Of a DNA stretch of 64,000 bases, positions 1-64,000 are shown in pieces. This DNA is from Beijerinckiaceae bacterium (GTDB lineage Bacteria; Pseudomonadota; Alphaproteobacteria; Rhizobiales; Beijerinckiaceae). The position numbers and the translations under genes were made by a program. The stretch is taken from NCBI GenBank assembly GCA_947456505.1, contig CANGTC010000001.1, positions 62,001 through 126,000 on the forward strand, in the 5' to 3' direction. The stretch's first letter is position 1. Each line of letters starts with the position of its first letter. Below the pieces are notes generated by a model. That model ran no database searches and was not told the DNA's origin. It was given only the letters and a program-made list of their open reading frames with translations.

Positions 1-576
1 CAGCAGGGGCACATCCCGCAACCCGTCTATGGTCGTGATCTTCTTCGAAGCCTTCACCCACTGACCGCCACAGATGGGCTGCACGAAACTCTCGAACAAG
101 AGCCTGGCTTCAGTCCCCGGCCAGGCGCCAGAGCCAAGCTGGATGGAGACATCCACATCCGCCCGGCTGAAGTCAGCAGGGGCGAAGCCGGTCTCGATGC
201 TCAGGTGAATGGAGGGGTGAAGGGCGCGGAATTGCGGCAGGCGAGGGATCAGAAACCGCATGCCGAAGGTGGACAGCACACGAATCCGAAGAGGCGTCGA
301 GACCCGGGATTCCTGGATCGCCTGGGTGGCGGAGGTGATCAGGTCGAAGGCGGGCGCCACTTCATTGAAATAGGCCTTGCCGGGGTCAGTAAGGACGTTG
401 GAATGGACGCCTCTGTGGAACAACCGCGCGTCAAGAAAAGCTTCCAAAACAGCTATTTGCCGACTTACAGCCGAAGGCGTGACCCCCAAGGCCTCCGCTG
501 CGGCGGTGAAGTTGCCAACCTTGGCCGCAGTAACGAATACATGAAGCGGATTGAGAGGTGGAACGCTTCGGCTCAC
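1..576 (-). CDS. LysR-family transcriptional regulator (GcvA-like), 3' end beyond window
   Basis: Reverse-strand reading from GTG at 576 gives VSRSVPPLNPLHVFVTAAKVGNFTAAAEALGVTPSAVSRQIAVLEAFLDARLFHRG..., a classic LysR HTH N-terminus, open to the window edge. Not in the ORF track because it is truncated. Confidence 0.9.
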   Translation of the reverse strand, partial: MSRSVPPLNPLHVFVTAAKVGNFTAAAEALGVTPSAVSRQIAVLEAFLDARLFHRGVHSNVLTDPGKAYFNEVAPAFDLITSATQAIQESRVSTPLRIRVLSTFGMRFLIPRLPQFRALHPSIHLSIETGFAPADFSRADVDVSIQLGSGAWPGTEARLLFESFVQPICGGQWVKASKKITTIDGLRDVPLL

Positions 577-694
577 AGAAACGCCCCCATTGAGTTATTG
601 TCATACCCAGCTAACCATAACGAAGTTGCGAGTCAAGTTCCAAACCCCGATCCTTCCCGAAGGGTGAAAACGCGCGCTTGGGAGGCGCTCAGAG

Positions 695-1081
695 GTGGAC
701 GACCTTCTCGCACGCGCGCAAATGCTGCCGCAACTTCTTGGCGCATCACCCTATCTCCAACACCGTGGCCGCTTCGCCAATGGCGCCTTTCTCATGGAGA
801 TCGGCGACGTTCCTTTCCATGCGGAACTGCGCGATGGATCTTTCGTGCATTACGCGCGCGGCCCGGCCTTGATGCGGCCCTGGCGCTTCGCTCTTCGGGG
901 AGATGCTGAGGCCTGGGAGCGCTTCTGGCTCCCCTGCCCGCCGCCGGACTTCCACGACATTCTCGCGCTGACGAAGTTCAAGCGTTTCCAACTGGAAGGC
1001 GACCTCCATCCGTTCTTGAGCAACCTGCTCTTCTTCAAGGATCTCTTCGCCTTGCCCCGCACCCTTGGGGGCGCTCCATGA
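695..1081 (+). CDS. small SCP2-like / hypothetical protein
   Basis: 128 aa; pattern FANGAFLMEIGDVPFHAELRDGSF...FALRGDAEAWERFW...LEGDLHPFLSNL resembles SCP2 sterol-carrier domains; ATGA overlap with the next ORF. Confidence 0.5.
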   Translation: MDDLLARAQMLPQLLGASPYLQHRGRFANGAFLMEIGDVPFHAELRDGSFVHYARGPALMRPWRFALRGDAEAWERFWLPCPPPDFHDILALTKFKRFQLEGDLHPFLSNLLFFKDLFALPRTLGGAP

Positions 1082-1926
1082 CTGCGGCGCTCGAGCCCAT
1101 CATCGGCCGTTATCTCAGCCTCGAGGTCGGCGGAACGACGCATCGGATCTATTTTGAGGAGGCGGGCGCCGGAATCCCGCTTCTGTGCCTGCATACGGGC
1201 GGCGCGGACACGCGCCAGTACCGGCATCTGATGCTGGACGAGGCGATCACCGCCCGTTTCCGCGTCATCGCCTTCGACATGCCCTTCCACGGCAAATCAA
1301 CGCCCCCCGATGGCTGGGAGCTGGAGGAATACAAGCTCACGCTGGAAAGCTACACGCAGACCATCCTGGCCTTTTCACAGGCGCTGGGCCTTGATCGCCC
1401 GGTCTTGCTCGGCTGCTCCATTGGCGGACGCATCGTGCTGCATCTGGCGATTTCTCACCCGCAGGCCTTTCGCGCCATGGTCGGAATCGCCTGCGCCGTC
1501 TCAACGACGCCCTGGTATGACACCCAATGGCTGCATCGCCCGGATGTGAATGGCGGCGAAATCTGTGCGGGCATCGTGTCAGGCCTCATGTCGCCTGCAA
1601 GCCCCTCACCGCGTCGGCAGGAGACACTTTGGTCCTATATGCAGAGCGGGCCCGGGGTCTTCAAAGGCGATCTATTCTTCTATCGCCAGAGCCAGGGCCT
1701 GAGCGAAGGCGTCGCCAGCATCGACACGCAAGCCTGTCCTCTCTATCTCATGTCGGGGAACTATGACTTCTCCTGCACCCGCGAGGATATGACACGCACA
1801 GCGGACATGGTCGCCGGAGCCCGTCTCGTGGCGATGGAGGGCGTTGGTCATTTCCCGATGAGTGAGAATCCCGATCTCTTCGCCAGCTACCTCCGGCCCG
1901 TGCTGGACGAGATCTTTTCCCGCTGA
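1078..1926 (+). CDS. alpha/beta hydrolase
   Basis: LCLHTGGADTRQYR, nucleophile elbow GCSIGG, C-terminal GVGHFPMSENP. Confidence 0.85.
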   Translation: MTAALEPIIGRYLSLEVGGTTHRIYFEEAGAGIPLLCLHTGGADTRQYRHLMLDEAITARFRVIAFDMPFHGKSTPPDGWELEEYKLTLESYTQTILAFSQALGLDRPVLLGCSIGGRIVLHLAISHPQAFRAMVGIACAVSTTPWYDTQWLHRPDVNGGEICAGIVSGLMSPASPSPRRQETLWSYMQSGPGVFKGDLFFYRQSQGLSEGVASIDTQACPLYLMSGNYDFSCTREDMTRTADMVAGARLVAMEGVGHFPMSENPDLFASYLRPVLDEIFSR

Positions 1927-1974
1927 GTACAATGACCCCGGGCGTCACAAACAGGCTGCATAGGAGAGGAAACC

Positions 1975-3030
1975 ATGACGCTGCTTGAAAAGGCCCGTTT
2001 GTGCGGCGCCCTGACGCTGGGCCTTCTGGCCGCCGGAAGCTGCCTCAGCCCGGCATATGCGCAATCATCCGTCGAGGCCTTTTACAAGGGCAAGATACTG
2101 GATCTTTACATAGGTTTCACCTCGGGTGGGACCTACGACACCTATTCGCGTCTGGTCGCCCAGTTCATGGGAGATCATATCCCCGGCAAACCGAAAATCG
2201 TGCCAAAGCAAATGGTGGGCGCAGGCTCGCGCGCCGCAGCCACCCATATTTTCAATATAGCGCCGAAGGATGGAACACAGCTCGCCACCGCCGATCAGGC
2301 GCTGGCCATGCAGCAGGTGCTGAACGACCCCGGCATTCAGTTCGACGCCAACAAATTCATCTGGATCGGCAACCCGATCGCCGACAATAACACCATGGCG
2401 GCATGGACAGAGTCTGGCGTGACCAGCATCGACGAGGCAAAGAAGCGCGAGTTCGTGGTGGGCGCCAATGGCATCACCGCCTCCGCCCAATATCCGCAAG
2501 CCATGAATGTGCTGCTTGGGACCAAGTTCAAGATCATCACCGGCTATCCCGGTGGCACGGACATCAATCTGGCCATGCAGCGCGGCGAAGTGGCGATCCG
2601 GGGCCAGAATTCCTGGTCCTCCTGGAAGTCCCAGCACATGGACTGGATCAAGGCGAAGCAGATCACCATTCTGGTGCAGATCGGCCTGACCAAGGACAAG
2701 GAATTGCCGGAGGTTCCCTTGCTGATGGACCTCGCCACCGCGCCCGATGATCGCGCCGCGCTGAAGCTGCTCTCGGCGCCCACGGCGATTGGACGGCCGA
2801 TTTTCACGACCCCGGGCGTTCCGCAGGAGCGCGTGGAGGCGCTGCGCGCGGCTTTCAACGCGACGATGCAGGATCCCGCCTTTCTGGCGACGGCGGCCAA
2901 GGCCAATATGGATCTGAACCCGGTGAGCGGCGACGAGTTGCAGCGCATCGTCGCCGATCTCTTCGCCACCCCGCCCTCGGCGGTGCAGCGGCTCAAAGAA
3001 ATTCTCGCGCCGCTGGAAGCGGGCCGATAA
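1975..3030 (+). CDS. Bug/TctC-type tripartite tricarboxylate transporter substrate-binding protein
   Basis: Signal peptide, FYKGKILDLYIGFTSGGTYDTYSRLVAQFMGDHIPGKP, C-terminal APTAIGRPIFTTPGVPQERVEALRAAF. Confidence 0.85.
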   Translation: MTLLEKARLCGALTLGLLAAGSCLSPAYAQSSVEAFYKGKILDLYIGFTSGGTYDTYSRLVAQFMGDHIPGKPKIVPKQMVGAGSRAAATHIFNIAPKDGTQLATADQALAMQQVLNDPGIQFDANKFIWIGNPIADNNTMAAWTESGVTSIDEAKKREFVVGANGITASAQYPQAMNVLLGTKFKIITGYPGGTDINLAMQRGEVAIRGQNSWSSWKSQHMDWIKAKQITILVQIGLTKDKELPEVPLLMDLATAPDDRAALKLLSAPTAIGRPIFTTPGVPQERVEALRAAFNATMQDPAFLATAAKANMDLNPVSGDELQRIVADLFATPPSAVQRLKEILAPLEAGR

Positions 3031-3047
3031 AACGGCCGGCCGCCCTG

Positions 3048-4703
3048 TCAGCTTTCCACTGACCGCACGGAAGTCTCCGGCGTCAGCCCGCCGCGACGCC
3101 GCGCCAGGGTTTGCGCGCCGTTCTTCTCCCATTCGCCCGCCGTGGCGTTCTGCGCGAACTCTTCCCAGACATCGTTCCAGTCGCCCAGCGCATAGCCATG
3201 CCAGGGCGCCTGCAGGGTGATCGGAGGAAGCTTCAGCTTGTTCCAAAGCTCCTGCGCGCGTTCCATATAGGGCTTGGCGGGCAAGGCGATGGGGGGCATG
3301 ACATGCTTCAGCGTCGCGTCGATCAGCAGGGTTGAATTGGCCGTGCGCGGATCCGCCTTGCCACCGCCCTTGCGGTCGGAGCTCGGCCCATGGCCGGGAG
3401 AACGGAAGGGCACGACGAGCACATCCTCGATCGGGTTCGACCGATAGGCCATCGACCAGAAGACCGCATTGGCGTTGTTGGGATCGATGTCTTCGCTCAC
3501 AGCAATGACGATCTTGCCGCAATCGGCGATGCGCGAGGAGGCCGCCTGCAACCCGCGCCAGACCTCCGTTCTGGGCGCGCTGGCGGAAAATTGCAGGAAG
3601 ATGAGCGGGCGCAGATTGCTCAGCACCTCATGCATCACCACGCGCTTGATGCCCTTGACCGCGATCTGATCGCGCAGATGGCCCAGAAACAGGGGCTCCA
3701 GCGCCACCTTTCGCATCACGCTCGACTCGCTCGGGGTCACCTGGCTGATGATGGAGGCGAAGACGGGGTTACGCCGATGGGTGATCGCGGTCACCTCCAT
3801 CGACATGTTGAAATCTTCCAGCGCCACATAGCCGGTGCTCTCACCAAAGGGGCCTTCGGGCTCAAGCAATTCCGTGCTGATGAAGCCTTCGATCACGATC
3901 TCGGAGTTGGCGGGCACGAGCAGATCGACCGTCTTGGCCTGCACCATTTCTATGGGTTGCCCCGCGAGCGCGCCAGCGACCGTCGCTTCATCGAAATCCA
4001 CCGGCAGGCGCTGGGGGCCGGTATAACAACACACAGGCGCTGCGCCGACCACGATGGCGACCGGCATGGGCTTGCCCATGGCCTGATATTTGAGCCAATT
4101 CTGATAGCCGCCGGAGCCGCCGATGCGCGAGGCCATGCGCACGCCCAGGCGATTGGCGCTCTTCAACGCCGCCCGGTTCGTGGACATATTGGCCACGCCA
4201 TTCTCGGGATTTTTCGTGACGCAAAGCGTAGCCGTCAGGGTCGGCGCGGCGTCAAAGCCCGGGGTTGAGACAGGCACGGGCAACAGCGCGAGGCCGCCGC
4301 CGGGTTTCGTCAGATCGGCGCCGGTGATGACGACCTCCTGGCAGACGCCCTTTTCCACCACAACAGGGGGAATGGGCTTGGCGATGGCGTCAATCCAGGC
4401 CTGACTGATCTCCGAGGTCGGGCGGCCCATGCCCATGGCGTAGATGTCTGGCGAGGCGGCCAGCGCACCCACGACGACAGGCATGTCATATTTCCGGCCG
4501 GCTGAATCATGAACATTCGTGAACAGAAACGCGCGCCTTTGATCCTCATGCAGTCCGCCCACGAACTGGCAGCGCACGAGGGGGTGAAGCTCCGTGTCCT
4601 TGTTGATGGGCTCATCGACCCGCACGAGCAGACCACGCTTCTCCAGTTCGGCGAGATGGCTCTGCAAATCGAGGCTTACGGTCAGTTTGTTGGCGTCGGA
4701 CAT
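3048..4703 (-). CDS. UbiD-family decarboxylase (UbiD-1)
   Basis: 551 aa; EPEGPFGESTGYVALEDFNMSMEVTAITHRRNPVF, typical UbiD core. Confidence 0.9.
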   Translation of the reverse strand: MSDANKLTVSLDLQSHLAELEKRGLLVRVDEPINKDTELHPLVRCQFVGGLHEDQRRAFLFTNVHDSAGRKYDMPVVVGALAASPDIYAMGMGRPTSEISQAWIDAIAKPIPPVVVEKGVCQEVVITGADLTKPGGGLALLPVPVSTPGFDAAPTLTATLCVTKNPENGVANMSTNRAALKSANRLGVRMASRIGGSGGYQNWLKYQAMGKPMPVAIVVGAAPVCCYTGPQRLPVDFDEATVAGALAGQPIEMVQAKTVDLLVPANSEIVIEGFISTELLEPEGPFGESTGYVALEDFNMSMEVTAITHRRNPVFASIISQVTPSESSVMRKVALEPLFLGHLRDQIAVKGIKRVVMHEVLSNLRPLIFLQFSASAPRTEVWRGLQAASSRIADCGKIVIAVSEDIDPNNANAVFWSMAYRSNPIEDVLVVPFRSPGHGPSSDRKGGGKADPRTANSTLLIDATLKHVMPPIALPAKPYMERAQELWNKLKLPPITLQAPWHGYALGDWNDVWEEFAQNATAGEWEKNGAQTLARRRGGLTPETSVRSVES

Positions 4704-4738
4704 GTCGGGAAAATCCTCATTATCTCGAAAGGCGCGGC

Positions 4739-5329
4739 TCAGCGGGACGCGGCCATGCGCGCCCTGTCTTCAGCAAGGCCCGCCGCGAAGCGCTTGCGCG
4801 CAGCCTCGCCATGGACCAACGCATAATCGATCTCCGGCTTGATGCTGGGCTGCACGAAGAGCGTGGCGAAGCGCGGACCCGGCGCTTCCATGAAAGCGGG
4901 CAGTTCCTGCGCCATGGTCGCGACGTCCCGAAACTCGGTCACGGTCTTGTAGCCTGCCGACCGCGCGAAACCGGCGAAGGAGATCGTATCTCGGCCGGGA
5001 ATGGGATGCTCGCCATTGGCCTCGTAACAGCCATTATAGCCGACGAAGTGGGTGAGATTTTCCGGCGCCACATTAGCGATGGTGATCAGCGTGCCCAGAT
5101 TCATCAGCAGGCTACCATCGCCATCGAGCACAATGATGCGTTTGTCAGGCAGGCCGATGGCGAAGCCAAGCGCATTGGTGGCCGCCTGGCCCATGGCGCC
5201 AACCGCCAGAAAATTGAGGGGATGGGGTGAAATCTCCAGCCACTCGAAGGCCGAGGAATAAACCGCCACCACCAGCGCGTCGCCGCGCAATTTGGCGATT
5301 TCTGCGAGAGCTTGCGCACGAACCATCAT
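4739..5329 (-). CDS. TPP-dependent enzyme, TPP-binding subunit (sulfopyruvate decarboxylase beta / ComE-like)
   Basis: GDGSLLMNLGTLITIANVAPENLTHFVGYN matches the GDG...N TPP motif; overlaps upstream alpha-like ORF by ATGA. Confidence 0.8.
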   Translation of the reverse strand: MMVRAQALAEIAKLRGDALVVAVYSSAFEWLEISPHPLNFLAVGAMGQAATNALGFAIGLPDKRIIVLDGDGSLLMNLGTLITIANVAPENLTHFVGYNGCYEANGEHPIPGRDTISFAGFARSAGYKTVTEFRDVATMAQELPAFMEAPGPRFATLFVQPSIKPEIDYALVHGEAARKRFAAGLAEDRARMAASR

Positions 5330-5850
5330 TGACGCACCCGTGTGCCGAAGAGAATAACGACTGGCCGCGAGACTTCGTAAGCTCGATTGATGGCCGCTGT
5401 GATCTTGGGAATATCCGCGTCCGTCTCGATGACGAGATGGTCGACTTCCATAGCGCGCAATACCGGTTCCACCACGCGGACGGAATACTTCTTCGATTGT
5501 TCCGTAGGCACACCGGGCTCCTTGCCCAACAAGCCCACCAGCATGCAGACGGGATGCTTGTATTCGACGGCTATGCCGCGCACGGCGTTAAGCGAGTCGA
5601 AAAGTCCGGTTTGCTGCATGGACATGATGGCGCGGTGATCGCAATAGGACAGAGCCGAACAGATCGAAATGCCCTCGTCCTCCTTGCACACCCGGACCAG
5701 TCGCAAGTCCTCATCGCGCGATAGCGGCCATAACAGGCCAGCGCTCGTGGTGATGTCGGGCAAAGCGACGACCGTTCGCACCTGCGCCTGCTTGATAGCG
5801 GCGATGATGCTGCTTCCGCTGAGTTGAGACGCAGCCATAACTTGTTCCAC
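5326..5850 (-). CDS. TPP-dependent enzyme, pyrimidine-binding subunit (sulfopyruvate decarboxylase alpha / ComD-like)
   Basis: VVALPDITTSAGLLWPLSRDEDLRLVRVCKEDEGISICSALSYC...; probable GTG start at 5850 after AAGGAG. Confidence 0.78.
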   Translation of the reverse strand: MEQVMAASQLSGSSIIAAIKQAQVRTVVALPDITTSAGLLWPLSRDEDLRLVRVCKEDEGISICSALSYCDHRAIMSMQQTGLFDSLNAVRGIAVEYKHPVCMLVGLLGKEPGVPTEQSKKYSVRVVEPVLRAMEVDHLVIETDADIPKITAAINRAYEVSRPVVILFGTRVRQ

Positions 5851-5883
5851 TCATAGCTCCTTACCGATATGGGCGAACCCTGC

Positions 5884-6855
5884 TTACAGGCCCGCTTTTT
5901 TTGCCAATTCGCGCCACTTCTCGAAATCCGCACGCATATAGGCTGTGAAGTCCTCGGACGATCTGGTCTCCACCACAATCGCCTGGTTAAAAAGGGTCGC
6001 GCGAATTTCGGGTTCAACTAGAATTTCATTGACCGCACTGTTCAGCCTGTTGACGATCTGCGCCGGAACATTCGCAGGCGCGATCAACCCAAGCCACAAG
6101 GAAGCTTCATACCCGGGCAAACCAGACTCTGAAAGCGTCGGCAAATCCGGGAACTCCGGAACGCGCTTCAAGGTCGTAACCCCAAGGGCGTTCAATTTTC
6201 CTTCACGAATATACTGGTGCGTGGTCGTGAGAATGCCGAATTGGGAATCTATGCGCCCACCAAGCACATCCACAACCGCTTGGGTGGAACTCTTGTAAGG
6301 AACCTGAATCAGCTTGATGCCAGACATATTCGCCAGAAGTTCAGCGGCCAGTCTGGCGAGGCTTGCTTCACCCACGGAGGAATAGGTCAGCGTGTCAGGC
6401 TTTTGCTTTGCGAGCGCGATAAATTCCCCGACTGATTTAACAGGCACGCCGGGATGGGTGACCAGAACATAGGGCGACACACCGACCATCGAGACCGCAG
6501 TAAAGTCCTTCTGGGCCTCATATCCAATTTTCGGATTGAGAATGGGCCCGGTGACAAGGGTCGTAGACGTCGCAATTCCCAGCGTGTAGCCGTCAGGCGC
6601 AGCTTTTGCGACTTCCCGGGTGCCTGTGGCGCCGCTGGCGCCATCCCGGTTGAGCACGATGACGTTTTGCTTGAACCGTTCCTGCAATTTGGCGCCAACC
6701 AGCCTCGCGACCGTGTCGGCGGCGGATCCTGGGGGTAGAGGCACGATGATTTGAATTTGCCGATTCGGCCACGGCCCCTCTTCGGCGGCGGTCGCCAAGT
6801 TCGCCATCGCCAACGCAAAGCCGGCCAGCACGGCCCTAGACCAGCGCCCCTTCAT
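5884..6855 (-). CDS. Bug/TctC-type substrate-binding protein (classical subgroup)
   Basis: MKGRWSRAVLAGFALAMANLATAAEEGPWPNRQIQIIVPLPPGSAADTVARL; ATG at 6855 preferred over the longer ORF start at 7002. Confidence 0.85.
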   Translation of the reverse strand: MKGRWSRAVLAGFALAMANLATAAEEGPWPNRQIQIIVPLPPGSAADTVARLVGAKLQERFKQNVIVLNRDGASGATGTREVAKAAPDGYTLGIATSTTLVTGPILNPKIGYEAQKDFTAVSMVGVSPYVLVTHPGVPVKSVGEFIALAKQKPDTLTYSSVGEASLARLAAELLANMSGIKLIQVPYKSSTQAVVDVLGGRIDSQFGILTTTHQYIREGKLNALGVTTLKRVPEFPDLPTLSESGLPGYEASLWLGLIAPANVPAQIVNRLNSAVNEILVEPEIRATLFNQAIVVETRSSEDFTAYMRADFEKWRELAKKAGL

Positions 6856-7154
6856 AATCTCCGCCCTTTCACGTTCCTCTTCTGGGAAAGCTATGGGCGG
6901 GGACAAGTCCGGGCAATGAACAATTCTGCAGGCTGCTATGACTTTTCGGAATGATGGCTCACCGGTTGCTCCTCCACGCGCCCGGAGCGGGGATCCATTC
7001 AACTTGGCCAGGGATCAACGCGCTCGTATTCCGGCGCCTTGCCTTTAAGTGATGAATACCAAAATTGCTGAGCTAGCGTTCGCTGTGGTTCGATTGCCTG
7101 TTTCAGGTAGCGCGCCTAAGCTGTTGGAAAGAACAAAAAGCTAAGGAGGAGCTC

Positions 7155-8180
7155 ATGTGGGCTGGGTTAAGGCTCGTCACATTGACCGTCATCGCCGTGG
7201 TCGGCCTTTGCGGGGCCGCTGCAAGCCAATCTGGCGTCGCGGATTTTTACCGAGGCAAGACGGTGCGCATCCTCATCGGATTCGGTCCGGGTGGCAGCTC
7301 CAGCTTTTATGGTGAGATTCTCGCCCGTTATATGGGTCGCTATTTGCCCGGCAATCCAACCATGATAACCCAGCATATGCCGGGCGCCGGCGGCCTCACC
7401 GTAGCGAACTATGTCAACTCACGCTCGCCTCGTGACGGGACGGAATTCGCCATCACAAGCCGCAACGCCGTTTTTGAGCCCCTCCTCGGGAACAAAAACG
7501 CAATGTTCGACGCCCTTAAATTGAACTGGATTGGCAACGCCAATATCGAAAACAGCGTTTGTATCAGTTGGCATACAGCGCCCGTCAAACAAGCGGGCGA
7601 TCTCTTGACCACCCAATTCATCGGGGGTGGAACGGGATCCGATTCCCTTGAGGTTTCCATTCCAAAAGTACTCAACCAGATCTTGAATACAAAAATGAAA
7701 GTAATCACCGGCTATTCATCCAGCGTGGACATCCTTCTGGCCATGGAAAAGGGCGAAGTGCAGGGATTTTGCGGCATTGGCTGGACATATATCAAGCTGC
7801 GCAAGGCGGACTGGCTGGCGACGAACAAAATCAATATTCTTTTCCAGATGGCGCTGACCAAACATCCTGATTTGCCGGATGTGCCTCTCGCGCAGGATCT
7901 GGCGATAACGCCCGACGACCGCGCTCTGATTGATTTCCTGCTTACGCCCCAGGACATGGGTCGTCCCTTTTTTGCGCCGCCGGAAGCGCCAAAAGAGCGG
8001 ATCGCGGCGCTCCGCGAGGCCTTCTCCAAAACCCTGAAGGATCCGGACTTTCTTCGCGATGCTGAAAAAGCTGGCGTTGAAATCCAGTTCACCAGCGGTG
8101 AGGAGGTCCAAAGCCTCCTTGAGCGAATTCATAAATCCCCACGCGAGCTCGTGGAGAGAGCGATGGCCGTTTTACGCTGA
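7155..8180 (+). CDS. Bug/TctC-type substrate-binding protein (YRGK subgroup)
   Basis: Signal peptide then DFYRGKTVRILIGFGPGGSSSFYGEILARYMGRYLPGNPTMITQHMPGAGG; RBS AAGGAGGAG upstream. Confidence 0.87.
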   Translation: MWAGLRLVTLTVIAVVGLCGAAASQSGVADFYRGKTVRILIGFGPGGSSSFYGEILARYMGRYLPGNPTMITQHMPGAGGLTVANYVNSRSPRDGTEFAITSRNAVFEPLLGNKNAMFDALKLNWIGNANIENSVCISWHTAPVKQAGDLLTTQFIGGGTGSDSLEVSIPKVLNQILNTKMKVITGYSSSVDILLAMEKGEVQGFCGIGWTYIKLRKADWLATNKINILFQMALTKHPDLPDVPLAQDLAITPDDRALIDFLLTPQDMGRPFFAPPEAPKERIAALREAFSKTLKDPDFLRDAEKAGVEIQFTSGEEVQSLLERIHKSPRELVERAMAVLR

Positions 8181-8228
8181 GCTTATCGGCTGCAAAGCGA
8201 CCGGTGCAGATCCAGCCAATGACGAGAT

Positions 8229-9209
8229 TTACTTCACTACGTAGGGCATTATAGAATCGGACAAATATTCTTCCGCCTTGTGACGAGATTGCAATTCTCC
8301 CATCTCAAACAGCATATCCGCGACACCCTGCCAATGGTCGGGGCGGACGCGATAATCCCACTTGTTGAGCGGCATGGCGCTCAACAACTGTACGGACAAT
8401 CCAGTATATTCGGCCACACCCCGACGGGTTCGCGCTTCGTCAGCGTTCACATAATCAATGGCCTCGCGAATTGTTTTTGCGTAACGCGCGGCGAGATCTG
8501 CATTGGCCTTCACAAAGGCGGCCTTGGCGTACCACGCCCCAATGGGCTGCTCTGCAACCGATTCCACAAAATGCCAAGACAAAACGCGCCCCAGGCCTGA
8601 CGTCTGCAAGATCGTCGTATAGGGATCCACCGTAATGACGGCGTCGACCTGTTTGGACTTCAGCAAGTCCGGTTGGGTTGGCGAGGGAGATTCCATCAGC
8701 TGAATTTTTGAAAGATCGACGCCCGCCCGCTTTAAAACCAACTGCGCGGCTACCGTTTGCTGACCATGCAGGCCGGAAGTGGAGATTTTCTTGCCAGACA
8801 GATCGGCGAGGGTTTGCAAGGGGGAATCTTTCAATACGACAATCGATCCGGAATCGGGACCAACTGCTTTCGCAGTCTCGTTTTGCGCAACCACAACCAG
8901 ATCAAAGCCCCGTTCGTTCGCCTGCATGGCGATGCCGGGGATCAATAAACAAATATCGACTGAATTCGCCTGAACCGCTGCGACGCATTCCTGCCCGTTG
9001 CGGAAATCTGTCAGAGTCGCGTCAATCCCGTTGACGGTGAACATGCCCTTTCGCTCAGCCAACCACAAATCGACTGAGGCGGAAAACTTCAGGTTTCCGA
9101 TCCGCAGTTTCATCAGCGGCGTCTGGGCCGAGGCAGGAACAACCGCCGACAGAAAAGCCACGAAAGCGACAATTCCGATAGTCGCTGGGACAGTCACTGA
9201 TCTCGACAT
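8229..9209 (-). CDS. NMT1/SsuA-like ABC transporter substrate-binding protein
   Basis: LRIGNLKFSASVDLWLAERKGMFTVNGIDATLTDF...; ATG at 9209 with upstream GGAGG. Confidence 0.8.
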   Translation of the reverse strand: MSRSVTVPATIGIVAFVAFLSAVVPASAQTPLMKLRIGNLKFSASVDLWLAERKGMFTVNGIDATLTDFRNGQECVAAVQANSVDICLLIPGIAMQANERGFDLVVVAQNETAKAVGPDSGSIVVLKDSPLQTLADLSGKKISTSGLHGQQTVAAQLVLKRAGVDLSKIQLMESPSPTQPDLLKSKQVDAVITVDPYTTILQTSGLGRVLSWHFVESVAEQPIGAWYAKAAFVKANADLAARYAKTIREAIDYVNADEARTRRGVAEYTGLSVQLLSAMPLNKWDYRVRPDHWQGVADMLFEMGELQSRHKAEEYLSDSIMPYVVK

Positions 9210-9323
9210 TTCGCTCGCCTCCAATCCTTGGGGTGATGGCCCAGGCGCGAGAGTCCCGTCCGGACCGTCAAAAAGAGGGCGTCATTGGTTTTTCAATGGC
9301 GCCAATCTCGCACGGAGACGTCG

Positions 9324-9947
9324 TCAGCTTTCATGCGGACCCCAGGCGCGCTGGACTGCGGGCCGCTTCTCGATATCGTCATGCCAACGACGCACATGGG
9401 GATAGGCGTCGAGACCGATGTCGTTGACGCCATGCACATGCACATCGGCATACATAGAGACATCTGCAACCGAAAAAGTCCCTGTGAAATACTCATGATC
9501 CGCAAGATGCGTATTGAGCGTCACAAGCATGTCCTTGAGCACTTCCGTATAGTGCTTTTGCGCGAGGGGTACCACATCGGGCGAACGCTTGACCCAGTGC
9601 CCGAATTGCTGGGCCAGGGTGGTGAAGGTGGCGGAGCCATAAAACAACCACTGATCACATTTCAAACGCGACAGAGGGTCGGCCGGATAGAGACCATTGC
9701 CCGCCTTTTCGCCGAGATATTTGAGGATAGCTCCAGATTCACACAAGGAAATCCGATGGCCGCCGGGCCCATCGTGATCAATGATAGCCGGGATCTTGTG
9801 ACCAGGGCTGATCTTCAGAAATTCCGGTGAGAATTGATCGCGGTTACGAATATTGATGATTTTCAACCGGTACGGCAGGCCGGACTCCTCCATCGCCGTA
9901 CGGGCCTTGTAGCCGTTATCCGTGGTCCAGAAATAAAGATCGATCAT
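9324..9947 (-). CDS. glutathione S-transferase family protein
   Basis: MIDLYFWTTDNGYKARTAMEESGLPYRL...SPGHKIPAIIDHDGPGG...LCESGAILKYLGEK. Confidence 0.9.
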   Translation of the reverse strand: MIDLYFWTTDNGYKARTAMEESGLPYRLKIINIRNRDQFSPEFLKISPGHKIPAIIDHDGPGGHRISLCESGAILKYLGEKAGNGLYPADPLSRLKCDQWLFYGSATFTTLAQQFGHWVKRSPDVVPLAQKHYTEVLKDMLVTLNTHLADHEYFTGTFSVADVSMYADVHVHGVNDIGLDAYPHVRRWHDDIEKRPAVQRAWGPHES

Positions 9948-10018
9948 CGGTTTCTCCCCTTTTTGCTTTCATTGGCAGCAGACTCGCCCAAAGGGCTTCT
10001 GGTCAGAAAATTACGGCT

Positions 10019-10939
10019 TCAGGCATTGGCCCGCACCCAGCCATCCAGCAGACGATTGAAGCCTGCAGGATGTTCGCGATAGACGAAATGACCAGACCTG
10101 TTGAAGATCCGCACTTCCGTCTTGCGTTGATGCTTCATGAAAAGCTCGATCAACTGCTGGCCCGCCTCAAAATCAGCGCCGGGATCATTGTAGCCCCAGG
10201 TGATCAGCGTGGGGCAAGGCATGCCCCTTTCAATCAACCAGCGATGCGTCTGCGTGCGTTGCGCCAGCAATTTTGGCGCGAACTGTTTGAAAAGCAGCCC
10301 GCCCTCATGCATGCGGGAGGCCGCAAACCGGCTCTTCTCCAATTGCGCGATTCTGAGGCTCTCCTTGATCCAGACTTCCGTGACGATGGAGGGATTGTAG
10401 GAATAGCGCTCAAGATACCAGCGAATGCTCTCCGCCGTATCCTCGGGTTGCGGCCGGTTGCGCACCATCACATGGGTCCGCGTCACCCCCGGCGAAAGAG
10501 TGCCTGAGGAGACGCAAACCGTGGATTTGACCAGATCCGGCCTCTCCAGAGTAATTCGCGTCACAATATAGCCGCCGCGCGAATGACCAACGAGATGATA
10601 GGGTTTCTTGCCGAGCTTATCGAGAAAGGCGATGATGTGCTGCACGCTGGCGTGCATGGTGTAGTCATCATCGCACTTGGGATTGTCGGTATATCCCTGC
10701 CCCAGGCGATCAAGTGAGATGCAATTGTGCGCCTGCATCAGCACGGAGAAATTGAGCTCCCAGGAACACGCGTTGCTTGATCCATCCGTGGTTCCCATTT
10801 GCACGCCATGGATGAAAACGATGCGCTCGCCTTCGCCGTCATCGAAATAGCGAGTGCGGACGCCATCCACATCCATCCACTTTTCGGATCCCATATCGAG
10901 CGACACGGGCCGATAGGATTCGATCATCTTACTCGCCAT
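10019..10939 (-). CDS. alpha/beta hydrolase
   Basis: FIHGVQMG, LDRLGQGYTDNP, nucleophile elbow VGHSRGGY; start MASKM overlaps the upstream gene stop. Confidence 0.88.
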   Translation of the reverse strand: MASKMIESYRPVSLDMGSEKWMDVDGVRTRYFDDGEGERIVFIHGVQMGTTDGSSNACSWELNFSVLMQAHNCISLDRLGQGYTDNPKCDDDYTMHASVQHIIAFLDKLGKKPYHLVGHSRGGYIVTRITLERPDLVKSTVCVSSGTLSPGVTRTHVMVRNRPQPEDTAESIRWYLERYSYNPSIVTEVWIKESLRIAQLEKSRFAASRMHEGGLLFKQFAPKLLAQRTQTHRWLIERGMPCPTLITWGYNDPGADFEAGQQLIELFMKHQRKTEVRIFNRSGHFVYREHPAGFNRLLDGWVRANA

Positions 10940-11873
10940 GGGCCACCCCCAGAACAAATTCGCTGACCACGCGATTAAATTCCTCAGCGCGCTCTCGGAA
11001 GCTGAAATGACCGGCCTGATTGAAAATATGAAGACTCGTGCGGGGCTGTTCCTGGGCGATCATATGATAATATCGCAGTCCCATGGAAATGGGCGCCGTG
11101 GGATCGTTATAACCCCAGATCAACAGCACCGGACGCCGGAATCCGTCCCCCTCGATCTTACGATACATATCGTCACGATCATCGACCAGGCGAGGAAGGA
11201 AACGCGAGGCGAGCTGACCTTCCTCCAGCATTTTATGGGTGGCCACATGGTTCTTTGGCAGATCATTGATGGCCTGCTTCATGGCGAGCCAGGCGTCAGT
11301 TACATTCTTCGTTGAATAGGAATAATGTTCGTAGACATAACGCGAGGACTCGAGGGTATGCGGCGCATGGGGGTTGCAGGCGAAAACGACATCGTTCCGC
11401 CCTTCGCCGGGCGCCGCCGAAGCGCTGTCGATGACAATGCAACTCGCCGTCAGCCAGGGATAATCCAGCGCGATGCGGGAGGACACATAACCCCCGCGCG
11501 AATGCCCCACCAAATGATAGGGACCAAGACCCAACTGCGTTAAAAAGGTCGCCACATGCCGCACTGAGGCGGCCATGGTGTAGTCTTCGTCGCGAAGCGG
11601 CAAGTCCGTATAGCCCTGTCCCAATCTGTCGATGGCGATAACGCGGAAGCGCTTCGCCAGTTCGGAGAAATTCAGATCCCAATCCTGCGCGCTTTCCCCG
11701 CCCGCATGGTCGCCCACCTGGCCACCATGGATGAACACCAACCGCGGTCCATCGCCCGCCTCGAAATAGCGTGTGCGGACGCCATCCACCTCCGCCCATT
11801 GGGGTTCATATTCTTGCAGGAACATGGTCCGGCCTCCCATATTTTTGGGCAGCATAACATGCGACGGGAACAT
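10929..11873 (-). CDS. alpha/beta hydrolase, tandem paralogue of the 10019-10939 gene
   Basis: DGVRTRYFEAGDGPRLVFIHGGQ, IDRLGQGYTDLP, VGHSRGGYVSSRI. Confidence 0.88.
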   Translation of the reverse strand: MFPSHVMLPKNMGGRTMFLQEYEPQWAEVDGVRTRYFEAGDGPRLVFIHGGQVGDHAGGESAQDWDLNFSELAKRFRVIAIDRLGQGYTDLPLRDEDYTMAASVRHVATFLTQLGLGPYHLVGHSRGGYVSSRIALDYPWLTASCIVIDSASAAPGEGRNDVVFACNPHAPHTLESSRYVYEHYSYSTKNVTDAWLAMKQAINDLPKNHVATHKMLEEGQLASRFLPRLVDDRDDMYRKIEGDGFRRPVLLIWGYNDPTAPISMGLRYYHMIAQEQPRTSLHIFNQAGHFSFRERAEEFNRVVSEFVLGVAHGE

Positions 11874-11911
11874 GTTAAGCCTTCTCGCCAGAAAAATACG
11901 CGTGACTTTTC

Positions 11912-13255
11912 CTAGGGGCGAAGGGCCTCAGAGACGTCCATCATCTCCGCAAATCCACCCAGGCGCTTGGCCCATGCGTCTGCGCGCGCGGCGCCCAGCA
12001 CCGGCGTCGCGTTGTCGATCAGCTTGTCCGCCCGCTGCTCCGGGCTGAGCGGGCGCGCCGCATGGCCCCTGCCCGCAATCAGCGATCGTTCAAAGCGGCG
12101 CCCGCCCACCACGATGGCGATGCGCGCAGGCGCTTGCTTCGGCCATGCGGCGGAAGCGGCGGGGTCATCCACCACGCGCACCCTGCGGGTGAGCGCGCGC
12201 ACGGCGGCGTCTTCGATGCCCGCCTCGATGTCGTGGTGATGCACCTGGCCCCGCAGCAGGGCCAGCGCCACCATGAAAGGGATGCTGTGGTCAGCGGTCT
12301 CACGGTTCTCCGGCTCCCAGAGCGCGGGGATCGAGCCCGCCCAATGGATGGCGAAAGCGTGGGTCGCCACCTCGATCTCGTCGATCTCCGCCAGCAACTC
12401 CGCCCCCAGCTCCTCGCGCATCTCCAGCGCGATCTCGCAGGGAGCCTGCGCATGAAAGACCGCCGGAAAGCGTTTGAGATGGGTGTCGCCGCTACGCTCG
12501 CGCATGGGGTCCAGCGCCAGATGCAAATCGCCGCAGACCACCTCCAGAAAGCCCAGCCGCCCCTCGAAAACCGGATCAGGACCAGAGACATCCGCCTTGG
12601 CCAGCGCCGTCACGAAGAGCGCATTGCGAAGGGCCTGCGGGGAGGCGAGGCTGCGCCAGGTCGAGACCTTGGCGGAGCGGGCCAGCAGCATGTTATTGGC
12701 CGCCGTCATCATCGAAATCGCGTGGGCGAATTGCGTGGGGTTCAATCCGCGCAGCAGACCCACAGCCACGGTCGCGGCGATGCCCACATAGGTCGCGTGG
12801 TCCCAGCCCCGCGCCAGCGCATTGGAGCCATCGCACATGTCGAGCATGAGATGCTGCCCAGCGGCGATGGCGCGCAGCACCTCGTCGCCGCTGCAATGGC
12901 GCTCCTCGCCCGCCGCAAGGGCTGCGGCGATGATGTCGGAGGGATGGCCGCCGTTCTTGCCGACATAGGTGTCATTCCAGTCATGGAAGCGCACCATCAT
13001 GCCATTCAGAAAAGCGACGGTGTCCACCGCGCCTTTTCCCATTGTCAGCGCTGTGCAAGGCCCGGCCTCTCCAGTAAAGCCGAGGGCGGCCGCCACGCGG
13101 CGCACCTCCTGGTCCTCGCTGGCGGCGATGGCGCAGCCCAGCATGTCCATGATGCGCGCTGTCAGCGCATCCCGGCGCGGTGAATCCAGCGGGCGTGCGT
13201 AGCTCGCGAAAGCAAACTCCACGATGGCGCGGGTGATGCTGTCCTGCGTCACCAC
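11912..13255 (-). CDS. MmgE/PrpD family protein
   Basis: 447 aa; RIMDMLGCAIAASEDQEV, FLNGMMVRFHDWNDTYVGKNGGHPSDIIAAALA typical of MmgE/PrpD. Confidence 0.88.
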   Translation of the reverse strand: MVTQDSITRAIVEFAFASYARPLDSPRRDALTARIMDMLGCAIAASEDQEVRRVAAALGFTGEAGPCTALTMGKGAVDTVAFLNGMMVRFHDWNDTYVGKNGGHPSDIIAAALAAGEERHCSGDEVLRAIAAGQHLMLDMCDGSNALARGWDHATYVGIAATVAVGLLRGLNPTQFAHAISMMTAANNMLLARSAKVSTWRSLASPQALRNALFVTALAKADVSGPDPVFEGRLGFLEVVCGDLHLALDPMRERSGDTHLKRFPAVFHAQAPCEIALEMREELGAELLAEIDEIEVATHAFAIHWAGSIPALWEPENRETADHSIPFMVALALLRGQVHHHDIEAGIEDAAVRALTRRVRVVDDPAASAAWPKQAPARIAIVVGGRRFERSLIAGRGHAARPLSPEQRADKLIDNATPVLGAARADAWAKRLGGFAEMMDVSEALRP

Positions 13256-14520
13256 TTGGCCTTGATCTCGGGCTCGAAGATGGCGCGCCAGTCTTCTCCC
13301 GCCTTCACGAAATTGTCGAAGGGACGCATGCCCCGATGGGTCTGCGGATCTGCGCCCGGCGCCTCGCCGCCTTTCTCCACCGTGTCGATGGCGCGCAGCA
13401 ACATGGCGCGCATGGTGATGATGGCCCGGTCCGTGGAGCCCAGATGTTCGCGGGTGCGGTCCACGATGGGGCCCATGCCCTCCTGCAGGGCGAAGTCCTG
13501 GGTATTGATGCCCACGATGCCGGTGAAGACCTTCTCCTTCTGGAGCTGACGGTCGATCATGTAATCGTTGGCCTTGTTCTTTTTCAACCGATAGGTGCCG
13601 GGGATCATGTCGTCGGGGCCGCGGCCATAGAAGGTCTCGGTGGCGTCCCGATGGGCCTGATCCACCGGCGTCGTATCGTCATAGGTGTGATGCCAGTTGT
13701 AGACATAGGTGGTGTAGTCGTCGATCGGCGCCCAGATATGGCCATCCAGCGCCGGGGACTTACGGCGAGCGCCGCTGAATTCGTGGATGCCGCCGCGCAT
13801 CTGCTGGAAGGGCATGACGTAGTGATAGAGGCGCACATAGGTGTCGCCCCCGCCCATCTGGCGCGTCGAGACATAATTGTAGCCGTAGTCCGTGGGATTC
13901 ACGTCGAGGCGCGGAGACTTGTCAACGAGGCGTGGATCGCTCTTGGCGGACATGTTGTTGTTGTGGGCATAGGAGGAATGGGCGGTGTCGAGCCCGCCCT
14001 CCAGCGCCTGCAGATAGTTGCATTCCTGGTAGGTCTTCGACACGTGCAGGAAGTCGTGTGGCACGCGCGTCCACTCGTAATCCGGCGGCGGGGGCTTGCG
14101 GTCGGGCGGGCCCATATAGGCCCAAACCATGCCGCCCACTTCGACGGTAGGATAGGCCTTGAGCTTGGTCTTCTGCTTCATCACCTCGTTGCCGGGCTCG
14201 GTCGGCATGTCCACGCAGTCGCCGTTGCGGTCGAATTTCCAGCCGTGATAGGCGCAGCGTATGCCGCATTCCTCGTTTCGACCAAAGAACATGGGCGCGA
14301 GGCGATGGGGGCAATAGGCGTCCAACAGCGCGACCACGCCATCGCTGTCGCGAAACGCCAAAAGATCCTCGCAAAGCAGGCGCACGCGCACCGGGGCGCC
14401 ATCCTTTTCGGGGACTTCCTCGGAGAGCACGGCTGGCTGCCAGTAGCGGCGAAAGAGTTCCCCGGCGGGCGTCCCCGGACCGACCCGGACCAGGCGTTCG
14501 TTTTGCTCTCGCGTCAACAC
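13249..14520 (-). CDS. Rieske [2Fe-2S] aromatic ring-hydroxylating oxygenase, alpha subunit (phthalate 4,5-dioxygenase-like)
   Basis: CPHRLAPMFFGRNEECGIRCAYHGWKF Rieske motif; GTG start at 14520 (VLTREQNERLVRVGPGTPAGELFRRYWQPA) with GGAG upstream. Confidence 0.9.
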   Translation of the reverse strand: MLTREQNERLVRVGPGTPAGELFRRYWQPAVLSEEVPEKDGAPVRVRLLCEDLLAFRDSDGVVALLDAYCPHRLAPMFFGRNEECGIRCAYHGWKFDRNGDCVDMPTEPGNEVMKQKTKLKAYPTVEVGGMVWAYMGPPDRKPPPPDYEWTRVPHDFLHVSKTYQECNYLQALEGGLDTAHSSYAHNNNMSAKSDPRLVDKSPRLDVNPTDYGYNYVSTRQMGGGDTYVRLYHYVMPFQQMRGGIHEFSGARRKSPALDGHIWAPIDDYTTYVYNWHHTYDDTTPVDQAHRDATETFYGRGPDDMIPGTYRLKKNKANDYMIDRQLQKEKVFTGIVGINTQDFALQEGMGPIVDRTREHLGSTDRAIITMRAMLLRAIDTVEKGGEAPGADPQTHRGMRPFDNFVKAGEDWRAIFEPEIKAKW

Positions 14521-14738
14521 GGCGTTTTCTCCTGCATTTATGTCATTGGTCCTTGTGAAACACCATTCGTCCAGTTTTCCGCCGAGATCAATCCCCGGGT
14601 CTGGGGAGGGCCCTCGCCAAAGGCGGTCTCCAACCTTGCCAAGGGTCAGCATCTGGGCGAAAGGTGGAAGGCTGCGCCAGTTCATCCGTCGGATGTCTGG
14701 TCAAAAGCGGGGAAGCAAGGCAGCAGGAGAAGACAGTC

Positions 14739-15710
14739 ATGCGCAGCATCTTGAGCATAGCCACAGCTGCAACCATGGCGCTCGTGGCCATTACGGCCCA
14801 CGCAACTGCGCAACCTTGGCCCTCCAAACCGGTCAAACTTATTGTTCCCTTTCCGGCGGGCGGCTCGGCGGACACATTGTCCCGCATCCTCAGTCAGGAG
14901 CTTCAGGACAAGCTCGGCCAACCCTTCGTGGTGGAGAACCGCACCGGCGCGGGCGGCAATATCGGAACCGACGCCGTGGCGAAGGCGCCACCTGACGGAA
15001 CCACCCTGCTTCTCACCCCAAGTTCAGTGGCGATAGCGCCCGCGCTTTACCCCAAGCTGAGCTGGGATCCGGTCAAGGACTTCGAACCTATCACCTTGAT
15101 TGGCTCTATTCCCATGGTCGCCGTGGTGCATCCCGCCTTTCCCGCAAAGTCCATGAAGGAATTGGTCGCCGAAGCCAAAACACGACCTGGGCAAATCAAC
15201 TATGCGTCAGGAGGCAATGGAACCACCAACCATCTGGCCGTGGAATTGTTCAAGGCGCAGACGGGAATCGACATGGTGCACGTGGCTTATCGTGGCAATC
15301 CCCTGGCCATGGTGGACGTGATTGGTGGGCACGTGCCGGTATTCTTCGACTTCGTGCTCACGGGGGCCCCGCATGTACGTAGCGGCGCTGTGCGCGCTCT
15401 GGCGACGACTGGCGCGCAACGCTCCAGCATCTTGCCGGATTTGCCCACAGTTATGGAAGCCGGCATCTCCGGATTTGAGGCCAGCACCTGGTTTGGCGTC
15501 TACGCGCCCGCCGGCACGCCAAAAGACATGGTGGCGCGGATGAGTGATGAGATCGCCGCCATCCTCGGCTCGCCCACGGTCAGGAAAAGGCTCGCGGAGC
15601 TAGGGGTTGAGCCCATGCAGGGAGGCCCCGCCGCTCTTGGCGAACTGACCAAAAGCGACCTGGCGAAGTGGGGACCGGTAATCCAAAAAGCCGGCCTCAA
15701 ACTCGAATAG
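14739..15710 (+). CDS. Bug/TctC-type substrate-binding protein (classical subgroup)
   Basis: MRSILSIATAATMALVAITAHATAQPWPSKPVKLIVPFPAGGSADTLSRILSQELQDKLGQPFVVENRTGAGGNIG. Confidence 0.93.
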   Translation: MRSILSIATAATMALVAITAHATAQPWPSKPVKLIVPFPAGGSADTLSRILSQELQDKLGQPFVVENRTGAGGNIGTDAVAKAPPDGTTLLLTPSSVAIAPALYPKLSWDPVKDFEPITLIGSIPMVAVVHPAFPAKSMKELVAEAKTRPGQINYASGGNGTTNHLAVELFKAQTGIDMVHVAYRGNPLAMVDVIGGHVPVFFDFVLTGAPHVRSGAVRALATTGAQRSSILPDLPTVMEAGISGFEASTWFGVYAPAGTPKDMVARMSDEIAAILGSPTVRKRLAELGVEPMQGGPAALGELTKSDLAKWGPVIQKAGLKLE

Positions 15711-15741
15711 GCGTCGCGCAATCCGCAAAACGGCCTGTCGC

Positions 15742-16650
15742 TCAGGGCTTGCTGAGAAACGCCTCCACAATGCGGGCGACTTCGGCAGGTCTGTCGTGAT
15801 GCAGATTGTGGCTTGTGTCCAGGACCCTGTCGCAAACGACGTGCTTGACCAAAGCCGCTCGGGCGGCGAGCCCGCCGGGTTCAGCATCGATCCGCGACTT
15901 GCGGTCGGACGCGAGCCATAGAACGGAGGCCTCGATGCGCTTCATGCAAGCGGCCCACTCGGCCTTGCGGTGCGCGATGGCGAAGGGCGCGCGATGCATG
16001 GGGTCAAAGGCCCATTCCAACCGACCATCGGGACGTCTACGCGAAGATTCGGCAGCAAGGAACAGCGCCTTGTCCATGGTCAAACGTTGGTTCGTCTGCC
16101 GCAGACGCTCAGCCATCTGGGACAAGGCATCATAGGGTCGCGAAGATTCCGGCCCCTCGCGCCATGTGTCGATGAATTGGGCCAATCTGTCCGGCGCCTC
16201 CTCTGGATCGCTGTCAATCAGGCCAAAGGAGTCCAGCGCGACCAGTTTCGAAACACGCGATGGTCGAACGCCAGCATAGATCCCCGCGACATGCCCGCCC
16301 AGTGAATGCCCGACAAGTGTCGCGGGATTTCCAGGAACAAGGGCTTGGAGCATGAGGTCGAGATCGACGAGATAATCCTGAAACCAATAGCCCTGCGGGT
16401 TCCAGTCCGTGCGTCCATAACCACGCCAGTCCGGCGCAATGAAATGGTGGTCGCCCGAAAATTCATCAACAAGAAATTGAAACGTCGCCCCGCAATCGCG
16501 CGATCCGTGCAGCAGCACTACAGGCGGCGCGTCCGCCGGGCCCCATCGGCGCACATGACATTTCAAGCTGCGGATCTCGATGAATTCACAGAGGGCGGTT
16601 TTGCGAGGCTTGTACGAGGCAATATCCGTCATCGCGCAGTCAACTCCCAT
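15742..16650 (-). CDS. alpha/beta hydrolase
   Basis: VVLLHGSRDCGATFQFLVDEFSGDHHFIAPDWRGYGRTDW, VGHSLGGHVAGIYAG. Confidence 0.88.
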   Translation of the reverse strand: MGVDCAMTDIASYKPRKTALCEFIEIRSLKCHVRRWGPADAPPVVLLHGSRDCGATFQFLVDEFSGDHHFIAPDWRGYGRTDWNPQGYWFQDYLVDLDLMLQALVPGNPATLVGHSLGGHVAGIYAGVRPSRVSKLVALDSFGLIDSDPEEAPDRLAQFIDTWREGPESSRPYDALSQMAERLRQTNQRLTMDKALFLAAESSRRRPDGRLEWAFDPMHRAPFAIAHRKAEWAACMKRIEASVLWLASDRKSRIDAEPGGLAARAALVKHVVCDRVLDTSHNLHHDRPAEVARIVEAFLSKP

Positions 16651-16827
16651 CCCAATCCCTGAGCGGCCGTCGCAGGGACCGTCATCAGTGGGGCCCTCGG
16701 GATCGCCAGCACCATATCCATCCGCCTTGCTTGATGGTTTTTTTACCGTTACCTTCCCTTATAGGCGCTTGACCTTATCTGGTCCATCATCGCCAATGAC
16801 TGAAAAAAGGACGCGGGAGATAAAGGC

Positions 16828-18075
16828 ATGAATTTCCTATGGTTTCATTTGATGCCTTACATGGATCTGCCCGCCGATTTCCGGCAAAAGAACCCATCGG
16901 TCTGGGTCAATATCGATCCTGCGCTGTTCAACCCCGAACGCGCCCACCAGATGTACAATGACTATTTCGATGAACTGGAATACGCGGCGGAACTGGGCTT
17001 CGACGCTGTCTGCGTCAACGAGCATCACTCCAACGCCTACGGACTGATGCCCTCGCCCAATCTCATCGCCATGGCGCTGGCGCGCCGCACCAAGGACACC
17101 AAGATTTGCGTTCTGGGCAACTCCATCGCCCTGTATAATCCGCCAACGCGCGTGGCCGAAGAGTTCGCCATGATCGACTGCGTCTCCGGCGGGCGGCTGA
17201 TTGCGGGCTTTCCGGTGGGTACGCCCATGGACACATGTTTCGCCTATGGCACGAACCCCAGCCAACTGCGTCAGCGCTACATGGAGGCGCATGACCTGAT
17301 CATGCGCTCATGGACCGACCCGAAACCCTTCGCCTTTAACGGCCGTTTCACCCAGCAGGCCCATGTCAATGTCTGGCCCCGCCCGGTGCAAAAGCCACAT
17401 CCGCCCATCTGGATTCCCGGTGGCGGCTCCGTGGAGACCTGGGAATGGTGCGTCCAGAATGACTATGTCTACTGTTACCTCTCCTACGGTGGCTACAAGA
17501 TCGCGCAAGGCACCATGGAGGGTTTCTGGAACACGGTTGAGAAACACGGCAAGGAGAAGAACCCCTACCGCGCCGGGTTCCTCCAATTTGTCGGCGTCGC
17601 CGAGAGCCGCGACGAAGCCATGGATCTCTACACCGAGCCCGCTGAATATTTTTATGGGCGCTGCCAACATATCGATCCGCGCTACGCAGGCCCGCCCGGC
17701 TACACGACGGAGGCGACGCAACGTGCTGGGCTCGAAGGCCAGGTGACGCGAGTGGCGGATCGCTCGAAGCGCGTGCGCGCGACCGAGATGAAGGAAATTG
17801 TCGATCTAGGTTATGTCGTGATCGGCAACGCCAATGACGTGGTCGAGCAGATCCGTGAAGTAGCGCGCTCGCTTCATGTTGGCCAGTTGATGCCCCTGCT
17901 CCACTTCGGCAACATGAGCAAGGATGTCACATTCCGCAATACGAAGCTCTTCGCCGAAAAAGTCATTCCCAAATTAAAGGGAATGTTCAGCGAATATGAG
18001 GATCACTGGTGGCCCAAAGCCATGGACGCAAGCCTCCGCGCGCAAGCGGCGTCGCTGGCGCCCGCCGCCGAATAA
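16828..18075 (+). CDS. LLM class flavin-dependent oxidoreductase (luciferase-like)
   Basis: MNFLWFHLMPYMDLPADF...AELGFDAVCVNEHHSNAYGLMPSPNLIAMALARRTK...VAEEFAMIDCVSGGRLIAGFPVGT. Confidence 0.92.
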   Translation: MNFLWFHLMPYMDLPADFRQKNPSVWVNIDPALFNPERAHQMYNDYFDELEYAAELGFDAVCVNEHHSNAYGLMPSPNLIAMALARRTKDTKICVLGNSIALYNPPTRVAEEFAMIDCVSGGRLIAGFPVGTPMDTCFAYGTNPSQLRQRYMEAHDLIMRSWTDPKPFAFNGRFTQQAHVNVWPRPVQKPHPPIWIPGGGSVETWEWCVQNDYVYCYLSYGGYKIAQGTMEGFWNTVEKHGKEKNPYRAGFLQFVGVAESRDEAMDLYTEPAEYFYGRCQHIDPRYAGPPGYTTEATQRAGLEGQVTRVADRSKRVRATEMKEIVDLGYVVIGNANDVVEQIREVARSLHVGQLMPLLHFGNMSKDVTFRNTKLFAEKVIPKLKGMFSEYEDHWWPKAMDASLRAQAASLAPAAE

Positions 18076-18109
18076 TGTGGCGGATATTAGAGAAAGACGG
18101 AGCCAGGCA

Positions 18110-18892
18110 GTGAGTGAACCTGTTGAAACAACCATCGACCTCGATGGCCAGCCCATGCGCGTCTGGACCAAGGGCAGCGGACCAAAAATCGGCTACTTCG
18201 CGGGCTATGGCGGACTACCCCGTTGGATCCCTTTCCTCGACGCCCTGGCGGAACATCGCACCGTGATAGCGCCCTCGCTCCCGGGCTTTCCCGGAGGCGG
18301 GCGCGCGCAGCTCATGCTCGATTCTCATCTCGATTGGATTGTCGCCACACGCCGTATTTTCATGAGCGCCGGACTTGAAGGCGCGGATCTCATCGGGTCC
18401 AGCGTCGGCGGAGGCCTAGCAGCTGAACTCGCGGCGCTATGGCCGCAGGAGGTGCGACGCCTCGCTCTGATTGCGCCGCTGGGCCTGTATCGCGAAGAGG
18501 AGCCGCCAACCGATATTTTCGCCCAGCGCGCAGATGAATATGCAGCTCTTCTATGCGCTGAGCCCGACAACTATCGCGCGCTGAAACAGGCGCCCAACGA
18601 TGTCAATGCCGGCGAATGGGACATTGAACAATCACGAGCTGCTGAGGCCGCAGCCCGTTTGCTATGGCCTATCGCCAACACCCGATTAGACAAGCGGCTG
18701 CCGCTCATCCAACAGCCAACGCTGATCGCCTGGGGCGAGAAAGATGGCGTCATGCCCCGTTCCTATGCGCAATTCATCGCAAACACGATCGCCGGCGAAT
18801 CCCGGATCGAGATCATCGAGGGCGCCGGTCATTTAGCCGAACTGGACAGACCGCGCGCACTTGCAGGTGCGATCCTGGCGTTTACGCAATAA
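18110..18892 (+). CDS. alpha/beta hydrolase paired with the LLM oxidoreductase
   Basis: GTG start VSEPVETTIDLDGQPMRVW; nucleophile elbow GSSVGGG; GAGHLAELDRP. Confidence 0.82.
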   Translation: MSEPVETTIDLDGQPMRVWTKGSGPKIGYFAGYGGLPRWIPFLDALAEHRTVIAPSLPGFPGGGRAQLMLDSHLDWIVATRRIFMSAGLEGADLIGSSVGGGLAAELAALWPQEVRRLALIAPLGLYREEEPPTDIFAQRADEYAALLCAEPDNYRALKQAPNDVNAGEWDIEQSRAAEAAARLLWPIANTRLDKRLPLIQQPTLIAWGEKDGVMPRSYAQFIANTIAGESRIEIIEGAGHLAELDRPRALAGAILAFTQ

Positions 18893-18925
18893 AAGCGGCC
18901 GTGCGACCTGCATCAGGAGAGAACC

Positions 18926-19900
18926 ATGGCGCGCGAAATCACCCTTGCGATGGATCGCTACGACCGACACTTCCCGTTCTTCGACGGCACGGTGAAAGCG
19001 CCAGAGGGCTTCAGCTACAAGGCCCTTCAGGTCGGCCAGTCAGACATGCTGCGCGATGGAACCTCTCGCCATGAACAGATGATCCACCACAATCGGTTCG
19101 ACGTCGCCGAATTCTCCATGTCCACCTTCCTCATGGCGATTGATCGCGGCGTTCCCTTGATCGGCATCCCCGTTTTTCCACGTAGACTGTTTTCGCAAAG
19201 CTGCATGTTCGTCGCAGCGGACAGCGATATCGAGGCTCCATCGGACCTTATCGGTCGCAAGGTTGGCCTCTCGTCCTTTCAGACAACGCTTTCCCTGCTC
19301 GCCAAAGGCGATCTCAAGTTTGAATATGGGACGCCTTGGGAAGAGATCAAATGGCTTTTGACCACCGCCGAAAAAGTGAAATTTGATCCGAAACCTGGCG
19401 TATCCCTCGAATATGCGGCCAAGGGTGTGGACCTCGGCCTCTTGCTGGAGAAAGGCGAGATCGACGCCATTTTCATGCCCCACCCACCCCAATCCGTCAT
19501 GAAGGGACAAGTGAAGACACGCCGGCTCTTCCGCGATGCGGAAGCTGAGGAAAAACGCTACTTCGACAAGCTGGGCTATTGGCCTATCATGCACATTGTC
19601 GCCATGGCGCCGTCGCTTGCTCAAGACTATCCTGAACTACCGGGCGCACTGATGGATATGTTCGCAGAGGCTCATCGTATCTGCGATGATTATTATTCTG
19701 ATCCGAACTGGTCGCGCCTGCCCGGCATTCGCCACCTCTATGAGGCCTTGCGAGAGAGATTTGGAAATCCCTGGGTAAATGGATTTTCCCGTAACAAAAA
19801 AAATCTGGAACGTTTTATTCAATATTCCCATGATCAGGGGTTGATCAGCCAGCGCTTCGCCCCTGAGAAATTGTTCGTAGCGTCAACGCTCAATACGTGA
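18926..19900 (+). CDS. 4,5-dihydroxyphthalate decarboxylase (Pht5)-like / substrate-binding-fold protein
   Basis: MAREITLAMDRYDRHFPFFDGTVKAPEGFSYKALQV...RHEQMIHHNRFDVAEFSMSTFLMAIDRG. Confidence 0.75.
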   Translation: MAREITLAMDRYDRHFPFFDGTVKAPEGFSYKALQVGQSDMLRDGTSRHEQMIHHNRFDVAEFSMSTFLMAIDRGVPLIGIPVFPRRLFSQSCMFVAADSDIEAPSDLIGRKVGLSSFQTTLSLLAKGDLKFEYGTPWEEIKWLLTTAEKVKFDPKPGVSLEYAAKGVDLGLLLEKGEIDAIFMPHPPQSVMKGQVKTRRLFRDAEAEEKRYFDKLGYWPIMHIVAMAPSLAQDYPELPGALMDMFAEAHRICDDYYSDPNWSRLPGIRHLYEALRERFGNPWVNGFSRNKKNLERFIQYSHDQGLISQRFAPEKLFVASTLNT

Positions 19901-19954
19901 CCGCCTGAGGGCGCCAAGAATTTTAAGATCTCAATTGCAAAGATTAAACGGTTT

Positions 19955-19987
19955 GAATGCAACGCATCGCCAGAACCCGTTGCATTC
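19955..19987. terminator. perfect 10-bp stem, 13-nt loop between convergent genes (bidirectional terminator candidate)
   Basis: gaatgcaacg (19955-19964) and cgttgcattc (19978-19987) are exact reverse complements, immediately beyond the minus-strand stop codon. Confidence 0.55.
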
Positions 19988-22153
19988 CTAACATTCCGCA
20001 ACAAGCTCCTTCGCCATACGATCAAAAACACCATCCCAATCGCCAGGCCTCTCCTGACGAAAAAGTCGCATGGTAGGATACCAGGGCGTGTCTTCGCGAT
20101 CTAGCAACCAACGCCAATCCGGCACAAACTGCAATGCGAGCCAGGTCCGCACCCCAAGAGCGCCAGCCAGATGGGCGACCGAGGTATCGGATGTGATGAC
20201 AAGATCACAACATTTCATGACAGCAGCCGTATCAAGAAATGCCTGCGGTCCAGCGTCGAATTCATTTCCAAGAACCTCGACCGCCATACCCGATGGCAAG
20301 TCCACCACCTGCATCTCTCCGTCACCCTTGTGAAGGCTGATCAGACGAACATCAGAAATTTGCGAAATTGGGTAAAACTGGACCAAGGGAAATGATCGCC
20401 CGCGATCAATCTTGTTTTTGCTTCCCTGCCAGCAAACGCCTATTTTGAACCCACGCCGTCCGAGTTTTTCCCGCCAATGCTCGATGCGGTCTTTGTCGGC
20501 GCTTAGATAAGATGTTTTTGCGGGTATGGTGGCCAAATCGGTTTTGAGCGCCATCGGCAGGCTGAGTAAGGGAATATGATAATCAAACGCTAGAGAGGGA
20601 TCATTTTCATCGACTATTTGAAACTCCCCATCAAGACCCGCCATCAAGGACCTGAGGTTTGCGCGCGGAGCGAATAAAACTTTCTCGGACAGATGATTGA
20701 GGCTCGCGACATATCGCGAGAACTGAATGGCGTCACCAAGGCCTTGCTCTGGATGTATCAAAATCGATTTTCCTGTCAGGTCTTCCCGCCCTAGCCAACA
20801 GGGCTTCGGAAAGAGACGGTGACCTTGAGGAACTTTTTGCTTTTTACGCCACTCATATAAATTCAACCCTTTTTGAAAATCTCCAATCAAAAGACATGCA
20901 ATCGCCTTGTTCCAGTATGCATCCACATAGTCAGGGTCAATGGAGATTGCTTTTTCATAGCTGGCGATTCCTTCTGCAATGCGTTTCATGGCGACCAATG
21001 GAATGCCGCGGTTAGAATGAGCCTCGGCATAGTCGGGGTCCAGACGGGTCGCCGCATCATAGCTCGCGACGGCCTCGTCCATTCGCATGAGATCGACAAG
21101 AGAGACGCCCCGATTATTGAATGCTTGCGGATAATCCGGTTTCAGGGATAGCGCCATATCATAGCTCTTGACCGCCTCTTCCTGCTCATTGGTGACGCTG
21201 AGGGCGTTTGCATAATTGTAATGAGCCTCTGCATAATCAGGTTTCAGAAAAATGGCTTGCCGATGGCTCGCCAACGCCTCCTCCAGTCGATCCAGCCTCT
21301 TCAAGACATCGCCACGATTTGAATAGGCTTCCGCATAATCAGGCCTCAGCGCAATAGCCTGATCGTAACTGATGACCGCTTCGTTCAAGGCCTCCCGTTC
21401 CTGGAGTACATTGCCCAGGCCACAAAACGCGTCCGATTGGTCCGACCTGATCGCAAGGGAATTTGCGTAACTTCTTATAGCTTCGTCTAACCTCTTTTGA
21501 TCTCTGAGTGCGTTCGCCAGATTTAAATGCGCCTCAGCTAAAGCAGGCTCAAGGATGATCGCCGTTTCATAGCTCAAGATGGCCTCATCGATTTTCTTGC
21601 CCCGTCTGAGCGCTACGCCACGATTTGAGAAAGAAAGCGCATAGGCCGGATCAAGCGAGACAGCTTTATCATAACTGTCAACCGCATCCTCATAGCGCCC
21701 CAGTTCCTGAAGAACGCCGCCCTGATTATTATAGGTTGAAGCCATATCCGGCATGATGGCGATTGATTGTTCATAACTGGCCAGCGCATCATCCAAGCGT
21801 TTCATATCGCTCAGCAAATGACCACGTTCACAATAAGCGTCCGCATCCATGGCGCCGAGCAGACGAGCTACGTCATAGCAGGCTAGCGCATCGTCAAAAC
21901 GTTTCAGATCATGAATGGCCCGTGCGTAATTTATGTAAACTTGCCCAAAATCAGATTTGACCACTATTGCTTTTTGGAAAAACTGCTCCGCTTCAATCAG
22001 GTCTCCCGACCCGTGCGCAGCAAGGGCCGACAGATGCAAGACATCAAAATGCGTCGGATCGTTCAGGAGAATGGTTTTATAAATCACCCTCGCCTCTTCC
22101 AGGCGCCCCTGCTGATGCAGCGCAAAGGCGCGCTCCAAGATCTGTTTGGTCAT
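19988..22153 (-). CDS. TPR-repeat protein with C-terminal glycosyltransferase-like domain (SPINDLY/GT9-like)
   Basis: Many TPRs (SYDKAVSLDPAYALSFSNRGVALRRGKKIDEAILSYETAI...) then CCDLVITSDTSVAHLAGALGVRTWLAL; start MTKQILERAF at 22153. Confidence 0.85.
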   Translation of the reverse strand: MTKQILERAFALHQQGRLEEARVIYKTILLNDPTHFDVLHLSALAAHGSGDLIEAEQFFQKAIVVKSDFGQVYINYARAIHDLKRFDDALACYDVARLLGAMDADAYCERGHLLSDMKRLDDALASYEQSIAIMPDMASTYNNQGGVLQELGRYEDAVDSYDKAVSLDPAYALSFSNRGVALRRGKKIDEAILSYETAIILEPALAEAHLNLANALRDQKRLDEAIRSYANSLAIRSDQSDAFCGLGNVLQEREALNEAVISYDQAIALRPDYAEAYSNRGDVLKRLDRLEEALASHRQAIFLKPDYAEAHYNYANALSVTNEQEEAVKSYDMALSLKPDYPQAFNNRGVSLVDLMRMDEAVASYDAATRLDPDYAEAHSNRGIPLVAMKRIAEGIASYEKAISIDPDYVDAYWNKAIACLLIGDFQKGLNLYEWRKKQKVPQGHRLFPKPCWLGREDLTGKSILIHPEQGLGDAIQFSRYVASLNHLSEKVLFAPRANLRSLMAGLDGEFQIVDENDPSLAFDYHIPLLSLPMALKTDLATIPAKTSYLSADKDRIEHWREKLGRRGFKIGVCWQGSKNKIDRGRSFPLVQFYPISQISDVRLISLHKGDGEMQVVDLPSGMAVEVLGNEFDAGPQAFLDTAAVMKCCDLVITSDTSVAHLAGALGVRTWLALQFVPDWRWLLDREDTPWYPTMRLFRQERPGDWDGVFDRMAKELVAEC

Positions 22154-22454
22154 ATTCGAGGCCCCGAGCTTCGGTGGAAGGATGTCGCTTTGGACAGCAC
22201 GATCAACGCCACGCCTTCGAACAACTATCATGAACTACTGGTGACAGGCCCCTTCTCTTGCAGCGCGTCAGGGACGCTACCCAAGCAGCTCCAGAAAATG
22301 GCGCGCAATCCTCAATCCTTACAAGAAAAATGCTCAGCAATCCAGCCATTTAGGCGTCGCGGGGATCAAGACGCTCTAAGAGCGCTTCGAGCGTCTCAGA
22401 TCGGCCGCGACATCCGGGACCAGCCCGTCACCAATATCAAAAATGATGAACTGG

Positions 22455-23426
22455 CTATTCCTGCAGGCCAATTTTCGCGTCGCGAACGATGCGTTTGAAA
22501 TTGTCGACTTCGTTCTTGTAAAAAGCCGTGAATTGTTCGCTGCTGGAAAAGACATTCGCCAGCGCATAATTCTCCACGCGCGCCTGCATGTCAGGTCCCT
22601 CAAAGGCTTTTTTCGATTCGATCTCGATGCGCTTGACAATGTCGCCAGGCGTTTTGGCTGCGACAAACAACCCCTGCCAGCCGCCCGCATCGAAGTCCGG
22701 GACGCCTTGCTCGGTGACCGTTGCAACATCAAGTCCCTTGGCGCGTCTGGCGGCGGTGACTGCAAGGCTGCGCAAGGCGCCGGCCAGCACATGTTCCTTG
22801 CCAGTCACCACAGGCACGACCGCGACATCAACATCGCCGGTGAGAAGTGCATTGATGATTTCGCCATCACTTTTGTACGGCACCATCTGTATGTCCACGC
22901 CCGTGCGCAGTTTCAAAAGCTCCATCGTCAGATGCAAGGGATTGCCAACGCCTGATGATCCATAGTTCAGCTTACCCGGCCTAGCCTTGGCGAGCGCCAC
23001 CAACTCCTGCAGGTTTGTGGCCTGCACCTTCATATTGGCGGCCAGCAGAAGGTTGGAGGAAAAGAGCTGGGTGACCGGAATGAAATCCCTGAAAGGGTCA
23101 AAGGGCAGGGATTTATAGGTCGCCGGGGATATGGCTTGCCCGTTTGTGTTGTATAGAATTGTATAGCCGTCAGCGGGTTGTTTGGCGACATAGTCCGCGC
23201 CCAGGTTGCCTCCCACGCCCGGCTTGTTCTCGACGATGACCGGCGATTGCAAGGAGTCCTGCATTTTGGCGCCGAGCAATCGCGCCATCACATCAATGGC
23301 GCCGCCAGGCGCAAACGGAACGATGATTCGGATGGTTTTGCTGGGCCAGGTCTGTGCGCAAGCCGATCCGGCCAGACCCACAAGCAGGAGCGCAGCAGCA
23401 ATAGTCTTTGTAAAAAAACCTGACAT
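22455..23426 (-). CDS. Bug/TctC-type substrate-binding protein (classical subgroup)
   Basis: MSGFFTKTIAAALLLVGLAGSACAQTWPSKTIRIIVPFAPGGAIDVMARLLGAKMQDSLQSPVIVENKPGVGGNLG. Confidence 0.93.
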   Translation of the reverse strand: MSGFFTKTIAAALLLVGLAGSACAQTWPSKTIRIIVPFAPGGAIDVMARLLGAKMQDSLQSPVIVENKPGVGGNLGADYVAKQPADGYTILYNTNGQAISPATYKSLPFDPFRDFIPVTQLFSSNLLLAANMKVQATNLQELVALAKARPGKLNYGSSGVGNPLHLTMELLKLRTGVDIQMVPYKSDGEIINALLTGDVDVAVVPVVTGKEHVLAGALRSLAVTAARRAKGLDVATVTEQGVPDFDAGGWQGLFVAAKTPGDIVKRIEIESKKAFEGPDMQARVENYALANVFSSSEQFTAFYKNEVDNFKRIVRDAKIGLQE

Positions 23427-23872
23427 GACGATCCTTCTCCCCACTGTAAAATTTGCACGCTCTTGTTTTATGGAAAAGCGCTTTGATCTGTTCATTTCGG
23501 CGGCGCAATGTTCGCGTAAGGCATAGCGCATTGTCAACGTCCGGCTTTCCGCCCGACGCAATTTCATCAGTTGGCTCAGGCTGTTCGAATTCGCAGCGGG
23601 CGCGCCATGACTACAGCGCTCGCGGTCAGGGGGGCAATTTCATTTGGGTTGAGAAGAATTGTAAGGTAATCTGTAAATCGCTCCATCTCTTTGTTCGTTC
23701 TCAAATGGTGGGCGAAAGCTTGATTTGCGGAAGACAGGGGATTTCCGGGGTTTTGGGCGCTTCATCCCTCCATCCATAGAGGGCTGTGGCTCCAAACCGG
23801 GAAGGATGACCTGCTTCATGCGCGTGGCGAGGGGTATGCAAATTGGCGTTTGATTTAAATAGACGGGCGAAA

Positions 23873-24937
23873 ATGAGCGTCATCGCGGTGACGGCCGCTT
23901 TTTGCTCTGTCGTCCCCCTTGGAGATTGCTTTGCCGAAGAGAACGGCGCTGAAGGCGCAGAAGCGGGCTTCAAGGGCAAGGCTGTCAATTTCATTGTGGC
24001 CCTGGCCGCAGGCGGAGGCTACGACCAATATGCCCGCACTCTGGCCCGACATCTGGAGCGCCACATTCCCGGCAATCCCAATGTGGTCGTGCAGAACATG
24101 ACAGGCGCAGCCGGCATGCGCGCCACCAATTGGCTTTATAACAGCGCCCCCCGCGACGGGCTCACCATCGGCATCACCCAGCGGTCAGTGTTGGTGGAGC
24201 CGCTGCTGGGGACCAAGGAGGCCCGCTTCGATCCCACAAAGTTCTCCTGGCTCGCCAGCCTCAACGATGAAGCCTTCATCGCCGTGACCTGGAAAGATCG
24301 GGGCATCGACAGCATCAGTGATGCGCAGGCGAAGGAATTCGCCGTCGCCGCCGATGGCCCGGCCTCCGACGATTACATCTGGCCCGCCGTCCTCAACGCC
24401 ACCATCGGCACGAAATTCAAGATTGTGTCGGGCTATACGGGCAAGGCAGAGGAGCGCCTGTCCGTGCGGCGGGGCGAGACCGTGGGGCTGATCGGCTGGA
24501 GCTGGGCTGCGCTCCAGACGCAGGAGTGGGATGACTATAAGGCGGGCAACTGGCGCATCATCGCCCATCTGGGCAAGGGCAAGCATCCCGAATTCGATGC
24601 GCCCTCCATTTACGACTTCGCTGCGACCCAGGAGGCGCGGGAAACCTTTGATTTCCTTGACGCCACCCTCGCGCTTGGGCGCCCCGTCTTCGCCCCGCCC
24701 GGAATTCCTAAAGAGCGGGAGGCTGCGCTGCGCGCTGCGCTGGCGGCGACCCTCAAGGACCCCGCCTTCCTCGTGGAGGCGCAGAAGCAGAAGCTTGACA
24801 TAAGCCCGGCCTCCGGCGAGGAGCTTGCCGCGCGTGTGGAGCGCCTTTACCGCACCCCCATGGCCGTGGTCGAACGCACCCAGGCGGTCCGCAAGCAGGC
24901 TCTTGGGCTTGGCGCTGGCGGCCCGGGCGCACCCTGA
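23873..24937 (+). CDS. Bug/TctC-type substrate-binding protein (YRGK subgroup)
   Basis: MSVIAVTAAFCSVV signal; GFKGKAVNFIVALAAGGGYDQYARTLARHLERHIPGNPNVVVQNMTGAAG. Confidence 0.88.
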   Translation: MSVIAVTAAFCSVVPLGDCFAEENGAEGAEAGFKGKAVNFIVALAAGGGYDQYARTLARHLERHIPGNPNVVVQNMTGAAGMRATNWLYNSAPRDGLTIGITQRSVLVEPLLGTKEARFDPTKFSWLASLNDEAFIAVTWKDRGIDSISDAQAKEFAVAADGPASDDYIWPAVLNATIGTKFKIVSGYTGKAEERLSVRRGETVGLIGWSWAALQTQEWDDYKAGNWRIIAHLGKGKHPEFDAPSIYDFAATQEARETFDFLDATLALGRPVFAPPGIPKEREAALRAALAATLKDPAFLVEAQKQKLDISPASGEELAARVERLYRTPMAVVERTQAVRKQALGLGAGGPGAP

Positions 24938-25027
24938 TCAAGTTTCATTCACCCGCTTGACGCGCGGGGGCGCGTGGAGCAAATCTACATCTTAGCCATC
25001 GAAGCTTCACCAGAAAGGCCCCGCCAA

Positions 25028-25900
25028 ATGTCAGGAAACGCTCCAGTCCGGCTCGTGTCCGAGTCCACCATGCCCGCAGGCGTGCGCGTCACCCAGTTGC
25101 AGCCCGCCGTCGGCTCGCTGGTGTCGGGCCTGCGCTTCGATGGCAAGTTGCTCGGCGAGGAAGCGCGTGTGGCCATGCGCCATCTGCTGCACAATCGCGG
25201 CCTGGTGGTTTTCGAGCCAGGCACCGTCACCGCCGAGAATTTCACCGCCTTCGCGGGATTTCTGGGCGAGTTTTTCCACTACGCCGGCCCCCACACGCCG
25301 CGCGCGCCCGAGAATCCGGACGCCACGATGATCGATTCCAACAAGGACAAGAATCTGCGCAACCATATCTGGCATGCGGATGGGGGCTTCCGCCCGGACG
25401 CTCCGGCCTTCACGGCTCTTTTTGCGCAGCAGCTCCCCGAGTTCGGCGGCGACACGATTTTCAGCAACACGGCCTGGGTCTACGAGCAGCTCGACCCGCT
25501 GTTCGCGGCCTATCTGGAGTCCCTGACCGTCATCCAGTCCGCCGACGCCACCGGCCATATCACCGACCGCTATCTGGACGCCGAGGAGGCCACCAAGGCC
25601 CGCATCCGGATGCCTCCCTTTGAAATGCCGCTGGTGCGCGTGCATCCCGAAACGGGCCGCAAGTGGATCGCGGTGAACGAGTCCTATGCGGGCTATATCA
25701 AGGGCGTCAGCCGCATCATGAGCCAGAACATCCTTGGCATCCTGTTCGACATGATCAAGTCTCCCGAGGCGACCGTGCGCTACAGCTGGACCAAGGGCGC
25801 GCTGGCCGTCTGGGACAACCGCGTCGTGCAGCACAAGGGCATCAAGGACTATGCAGGCGGCGGACGGCGGGTGCTCTACCGCGCCACCATGACAGCCTGA
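25028..25900 (+). CDS. TauD/TfdA-family 2-oxoglutarate-dependent dioxygenase
   Basis: NHIWHADGGFRPDAPAFTALFAQQLPEFGGDTIFSNT (HxD facial triad region) and DNRVVQHKGIKDYAGGGRRVLYRATM. Confidence 0.9.
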   Translation: MSGNAPVRLVSESTMPAGVRVTQLQPAVGSLVSGLRFDGKLLGEEARVAMRHLLHNRGLVVFEPGTVTAENFTAFAGFLGEFFHYAGPHTPRAPENPDATMIDSNKDKNLRNHIWHADGGFRPDAPAFTALFAQQLPEFGGDTIFSNTAWVYEQLDPLFAAYLESLTVIQSADATGHITDRYLDAEEATKARIRMPPFEMPLVRVHPETGRKWIAVNESYAGYIKGVSRIMSQNILGILFDMIKSPEATVRYSWTKGALAVWDNRVVQHKGIKDYAGGGRRVLYRATMTA

Positions 25901-25913
25901 GCGAGGTCGCGGC

Positions 25914-26756
25914 ATGAGCGAGGCGCGGTCAAGAACCCTCATCTCCGTCGCCGGTCTGGCTGATCTGCTGGCGGCGGGCGGCCCTGTCGTCCTGCTCGAC
26001 GTGCTCGATGAGAAGGGCGCCGCGCCGACCGATCGTCCGCGCATTCCCGGCGCCCTGTCCGTCCACCTGGCGACGGATTTCTCGGGCAAGCCCACGAAAA
26101 CCTCAGGCAAGCGCCCTTTGCCTGAAATCATGGACCTGCAAGCCGACGCGCGGCGCTGGGGGATCAACCCCGGCAGCACGGTCGTCGTCTATGACAATAC
26201 GGGCGGCGCCCAGGCCTCGCGCGCCTGGTGGACCCTGCGCTGGGCGGGCTTCGCCCATGTGCGGATCCTCGACGGCGGTTTCGCCGCGTGGAAGGCCTCC
26301 GGTCGCCCAGTATTCCATGACCATCTGGAAGCTGCAGACAAGGCGGGCGTTGTCGTCCTGCGGTCAGGCCATATGCCGACGCTCACCGCCTCGCAGGCCG
26401 CCGCCCTGGCCCGTGAGGGCGTCCTGCTGGACGCCCGTGGCCGGGCAGCCTATCTGGGCGAGCCGGGCAAGGCCGGAACCGGTCATATCCCCGGCGCCCT
26501 CAGCGCCCCCTCGGGCGACAATCTGACCCCCGAAGGCGCTTTCCAGAGCGAGGCTGATCTTCGTGCGCGCTTTGCAGCGCTGGGCGCCCATGGGGCGCAG
26601 AAGATCGGCGTCTACTGCGGCAGCGGCAATGCGGCGGCGCACGCCATTGCGGCCCTTAGCGTCGCAGGCATCGAGGCGCCCCTCTATGTCGGGTCCTGGA
26701 CCGCCTGGACCACCGATCAGTCCCGCCCAGCGGCGACCGGCCCCGAGCGGGGCTAA
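25914..26756 (+). CDS. rhodanese-like thiosulfate/3-mercaptopyruvate sulfurtransferase
   Basis: Two rhodanese domains; VVVYDNTGGAQASRAWWTLRWAGFAHVRILDGGFAAWKASGRPV; active-site-like IGVYCGSGNAAAH. Confidence 0.9.
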   Translation: MSEARSRTLISVAGLADLLAAGGPVVLLDVLDEKGAAPTDRPRIPGALSVHLATDFSGKPTKTSGKRPLPEIMDLQADARRWGINPGSTVVVYDNTGGAQASRAWWTLRWAGFAHVRILDGGFAAWKASGRPVFHDHLEAADKAGVVVLRSGHMPTLTASQAAALAREGVLLDARGRAAYLGEPGKAGTGHIPGALSAPSGDNLTPEGAFQSEADLRARFAALGAHGAQKIGVYCGSGNAAAHAIAALSVAGIEAPLYVGSWTAWTTDQSRPAATGPERG

Positions 26757-26853
26757 GGCGACGACCCTACGCGGGGGCTTGTGGCTCCCGCGTTCCCTGC
26801 GTGCTCCCGCATGGCCCGCGCGCCCGACATTCCCCACCTTCAGAGACAACATC

Positions 26854-28488
26854 ATGACCGGAAACGCCCGCACCCACGCGCCCCTCGATTTGCGCGAACA
26901 TCTCGCAAGGCTCGAGGCCAAGGGCCTGCTGACGCGCATCAATGAGCCCGTCAACAAGGACACCCAGCTTCATCCGCTGGTGCGCTGGCAATTCACCGGC
27001 GGCCTGCCCGAGAGCGCGCGCCGCGCCTTCATGTTCACCAATGTGTATGGCGCTGACGGACGCAAGTTCTCTTCGCCGGTCGTGGTGGGCGCGCTGGCCG
27101 CCAATCCCGAGATCTACGCCACCGGCATGGGCGTGAGCGTCGAAGAGATCGGCGATGTCTGGACCCGCGGCATCGCCTCGCCCATCGACCCCGTGAAGAT
27201 CGACAACCCGCCTTGTCAGGAGGTGGTCATCACTGGCGCTGATCTGCGCAAGCCCGGCGGCGGCCTCGCTTCGCTGCCGATCCCGGTCTCGACCCCGGGC
27301 TTCGATTCCGCCCCCTATTTCACCGCCACCCTTTGCACCACCAAGGATCCCGAGACCCACGTTCAGAACATGGGCACCTATCGGGCGGGCCTGAAGGCGA
27401 CCGACCGGCTTTGCGTGCGCATGGCCACGCGCCTGACGGGCGCAGGCGGCTACCAGCACTGGCTGAAATACAAGGAGCTGGGCCAGCCCATGCCCATCGC
27501 CATCGTGGTGGGCGCTGCGCCCATCGTCCAATATACCGGCCCGCAGAAGCTGGCGACCGACCTCGACGAAATGGCTGTGGCGGGCGGCCTCTCCGGCGCG
27601 CCCATCCGCACCTGCCGCGCCCTCACCGTCGATCTTGAGGTGCCTGCGGACGCGGAAATCGTGGTGGAGGGACTCATCGACACCGATTGCGTCGAGCCCG
27701 AAGGCCCCTTCGGCGAGAGCCACGGCTACATCGCCCTGGAAGAATTCAACATGTCCATGCGGGTGACGGCGATCACCCACCGGCGCGACCCCATTCTGGT
27801 CTCCATCGTCAGCCAGGTGACGCCCAGCGAATCCAGCGTCATGAAGAAGGTGGCCTATGAGCCACTCTATCTCCAGCACTTGAAAAAGACCCTGAACGTC
27901 AAGGGCTTGACCGGTGTCGTCATGCACGAGCCCCTGTCCAACCTGCGCCCCATCATCTTCCTGCAATTCGCCCCCAAGGCGATCCAGTCGGAGGTCTGGC
28001 GGGGATTGCAGGGCGCCTCCACCCTGCAGGCGCAATGCGGCAAGATCGTCATCGCAGTGACCAATGACGTGGACCCCCGCAATGCGGATGCGGTCTTCTG
28101 GTCCATGGCCTATCGTTCGAACCCCATCGAGGACCTTCTTGTGGTGCCCTATCGCTCTCGCAGCCATGGGCCAAAGTCCGAGAGCGGCGCCGCCAATTCG
28201 ACACTGCTCATCGACGCCACCGCCAAGAGCGTCATGCCCCCGCTGGCCCTGCCCGCCCGCCAATATATGGACGAGGCGCGCGAGATCTGGGAACGCATCG
28301 GCCTGCCGCCGCTCAGTCCGCAAGCGCCCTGGCATGGTGTGCATCTGGGCGACTGGGACGACCGCTGGGAGCGTTTCGCCCAGGCCGCCGCCAAGGGCGA
28401 ATGGGAACGCAACGGCGAAAACTCATTCCAGCGTCGCCGACCGGATGTGGCGCCAGAAACGCCGGTGCGTCGCGTCGAAAAGAACTGA
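26854..28488 (+). CDS. UbiD-family decarboxylase (UbiD-2)
   Basis: MTGNARTHAPLDLREHLARLEAKGLLTRINEPVNKDTQLHPLVRWQF; EPEGPFGESHGYIALEEFNMSMRVTAITHRRDPI; close paralogue of UbiD-1. ORF-track start 26563 is an over-extension into the rhodanese gene. Confidence 0.92.
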   Translation: MTGNARTHAPLDLREHLARLEAKGLLTRINEPVNKDTQLHPLVRWQFTGGLPESARRAFMFTNVYGADGRKFSSPVVVGALAANPEIYATGMGVSVEEIGDVWTRGIASPIDPVKIDNPPCQEVVITGADLRKPGGGLASLPIPVSTPGFDSAPYFTATLCTTKDPETHVQNMGTYRAGLKATDRLCVRMATRLTGAGGYQHWLKYKELGQPMPIAIVVGAAPIVQYTGPQKLATDLDEMAVAGGLSGAPIRTCRALTVDLEVPADAEIVVEGLIDTDCVEPEGPFGESHGYIALEEFNMSMRVTAITHRRDPILVSIVSQVTPSESSVMKKVAYEPLYLQHLKKTLNVKGLTGVVMHEPLSNLRPIIFLQFAPKAIQSEVWRGLQGASTLQAQCGKIVIAVTNDVDPRNADAVFWSMAYRSNPIEDLLVVPYRSRSHGPKSESGAANSTLLIDATAKSVMPPLALPARQYMDEAREIWERIGLPPLSPQAPWHGVHLGDWDDRWERFAQAAAKGEWERNGENSFQRRRPDVAPETPVRRVEKN

Positions 28489-28540
28489 GCCCTCGCCAAG
28501 GCTTGCCATCGCCCCTGTGTCACATTGTCCGGAGCCGCCC

Positions 28541-29596
28541 ATGACCAGAGAGCCTGAATCAACAGGGCGCGCGAAAGCGTGGGTGAGCACGCTGGGCGCG
28601 GCCCTTCTTGTCGCAGGCGCACTCACGGACAAGGCGACGGCCCAGGGCGCCGAAGACCCGACCAAGACCCTCACCATGTTGGCGAGCCATGCGCCGGGCG
28701 GCGGCTATGACGCCTATGCGCGACTCTATGCGCGCCATGTCGGCCGCTTTCTGCCGGGCCAGCCCAACGTCGTCGTGCGCAACATGCCGGGGGCGGCGGG
28801 GGTGGTGATGGCGAATTTCGTGGCCTCGCAGGCGCCCCGCAATGGTTCGATGATAGGGCTGGGTCCCGGCTCGATGGCCACAGCGGCCCTGCTGGGTTCG
28901 CAGGGGGCGCGCTATGACTCACGCGAGTTCACCTGGGTAGGCAGCCTGAACAATGACATCTCCGTCACCGTCAGCCGCTCTGACTCGGCCGTCAGCACGC
29001 TGGAGGAGTTGTTCACCAAGGAATTGGTGGTGGGCGGCGCAGGCGCCTCCGACAATAGCGTTGTCTTCGCCACGATCCTGTCGCGCATGTTCGGCGCGAA
29101 GCTGAAACTGGTCGCTGGCTATAACGGCAGCGGCGACACTGTGATGGCGCTGGATCGCGGCGAGGTGCAGGGCATCGCCGGCTGGAACTATTCCTCCATC
29201 ACCACCATGCGGCCCGACTGGCTGCGCGACAAGAAGATCAACATCCTCCTGCAAATGTCGCTGACGCGCCATCCCGAACTGCCGCATGTCGCCACCATTC
29301 TGGAACTGGCGCGCGATGACCGCCAGCGCGAGATCCTGCGACTGATCTTCGCCCAAAGCCAGATGGGCCGCGTTGTCATGGGCCCGCCCGGAATTCCAAA
29401 AGCCATGGTGGAGGCCCACCGCACCGCCTTTGATCGCGTCCTGAAGGACCAGGAGTTCATCGCCGATGTGGAGAAGGTGCGGCTCGAAGTCAGCGGCCCA
29501 ATGACAGGCGCCGAAGTCGACCAATTGGTGACGAGCCTCTACCGGGCGACGCCGGACCGCATCAAAGAGGCGGGGGTTCTGCTGGGCGGGAATTGA
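28541..29596 (+). CDS. Bug/TctC-type substrate-binding protein (YRGK subgroup)
   Basis: MTREPESTGRAKAWVSTLGAALLVAGALTDKATAQG; TMLASHAPGGGYDAYARLYARHVGRFLPGQPNVVVRNMPGAAGVV. Confidence 0.87.
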   Translation: MTREPESTGRAKAWVSTLGAALLVAGALTDKATAQGAEDPTKTLTMLASHAPGGGYDAYARLYARHVGRFLPGQPNVVVRNMPGAAGVVMANFVASQAPRNGSMIGLGPGSMATAALLGSQGARYDSREFTWVGSLNNDISVTVSRSDSAVSTLEELFTKELVVGGAGASDNSVVFATILSRMFGAKLKLVAGYNGSGDTVMALDRGEVQGIAGWNYSSITTMRPDWLRDKKINILLQMSLTRHPELPHVATILELARDDRQREILRLIFAQSQMGRVVMGPPGIPKAMVEAHRTAFDRVLKDQEFIADVEKVRLEVSGPMTGAEVDQLVTSLYRATPDRIKEAGVLLGGN

Positions 29597-29806
29597 GCCG
29601 AGTTCATCCACGCATGGAACGCTGCGATCCATCACAGAAACAGACGAACGGATTGCGGCCATCGCCCGTGACAAGAAGAGCTAACAGAGCGTCCGCGCAG
29701 CAAATGCCTGACCCTCAGACAAAAAGACGCCTGTGACTGGGCGTCAAAAACCCTCAACCGCTTTTACCTGTCACACTCCTTGAACAATTTTGTTACTCCG
29801 TCAAAA

Positions 29807-29877
29807 CCATCGAACGCCTCCTGCGCAGACAGGTATGATAACCCCACTTGCGCATGTACGGGCGAGGCGTTCGATGG
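29807..29877. repeat. perfect 14-bp inverted repeat with 43-nt spacer
   Basis: ccatcgaacgcctc (29807-29820) and gaggcgttcgatgg (29864-29877) are exact reverse complements. Confidence 0.9.
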
Positions 29878-29960
29878 ACAGGCCTTCTGAGAAATCGCTT
29901 GCTAAGGCCATTCCTCCTAGGTTAACTGATTAACTTGTTGGGATGCCTCAGGAAGTACCG

Positions 29961-30728
29961 ATGTCCGCCGTAAATTTTGTAGGTCACTTCATCGAAGAAT
30001 GGTCTCGATCCCGGCATCATTGTCGCAATATTCTCATTGCGGGCGTTTTCGATGATCGCGCTTTGAAGAAAATCATCAAAAACACAGGTCAAACAAACAT
30101 TGTTTTTGTTTCGGGCGCCAGCTTAAAAAAATCAGTCGATATTGGCGTCGTATTAGCTGATATGGAACCAGACCAACTGCTGATCATTTCCCGACTCGAA
30201 GATGTTCCACAAGCAGTTCTGGATATTTTTATCGCGCTTTTCACCGGGAACAAAATCAATCTTCAGGTTGGCGATCCTCCGCGAGATGTGACAATCGACC
30301 TGCCGCATTTTTCGCTAATCTGCACGATTGGATCTAATTACAAATTTTCACGAGAAATATTTGAGATGTTCGATGTAAAGGTGCTCCTCGGAAATAACGT
30401 TGAGATTTCGACGGCTGTGAGCAAACCGGTCGAGACGAGCGGTACCAAAGTGCGGACTGACAAGTCCTTGACGCCAAAAATTTCCTTGGACTTCACCGTA
30501 ATTTCTCACGAAATGTCCATTATTCTTCGGATCGACTCCTATTTGGGCGAAAACCCCGACTGGTATCAAAGTATTTCTTACACCCCGGCAGATGAGCCCG
30601 GGGGAACCTACTCCGTTCTTGTGCGGGGCGGCACAAAAGATTTGGCGCAGGTCGTTTACGACAAGTTCAAATGGATTGGCCATCTGGCGATCGAGCATGA
30701 TGGCAAGGTCTTTATCGGTGGACTTTAA
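29961..30728 (+). CDS. degenerate RuvB-like AAA+ domain protein with unknown C-terminal domain
   Basis: NILIAGVFDDRALKKIIKNTGQTNIVFVSGASLKKSVDIGVVLADMEPDQLLIISRLEDVPQAVLDIFIALFTGNKINLQVGDPPRDVTIDLPHFSLICTIG aligns by eye with the RuvB P-loop-to-sensor-1 stretch, but catalytic motifs are lost. AGGAAG RBS before ATG at 29961. Confidence 0.72.
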   Translation: MSAVNFVGHFIEEWSRSRHHCRNILIAGVFDDRALKKIIKNTGQTNIVFVSGASLKKSVDIGVVLADMEPDQLLIISRLEDVPQAVLDIFIALFTGNKINLQVGDPPRDVTIDLPHFSLICTIGSNYKFSREIFEMFDVKVLLGNNVEISTAVSKPVETSGTKVRTDKSLTPKISLDFTVISHEMSIILRIDSYLGENPDWYQSISYTPADEPGGTYSVLVRGGTKDLAQVVYDKFKWIGHLAIEHDGKVFIGGL

Positions 30729-31028
30729 TCGCAATCAGCGTTGCGATGAATCTTGCTGATCCTTGCATCGGGGCAAGAGCTTTTGGGCAAAAAATTAGCT
30801 TGTATGTTTCGCCGACAGACCTGTCTCCCTTCATCAGTCGGCCCATCGCCGTCGATTGAACCTGCCTTACCTTGAGAACCGACGCTGGCGAGCGCCCATC
30901 CTGTTAGTTCATGACGCCTAGCGCGATCACCCATCATGAAGTAAGATTCGAAGCATACCAGCGGCGGCGGCGGATCAGCCAAAAGACTGACGGCCCCAAA
31001 ACGCCAGAACAGCTGGACAGGAGGGGAT

Positions 31029-32021
31029 ATGCCATTTCCACGCGTTAGACCGTTCGCTTGCGCTGCGCCAGCGGTGTTCGTAGCCTTTCTGGTGGCGTCC
31101 ATGGGCGCGGCGCTGGCGCAAAATTTTCCGACAAGGCAGATCAATGTGATTGTTGGGACCGCTCCCGGGGACCCCGGCGATATGGTAGCCCGGTTAATCC
31201 AGAATCGCATGGTTGAGCGCCTCGGCCAGTCCTGGGTTGTGGACAATCGGGCGGCCGCCTCCGGGAAGATAGGCTCCCAGGCCGTCGCCCGTTCCACGCC
31301 CGACGGGCATACCCTGCTTGTGGTTCTTTCAGCCCATGCGGTCAATCCTGCGGGGGCCATGGAATTGCCCTATGACACGGCGCGCGATTTTGCGGGCATT
31401 TCGCTCATTGCGCGCCAACCGATGATCGTGGCGGTGCATCCCTCCGTCAAAGGCGCCAACCTCAAGGAATTCATTGCGGCCGCGCGCGCCAATCCCTCGG
31501 CGAAGATCGCCTATTCGTCGCCGGGCGTCGGCACGCTCAGCTTTCTCGTCGGCGAACAGATTGTGCGACGCGGCGGAATCGAGATGCCGCATGCGCCCTT
31601 CCGGGGCGGCGCGCCTGCGGTCCAGGCGTTGCTCGCGAACGAAGTCCAACTCACCGCCCTGATCCCGGCGATCCTGATGCCCCATATCAACTCCGGCGCC
31701 ATACGCCCCATCGCGGTCACGTCTGACAAGCGCCTGCCAGACCTCCCGGATGTTCCGACCCTGCGGGAAATGGATTTCGACATCCCGGCGATTTACAACT
31801 GGATCGGCTTTTTCGCGCCCGCTGCGACCCCGCCAGCCACGATCAACCATCTCAATGCGGAAATCAACGCCGCCTTGAAAGAACCTGCGACAGCCAAATG
31901 GCTGGCGGACTCCGGGTTTGAAACCGTGGCTTCCTCGCCTGCGGAACTTGATCGGTTCGTGGTCAACGAAATCGACCGTTGGCGCAGCTTCGCCCGGGAA
32001 TTCAACGTGCGTTTTGACTGA
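31029..32021 (+). CDS. Bug/TctC-type substrate-binding protein (classical subgroup)
   Basis: Signal peptide ...ALAQNFPTRQINVIVGTAPGDPGDMVARLIQNRMVERLGQSWVVDNRAAASGKIGSQAVARSTPDGHTLL. Confidence 0.92.
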   Translation: MPFPRVRPFACAAPAVFVAFLVASMGAALAQNFPTRQINVIVGTAPGDPGDMVARLIQNRMVERLGQSWVVDNRAAASGKIGSQAVARSTPDGHTLLVVLSAHAVNPAGAMELPYDTARDFAGISLIARQPMIVAVHPSVKGANLKEFIAAARANPSAKIAYSSPGVGTLSFLVGEQIVRRGGIEMPHAPFRGGAPAVQALLANEVQLTALIPAILMPHINSGAIRPIAVTSDKRLPDLPDVPTLREMDFDIPAIYNWIGFFAPAATPPATINHLNAEINAALKEPATAKWLADSGFETVASSPAELDRFVVNEIDRWRSFAREFNVRFD

Positions 32022-32158
32022 TCAGCCGGACCGCTCAAATCTGTCGAAGCTGCGGCAGGACTTTGCAGGGAGCTTTGAGACCTATAGTGTCTGGCGAATA
32101 ATTAATGCGCCGCCCGCACCTTCGAGCGGCGCGACAACTTCAGCGATAGGGTGGAAGC

Positions 32159-33769
32159 ATGAGCGGGACTGGAATGCTGGGGCGTGAGTTCGATTTTGAG
32201 AAATTCCGCCTGCGCAAATTCGTCGATCGACTGATCGACTTGGACGAGGTGGAAGTCCGCACCGAACCAACGCCGCTGACGGCACTGAGCGAAATCATCG
32301 AGAACACGCAGAAGGCCGTGTTGTTTAAACAGGCTGGCCCGGAGCGCGTCGAACTCATCGCCAAAGCGGCGGGCAGCCGCAAGCGGCTCATCGCAGCCTT
32401 CGATTCGACGCCGGAGAAGGTTTACGAGGAATTCCTCAATCGCTCCGCGAACCCAAAAAAATCAGTGGAGGTTCCTTCCGACGAGGCGCCGGTCCACGCC
32501 ATCAAGATCACCGGCAAGGACGTCGATCTCACGAAGCTGCCGTTTCATCCCCAACATGAATTCGATGGAAGCTGCTACATCAGCTCCGGCATCGATTATG
32601 TGATCGACCCCGCCACGGGCCGCTCCAACGTGGGCAGTCGTCGCTTGTCCCTGCGCAATCGCTACCAGACCGGCACGAACATCACCGCGCCGTCGGATCT
32701 GAAACGCATCTATGAGGCCTGCGCCAAAAGGGGCGAAAGGCTTCCGGTCACCTTCACCATCGGCTCGCATCCGCTCGATTTCATCGCCGCGACCACCCGT
32801 CTTCAAGGCGACGAACATCATATGGTCTCGACCATGCGCGGAGAATCCGCGCCTCTTGTGAAAAGCCTGACCAACAACGTGCTCGTGCCTGCCGACGCTG
32901 AAATCACCCTCGAAGGCTATTTTGACGAGCGCGGCTATTGTGAGCCAGAGGGTCCCTTTGGCGAATACATGGGCTATTATGGGGCCATCCATATGGACCC
33001 CGTGTTCACATGCACCGCGATCACGATGCGCAAGGACGTGATGCACCAGACCCTGCAGCACGGAACGGCTTTCGCTCTCGACCAGACGGACGCCGCCTGC
33101 ATGACCGAACTGCGCGTCGAGGCGACCGCCATGCGCATTCTCAAAACTGTCTGCCGCGAACCTATCGCCGTGAGCTCGCGTTCACTTTCAGGCGGCTCGG
33201 GTACGCTGCGCGTTTCCATGCGTCAGCATAGCCACGGCGAGGCCCGCAACGCCATGCTCTCGATTTTCGGCGCGATCCGTCAGATCAAGACGATTTACGT
33301 TTTCGATGAAGACATCGACATTCACAACGAAAGACAGATCGAGTGGGCCATGGGCACCCGTTTCCAGGCTGATCAGGACATCGTGATGGTGCAGGGCATG
33401 ATGGGCATGCCCATGGATCCCTCGCTTGATGGTCGGCGCACCGGCGCCAAGGTGGGCTTTGACTGCACGCGTCCCTTCGGCAAGGGCCACGAGATCATCC
33501 ATACCCGCTGCGCCGCCAAGGCCTTCCGCGGGCAAGCCCGCTACCAGACTGTCGAGCAGGCTCTTGAGGCGAGTCCACTATTTTATTCCCATATTGTTGA
33601 GGCCGTGGGCAGCACGGACGGCCGCGAAGTCGCCGCGGCGCTCGACGACTTGCGAAATCAGGGGAAACTTGGGCGTGACCGGGATGGCCGTTACCATCTC
33701 GCCAAGGCGACGCCGGGGACGACCGGCATTGTCGGAGACCTCTATCACGATCCCAATCACGGAACCTAG
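32159..33769 (+). CDS. UbiD-family decarboxylase (UbiD-3, divergent subfamily)
   Basis: 536 aa; KFRLRKFVDRLIDLDEVEVRTEPTPLTALSEIIENTQKAVLFKQAG; CEPEGPFGEYMGYYGAIHMDPVFTCTAIT. Confidence 0.9.
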   Translation: MSGTGMLGREFDFEKFRLRKFVDRLIDLDEVEVRTEPTPLTALSEIIENTQKAVLFKQAGPERVELIAKAAGSRKRLIAAFDSTPEKVYEEFLNRSANPKKSVEVPSDEAPVHAIKITGKDVDLTKLPFHPQHEFDGSCYISSGIDYVIDPATGRSNVGSRRLSLRNRYQTGTNITAPSDLKRIYEACAKRGERLPVTFTIGSHPLDFIAATTRLQGDEHHMVSTMRGESAPLVKSLTNNVLVPADAEITLEGYFDERGYCEPEGPFGEYMGYYGAIHMDPVFTCTAITMRKDVMHQTLQHGTAFALDQTDAACMTELRVEATAMRILKTVCREPIAVSSRSLSGGSGTLRVSMRQHSHGEARNAMLSIFGAIRQIKTIYVFDEDIDIHNERQIEWAMGTRFQADQDIVMVQGMMGMPMDPSLDGRRTGAKVGFDCTRPFGKGHEIIHTRCAAKAFRGQARYQTVEQALEASPLFYSHIVEAVGSTDGREVAAALDDLRNQGKLGRDRDGRYHLAKATPGTTGIVGDLYHDPNHGT

Positions 33770-34007
33770 GGACTGTCCTCGGTCAACGCCAGCGCCGCAA
33801 CTGACTGACGAGGCTCAGATCACGGTGGATCAGCGACTGCCGGGAGGGTCTTGAAGGACCCTTCGGGATTGCAGGGCGTCCAGTGGTCCGCCTCTATTTC
33901 AGGCATTTGCCTTCCCCGACCTCAGCCATCCGCCAGCGAAGCATGAATTTCGCGCTTGCGCCATACAGGTTCGTTTGCAACCCTGCCCGGCAGGAAGGGG
34001 ATTCTTG

Positions 34008-35348
34008 ATGCGTGAATGGATCAAATCGCCGCTGGCCATTCTGGCGCAGGGCGCCGAAGGCGGAGTGGTCGTCGATCATGGCGTGATTGTGGAACTGGTG
34101 CCCTCTGGCGGACGCCCTTTGGCGCCCGTGGACGCCACCTTCGACGCCTCACGTCACGTGGTGCTGCCTGGGCTGGTGAACACCCATCACCACATGTTCC
34201 AGACCATGACGCGGGCCCATCCCCAGGCGATCAACAAGGAGCTGTTCCCCTGGCTTCAAGCGCTATTTCCCATCTGGTCCCGCCATGTGAACCCGCACAA
34301 TTTCCGTCTCGCCACACGGCTGGCGCTGACGGAGCTTTTGATGTCCGGCTGCACCTGCGTCTCGGATCATCAATATTTCTTCCCCCCGGGCCTTGAGTCC
34401 GCCATGGACATTCAGGCTGAGGAGGCGGCGGCGCTGGGCATCCGGATGACGCTCACGCGCGGGTCCCTCAATCTGACTGTGGAGGAGGGCGGCAATGCAG
34501 TGGCCGGCTCCGTGCAGGATCAAGATGCGGTTCTGGCGGATTGCGAGCGGGTGATCGGACGCTACCATGACCGGTCGCCGGGTGCGATGCTTCAGGTGGC
34601 GCTGGCCCCATGCGCGCCGTTCAACGTCACCAAAAGCCTCATGATCGAGACGGCGGCGCTGGCGGAAAAGCATGATTGTCGGCTGCATACTCATCTGGCT
34701 GAAACCCGTGATGAGGTGGACTATTGCCGCTCCAAATTCCAGTGTCGCCCGGTGGATTATCTGGAGGATGCGGGCTGGATGAATGAGCGCGTCTGGCTGG
34801 CCCATGGCATCCATTTCAATGACGATGAGGTGAAGCGATTGGGCAAGGCGCGGGTGGGCGTATGCCATTGCCCGACCTCCAACATGGTGCTGGCCTCAGG
34901 CCAATGTCGCACTCGGGAGCTTGAAGCGGCGGGCTCGCCTGTGGGCCTGGGCGTCGATGGCTCGGCCTCCAATGACAATTCCAATCTCATGGAAGGCTTG
35001 CGCCACGCCATGATGATCAACCGGCTCACCTATGACGCCACCGTCACGCATTTCGACGCCTTTCGCTGGGCGACCGAGGGCTCGGCCGCGTGCCTTGGCC
35101 GTGACGACATTGGCGCCATAGCAGTTGGCAAACAAGCGGATCTGGCCTTCTACACGCTGGACGAGTTGCGTTTCTCCGGTGCGGGCGACCCGCTGGCGGC
35201 CCTCGTTCTCTGCGGCGCCCACTCTGCCGACAGGGTCATGATAAAAGGCGCATGGCGCGTCGTGGACGCACTGCCAATTGGCGTCGATCTCGCCCGTCTG
35301 CGGCGCGAGCATGGGGAAGCCGCCAAGGCGTTTCTGGAGCTTCTTTGA
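34008..35348 (+). CDS. amidohydrolase, 8-oxoguanine/guanine deaminase or AtzB-like
   Basis: VVLPGLVNTHHHMFQTMTRAHPQAINKELFPWLQALFPIW; LHTHLAET; WLAHGIHFNDDEV; CHCPTSNMVLASG; GLGVDGSASNDNSNLM; ATG with GGAAGGGG RBS. Confidence 0.88.
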   Translation: MREWIKSPLAILAQGAEGGVVVDHGVIVELVPSGGRPLAPVDATFDASRHVVLPGLVNTHHHMFQTMTRAHPQAINKELFPWLQALFPIWSRHVNPHNFRLATRLALTELLMSGCTCVSDHQYFFPPGLESAMDIQAEEAAALGIRMTLTRGSLNLTVEEGGNAVAGSVQDQDAVLADCERVIGRYHDRSPGAMLQVALAPCAPFNVTKSLMIETAALAEKHDCRLHTHLAETRDEVDYCRSKFQCRPVDYLEDAGWMNERVWLAHGIHFNDDEVKRLGKARVGVCHCPTSNMVLASGQCRTRELEAAGSPVGLGVDGSASNDNSNLMEGLRHAMMINRLTYDATVTHFDAFRWATEGSAACLGRDDIGAIAVGKQADLAFYTLDELRFSGAGDPLAALVLCGAHSADRVMIKGAWRVVDALPIGVDLARLRREHGEAAKAFLELL

Positions 35349-35565
35349 TGAGGTTTCGCGCGGCTGAGGGTGGCGGGCTTTAGCGGTCGCCATTCCAGCG
35401 TCGCCCGACGTGGGTGGGATGACGCGGGTCGATTGCGTTCAGGTGGACGGCTATTTGCGATGAAGCGCAAGGGGCGGTAACCGGGTTACGCTCTTTGTTG
35501 ACAACGGCTCCCCCTTCGGCGACCTTCTCGGGAAACACGCGCTGGATGAGCGCCTGCGGGGGGAT

Positions 35566-35868
35566 ATGGAGATGATCGGATTCAGGGCCGGAGCCCTATT
35601 GCTCACACTGACGTGGAGCGGCGCCGCTTTCGCTCAGTCAGCCAGCGCAGGCGCTGAAATTTACGAAGAAAATTGCGCCACTTGCCACGGCGAGCGATTG
35701 CGCCCGACGGGGGCCGCGCCTGATCTCAAAAAGCTCACGGCTGACCGCAAGGACTTCTTCGAGAAGATGGTCAACGATGGCAAGGGTCAGATGCCTGCCT
35801 GGGGCGGTGTCATCACTGACGAGCAGCGCGAAGCGATCTGGGCCTATATCCGCTCGCGCGCTGGCTGA
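35566..35868 (+). CDS. monohaem c-type cytochrome, periplasmic
   Basis: Signal peptide; EIYEENCATCHGERLRPTGAAPDLKKL (CxxCH); distal Met region GQMPAWGGVITDEQREAIWAYIRSRA. Confidence 0.9.
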   Translation: MEMIGFRAGALLLTLTWSGAAFAQSASAGAEIYEENCATCHGERLRPTGAAPDLKKLTADRKDFFEKMVNDGKGQMPAWGGVITDEQREAIWAYIRSRAG

Positions 35869-35879
35869 AATAACGAGAT

Positions 35880-35905
35880 GGCTGAGCCCCATGCGGGGCT
35901 CAGCC
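35880..35905. terminator. perfect 11-bp stem, ATGC tetraloop between convergent genes (bidirectional terminator candidate)
   Basis: ggctgagcccc-atgc-ggggctcagcc between the cytochrome and PQQ dehydrogenase stop codons; no clear U-tract. Confidence 0.65.
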
Positions 35906-35912
35906 CTGGGCC

Positions 35913-37676
35913 TTAAGGCAAAGCGAAGACGTAGATCGCGTTAAACCCACGAACCGCTTTGGGCATGGTCTTTTGCGTGAGGCTCAGAGGACCGGCGGAG
36001 ACCGATTGGCCCTCGCCCGTGAAGACCATCATATATTGCTTGCCATTGACGGAATAGGTCACGGTGCTGTTCATCACCATGCCGCCGACAATGGTTTCCC
36101 AGAGCACCTTTCCGCTATCGGCGTCGAAGGCGCGCAGGCGACGGTTCTGGTCGCCCCAGAAGACGAGATCGCTGCCCGTGACGAGCGCTGACCCCGTTCC
36201 CGCCTGTGGTTGCGAGTGCAGAATCTTCATCTGCCCGGTGGCGAGATCCACCTTGGCGAGGTTCATGTATTTGTTGGGATCAATGCCCGGGCGCATGACG
36301 CCGGACCTTGGGCCCCAGCCCACCTTGGTCTTCAAATTCGCCGTCATCGACAGGCATTGGTCCTGAAACGGGATATAGAGCGCATTCTTGAAGGGATGAT
36401 AAGCGATGGACCAGAGGGCGCGCGTATTGTGATAGCAGCCCAGGATCTTCTGCCCATCGGTCTTGAACAGCTTGTCCGGATTGACCTTCGACAGGCCTGT
36501 CTTGGGATCGATGCCGCCCATGTTGATATTGGGATCATCATAGGGGAAGGGATGCGCCCAGAGGAACTTGCCCGTATCGCGCTCGACGACAAACATACCG
36601 CCGCCTTCGCCAACGGTGACGACGACTTCGCGCTCCTGCCCACGCGGCAGGCTGTCGCTGATCCATTTGACGTGTTTGGGATCAGGATTGAGCATGGTCT
36701 TCGTCAGAATGCGTTCCTGATTGTGATCCGCGTCCCAATCATCCCCCGGCAGTTCCTGATAGTACCAGGCCAGTTTCCCGGTGGTCACATCCAGAGCGAC
36801 CGTGGAATTGCTGTAGAGGTTGACGGGAGAGACAAAGGGCACCGCATCATATCTGCCGTGGCGTGACAGGCGGGTATAGGGATCCGGATTGGCGATGCCC
36901 CAGTAGAGCATCTTGCGCTTGGGATCATAGGATCCCGGCAAGCCCCAGGGGCTGGCGGCGCGCTTGTTGGTCTCCATGTCGGCCCAGGTGTCGCCTCCAG
37001 GCTCGCCCGCCGCCGCCGTCGTATGGAAGCGCCAGACTTCCTTGCCGGTTTTTGCGTCATGGGCGGCGATGAAACACTGCGGACGCGTGCCTTCGATGCA
37101 GGTGCGGTTGGTGATGACCTTGCCATCGGCGACGAGAATGCCGCCAGCGGTCTGCCCGCCATCGTCAACCTTTGTCGCCCAGCGCTCCTTGCCGGTCTTC
37201 ATGTCGATGGCCACCAGAAACCCGTCCGGCGCTGCGAAAAAGATCATGTCCTCGTAAATGCCAAGGCTCTTGTTGCGCGCAGCCTGCGGATTCACGCTGT
37301 TGGGGTAGTCGCGGATATATTCCCAGAGAAGGTCGCCATTGGTGGCGTTCACCGCCTGAATCGAGGCGCCTGGAGCATAGAGATACATCACGCCCTGATA
37401 GATGATCGGCACGGATTCCTGCGTGCCGTTGGGCAGGCCGCGCGACCAGGCCATGCGCAGTTTCGAGACATTGCTTTTGTTGATCTGCTTCAATGGGCTG
37501 AAACGCTGCTGATCGAAGGTGCGATTCAGCATCAGCCAGTCGCCTGGATCCGGGTTGAGGAGCACCTGCTCGGTGACAGGCTTGAAGGGCGGGACCTGGG
37601 TTTGAGCCACTGCGCCCGATGAAACGGCTGCCACCAGAAGCGCAGCTCCAGACACCACAATAGATGAAATTTTCAT
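35913..37676 (-). CDS. PQQ-dependent dehydrogenase, methanol/ethanol family, periplasmic
   Basis: Signal peptide; propeller W motifs (NATNGDLLWEY, DMKTGKERWATK, DVTTGKLAWYYQELPGDDWDADHNQE, DADSGKVLWETIVGG). Confidence 0.92.
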   Translation of the reverse strand: MKISSIVVSGAALLVAAVSSGAVAQTQVPPFKPVTEQVLLNPDPGDWLMLNRTFDQQRFSPLKQINKSNVSKLRMAWSRGLPNGTQESVPIIYQGVMYLYAPGASIQAVNATNGDLLWEYIRDYPNSVNPQAARNKSLGIYEDMIFFAAPDGFLVAIDMKTGKERWATKVDDGGQTAGGILVADGKVITNRTCIEGTRPQCFIAAHDAKTGKEVWRFHTTAAAGEPGGDTWADMETNKRAASPWGLPGSYDPKRKMLYWGIANPDPYTRLSRHGRYDAVPFVSPVNLYSNSTVALDVTTGKLAWYYQELPGDDWDADHNQERILTKTMLNPDPKHVKWISDSLPRGQEREVVVTVGEGGGMFVVERDTGKFLWAHPFPYDDPNINMGGIDPKTGLSKVNPDKLFKTDGQKILGCYHNTRALWSIAYHPFKNALYIPFQDQCLSMTANLKTKVGWGPRSGVMRPGIDPNKYMNLAKVDLATGQMKILHSQPQAGTGSALVTGSDLVFWGDQNRRLRAFDADSGKVLWETIVGGMVMNSTVTYSVNGKQYMMVFTGEGQSVSAGPLSLTQKTMPKAVRGFNAIYVFALP

Positions 37677-37915
37677 ATTCCCCCCTGTAACCGATTATCT
37701 TGATCGGTCTTCACGCCGACTAGCCGATTAGATCAGAGGAACCCGCCCTTGCGCAAGCAAGATCCTGAGGGTCTGGCGCGCTGCGCTACGCCGTCGCGAG
37801 GTCTCAAAAATCAAGTCCAGAGAGGGAGGACGCCACGGCCAAAGCCATTGGAGACGGCGCCAGAGTTGTGGCGACCGTCAGCGGCGACGAACGTACCGAT
37901 CACTGTCTCCTGATG

Positions 37916-39190
37916 CTAGCGCACCGCAGGGGGCTTTGGCGTCACCTTCATGATGTAATTGGTGGCGCTCTGGTGGATCAGAAGGCTCTGCCCGTCCCGC
38001 GTCACATGCCCATTGCGGTGGATGCCTGCATAGATATTGCCGGACGCGATGGGGAAGCTCTGGAAGGTCTCGGTTTTGGGATCAAAGCGCACAAGCGTGT
38101 CAGGCCGCACGCCAGATTCATTGTACCAGATGATTCCTTCCATCACATTGATGCCATAGGGATGCGAATCCGGACCGCTCGGCGAGTCCCATTCCGTCAT
38201 CTTGCCTGTTTCGGGATCGTAAACGCCAAGTCTTCCCTTGCCGGAGTTGACGTACCAGATGCGCCCGTCTTCGGCGACATCGATGCGGCGCACCGTTGTT
38301 CCGGGCAGCGGCAGCTTGACCTCGGTCAGCTCCATCGTCTTGCGGTCAACCTTGTATAGGCATGCCGCTCCATTGCAGGCCACCCATGGCGTGCCATCGC
38401 TGGTGAACTTGATCCCATAGGGCTTGGCGTTTTTTTTCGTTTTGACGAGCTTGGTTTCGCCCGTCGCAGGATCAAAGCGACCTATCATGTCCGACTGCTG
38501 CAAGCTGAACCAGAAGACCCCGTCGTTGTCGAACTCGCCGGTGTGTGGATCCTTGGCGTCCGGCAGAGGCATCTTGAAGACTGTGCTTTTGCCTGTGGCG
38601 GGATCGAATTTCCCGATGGTCCCATTGCCGTTGCCAAGGAACCAGACGCCGCCCGATTTATCAATCACCACCGAATGGGGGAACGAGGCCTGCGGCAGAT
38701 CCCATTCCTGAACCTTGTCGGCGGCCGGATCAATGCGACCGATCACATTGCCCCACTGGCCCACATACCAGATCATTCCGTCGGGCGCTTCAACGGGATC
38801 ACGAGCGCGCTGGCCGAGTTTGATCGTCTTCCAAACCTTGGTGTCGATCTGGTAGGGACCGGGAATGATCTTCGCAGGACGTCTGGCGCTGGGCGGAAAA
38901 TTCTGAGCCAGATAATCAAGGACTTGATTGTGCTGGTCTGGCGCCGCCTTCATGTCGATCATGGAGGAGGTGAGTTCGTTCCAGCCCTCGCGCGTGTAGC
39001 CCAGGCTGCGCTGGATCTCGCGGACTTGATGGCAGCCGGAGCATATGCCTTGCACGAGGTCCTTGCCCGGACCATCCGGCAGGCCGGAACGTTCGGCGTT
39101 ACCAGAGGGCGATTGCGCCAGCGCGAGCGAGGGGGCGCTCAACAGCGCCATCAGGCTTGCAGCTCGAAGAATCGAACTTTTCTTCATCAT
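37916..39190 (-). CDS. cytochrome c domain fused to streptogramin-lyase-like (Vgb-like) beta-propeller, periplasmic
   Basis: Signal peptide MMKKSSILRAASLMALLSAPSLALAQ; haem motif GICSGCHQVREIQ; repeated DGxIWY.. blades (APDGMIWYVGQWGNVIGRIDP, DKSGGVWFLGNGNGTIGKFDP); RBS GGAGG. Confidence 0.85.
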   Translation of the reverse strand: MMKKSSILRAASLMALLSAPSLALAQSPSGNAERSGLPDGPGKDLVQGICSGCHQVREIQRSLGYTREGWNELTSSMIDMKAAPDQHNQVLDYLAQNFPPSARRPAKIIPGPYQIDTKVWKTIKLGQRARDPVEAPDGMIWYVGQWGNVIGRIDPAADKVQEWDLPQASFPHSVVIDKSGGVWFLGNGNGTIGKFDPATGKSTVFKMPLPDAKDPHTGEFDNDGVFWFSLQQSDMIGRFDPATGETKLVKTKKNAKPYGIKFTSDGTPWVACNGAACLYKVDRKTMELTEVKLPLPGTTVRRIDVAEDGRIWYVNSGKGRLGVYDPETGKMTEWDSPSGPDSHPYGINVMEGIIWYNESGVRPDTLVRFDPKTETFQSFPIASGNIYAGIHRNGHVTRDGQSLLIHQSATNYIMKVTPKPPAVR

Positions 39191-39305
39191 TTGCCTCCGG
39201 GTTTCCTCTCGTCCGCGGACGTCCCGCTCCTTGTGTAAACTTACCATAATCGTCCGGGGAGGGAAGTCTGGGCGCCCTGGGGCTTTGGCTAACGGTTTGC
39301 GGGGG

Positions 39306-40313
39306 TCAATCTCCGGCGATATCCCTCGCCCGCGCAATAACCTCCGGCGGCGCCGCATAGATATCAACAATGCGTTTGGCGACTGTAGCGCCGTCATCGG
39401 GAGCGATCAGCAGGCGCTGCTTCTCTGCATCGGCCAGAAATTCTGGATCTTTCATCGTAGCGTCAAATGCGCCACGCAGCGCATTCACCCGGTCTGCGGG
39501 CACAGCCCTGGAGACCAGGAACGGGCGGCCAATTTCCGCGCCCGAAACCAGCAAGCGGAAGGTCTGCTTCTTTGTTTCGCTATCGAGAAAATCGGGGGCC
39601 CATGGAATATTCTGGGGCATGTCGGCGGGAACGGTCTTTGAAAAGCGCACGTGAATGTCGATTTTCTTCTCGCGCAGCCAGTCCTGCGGCAAGCTGGTCC
39701 ATGAGCCGCAATCACCATCGAGTTCGCCGCTTTCGATGGCGATCTTCTTGTCGGCGGACCCGGGATAGCCCTGCACCATCTTCAACTTCACGCCGAACAG
39801 CATCAGCAGCATACGGTCATCAAGATAGGCTGAGGTGCCAGCTTCCGTGTTGCCGAACACAACGGCGTCACTCGCGAGAAAGCTCTTCCAATCATGCATG
39901 CCTCTCGCATTCCAGGTAAAGCAGACCCGCACATCCTCGCTGATATTGCCGATCCAGGAGAAATTGCGAAAATCGATGGGCGTCTTATGCGGCGCGGTGA
40001 GGGACCCGAGGATCAATCCGGGATTGAAAGTCACCATCGTCGTACCGTCAGGGGCTGCGCCTGAATCAAGATATTGCAGAGATTTCAGGCTCGCGGCGCC
40101 GGGCATGTTCTGCACCATCACATTGGGGGCGCCGGGAATATGTTTGCCGATATGCCGGGCGAGTAGGCGGCCATATTGATCATAGCCCCCGCCAGAGGAG
40201 AAGCCGACGATGATGCGCGCTTGTTTACCGCGATAGAAACTTTCAACATCCTGCGCCAAAGCCTGCCCGACGAGGCCCATGAGAAAAGTCGAAACGATCA
40301 ACAATGCGCGCAT
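39306..40313 (-). CDS. Bug/TctC-type substrate-binding protein (YRGK subgroup)
   Basis: MRALLIVSTFLMGLVGQALAQDVESFYRGKQARIIVGFSSGGGYDQYGRLLARHIGKHIPGAPNVMVQNMPGAAS; ORF-track start at 40574 is over-extended. Confidence 0.88.
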   Translation of the reverse strand: MRALLIVSTFLMGLVGQALAQDVESFYRGKQARIIVGFSSGGGYDQYGRLLARHIGKHIPGAPNVMVQNMPGAASLKSLQYLDSGAAPDGTTMVTFNPGLILGSLTAPHKTPIDFRNFSWIGNISEDVRVCFTWNARGMHDWKSFLASDAVVFGNTEAGTSAYLDDRMLLMLFGVKLKMVQGYPGSADKKIAIESGELDGDCGSWTSLPQDWLREKKIDIHVRFSKTVPADMPQNIPWAPDFLDSETKKQTFRLLVSGAEIGRPFLVSRAVPADRVNALRGAFDATMKDPEFLADAEKQRLLIAPDDGATVAKRIVDIYAAPPEVIARARDIAGD

Positions 40314-40446
40314 CCCGGCTAAACTTCCCCTCCAGAAGGTTGCTTTTATTCGTCTAAGAACGCCGCCCGGCGGACCACCACCGGGTCCAAGCGAACAATC
40401 GCAGGCATTACGCCTGCGACGTCCCATCTCTGTCATTGAGTTCGGG

Positions 40447-42663
40447 CTATCCCGCTTTCGTTCCGGTCCCCGCCATCGCGGCCCGCACCCTCTGCGGGGT
40501 GAAGGGGGCGTTGCGCAGGCGCACGCCCGTGGCGTCGAAGACTGCATTGGCGAGGGCCGCAGCGACTGGCGCAATGGCGGCTTCGCCGGCGCCTACGGGG
40601 GGCTGGTCGGGTCTGTCGATGAGCGCGATGTTGAGTGCGGGCACATCGGGGAAGGTGATGACCTGATAGCTCGACCAATCCACGGCGGTGATGCGCTCGC
40701 GGTCAAACCGGGTCTCTTCAAACATGGCGCGCGACACGCCCTGGATGATGCAGCCCTCGATCTGCGCCTTCACGCTGTCCGGCGAGATCACCTGCCCGCA
40801 ATCATGGGCGCAACTGACACGGGTGACGCGAATCGCGCCGCTCGCCCGATCCACTTCCACATCCATGGCCATGCCCACATAGGTCTCGTTGCCCTTGTAG
40901 TGGGTGAAGGCGACGCCGCGCCCCTTGCCATCCCGGCGAGGCTCGACGCGCGCCTGCCAGCCATGCAGTTCGGCGGTCTTTTTCAGCACGTCAATGGAGC
41001 GCGGATCCCTGAGATATTCGAGACGGAAGGCGAGAGAGTCCTTGCCCGCCGCAAGCGCCAATTCATCCATCATGGTTTCCACGGCCATGAGATTGACGAG
41101 CTTGCCCGGCGCGCGCAGGGGTGCGGTGCGCGCTGGCGTGTCCTTGACATAATGCAACACGGTTTCCATATTGGGGATGTCGTAGGTCGGTATGGCCCCC
41201 ACATTGATCGAGCCCGTCGCGATGCCCTCCATCTGCGGCAAACCAGCCAGTTGCGGCGACACCAGCGGCACATTCGCCAATTTGGGGGTGAGGCGCGGGA
41301 TCCACATATGCGCCCGCCAGGCGGAGATCTTGCCCTCCTTGTCGAGGCCGGCTTCGATGGTCAGGGTCTGCGGGGGGCCCTTGGGGTCCCAAGCCAACTC
41401 ATCGGCGCGCGACCATTGCACCCGCACGGGCTTGCCCACAGCGCGCGATAGGATGGCGGCGTCCATCGCCGCATCGTCATGTCCGTTCATGCCATAGCAA
41501 CCGGCGCCGTCGAGATAGATCTGCCGCACCTTGCCCTTGGGCAATTGCAGAATGCTCTCGAAGGCCTCAGCGAATTTGTGGGTGCCCTGGGAGGCCGTCC
41601 AGATCGTCGCCTCGCCCTCCCGCACATCGGCGATGGCGCAGGAAGGGCCGAGGGAGGCGTGCGACTGCATGGGCCAATAAAAATCAGCCGTCAGCTTTTT
41701 CGCCACATCCGGCCAGGCCTTGTCAAAGTCGCCTTTCTTTTCGGCGATTTCATCCGTGTCGCGGGGGCCGGAGGTGCGCAGATAGGTCTGCGCCTCCGCG
41801 CTGGTGGTGACGATGCCGCCACCCTCCCACTGGGCCTTCAACTGGCGTGCGGCCTTTTCCGCATGCCATTCGCGCTCGGCCACCACTCCCAGATAATCCT
41901 TCACGCGGACAACCTTCACGCCGGGGATGTCGGCGATGGAGGCTTGGTCCACGCTCACCAGCTTTGCGCCGGGGCGCGGCGGATAGACCGAACGGCCATG
42001 CAACATGCCGTCGACGGCGAAATCATGCATCCACACATGGCTGCCTGTCGCCTTGGCCGGCATGTCCGGGCGACGCACATGTTTGCCCACATATTTGTAT
42101 TCGCTGGGCTTGCGGCGGGGCGCCTTCGGATCGAGCTCCAGATTGAACTGGCGGTCGGCGAGCAGGGCCGCGAAGGTGACGCCCGCGCCACCTTTCTTTG
42201 GGCGCACTTCGCCCTCCGCCGTATCAAGCTCCGCTTCGGCAAGACCTAGTTTCTGGGCGCCCAGCTTGATCAGCGCCGCCCGCGCGGTGGCTGCGGCCTG
42301 GCGGGTCTGCACGCCCCCGCGCATCATGCCGTTGGAGCCTGAGGTGGACCCCTGGTCCGGCGTCAGATGCGTGTCGCCCTCGATCATGGTGATGCGTTCG
42401 ATCTGGACGCCCAGTTCGTCAGCGACGATCTGCGGCAGGGCGATGCGGTGGCCGGTGCCAAGATCGACCTTGCCGGAATAGAGCATGACGCCCCCATCCG
42501 CCTTGATCACGAAGTAGGAATCGACCTGTTTGGCGTCGACGCCCCGGCTTTTCGGCGGCGCGCCCGCCAGGTTTTGGGCTGTGGCGGGGCCATGCATGGC
42601 GTAGGCGACGACGAGGGCGCCGGAGCTGGAGAGGAACGAGCGGCGGTTGAGCGACAGGTTCAT
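40447..42663 (-). CDS. xanthine dehydrogenase-family molybdopterin-binding subunit (isoquinoline 1-oxidoreductase beta/IorB-like), Tat signal
   Basis: MNLSLNRRSFLSSSGALVVAYAMHGPATAQ twin-arginine signal; GAGCYGMNGHDDAAMDAAILSRAVGKPVRVQWSRADELAWDPKGPP; EAAIAPVAAALANAVFDATGVRLRNAPFTPQRVRAAM. Confidence 0.92.
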   Translation of the reverse strand: MNLSLNRRSFLSSSGALVVAYAMHGPATAQNLAGAPPKSRGVDAKQVDSYFVIKADGGVMLYSGKVDLGTGHRIALPQIVADELGVQIERITMIEGDTHLTPDQGSTSGSNGMMRGGVQTRQAAATARAALIKLGAQKLGLAEAELDTAEGEVRPKKGGAGVTFAALLADRQFNLELDPKAPRRKPSEYKYVGKHVRRPDMPAKATGSHVWMHDFAVDGMLHGRSVYPPRPGAKLVSVDQASIADIPGVKVVRVKDYLGVVAEREWHAEKAARQLKAQWEGGGIVTTSAEAQTYLRTSGPRDTDEIAEKKGDFDKAWPDVAKKLTADFYWPMQSHASLGPSCAIADVREGEATIWTASQGTHKFAEAFESILQLPKGKVRQIYLDGAGCYGMNGHDDAAMDAAILSRAVGKPVRVQWSRADELAWDPKGPPQTLTIEAGLDKEGKISAWRAHMWIPRLTPKLANVPLVSPQLAGLPQMEGIATGSINVGAIPTYDIPNMETVLHYVKDTPARTAPLRAPGKLVNLMAVETMMDELALAAGKDSLAFRLEYLRDPRSIDVLKKTAELHGWQARVEPRRDGKGRGVAFTHYKGNETYVGMAMDVEVDRASGAIRVTRVSCAHDCGQVISPDSVKAQIEGCIIQGVSRAMFEETRFDRERITAVDWSSYQVITFPDVPALNIALIDRPDQPPVGAGEAAIAPVAAALANAVFDATGVRLRNAPFTPQRVRAAMAGTGTKAG

Positions 42664-42674
42664 GGCGGCCTCCC

Positions 42675-43136
42675 TCACTTGGCGCTGGCGGCGCGCAGGG
42701 CCGCTTTCACGATACGATCATGGGCGCCGCACCGGCAGACATTGGCCGTCAGCGCATCGCGCACCTGGCCGGAAGACGGCGCCTTTGTTTTCTCCAGAAA
42801 GGCGGCCGTGGTCATCACCATGCCATTGGTGCAATAGCCGCATTGGGAGGCCTGCTCCTCGATGAAGGCGGCTTGCACCGCATGGGGCTTTTGCGGCGTG
42901 CCGAGCCCCTCGATGGTGGTGACCTTGCCCTTGACGGCGGACACAGGCGTCAGGCAAGAGCGCACCGCCTCTCCATCGATGATCACTGTGCAGGCGCCGC
43001 ATTGGCCAAGGCCGCAGCCATATTTGGCGCCGGTCAGGCGCAGGTCGTTGCGCAACACATAGAGCAGGGGCTCCTGGGGATCGTGAACATCGATGGATCT
43101 GGACTGTCCATTCACGTCAAGCACATATCTGGCCAT
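42675..43136 (-). CDS. (2Fe-2S)-binding small subunit (IorA-like)
   Basis: YGCGLGQCGACTVIIDGEAVRSCLTPV and SQCGYCTNGMVMTTAAFLE...NVCRCGAHDRIVKA. Confidence 0.95.
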   Translation of the reverse strand: MARYVLDVNGQSRSIDVHDPQEPLLYVLRNDLRLTGAKYGCGLGQCGACTVIIDGEAVRSCLTPVSAVKGKVTTIEGLGTPQKPHAVQAAFIEEQASQCGYCTNGMVMTTAAFLEKTKAPSSGQVRDALTANVCRCGAHDRIVKAALRAASAK

Positions 43137-43362
43137 TGGCGTCCTCCCGATTTTTCTTCAGTTTAGCTCTCCGTTGAGCCGAAACAAGGGACGTGAGGGC
43201 ATGCAAGTAAATTTGATTGGGTATTGCAGGCGCTCAAGTTCTATCTTCGCGGGCACATAGGCGTTGCCTCAAATCATTTGATCTTTATCTTCTCGAAAAC
43301 CCCATCTGATCGCCCATGGGCGCTGAGGCGGGTCACAGTCCCTGTCAAACCGCGAGGCCGTC

Positions 43363-44366
43363 ATGTCCGCATCCAAACGCCGCCGCATTTGCCTGATGAT
43401 GGGCCCCGGCACCCTGCCCAGCCAGGGGCGCGACCGGATGGATCTCACCCATTACAACGCCAAACTCAGCGGCAAGCCGCGCCTTACCCCGCGCGAAATG
43501 GTCGCCGCCTTTCCCGAGATCGAGGAGATTGCGCAGATCGTCCATGACGATGACGGCGCCAATGAGCAGGCCACCCATGAGGATCTGCGGCGGTTGTCCC
43601 GCAAGATCAATGGCGTTCTCGCCCGCGGCGATGTCGATGGCCTCGTCTATATCCAGGGCACGAATACATTGGAGGAGACCGCCTATTTCCTCAACCTGAC
43701 TTTGCGGAGCGATAAGCCCATGGTGGTGGTTGGCGCCCAGCGTCCCTTCACCGCCATCAGCACCGACGCCCATCTCAATCTCGTTAACGCCATTCGCGTG
43801 GCGGCATGCGAGGAGGCGCGCGGCAAGGGCGTCGTCACCGTCACCAACAGCGAGATCAACGCCGCGCGCGACGTGACGAAGACCTCGACTTATCAAGTGC
43901 AGACCTTCCAGAGCCGGGACCTCGGCGTGCTGGGCTACGCCGACGCTGACCGAATCGTGTTCTATCGCGCGCCGCTGCGCCGCCACACCACCCAATCGGA
44001 ATTCGACATCATGGCCATCGAGGCCCTGCCAGCGGTGGAGGTGCTCTACCCCCACACCGGCAGCAACCCCGGGCTTCCGCGCGCAGCAGTGGCCCTTGGA
44101 GCGCGGGCGCTCGTCATCGCAGGCGTCGGCGCCGGGGCGCTGGGGTTTTCACCGAGGAACTGAAGGCCCTGGTGGCGGAGGGCGTCATCGTCGCCCGTAG
44201 CGCCCGGGTCGGCGAGGGTCGGGTGCTCGCCATCGGCAACACCCATGAAGAGGGCATGATCGCCACCGACAACCTCAACCCGCAGAAAGCGGCGGTCCTT
44301 CTGGCGCTGGCCCTGACGAAGACGCGGGACCCCCAGAAGTTGCAGCGGTTTTTTGATGAATATTGA
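43363..44366 (+). pseudogene. L-asparaginase/glutaminase family protein interrupted by a -1 frameshift (or sequencing error)
   Basis: 43363-44163 encodes N-terminal asparaginase (IQGTNTLEETAYFLNLT, VVGAQRPFTAISTDAHLNLVNAIRVA) ending GAGALGFSPRN*. The C-terminal part continues one frame over (VFTEELKALVAEGVIVARSARVGEGRV...FFDEY) to 44366. Confidence 0.8.
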
Positions 44367-44380
44367 GGCACTGCGGTCGT

Positions 44381-45356
44381 TTAGCTGACCGCATCCGCCT
44401 TCTTTAAATGGCACGCCACCGCATGCCCCGGCGCGATCTCCACCAATTCCGGCTCGGCCTGACGGCAGATCGCCTCCGCCAGGGGGCAGCGGGTGTGGAA
44501 GCGGCAGCCTGAGGGGGGCGCGATAGGGCTGGGGGTTTCGCCCGTGATCAGGGTGCGGGTCCGGCGGCGGGTGGGGTCAGGAACCGGCACCGCCGAGAGC
44601 AGCGCCTGGGTATAGGGATGGGCGGGCGCGGCGAAGAGGGTTTCGCGCGCGGCCACCTCCACCATCTTGCCCAGATACATGACCGCGACCCGGTGGGAGA
44701 TGTGCTCCACCACCGAAAGGTCATGGGCGACGAAGAGATAGGCGAGGCCGAGATCCCGTTGCAGGTCGCTCAGCAGATTGATCACCTGCGCCTGAATGGA
44801 GACGTCCAGCGCGCTGACGGGCTCATCGCAGACGATCAGGGCCGGGTTCACCGCCAGCGCCCTGGCGATGCCGAGGCGCTGCCGCTGGCCGCCGGAGAAC
44901 TCGTGCGGGAAGTTGCGCATCTGCTCGCGCCGCAGGCCTACCCTGTCAAAAAGCGCCGCCACCCGCCGGTCCAGTTCGGCGCCCTCCGCGAGGGCGAAAT
45001 TCACCAGCGGTTCGGCCACGATGTCGCCCGCGCGGTGGCGCGGGTTGAGGGAGGAAAAGGGGTCCTGAAAGATGATCTGCAGATTGCGCCGCAGGGGCCG
45101 CATCTGGCTCTCGGGAAGATGGGCGATGTCTTCGCCGCGCAGTTCGATGCGCCCGGAGGTAGGTTCGTTGAGGCGTACGATGCAGCGCGCCACGCTCGAC
45201 TTGCCGCAGCCGCTCTCCCCCACCAGACCCAGCGTCTCGCCAGCGGCGATGTCGAAGGACACCCCATCGACCGCCCGCACGAAACGCTGCGGCTCCAGAA
45301 AACCGCGTGACGTCGGATAGTATTTGACCAGGTCTTTGACGGCGAGGAGCGGGGCG

Positions 45357-45367
<11 letters not shown>
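44381..45367 (-). CDS. Opp/Dpp ABC transporter ATP-binding protein (DppF/OppF-like)
   Basis: MFSDAPLLAVKDLVKYYPTSRG...GLVGESGCGKSSVAR; LSGGQ-type FSGGQRQRLGIARALAVNPALIVCDEPVSALD; frame-consistent start at 45367. Confidence 0.93.
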
Positions 45368-46381
<1,014 letters not shown>

Positions 46382-46382
<1 letters not shown>

Positions 46383-47257
46383 CAGCGTCGCCCCGCCATG
46401 CGTGGATCCAGCGCATCGCGCAACCCATCGCCCAGCAGGTTGATGGAGAGCACCGTCAGGCCCAGCATCATGCCGGGGCACAGCAGGATCCAGGGGGCGT
46501 TACGGATGAAAGTGCGGCCCCCCGCCATCATGTTGCCCCAGCTCGGCGTTTCCGGCGGCGTGCCGACCCCGAGGAAGCTCAGGGACGCCTCCAGAATGAC
46601 CGCCAGCGCACAGATGAAGGTGCCCTGCACGATCAGGGGCGCCAGCACATTGGGCAGCACATGGCGCACCAGCAATTTGAGGGGCCGCGTGCCCACGGCG
46701 ATGGCGGCCTCCACATAGGTCTGCTCGCGCACACTCAAAACGACGGAACGCACCACGCGAACCACGCGAGGAATTTCGGGCAGGGTGATCGCCACGATCA
46801 GGGTCATGGCGCCGGGCTTGTTGATGGACACCAGCGCCACGGCGAGCAGGATCCCCGGGATCGACATGATGGCGTCCATGATGCGCATGACAATCGCATC
46901 GACCCGCCGATAAAAGCCCGCCACGATGCCGATGGTGAGGCCGAAGAGGGTGCTGAACAGGGTGACGCCCAGACCCACCAGCAAGGACACCTGTCCGCCA
47001 TGGATGGCCCGGCTGAACACGTCGCGGCCGAAGGAATCCGTGCCGAATGGATGCTCCCACGAGGGCGGCCGCAAGCGTTGGATCGGCGCCATGGCGAGGG
47101 GGTCCGCCAAGGGCAACAGGGGCGCACACAGCGAAGCCAGCGCCACAATGAGCACAAAGGCCCCCGCCGCCGTCATAACCCAGTTGCGCGCCAGCGCCCG
47201 CCGCAAACCGGACTGGCGCGGGACAGGACTCGCAACGGCTTCAGAAAACAGGGACAA
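46382..47257 (-). CDS. Opp/Dpp ABC transporter permease (DppC-like)
   Basis: HPFGTDSFGRDVFSRAIHGGQVSLLVGLGVTLFSTLFGLTIG; EAAIAVGTRPLKLLVRHVLPNVLAPLIV; EASLSFLGVGTPPETPSWGNMM. Confidence 0.93.
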
Positions 47258-47266
47258 GGGGCTTCC

Positions 47267-48208
47267 TCAATAGCGAATGCGCGGATCGAGCGCGAGATAG
47301 GCGAGGTCGATGGCGAGGTTCAGCATCACATAGACGAAGGAAAAGAACAGGATCAGGCCCTGAATGACCGGGTAGTCATGGGCGAGGATGGCGTCGACCG
47401 TGAGCCGACCGAGGCCAGGAATGGAGAAGACGCTTTCCGTGATCACCGCACCCCCGATCACCAGCGCGACGCCTACGCCCGCCGTGGTGAGGATCGGCAC
47501 AGAAGCGTTCTTCAGCGCATGGACGAAGAGCACCGCCGATTGCGGCAAACCCTTGGCGCGGGCGGTGCGAATATAGTCCTGCCGCAGGATCTCCAGCATG
47601 GTAGCCCGCGTCATGCGCGTCAGCAGCGCCACATAGGCGAGGCCCAGCGTTACGGTAGGCAGCGCTATATGGGACAGGAAGGGGCCAAGCCCCTCGCCGA
47701 TGGGTTTGAATCCCTGCACGGGAAACCACCGCCACTGGATCGCGAAGAGCCATACCAGCAGATAGCCAGTGAAGAAAACCGGAAAGGAGAAGGACATCAC
47801 CGAGCCGATCATCACCATCCGGTCGGCGATGGCGCCCGACCGGGAGGCGGCGAAGACGCCCAGCGGCACCGACACGCAAAGCGCGAAGATCATGGTGGTG
47901 ATCGCAAGGGAAATGGTTGGCTCCAGCCTTTGCAGGATCAGTTGCGTAACCGGCAGGTTCGACAGCACCGAATGGCCCAGATCGCCCTGCGCCAATTGAC
48001 CGATCCAGATCACGAATTGATCCAGAAGCGGCTTGTCCAGCCCCAAAGCCATGCGTACGCGTTCGATGTCTTCCTGCGTGGCGGAATCACCCGCGATGAG
48101 GCTCGCCGGATCCGTCGGGCTTAGCCGCAGAAGCAGGAAGACAAAGGTGACCACGGTCGCCGCCACCGGGATAACGCCGAGGATGCGCTTGAAGACATAA
48201 CCCAGCAT
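47267..48208 (-). CDS. Opp/Dpp ABC transporter permease (DppB-like)
   Basis: MLGYVFKRILGVIPVAATVVTFVFLLLRLSPTDPASLIAG; LRQDYIRTARAKGLPQSAVLFVHALKNASVPILT. Confidence 0.93.
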   Translation of the reverse strand: MLGYVFKRILGVIPVAATVVTFVFLLLRLSPTDPASLIAGDSATQEDIERVRMALGLDKPLLDQFVIWIGQLAQGDLGHSVLSNLPVTQLILQRLEPTISLAITTMIFALCVSVPLGVFAASRSGAIADRMVMIGSVMSFSFPVFFTGYLLVWLFAIQWRWFPVQGFKPIGEGLGPFLSHIALPTVTLGLAYVALLTRMTRATMLEILRQDYIRTARAKGLPQSAVLFVHALKNASVPILTTAGVGVALVIGGAVITESVFSIPGLGRLTVDAILAHDYPVIQGLILFFSFVYVMLNLAIDLAYLALDPRIRY

Positions 48209-48214
48209 GGCGCC

Positions 48215-49789
48215 TCAGCCGCCCTTCTCCATGCCCCAGTAAACCACAAGCGGGGTTTGCGAAATATTCGTGATCGCCTTGCGATGCGCCATCCAGGTGG
48301 AGGTTTGCATGACCGGCACATAGGGCACGAATTCCACGGCCCTCAGCTGGATCTTCTCCGCGACCGCTTTGCGCTGATCCATGGTCGCAGCCCTGGCGAA
48401 GTCATCCTTCAACCGCTCGATTTCGGCGTCGCAGGGCCAACCCGCCGCCGCCTGGTCGCAGTTGGAGGCGAGATAGATATTGGTCATGGGCGAGGCTACA
48501 TCGACGCCGAAGTTGCCGGAATGCGCCAGATGCCAGCCGCCTTGGCCGGGCGGCTCCTTCTTGTTGCGACGCGTCAGCATGGAGTTGTAGTCCATGCCCT
48601 GCAATTCGACATTGACCCCGATCTTGCGCAACTGCGACGCCGTCACCAGAGTGGCGCCGTCGAAAGCTGGCTGATTGGTCGGCTCAAGAATGACGATCTT
48701 TTCGCCTGCATAGCCCGCTTCCTTCATCAGGGCGCGGGCCTTTTCCAGATCCGGTTTGACGGCGCCTGCGGTCGATCCATAGATGGAGCCGCACATCAGA
48801 TAGGCAGGGCAAACCGAATAGAGCGATTTGTCGCCCGCGACCGCCTGCCCATAGAGCTCCTGGTCCACCAGATAGAGCAGCGCTTGCCGCGCCTTGGCGT
48901 TGTTGAAAGGCGGATGCAGATGGTTCATGCGCAAATAGGGCTGATTGCCCGTCACATCCGTGGCGCGCACGACCAGCTGGGAATCGCTTTTCAACTGGGG
49001 CATCACCTCGAAGGCGAGGCTCTCGATCAGATCGATTTCGCCGGCCGCAAGGGCATTGGCGGCTGTATTGACATCGGGCATGCTGATCCACTCGACGCGG
49101 TCGAGCTTGACCACCTTGGCGCCAGCCATGCCGTTCGGAGGATCGTTGCGGGGCTTGTAGTCCTTGTTTCGCTCGTAGACGCTCTTGACGCCCGGCTGCC
49201 AAAGGTCCTTGCGGAACACGAAGGGGCCCGAGCCAATGGGTTCGAATTGCGGGGAGCCATCAGGCAGGTTGGCGATCCGCTCCGGCAGCATGAAGGGCGC
49301 GTTGCCGCTGGGCTTGGCGAGGGCGTCGAGCACAAGCCCGAAGGGCTCGCGCAGCTTCAGGATGATGGTTGTCTCGCCCTCTGCCGACAGGCCGTCCATA
49401 GCCGCCGCCAGTTTGGTTCCAAGCCCGTCCTTGCGCAGGAAACGCTTTAATGATGCGACGCAGTCGGCCGCCGTCACCGGCTTGCCATCATGCCAGCGCA
49501 GGCCCTCGCGCAGGGTGAAGCGCCATGTCAGCTTGTCATCGGACTGGGACCAGTCGCCCACCATCTGGGGCTTGGGCTGACGCTGCTCGTCAAGGGCGAA
49601 CAGAGTTTCATAGATCAGGTGTCCATGGTTGCGCGTGCCATAGTTCGTATTCACGAAGGGATCGAGAATACGCACTTCAAGCTGCGGTACGGAGCGAATG
49701 ATCTTGTCGGCGGCCTGCGCTGGAAGCGCGAGGCCAAGGGTTGCGCTCAAGGCGAGGCCAAGGCTGCGAAGGCGGGAGACGTTTCCCAT
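48215..49789 (-). CDS. ABC transporter substrate-binding protein, family 5 (DppA/OppA-like)
   Basis: Signal peptide; LIYETLFALDEQRQPKPQMVGDWSQSDDKLTWRFTLREGLRWHDGKPVTAADCVASLKRF. Confidence 0.93.
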   Translation of the reverse strand: MGNVSRLRSLGLALSATLGLALPAQAADKIIRSVPQLEVRILDPFVNTNYGTRNHGHLIYETLFALDEQRQPKPQMVGDWSQSDDKLTWRFTLREGLRWHDGKPVTAADCVASLKRFLRKDGLGTKLAAAMDGLSAEGETTIILKLREPFGLVLDALAKPSGNAPFMLPERIANLPDGSPQFEPIGSGPFVFRKDLWQPGVKSVYERNKDYKPRNDPPNGMAGAKVVKLDRVEWISMPDVNTAANALAAGEIDLIESLAFEVMPQLKSDSQLVVRATDVTGNQPYLRMNHLHPPFNNAKARQALLYLVDQELYGQAVAGDKSLYSVCPAYLMCGSIYGSTAGAVKPDLEKARALMKEAGYAGEKIVILEPTNQPAFDGATLVTASQLRKIGVNVELQGMDYNSMLTRRNKKEPPGQGGWHLAHSGNFGVDVASPMTNIYLASNCDQAAAGWPCDAEIERLKDDFARAATMDQRKAVAEKIQLRAVEFVPYVPVMQTSTWMAHRKAITNISQTPLVVYWGMEKGG

Positions 49790-49799
49790 CACGTTCCCC

Positions 49800-50963
49800 C
49801 TATTCGGCTGCGGCGCGCGGGGTCTGGGGCTGCCGATCGCGGAAATAGGGCAGGATCTCCTCTGCGATGGCGATCTGATTTTCCGTCACCAGCGCGTGCG
49901 GCATGGTGCCGAACTGGGTTTTGGTGAGGGAAATATTGAAGCGCGCGCGATCCTGACAGGCCGCGAGTTTCTCGCGCACCGTGTTGGGGCTGCCCACGAT
50001 CACCATCCCCTTCTCGATGATCTCCTCAGCGCTTTGCCGACCGCCACGAACAGCCTTGATGGCGCGCACGCGTTTGATGGACTCCACGCTGGAATAGCCG
50101 GGCGGGCTCATCATGGCCGGGTTGCGGGTCAGGAACTCGTTCATATAGGCCTCAAGATGGGGCCGCACGTCGCGCATGGCCTTCTCGTCGGTCTCGCGCA
50201 CGAAGATCGCGTTGGACCAGGCGAGCTGATCGGGCGAGGCCTCATAACCCGCCTTGTCTGCCTCCTGCCGGTAAAGATCGAAGGTGCGGGCCACGGCATC
50301 AAAGGGCGCCAGGGTCTGACAATAGGTGTAGCGCTTTTGCGCCGCCCAGCGGATCGTGCTCAGGGAGCCCGACGAGGGAATGAAGATCGGCGGATGGGGC
50401 TGCTGATAGGGGCGCGGCCAGGGATTCACATATTTGAACTTGTAATATTTGCCCTCGTAGGCGAAGGGCCCGGGCTCGGTCCAGGCGCGAATGATCAGGT
50501 CATGAGCTTCGGCGAAGCGCTCCTGGGATTCCGCCGGATTGGTGCCGAAGCTGTGATACTCCGCGCCGATGCCGCGCACGAAGCCCGCGATGAAATTGCC
50601 GCGCGTGATATTGTCCAGCATGGCGTATTCTTCCGCTACGGTGAGCGGGTTGTTGAGCAGCGGCAAGGCGCGGCCCAGCACGGCGAGCTTGCCGTTCTTG
50701 ATACGCCGCGCCAGCGCGCCCGCCATCACGCCGGGCGTGGGCATGAGACCATAAGCGGTTTGATGGTGCTCGTTCACCACCAGGCCATCGAAACCCAGCT
50801 GGTCCGCAAATTCCATCTGGTCGAGATATTCGTTGTAGAGTTCGGCGCCCTTGATGGGGTCGTAATGCTTATTGGAGAGCGTCACCCAGGCGCTGCCCGC
50901 CTCACGGATGGCGTCAAGGTCCATATGCGCATAGGGCATGAGGTGAAAATGAAAGATCTTCAT
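49800..50963 (-). CDS. LLM class flavin-dependent oxidoreductase
   Basis: MKIFHFHLMPYAHMDLDAIRE...LGFDGLVVNEHHQTAYGLMPTPGVMAGALARRIKNGKLAVLG; ATGA overlap with upstream alpha/beta-fold gene. Confidence 0.92.
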   Translation of the reverse strand: MKIFHFHLMPYAHMDLDAIREAGSAWVTLSNKHYDPIKGAELYNEYLDQMEFADQLGFDGLVVNEHHQTAYGLMPTPGVMAGALARRIKNGKLAVLGRALPLLNNPLTVAEEYAMLDNITRGNFIAGFVRGIGAEYHSFGTNPAESQERFAEAHDLIIRAWTEPGPFAYEGKYYKFKYVNPWPRPYQQPHPPIFIPSSGSLSTIRWAAQKRYTYCQTLAPFDAVARTFDLYRQEADKAGYEASPDQLAWSNAIFVRETDEKAMRDVRPHLEAYMNEFLTRNPAMMSPPGYSSVESIKRVRAIKAVRGGRQSAEEIIEKGMVIVGSPNTVREKLAACQDRARFNISLTKTQFGTMPHALVTENQIAIAEEILPYFRDRQPQTPRAAAE

Positions 50964-51766
50964 GATGCGGCCCTCTCGATAGACTGGAACGTGTCGACAA
51001 GCCCCGTGAAAGCGGCGGGAGCCTCCAATTGCGGGGCATGACCGCAATTGGGCAACATCTCCAGCCGGGCGCCGGGAATGAGCCTGCGCCATTCCTCCCC
51101 ATAGGGTTTTGGAAAGAGGCGGTCTTCCGCGCCCCAGATGATCAGGGTCGGCTTGGCGATCCGATGCAGCCATTTGCACAGATCCGGATCATGCAGCCGC
51201 GGCTGCCAGGTGAGCCGGGCGTTGACCTCATAATTCTGCAGTCGGGCGTCTTCCAGCTCCGGCGTCATAACCTCGGCGACGATGGGTTCGGCGAGCGCGG
51301 CGTCGTGGAAGAGGCTACGCACGACCTCCTCCTCGCTCATCAGGAATGGGTCGATCTGCGCAACCCCATTAATATGGAGGCCCGCGGCCGCGCTCAGGAT
51401 CAGGCTGTCGACGCGGGCAGGATTGCGCGTCGCCAGATCCGCCGCGATCCAGCCGCCGCAACCCAGACCCAGCAGCTTGACGTGATCGATGTTCAGGACA
51501 TCGAGGAAGTCGAGGTAGAAATTCGCGAGGTCGGAGACATTGTCGAGCCAATCCGGCAGCGCTTGCCCACCAAAGCCAGGATGCTCTGGCAAAAGGACCT
51601 CATGGGTCTGCGCCAGCTCGTCCATAAAGGGTCGCCATGTCTGGGGACCGACGAAATCATTGAGGATCAACAAGGGCTGCCCGCGCCCCGCCCGCGACAA
51701 ACGAAGCTTGTAGCCCCGCACGTCCAAACTATCTTCCGACGGCGCCTGCATTGTTTCCCCCAACAT
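50960..51766 (-). CDS. alpha/beta-fold hydrolase-like protein with Ser to Gly at nucleophile elbow
   Basis: LLILNDFVGPQTWRPFMDELAQTHEVLLPEHPGFGGQ; elbow KLLGLGCGGWIAADLATRNP; WGAEDRLFPKPYGEEWRRLIPGARLEMLPNCGHAPQLEAP. Confidence 0.87.
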   Translation of the reverse strand: MLGETMQAPSEDSLDVRGYKLRLSRAGRGQPLLILNDFVGPQTWRPFMDELAQTHEVLLPEHPGFGGQALPDWLDNVSDLANFYLDFLDVLNIDHVKLLGLGCGGWIAADLATRNPARVDSLILSAAAGLHINGVAQIDPFLMSEEEVVRSLFHDAALAEPIVAEVMTPELEDARLQNYEVNARLTWQPRLHDPDLCKWLHRIAKPTLIIWGAEDRLFPKPYGEEWRRLIPGARLEMLPNCGHAPQLEAPAAFTGLVDTFQSIERAAS

Positions 51767-51974
51767 GTGCTTTTGATCAGGCTAGAGCGCGCCGGCGCCG
51801 CCTGTCAACCGCCGACGAGGGTTGCCAGCGCTGTTAAAGACCGGCTGGCGTAATGCTGAATTTGCAAGCGGGGCGCGAGGCGAGGCGTATGAGCGTCTTT
51901 CGTCCCGCCGGTTGCATGCGCGAGGTCCGGACCGCGACCGGAGGCGATGATCCAGTCCTGACCTCAACGTTCCA

Positions 51975-53501
51975 TCAACGCATTTTCACGTCGAGCCACC
52001 AGGCCTCGCCAGATGGATCGTTCGGCCATTCGATGTTCGAACGGACGCCATTGATGAGCCTATGGGACCACAAGAACTGGGCCGGCGCCTCTTCGGCGAG
52101 CTTTTCCGAAACCTGCCGCAGGATTTCGCACCGCTTTTCAGGCTCGAAACTCGCTCTGGCCTTCTGGAACAGAGCGTCGACATCCGGGTTTGAATATTTG
52201 ATGCGTGGCGACACGCCGGTTTCGAAATATTGAGACAGGGCGACCGCCGGATCGGCGACCTGCCCGCGCCCCATATAATACATCGGGACCTTGCCGTTGC
52301 GCACATCAGCCCAAAGGTTCGCCCATTCGGGCGTTTTCAGCGTCACCTTGAACCCGGCCTGGGTCAGCATCTGAGCGATCGCTTCGGAAATTTGCCGGTC
52401 CGAAATATAGCGTCCTGTGGAGGAATAATACTCAATCTCGGGACCGCCGTTTGCATAGCCCGCCTCGGCGAGAAGCGCCTTCGCCTTCTGCACATCATAA
52501 CGCGCGGCGGACTTCGCGTCGCCCTGATAGCAGAATTGATTGGGCCCGAGCGGGCCATTCAGCGGATCGGCGTAGCCGAGCAGCAATCGTTGCATGATCG
52601 CATCACGATTGATCGCATGGGCTGCGGCTCGCCTGACGCGCGGGTCATCCCAGGGTTTCGCCGAAGGGCTCATCGCCAGGAACATGATTTCGACAGAACC
52701 AGTCTGCACAACCTTGACGTCCGCACCGTTCTTGAGCCTGTCAACAAGTTGCGGCGGCACAAGGCGGGCGACCTGGATCTCATTGTTCAGCAACGCCGTC
52801 ACCCGTTGCTCCGGCTCTCGCATCTGCCGATAGACGACCACGTCCGGAGCCTCGGGCCGCGCTTCCGGCCAAAGGGGATTTTTGCGGATCACATAGCGTT
52901 GATCGACGGCGAAATCCTCGAATTTGTAAGGTCCCCATCCATGGGGATGGGTCCTGTAAGCCTGTTTGCCATGCTTCTCGAACAATTCCTCGCTGGTGAT
53001 GGCGAATTGTCCGAAAATATCCGCAGGCAGCTGAGAGCTGGGCGAGGTGGTGTTGATGTCCACGGTCTTGTCGTCAACGGCGACCACATCTTTCACGGAC
53101 GAGAACAGGAACCGTTGCTGGCTTTCCGGATCGGTCATGATCCGCTTCCAGGAGTGGACAACGTCTTTCGCCGTCGGCGCCGCGCCGCCATCGCTGCGCT
53201 TCAGATCAGTCCGCAGCGTGAAGCGCCAGGTATTGCCATTGTTGATGACTTCCCATTTCTCAGCGAGCATTCCCACGAATGCTTTTTTCTCATAGTCGAG
53301 ACGTCCAAGGCAGCCGTAGACCTGACACCAGATAAAATAGAGTTGGGATTCGCTCTCGGCGTAGGGATCCATGGTTGTGATGGTGGAGGCCGATGACACG
53401 TTCAGCACCCGGTCGGCCGCCTGCGACGCGGCAGGCGTGAAACCCAAAGCGAGCGTCGCCAAAGCGGCGGCGAAAGACGCGCGAGCCTGGATCTTCAACA
53501 T
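51975..53501 (-). CDS. ABC transporter substrate-binding protein, family 5
   Basis: MLKIQARASFAAALATLALGFTPAASQAADRVL; LYFIWCQVYGCLGRLDYEKKAFVGMLAEKWEVINNGNTWRFTLRTDLKRSDGG. Confidence 0.92.
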   Translation of the reverse strand: MLKIQARASFAAALATLALGFTPAASQAADRVLNVSSASTITTMDPYAESESQLYFIWCQVYGCLGRLDYEKKAFVGMLAEKWEVINNGNTWRFTLRTDLKRSDGGAAPTAKDVVHSWKRIMTDPESQQRFLFSSVKDVVAVDDKTVDINTTSPSSQLPADIFGQFAITSEELFEKHGKQAYRTHPHGWGPYKFEDFAVDQRYVIRKNPLWPEARPEAPDVVVYRQMREPEQRVTALLNNEIQVARLVPPQLVDRLKNGADVKVVQTGSVEIMFLAMSPSAKPWDDPRVRRAAAHAINRDAIMQRLLLGYADPLNGPLGPNQFCYQGDAKSAARYDVQKAKALLAEAGYANGGPEIEYYSSTGRYISDRQISEAIAQMLTQAGFKVTLKTPEWANLWADVRNGKVPMYYMGRGQVADPAVALSQYFETGVSPRIKYSNPDVDALFQKARASFEPEKRCEILRQVSEKLAEEAPAQFLWSHRLINGVRSNIEWPNDPSGEAWWLDVKMR

Positions 53502-53741
53502 AAGCCTCTCCCCCAAAGTCGCGTTTTTTTCTCGCGATGCATCGCATTAAGCCAGAAATTTCGCGAAGATCAAGTTACTTCGAGATATGGCGTTTATGTG
53601 CGCCGACGCACCCTGCCGCAATCTTGCGCAGCCCATCCGCGTGAACTCGTGGCGGTCCCTGCCCCCGTTGCGGGCCAGCACAGGAGATCTTGCCTCTCCC
53701 CGAAGTGATTGTTACGCTTCGACGCCCATGGGAGGTACAAG

Positions 53742-55403
53742 ATGCACGCAGCGATCGCACCGGATCTCATCCTCACGAATGGGCGCATCCTGACCTCCGA
53801 TGCGGACAATACGGAGGCGGAAGCTGTCGCGGTGAAGATGGGGCGCATTCTGGCGGTTGGCTCCAGTCGCGAGATCATGGCGCTGAGGGGGTCGGCGACG
53901 CAGGTTCTGGACCTTCGCGGCCGCACAGTGCTTCCCGGCCTCACCGATCCCCATGTGCATCTGGCGGACGACGGCGCCGCCTCGCTCCACAACATCGACG
54001 TGCGGGACTTCAACACCAATGTGCGCTCCATCGACCATATTCTGGAGGTGGTGCGGGCGCAGGCGCGCGAGGTTCCGCCCGGGACCTGGATCGTCGGCAC
54101 GGGCAGTCCCATGCAGGACTTCCGCATGCCGGAAAAGAGATTTCCGCGCCGCGAGGAGCTGGATCTGGTGGCGCCCGATCACCCCGTCTACATCGGTTTT
54201 GGCGCCCATGTGACCATCGCCAACAGCAAGGCGCTGGAGCTGGCCAAGGTCACCAAGGAGACGCAGGCGCCGGGCGGCGGCGCCATCGAGCTGGACGCCA
54301 TAACGGGCGAGCTGACCGGCAAACTCGTCGAGCGTGCGCAATATCTCGTCAAGAGCGCCAAACCCCCTTTCACTTATGAAGAGATGAAAGAGGGCATTGT
54401 ATTTGCAACCAAGCGAGCTTTGCGGCGCGGCGTAACGACGATCCACGATGTCGTCACCAACAACGAGACCATCCGCGCCTATCAGGAACTTGCGGCGGAA
54501 GGCCGTCTGCCCGTGCGCGTGAGCATGATGATCCGCATCATCGAGGCCAAGGTGACGCCCGAGAGCATGCTGAATCTCGGGCTCAAGACGGGCTTTGGCA
54601 ATGACTGGATCCGCATCGGCGGCGTCAAGATGTCCATTGACGGGGGCATCACCGGGCGGGTGGCGGCCTTCAGCCAGCCCTATGCGGACGATCCATGCCG
54701 CTGCGGCCTCATCCGCATTCCCAGAGAGGAGCTGGATTCGACGGTGGACGCCTACCATCGCGCGGGGAACCGGGTCTGCATCCACGCCATCGGCGACACG
54801 GCCATGGACATGGCGCTGGATGCGGTGGACAAGGCGCTCACCGCCAATCCGCGCGAGGATCACCGCCACCGCATCGAACATCTCGGCAACTGGATGATCA
54901 CCCCCGAGCGCCTCGCGCGCATTCGCAAGCTGGATGTGCTGCCGGTGCCTAACGTGCCCTTCCTGCACTATATCCACGATTCCCTGATGGAATGTATGGG
55001 TCCGGAGCGACTGGAGGGCGCTTTTGGCGTCCGCACCATGCTGGAGTCAGGCATCAAGCTGACGTCCGGCTCTGATGGTCCGGGCTACTGGCCCGCTGAT
55101 CCCCTGCGTGACATATGCACCTCGGTCTCCCGCAAGATCTGGAGCGGCGCCACGGTGGGTCCTGAAGAGGCGATCTCCGTGGAGCAGGCTTTACGCATGT
55201 TCACGATCAACGCCGCCTATAATGGCTTCGATGAGCGCATCAAGGGCTCCATCGAGCCGGGCAAGCTGGCTGACCTGGCGGTGCTGGCTGAAAACCCCTT
55301 CACGGTGGAGGCGGAGAAGATCAAGGACATTCCGGTGGATATGACCATCGTCGATGGCAAGGTCGCCTTCATGCACGAACAGGCGGTCGATCTGCATCAT
55401 TGA
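53742..55403 (+). CDS. amidohydrolase family protein (YtcJ/LAF-type metal-dependent hydrolase)
   Basis: LILTNGRILTSDADNTEAEAVAVKMGRILAVG; VLPGLTDPHVHLADDGAASLHNIDVRD; IHAIGDTAMDMALDAV; HRIEHLGNWM; SGSDGPGYWPADPL. Confidence 0.9.
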   Translation: MHAAIAPDLILTNGRILTSDADNTEAEAVAVKMGRILAVGSSREIMALRGSATQVLDLRGRTVLPGLTDPHVHLADDGAASLHNIDVRDFNTNVRSIDHILEVVRAQAREVPPGTWIVGTGSPMQDFRMPEKRFPRREELDLVAPDHPVYIGFGAHVTIANSKALELAKVTKETQAPGGGAIELDAITGELTGKLVERAQYLVKSAKPPFTYEEMKEGIVFATKRALRRGVTTIHDVVTNNETIRAYQELAAEGRLPVRVSMMIRIIEAKVTPESMLNLGLKTGFGNDWIRIGGVKMSIDGGITGRVAAFSQPYADDPCRCGLIRIPREELDSTVDAYHRAGNRVCIHAIGDTAMDMALDAVDKALTANPREDHRHRIEHLGNWMITPERLARIRKLDVLPVPNVPFLHYIHDSLMECMGPERLEGAFGVRTMLESGIKLTSGSDGPGYWPADPLRDICTSVSRKIWSGATVGPEEAISVEQALRMFTINAAYNGFDERIKGSIEPGKLADLAVLAENPFTVEAEKIKDIPVDMTIVDGKVAFMHEQAVDLHH

Positions 55404-55418
55404 TGCAGGAAAGCGCCG

Positions 55419-56246
55419 TCAGATGCGGGGCACCGCCGACAGCAGACCTTTCGTGTAGGGGTGTTGCGGGCTCCCGACGACCTGCGCAGTAGGCCCGCGC
55501 TCGACGACCTCGCCCTTCGACAGAACGATGACCTGATCACACAGATATTCCACCACACCGATGTTATGCGTGATGAAAATCACCGCCAGGCCAAGCTTGT
55601 CGCGGATATCGAGGATCAGATTGAGCACCTGCATCTGCACGGATACGTCCAGCGACGACACCGCCTCATCCGCCACCAGAATGGAAGGCTCCACAACGAT
55701 GGCGCGGGCGATGCCAATGCGCTGACGTTGTCCACCGCTGAACTGATGGGGATAGCGGTCCATATCCTCCCGCCGCAGGCCCACCAGATCAAGCGCGGCG
55801 GCGATGCGCTCGCGCCTCTCCCGAGCGCCCACGCCAGCCAGCTGCAATCCCTCGCCCACGATGGCGGAGACTGTCATGCGCGGATTGAGCGACGAATTAG
55901 GATCCTGAAAAATCATGCCTATGCCCCGCTGGGCGGCGGGCGTGAAAATGCGGTTCGCGGTATCGACGAGGGGCTTGGGGCCCTTGCGGATCCATCCGGC
56001 GTCCGGCGTCTCCAGCCCGACGATCAGACGACCAAGAGTGGTCTTGCCGGACCCGGATTCGCCAACCACGGCCAGGATCTCCGATGATTTCAGATTGAAG
56101 GAAACATCCGACAAGGCGACGGTGCGCCGCTCACGGGACCACATGGCCGCGCGGCTTACGAAAACCTTCGACAAACCGGAGGCTTCGATGGCGAGGCTCG
56201 TGAATGAGGGCGGCGGAGGCGCGATCAGGTCATCGGATAGAGACAT
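55419..56246 (-). CDS. Opp/Dpp ABC transporter ATP-binding protein (OppF-like)
   Basis: LAVVGESGSGKTTLGRLIVGLETPDAGW; FSGGQRQRIGIARAIVVEPSILVADEAVSSLDVSVQ. Confidence 0.92.
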   Translation of the reverse strand: MSLSDDLIAPPPPSFTSLAIEASGLSKVFVSRAAMWSRERRTVALSDVSFNLKSSEILAVVGESGSGKTTLGRLIVGLETPDAGWIRKGPKPLVDTANRIFTPAAQRGIGMIFQDPNSSLNPRMTVSAIVGEGLQLAGVGARERRERIAAALDLVGLRREDMDRYPHQFSGGQRQRIGIARAIVVEPSILVADEAVSSLDVSVQMQVLNLILDIRDKLGLAVIFITHNIGVVEYLCDQVIVLSKGEVVERGPTAQVVGSPQHPYTKGLLSAVPRI

Positions 56247-57202
56247 CGCACGCTCCTTGTCTCGCTCATCGGCGCCAGCGAAATCGGCTGGGCTGTGCAG
56301 GCCGCATCGCTCCTGGAACAACGCGGCGCAAAGCGGCAGCCGGTGAACCAGTTGTCGATGCGCGGCACGCTGCCTTCAATGCCAACTTGCCGCTGACCGC
56401 CGACGCGCGCGCGCGGCATGCAGGACAGCAGGGCCGAAGTATAGGGATGGGCGGGAGCGCCAATCACCTGCGCAGTGGAGCCCTGCTCCATCAGGACGCC
56501 GCCATAGAGCACGCCGATGCGGTCCGCATATCGGTTCACCAGAGCGAGGTCATGGGAGATGAAGAGCACGGCCAGACGATGGCTCTCGCGCAGCCGGGCG
56601 AGGATCTCCATGATCTCCTGCTGGATCGTCACGTCGAGCGCAGTGGTCGGTTCATCAGCGATCAGCAGCAAAGGATCGTTGGCGAGCGCAATGGCGATCA
56701 TCACCCGTTGGCGCATACCGCCGCTCAGTTCATGGGGATAGAGGCTGGCGACCCGCGCAGGATCGTCGAAACGCACCTCTGATAGAAGACGCGCGATTTT
56801 CTCTTTGCGGGCGGTGGCGCTCTCAGAACCATGAACCGCCATGGCTTCGTCAATTTGCTGCTCAACAGTCATGATCGGGTTGAGGGAGGTCATCGGCTCC
56901 TGAAAGATCATGCTGACGCTCTTGCCCCGCAGCGCCTGCATCTCCGCTTCCGGAGCCTTGGCGATGGAATGGCCGGTCAGCGTCAACGAACCTGAAATCA
57001 CCAGCCGGGTCTGCGGCAGCAATCGCATGATGGCGCGAGCGATCATGGTTTTGCCCGAGCCGCTTTCTCCGATAAGGCCGTAGAATTCTCCCTGGCGGAT
57101 CGTGAAGCTGACATCATCGACCACGCGCAAAAGCGAATGGCCCTGACGAAGCTGAAGACCCAGCCCCTGAGCTTCGAGCACGATTTCATTGGTGCCGACC
57201 AT
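56225..57202 (-). CDS. Opp/Dpp ABC transporter ATP-binding protein (OppD-like)
   Basis: [67 protein letters not shown]. Confidence 0.93.
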   Translation of the reverse strand: MVGTNEIVLEAQGLGLQLRQGHSLLRVVDDVSFTIRQGEFYGLIGESGSGKTMIARAIMRLLPQTRLVISGSLTLTGHSIAKAPEAEMQALRGKSVSMIFQEPMTSLNPIMTVEQQIDEAMAVHGSESATARKEKIARLLSEVRFDDPARVASLYPHELSGGMRQRVMIAIALANDPLLLIADEPTTALDVTIQQEIMEILARLRESHRLAVLFISHDLALVNRYADRIGVLYGGVLMEQGSTAQVIGAPAHPYTSALLSCMPRARVGGQRQVGIEGSVPRIDNWFTGCRFAPRCSRSDAACTAQPISLAPMSETRSVRCLYPMT

Positions 57203-57211
57203 GGGACGCCC

Positions 57212-58051
57212 TCAGACCAGATTCAGATCGTCCTTGGGATCAAACTGGTCGCGAAGCCAGTCGCCAAGGTAGTTAAGGCCGAGAACGGTGATGAATATGC
57301 CAAGGCCCGGGAAGACGGCGAGCCACCAGGCCCGGGTGATATAGGAGCGTCCATCTGCGAGCATGCCGCCCCATGTCGGCGTCTCCGGTGGCACGCCAAG
57401 GCCCAGAAAGCTCAAACTCGCCTCAGCGATGATGGCCGTCGCCATGCTGAAGGTGGCGATCACCACCGCCGATGCGAGCAGATTGGGGATAATGTGCCGC
57501 CGCAGGATCCAAAGGGTGCCGCCACCCATGATCTTCGACGCCGAGACAAATTCCCGCGACCGCAAGGTGAGCGCCTGCGCACGGCACAGGCGCGCATAGG
57601 GAATCCAGCGCTGAAGGGTGAGGGCGAGAATGAGATTGGTCAGCGTCTGTCCAAAGAGCGCGACGATGGCGATGGCCAGAAGGATCGGTGGAAAGGCCCA
57701 GAAGGTCTCGACGATTTTTTGCAACAACATATCGCGCCAACCACCCCAGTAACCCGAGAGGGCGCCGACCAGCACCCCGATGAAGCCGGAAATGGCCACA
57801 ACCGACCCTGCGATGGCCAGCGATACCCGCGCACCCGACACCATGCGCGCAAGAATATCGCGGCCGAGTTGATCCGTGCCCAGATAATAGCCTTCCGTCC
57901 AGTCGAAGGGGGGTTGCAGGGAGTTCATCAAGCTTTGGTCATTGGCGTCATGCGGCGTCAGAAAATTCCCGAAGGCCGCCAGAAAGACCACCAGCGACAG
58001 GCATGTCGCGCCAACGACGAACTTCGGTTTAAGGAATGCCTGCGGGCTCAT
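57212..58051 (-). CDS. Opp/Dpp ABC transporter permease (OppC-like)
   Basis: GYYLGTDQLGRDILARMVSGARVSLAIAG; EASLSFLGLGVPPETPTWGGMLADGRSYI. Confidence 0.92.
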   Translation of the reverse strand: MSPQAFLKPKFVVGATCLSLVVFLAAFGNFLTPHDANDQSLMNSLQPPFDWTEGYYLGTDQLGRDILARMVSGARVSLAIAGSVVAISGFIGVLVGALSGYWGGWRDMLLQKIVETFWAFPPILLAIAIVALFGQTLTNLILALTLQRWIPYARLCRAQALTLRSREFVSASKIMGGGTLWILRRHIIPNLLASAVVIATFSMATAIIAEASLSFLGLGVPPETPTWGGMLADGRSYITRAWWLAVFPGLGIFITVLGLNYLGDWLRDQFDPKDDLNLV

Positions 58052-59067
58052 GCCTTCATTCCTCCGGCCGCGCGCACCCGGGGGTCGACGATAAAGTAGA
58101 AGAGATCAATGCAGACGTTCAGCAGGATGAAGAGCATCGTGTAGACGATCACAACGCCGGTCGTCAGAGGCGTATCGCGCACGCTGACCGCCTGATAAAG
58201 GAGCGTCCCCACGCCCGGCCATGAAAAGACCACCTCGGCGATGATCGTGCCGCTGATCAAAACGCCAAGTTCAAGTCCGATAATCGTGCTGATGGGGATC
58301 GCAGAATTGGGCAGAAGATGCCTGCGCACGATGGCGCGGCGGGTCAGTCCCTTGGCGACCGCCGTATAAATGAAGTCTTCCTGCCCCACATCCACAATCG
58401 CCGAGCGCGTGATGCGCGCGATAATGCCGACCATGCCAAGCGCGAGCGTGATGGCGGGCAGCGCCAGATGCAAAGCCACCAGACGCATGGTGTCGAACCT
58501 GCCTTGAAGGAGGCTATCGAGGAGAAACAAACCCGTCCCGGGGTCCAGGGGCGTTCCATAGGGCAGCCGCGATCCCGACGGCAGCAGGTGGAGTTCCGCC
58601 GAGAAGAAAAGCACGAGCAGAATGCCGATCCAGAAAGACGGAGCGCTGACGCCAGCGATGGAAATGAACGACACGACGCCGTCAATCCATTTGCCCTTGT
58701 TGAGCGCCGCCGCCATGCCCATGGGAACGCCGATCGCCGTCGCGATGGTCAGCGTCACCAGAGCGAGCTCGAGAGTGGCTGGCAGACGCGCGGCGATGAG
58801 GTCGATCACCGGTTGCTGATAGCGCAAGGAATTGCCGAAGTTGAATTGCGCAGCGTTGACGAGGAAGCGCCAGAGCTGAACGAGCAAGGGCTGGTCCAGC
58901 CCCCACATGGCGCGCAAACGGGCAACCTCGGCAGGTCCCGCCTCATCCGGCGCAAGCAGGGTCGCCGCATCTCCCGGCGCCAGATGGATCAGCGCAAAAA
59001 TACCGCATGTCACCATGATCAGCACGGGAACAGCGCCGCCAAGACGGAAGAGGATTGCTTTCAGCAT
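58048..59067 (-). CDS. Opp/Dpp ABC transporter permease (OppB-like)
   Basis: MLKAILFRLGGAVPVLIMVTCGIFALIHLAPGDAATLLAPDEAGPAEVARLRAMWGLDQPLL; EDFIYTAVAKGLTRRAIVRRHLLPNSAIPI. Confidence 0.92.
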   Translation of the reverse strand: MLKAILFRLGGAVPVLIMVTCGIFALIHLAPGDAATLLAPDEAGPAEVARLRAMWGLDQPLLVQLWRFLVNAAQFNFGNSLRYQQPVIDLIAARLPATLELALVTLTIATAIGVPMGMAAALNKGKWIDGVVSFISIAGVSAPSFWIGILLVLFFSAELHLLPSGSRLPYGTPLDPGTGLFLLDSLLQGRFDTMRLVALHLALPAITLALGMVGIIARITRSAIVDVGQEDFIYTAVAKGLTRRAIVRRHLLPNSAIPISTIIGLELGVLISGTIIAEVVFSWPGVGTLLYQAVSVRDTPLTTGVVIVYTMLFILLNVCIDLFYFIVDPRVRAAGGMKA

Positions 59068-59234
59068 TGAAGACTTCGATCCGATCCATCGCGCTTCGCC
59101 GCGGAGAATGTGGGCCAGGCTTGCTCCGCCTGTCAAGCAATCGCCCGCCCGGGGGAGAATGCGAACTATTGCCTGCAGCCGATCCACGGCGCAAAGTATC
59201 CTCTGGAATGCGCGTTAGCGGAGATTGAACCGAT

Positions 59235-60545
59235 ATGCCCAACACTGTCTGGGAGCCGCCCGCTCTGATAACCCGAGACGCCATCGTCGCCGCCTCTGGT
59301 CAGGTGCTGGGCCGCCCTGATCGCGAGGTGAGCGAGACGAGCCATATCTTCACGCTCCATGAACTCGGCCTCGACTGGGACATTGGCTATACGGTCTACC
59401 AGCCCGTGGAGACTGATGGGGCTCCTCTCGATCCCTCTGGTAAGGGCGCCGGCTTCTTTCTGCTGCACGGGGGCTCGTCGGATTATCGCTTCATGACGCC
59501 TCTTGCGCGGCTCCTCGCTCGAAAATTCGGATACAAAGTCACGAGCATGACTTATCCAGGGCGCCTCAATTTCGATGCGCCGAACCACGATTGGCCCGGG
59601 GACACAATCAATCCGGACGGATCCATCCGCATGCCCCTCTGGCTACGCGGCGAGGTCATTACGTCTGATCAGGTGGAGATCGTCATGGATACTTCGCTGC
59701 GCGCCCGATATGGCACGCGCACAAGCGCACGCGCCTTGCCGGGAAGTCGTTTCTATGACCGGATGGCCGCCTGGCCAGCAGCTTTTGAGAGCGCGATGAA
59801 AGCGATTTGCGCGCGCGAGTTTCCCGTCGACTTATGGTCCGTTCATGTGCATGGACATTCCACTGGCGGGCCTTTCGTTCACATGCTCACACAGCGGGTG
59901 GCCAATGTGGTGGGTGTCGCGGGGATCGAAAATTCGCCATTTGGCTCCATCTATCAGAAGATGATTGGCATTGAATGGCATGGTCCTTTCAATGATCTGC
60001 TCATCCGGACCTGGCGAGACATCGCGCGTTACGCTGGCGCCGAGGCCTTCCATCAGGAGGGAGCGGCGGCCCTGATGCGGCTGCCATGGCTGATGGAGGA
60101 GGTGCAGGAGCGTTGGAACCGATCACGCGCCAAGCCCAATTTCAAAGCCGAATATCCCCTGCATTATGGTTGCGTGCCAGCGATGACGGCGGCGGCGCAT
60201 GCGGTCGCCGCACGCTTGTCGTTGAGCGACGCTGAGACGGCGGCTTTGGTTGAGCGATATACCGGCTATATCAGGGAATTGAGCGGACCAGGCGTTAAAC
60301 CGACGCCGCCCATTCTGCTGGGCGTCGCCAAATTCAGCCGGGATCACCGGCCCGAGATCTACGAAAACGTGGTCCTTCCGGCATTCGCCGCCATGCAGCC
60401 TGCGCCAAAGGTGCGCCTGATCCGCTTCGATGCGGGAACTCATGACTATGAGCGCCCGGAGCCGGACCTCCCCATGGGCCTCGTCCCCGCCGTCACAAAG
60501 CTCTGGAGCGAAGCAATCGCTGGAGGATTCTACACATCCGCCTGA
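59235..60545 (+). CDS. large alpha/beta hydrolase-fold protein (436 aa)
   Basis: GFFLLHGGSSDYRFMTPLARLLARKFGYKVTSMTYPGR; nucleophile-like VHGHSTGGPFVHML; C-terminal DAGTHDYERPEPDLP. Confidence 0.75.
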   Translation: MPNTVWEPPALITRDAIVAASGQVLGRPDREVSETSHIFTLHELGLDWDIGYTVYQPVETDGAPLDPSGKGAGFFLLHGGSSDYRFMTPLARLLARKFGYKVTSMTYPGRLNFDAPNHDWPGDTINPDGSIRMPLWLRGEVITSDQVEIVMDTSLRARYGTRTSARALPGSRFYDRMAAWPAAFESAMKAICAREFPVDLWSVHVHGHSTGGPFVHMLTQRVANVVGVAGIENSPFGSIYQKMIGIEWHGPFNDLLIRTWRDIARYAGAEAFHQEGAAALMRLPWLMEEVQERWNRSRAKPNFKAEYPLHYGCVPAMTAAAHAVAARLSLSDAETAALVERYTGYIRELSGPGVKPTPPILLGVAKFSRDHRPEIYENVVLPAFAAMQPAPKVRLIRFDAGTHDYERPEPDLPMGLVPAVTKLWSEAIAGGFYTSA

Positions 60546-60561
60546 ACGCGTCTGTAGGCTC

Positions 60562-62094
60562 CTATTTCATCTGGGCTTTCGGCAGCCAATATTCGCCGGA
60601 CATGTCGATCTCCATGTCGATATTGGCGCGCATGCCCGTGACGAGCGTATGGGTCCACATGAAGTGCATGGGCGCATCGTCAATCATGATCTGGTTCAAC
60701 TGGCGCCAGATCTGGCAACGTTTGTCGGGGTCCGCTTCCGCGTATTGCGCCGCGAGCAACTCATCGAATTTCGGATTGGAATATTGCACGCGCGGCGACC
60801 CGCCTGTGGCGAGGAACTGGCCCGCCGCGTCAGATGGATCAAAGACCGATCCACGCCCCATGTAATAGAAGGGCGATTGACCCTTGCGCACATCGGCCCA
60901 GAAGTTGGCGTATTCGGGCGTGTTGAGTTTCACCTTGAAGCCTGCTTGCCGCAGCATCTGCGCGACGGCTTCAGCGATCTGACGGTCGGAGACGTAACGG
61001 CCGACGGCAGTATTGAACTCGATTTCAGGCCCGCCGTTGGAATAACCAGCCTCCGCCAGAAGGGCCTTGGCCCTGGCGAGGTCATAGCCGTTGGTGCGGT
61101 CGGCAGGGCCGGTGTAACAGGACTGATTGGGGCCCACGAGCCCATCCTGCACCTTGCCATAGCCGCCGAGCAACCGATCCACGATCAACTGACGGTTGAT
61201 GGCCAAAGCGGCGGCGCGGCGCAGGCGAATGTCCGTCCAGGGCGCGAGTTTATTGTTGAAAGCGAGAAACATCACCTCGATGCCTCCAGTCTTCAGCACC
61301 TTTACACCCGCCTGCCCTTCAATTCGCGACACCAGCTGCGGCGAAACTGATTTGGCGACCTGCACCTCGCCATTGAGAAGCGCGTTCACCCGCTGCTCCG
61401 GCTCGCGCATCTGCTGCAGGATAACCAGATCGGGTGAAGTCTTCGTGTCGCCACCATCCGGTTCGATCCAGTCGGAGTGTTTGCGCATCACCACGCGGCG
61501 ATCCGCCAGATATTGCTCCAGCTTGTAGGGCCCCCAGCCAAAGGCGAATTTCTTGTCGGCTTCACGTCCGTGCTGCTTGTAAAGCTCGGCGGAGGTGACG
61601 GTGAAGCGGTCGAACAAAGCGAAGACCAGATTGACCGCCGGCGCCTTGGTCTTGATGTCGAAGGTCAGATCATCGACCGCCACGATCTTGTCAATCATGG
61701 CGACGAAGGAGCTTTGCACGCTCTCGGGGTCGGTGCGGATTCGGTTCAGAGAATGGATCACATCCTGCGAGGTTGGACCGGGGCCTCCATCGTGACGTTT
61801 GAGATCCTTGCGCAGGGTAAAGCGCCAGGTGGTCGCGTCAATGGCCTCCCACTTCTCAGCAAGGATGCCAATGGGCTTGTTACGCGCGATGTCATAACGC
61901 CCCAGACAGCCATAGGTATGACACCATAGTGAATAGACCGGCGCGGAAGAATCCCCGTAGGGATTATCGGTCGTCATCGGCTCCGTCGCCGTGATGGTCA
62001 TAGTCCTCGTTTGCGCTAAGGCATCGCCCAGAGCCGAGGCAAGCAAGGCCGCCATGACAACGATCAGCCGCTTACTTTTTGAGTTCACCGCCAT
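60562..62094 (-). CDS. ABC transporter substrate-binding protein, family 5 (paralogue of the 51975-53501 gene)
   Basis: MAVNSKSKRLIVVMAALLASALGDALAQ; VYSLWCHTYGCLGRYDIARNKPIGILAEKWEAIDATTWRFTLRKDLKRHDGG. Confidence 0.92.
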   Translation of the reverse strand: MAVNSKSKRLIVVMAALLASALGDALAQTRTMTITATEPMTTDNPYGDSSAPVYSLWCHTYGCLGRYDIARNKPIGILAEKWEAIDATTWRFTLRKDLKRHDGGPGPTSQDVIHSLNRIRTDPESVQSSFVAMIDKIVAVDDLTFDIKTKAPAVNLVFALFDRFTVTSAELYKQHGREADKKFAFGWGPYKLEQYLADRRVVMRKHSDWIEPDGGDTKTSPDLVILQQMREPEQRVNALLNGEVQVAKSVSPQLVSRIEGQAGVKVLKTGGIEVMFLAFNNKLAPWTDIRLRRAAALAINRQLIVDRLLGGYGKVQDGLVGPNQSCYTGPADRTNGYDLARAKALLAEAGYSNGGPEIEFNTAVGRYVSDRQIAEAVAQMLRQAGFKVKLNTPEYANFWADVRKGQSPFYYMGRGSVFDPSDAAGQFLATGGSPRVQYSNPKFDELLAAQYAEADPDKRCQIWRQLNQIMIDDAPMHFMWTHTLVTGMRANIDMEIDMSGEYWLPKAQMK

Positions 62095-62135
62095 GGACCT
62101 CTCCATTCCCTTGGATCGGGGAACCGCACACCGCT

Positions 62136-63584
62136 TCAGCTGAATTTGGGACGATCCTTGAGATAATGTGGTCGCATCAACGGACGATATCGCTCCATCA
62201 TCGCGCGGTTAAGCTCAAGCGGCGGCTTTTGATCGGGTGGAAGCATGCTGAAATAAGCGGTGTCTTCAATCTCGGCTCGAAAGGTCGCCTTCGCCTCGGC
62301 AACGACCTGCGGATTACGGAAACATTCGATGATGGAGGCCGCCAGCACCTTTGCGCCGGAGACAACGCCCTTGTGCGCGATGCTTGTCGCCAGCGCGACG
62401 CCTGCGGCCCAGTGGTGGAAACTGATGTTGGGAATATTCGAGGGGAAGTAGATCTTCGCCATCGGCACCTTCCATGATACGTCGCCCGCGTCATTCCCTG
62501 CGGTTTTTTGCGCGGCGGGACCCTTGACCTTCAGAGTCGAGTGGCTAAGGCCCTCCACCTTGACACCGGCCTTGGCCTGCAGCGCACGGGCGAGCGCGTC
62601 CTCTTCGGCGGTCCAGTCTGGAGCGCCCAGACCCTCGTATTCGGCCTGCACGAGTTCGGCGAGCGTCTGGTTGCCGCGCACTGGCCAGACCGCGCTTTGC
62701 AAGTCGACGTCGAACGTCGTGTTGGTCATCAACGCCGCACCTTCCGCGATCTTCTTGGCGCGCTCATAGACCTGCATCGCCAGTTCCGCCGACGAGCCAC
62801 GAAAATACCACCAAACCGAGGCCATCTTGGGGATGACGTTGGGCTGGTTGCCGCCATGGGTGATCACGCGCTGACACTGCATTGTCGGCATCATGTGCTC
62901 ACGATATTCAGCCATGCCGACATCCATGAGAATGACCGCATCCAATGCGTCACGGCCCTTCCAGGGCGCGGTGCCGGCATGGGCGGTCTCGCCATGAAAG
63001 GTGAAGATGGCCGAAATGATCGAGCTCTGAATCAGACCATAGCCAACCCCATGTTGATGGCCGACATGCGGTGTGAGAGCAACGTCCACATCATCGAACC
63101 AGCCATCACGTACGAAATACGGACGGCTGATGAGCTGTTCTTCGGCAGGCGCCCCAAAGACCTTAAGCGTGCCTTGCAAGCCAAACTTGACCATCGCGGC
63201 CTTGGCGGCGAGCGCCGCAGCAATCATCACCGCGCCATTGCAATTGTGCCCTTCGCAATGGCCGGGCGCGCCCTCTACAATGGCCACCGCCTGCGCAACC
63301 CCAGACTGCTGTGAATTGTCTGGATTGGCGTCATACTCGGTATGAACTGCGACCACCGGCGAGCCAGAACCCCAGGTGGCGCAAAACCCGGTGGGAAAAC
63401 CAGAGATGCCGCGATGGACCGTGAAACACGCCTGCTCAAGCAACTCGGTCATCAGACCCGCGGTCTCGAACTCCTGCATGCCAAGTTCGGCAAAATAGAA
63501 AATATTGTCATTTAGAAGCGCAATTTCCGCTGCGTTTCTATCAATAAAATCGAAAGCAAACGCCTTTTCAATCGGGAAAGCCAT
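62136..63584 (-). CDS. M20-family amidohydrolase/peptidase (AbgB-like)
   Basis: MAFPIEKAFAFDFIDRNAAEIALLNDNIFYFAELGMQEFETAGLM; VVAVHTEYDANPDNSQ; GHCEGHNCNGAVMIAAALAAK; VFGAPAEEQLISRPYFVRDGWFDDVDVALTPHVGHQ. Confidence 0.88.
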   Translation of the reverse strand: MAFPIEKAFAFDFIDRNAAEIALLNDNIFYFAELGMQEFETAGLMTELLEQACFTVHRGISGFPTGFCATWGSGSPVVAVHTEYDANPDNSQQSGVAQAVAIVEGAPGHCEGHNCNGAVMIAAALAAKAAMVKFGLQGTLKVFGAPAEEQLISRPYFVRDGWFDDVDVALTPHVGHQHGVGYGLIQSSIISAIFTFHGETAHAGTAPWKGRDALDAVILMDVGMAEYREHMMPTMQCQRVITHGGNQPNVIPKMASVWWYFRGSSAELAMQVYERAKKIAEGAALMTNTTFDVDLQSAVWPVRGNQTLAELVQAEYEGLGAPDWTAEEDALARALQAKAGVKVEGLSHSTLKVKGPAAQKTAGNDAGDVSWKVPMAKIYFPSNIPNISFHHWAAGVALATSIAHKGVVSGAKVLAASIIECFRNPQVVAEAKATFRAEIEDTAYFSMLPPDQKPPLELNRAMMERYRPLMRPHYLKDRPKFS

Positions 63585-63834
63585 ATGCGCACCCTCGCTA
63601 AATTCTCGCCCCGGACCCGGATATTTATCGCCCGCGATAAAATAGGGTGTCAAGGCGGCGGCTCGATCTGAATAAAAAGGCTAGCCCAAAATCTGCTTAG
63701 GCCCTAGCATCCCTGACGACCTGCCACTTGTACTATTCATCCAATTCGGAGATGGACCCGTGATGAACGCCATCTTCGTGCCGGCAAGAGAGAATGCAAT
63801 GCCCTGAAATTTCCGCTGATAAAGGAGGACCGTC

Positions 63835-64000
63835 ATGAGTCTCTATCATCTGCTTGCGAGCGCATTCGCCTTGATCTGCCTGTGCGGCAACGCCAACGCA
63901 CTCGACAAGGTTCTCATCGGCAATACCGGCAGCGCCTCATCCTTGCAGTGGCCATCACATATCGCCATCATGAAAGGATTTTACAAGGACGCTGGAGTTG
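63835..64000 (+). CDS. NMT1/SsuA-like ABC substrate-binding protein, N-terminus only (3' end beyond window)
   Basis: AAAGGAGGA RBS then MSLYHLLASAFALICLCGNANALDKVLIGNTGSASSLQWPSHIAIMKGFYKDAGV, open to window end. Confidence 0.75.
   Translation, partial: MSLYHLLASAFALICLCGNANALDKVLIGNTGSASSLQWPSHIAIMKGFYKDAGV

Follow-up and report, generated by a model that had tools for sequence, protein, structure and literature searches.

What is a gene for a RuvB-like protein doing in a catabolic gene neighborhood, if that protein has lost the residues that make RuvB an ATPase? RuvB is among the most conserved of bacterial motors. AAA+ pseudo-ATPases are known as a class, yet we know of no described bacterial pseudoenzyme of RuvB, and we found none that derives from RuvB in open-access papers. 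The gene lies in a stretch of 64,000 nucleotides from a Beijerinckiaceae genome (the window). A previous reading of this DNA, made from the sequence alone and without database searches, suggested that the gene encodes a catalytically dead relative of RuvB, fused to an unfamiliar C-terminal domain and possibly imported with a mobile or defense module. We refer to the gene as pseudo-RuvB. We asked if the protein truly derives from RuvB, if it is conserved or decaying, and what it might do.

The gene and its surroundings

The pseudo-RuvB gene sits between two TctC genes. Its neighbors are catabolic: they encode UbiD-like decarboxylases (named from sequence) and TctC/Bug-type solute receptors. Two features are needed at this point:

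29961-30728, + strand: coding sequence of the pseudo-RuvB protein, 255 amino acids; the open reading frame is also readable from an ATG at 29943
29807-29877, + strand: perfect 14-bp inverted repeat, a strong predicted hairpin, upstream of the gene

The open reading frame (29943-30728, + strand) reads MPQEVPMSAVNFVG... The ATG at 29961 is the likely start codon. A site that resembles a ribosome-binding site (AGGAAG, 29950-29955) lies ahead of it, and in the alignment, it coincides with the start of the only full-length homolog (see below), whose protein begins with MPMSAIRFVG. The sequence-only reading noted that the gene is AT-richer than its neighbors, and the numbers agree: the gene has a GC content of 0.45-0.48 and a GC3 of 0.51, versus 0.62-0.70 and 0.73-0.82 for the immediate neighbors.

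The arms of the inverted repeat are separated by 43 nt, and its folding z score is -4.6. We found no second copy of it in the window's genome or in the homolog's genome, and a search of Rfam gave no match.

The N-terminal half derives from RuvB

Several lines of evidence show that the N-terminal half of the protein derives from the large ATPase domain of RuvB:

29961-30395, + strand: RuvB large-ATPase-like domain, residues 1-145 (identified by Pfam RuvB_N, PDB sequences, hhalign, and AlphaFold2 with Foldseek)

First, residues 33-133 match RuvB_N from Pfam (PF05496) with 27.4 bits (E = 3e-6), which is just above the gathering cutoff of 27 bits; the homolog by itself falls short of this cutoff. 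The window's protein also matches RuvB chains in the PDB (E = 7e-7) and RuvB models from NCBIfam (E = 5e-7). It does not reach the cutoff of the RuvB equivalog TIGR00635 (25 bits vs. 299 bits).

Second, we used hhalign to compare the two-member family to 18 RuvB sequences from the same order. The alignment covers 132 columns, with a probability of 94.9% and E = 4e-8. As a control, we compared the family to a RarA-like protein from the same genome and obtained no match, so RuvB is specifically the closest AAA+ protein and we rejected RarA as the ancestor.

Third, a RuvB profile gives the N-terminal half of the window's protein 32.5 bits, while the best score among 4,000 shuffled sequences was 11.9 bits. 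Together with the PDB match and hhalign, this control rejects a chance resemblance. The same profile gives the homolog by itself just 11.1 bits, so the window's copy is the less diverged from RuvB of the two.

Predicted structures lead to the same place. A first AlphaFold model, with the two homologs as the sole rows of the alignment, had a pLDDT of 51, and Foldseek matched it to RuvB in the PDB with E = 9e-5. A second model, for which we added 25 RuvB N-terminal domains, had a pLDDT of 74.7 and matched RuvB with E = 5e-10 (rmsd of 3.3 over 142 columns); its likeness to RuvB was partly helped by construction, while the first model's was not. The profile search and the AlphaFold model that had been proposed as checks thus both point to RuvB (95% probability from hhalign), and the Pfam, PDB, and NCBIfam matches and the shuffled control all support the original claim that this stretch is collinear with RuvB.

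Overall, pseudo-RuvB resembles the large ATPase domain of RuvB (PF05496; TIGR00635) in being collinear with it for about 140 residues, in having the same predicted alpha/beta core, and in keeping the insert that forms the presensor-1 hairpin. At the hydrophobic positions that are conserved in this fold, 27 of 33 are kept in both homologs.

Loss of the ATPase motifs

We aligned both homologs to 25 RuvBs and read off what stands in the place of each motif:

30042-30062, + strand: Walker A place, GVFDDRA for GPPGLGKTT, 2 residues shorter
30183-30200, + strand: Walker B place, IISRLE for FIDEIH (IVSQLE in the homolog)
30321-30335, + strand: sensor 1 place, CTIGS for GATTR (CIIDP in the homolog)
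30354-30374, + strand: place of the arginine-finger box, EIFEMFD for PLRDRFG (ILYEMFD in the homolog)
30252-30302, + strand: presensor-1 beta-hairpin, residues 98-114, retained (from the alignment and the model)

At the Walker A place, the aligned residues are GV--FDDRA in the window's protein and GE--VEDRK in the homolog. The trans-acting Glu/Asp of AMED is gone as well (LFTG in the window's protein and LLTD in the homolog). The loss of Walker A, Walker B, and sensor 1, which had been noticed from the sequence, is therefore confirmed by alignment to RuvBs. As judged from the alignment, every nucleotide-binding or hydrolysis motif that we checked is lost, and pseudo-RuvB should have no usable ATP site, although it may have a non-canonical site for nucleotides.

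The lid (RuvB-S) and winged-helix (RuvB-H) domains of RuvB are absent too, and a beta-rich domain of 82 residues stands in their place. So, unlike RuvB, pseudo-RuvB lacks Walker A, Walker B, sensor 1, the arginine finger, the lid, and the winged helix. With the motifs, the small (lid) domain, and the DNA-binding domain all lost, it cannot be a branch-migration motor.

A homolog with the same losses

We found one full-length relative, on contig CAMDOY010000035.1 (L032:8001-8774, G036:C35). This assembly is labeled "Rhizobium sp. Q54," and it is a metagenome-assembled genome from a second species of the genus to which the window's genome belongs. The two proteins align without gaps over 255 residues and are 46% identical. 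The identity is 45% in the N-terminal domain, 15% in the linker, and 59% in the C-terminal domain.

Both copies are under purifying selection. Across the whole gene, the nucleotide identity at codon positions 1, 2, and 3 is 0.61, 0.74, and 0.40; within the C-terminal domain, it is 0.72, 0.88, and 0.37. pN is 0.32 versus a pS of 0.72, which corresponds to a dN of about 0.43 and a saturated dS of at least about 2.5. Constraint is strongest on the C-terminal domain.

Intact motifs in a close homolog would have suggested that the window's copy had decayed locally. Instead, the homolog has lost the same motifs, and this, together with dN versus the saturated dS, indicates a conserved pseudoenzyme and rejects local decay. 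The proposal that the protein is a pseudo-ATPase is well supported.

Pseudo-RuvB does not replace the canonical RuvB. The homolog's genome has a full ruvB (450 bits), and in the window's genome we see the 3' end of ruvB (72 bits, C80:15874-16038), which is presumably cut by the end of the contig; both known copies of pseudo-RuvB come from incomplete metagenome assemblies. Since canonical ruvB is kept in the one genome, and at least its 3' end in the other, pseudo-RuvB is an addition.

The C-terminal domain

The remainder of the protein has two parts:

30396-30479, + strand: linker, residues 146-173, with low model confidence and the 15% identity between homologs given above
30480-30725, + strand: C-terminal domain, 82 residues, predicted to be ferredoxin-like with ACT/PII-like topology (from the model)

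In the model that includes the RuvB rows, the C-terminal domain has a pLDDT of about 80 and a predicted order of beta-alpha-beta-beta-alpha-beta-beta. We therefore describe it as a predicted ferredoxin-like fold, although this prediction is built on an alignment of two sequences. For the first model, Foldseek found weak fold matches to ACT- and PII-like proteins (TM1266 [2nzc], SbtB, and TTHA0516). With its size of about 80 residues, the domain may resemble ACT/PII-like regulatory domains, if the predicted beta-alpha-beta-beta-alpha-beta topology is right. Unlike them, it has no sequence similarity to any family, and ligand residues are not recognizable.

This domain had been called unfamiliar, and searching with it alone led to no family. 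There was no match in Pfam, even up to E = 10, no credible match among PDB sequences, and none that was convincing in PHROGs. Short matches in three distant genomes (E = 0.005-0.009) were treated as chance.

Possible functions

Our main reading is that pseudo-RuvB is a conserved pseudo-ATPase that acts independently of ATP, either as an adaptor or as a regulator (probability of roughly 0.6). Its role would be non-enzymatic. The RuvB-derived half would be a rigid alpha/beta scaffold with a protein-binding surface that includes the presensor-1 hairpin. The essential contact would lie in the C-terminal ferredoxin-like domain, and its target would be either a partner protein or a small molecule. 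In short, what was once a motor probably now serves in binding or regulation.

A related case is the clamp loader of E. coli, whose delta and delta-prime subunits are catalytically silent AAA+ proteins that keep the fold as a protein-binding piece. What we propose for pseudo-RuvB is similar, in that an AAA+ fold would bind protein without ATP turnover. But delta and delta-prime keep their lid and collar domains and work in a pentamer with active subunits, while pseudo-RuvB lacks the lid and collar and derives from RuvB. If our reading is right, this pairing of a new domain with a RuvB core that is conserved and ATPase-dead would show a motor recruited as a scaffold.

A more specific idea is that pseudo-RuvB is a decoy for RuvA. 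In RuvB, the presensor-1 hairpin and a helix of the large domain form the binding site for domain III of RuvA (PMC9477746; PMC2628435). The hairpin of pseudo-RuvB might bind domain III in competition with RuvB, and so damp or redirect Holliday-junction branch migration or fork reversal, with the C-terminal domain regulating this effect or adding oligomerization. In the window's protein, the hairpin is kept better than any other motif: 7 of the 15 conserved columns are identical, 6 of the 8 hydrophobic positions are kept, and it is modeled as a hairpin (strands 98-103 and 108-113). That RuvB is specifically the closest AAA+ protein fits as well. However, the homolog keeps just 2 of the 15 columns and 4 of the 8 hydrophobic positions, and conservation peaks in the C-terminal domain instead of on the hairpin surface. 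So this model is attractive for the window's copy and is weakened by the homolog. Binding to RuvA via the hairpin is possible and weakly supported, and we consider the decoy model as a whole to be rather unlikely. A fuller version, in which pseudo-RuvB would be an ATP-independent antagonist or modulator of RuvAB, with the dead RuvB domain on domain III of RuvA and the ferredoxin-like domain acting as a sensor that controls it, strikes us as quite unlikely. If pseudo-RuvB does touch RuvA, it would be a natural handle on the control of recombination.

Distribution and genomic context

Pseudo-RuvB belongs to a very rare family. It is present in 2 of the 51 genomes of the genus, and profile searches of 397 genomes from the family, 398 from the order, 385 from the class, and 399 from the phylum found no further credible members. 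Pattern scans of 85,000 genomes, which depend on near-exact matches to short peptides and are blind to relatives that are more distant, returned the same single relative and no other. There were no relatives in viral contigs, phages, or plasmids, so we rejected a phage or plasmid origin. A candidate on a Mesorhizobium plasmid (H2, E = 0.1) was not credible.

The two genomes carry the gene at different places. The homolog's genome has a TctC-UbiD pair that is orthologous to the window's (the UbiD proteins are 97% identical over 304 residues), but pseudo-RuvB is missing from that site, and unrelated open reading frames lie upstream of TctC (L097 2206-3877, - strand). Instead, the homolog is in another AT-rich patch, with a TPR-glycosyltransferase-like gene on one side and a GT14 gene on the other. 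Because pseudo-RuvB is found in 2 of 51 genomes, at different sites, with both copies AT-rich, it is plausible that it was gained horizontally.

Might a mobile or conflict module carry pseudo-RuvB as cargo, for example as an antiphage, anti-plasmid, or immunity-like protein that hops between sites? Its rarity in the genus, the AT-richness of both copies, and the orthologous site that lacks the gene are what one would expect, but no module is visible around it. PADLOC had no match for the window's protein. For the homolog, it reported a weak and probably spurious match to HORMA (residues 21-78, 18 bits, E = 5e-4), which overlaps the RuvB-like region. The window contains no tRNA, and except for the upstream hairpin, there are no repeats around the gene. 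When we compared the two loci, we found no constant neighbor and no partner gene, defense gene, or mobile element that was common to both. With the missing relatives in phages, viral contigs, and plasmids, this leads us to view the cargo explanation as unlikely. In other words, of the suggestion that the gene was imported with a mobile or defense module, the import fits these data, and the module is not supported by them. More broadly, since no neighbor is common to both genomes, the context does not indicate a partner; like the small number of known homologs (two), this counts against our reading of pseudo-RuvB as an adaptor or regulator.

It is very improbable that the gene is a functionless, decaying piece of ruvB that was fused by chance to another open reading frame: the protein is short and its active-site motifs are all gone, but this explanation is already contradicted by an independent species that keeps the same 255-amino-acid architecture in frame, by pN being far below pS, and by second codon positions being the most conserved (88% in the C-terminal domain).

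Two other genes near the copies caught our attention. The GT14 gene (Core-2/I-branching enzyme) that adjoins the homolog (L032 8861-9709, + strand) is very AT-rich. We found it in none of the other genomes of the genus, and because these include the window's genome, we rejected a functional link. The window also encodes an AT-rich TPR protein whose C-terminal part is weakly similar to glycosyltransferase 9 (19988-22231, - strand). A gene of this TPR-glycosyltransferase-like family is 8 kb from pseudo-RuvB in the window and directly beside the homolog. The link is weak: the two genes are not each other's closest matches, and the family is scattered, with 7 copies in the window's genome, 5 in the homolog's genome, and 7 in a third species of the genus.
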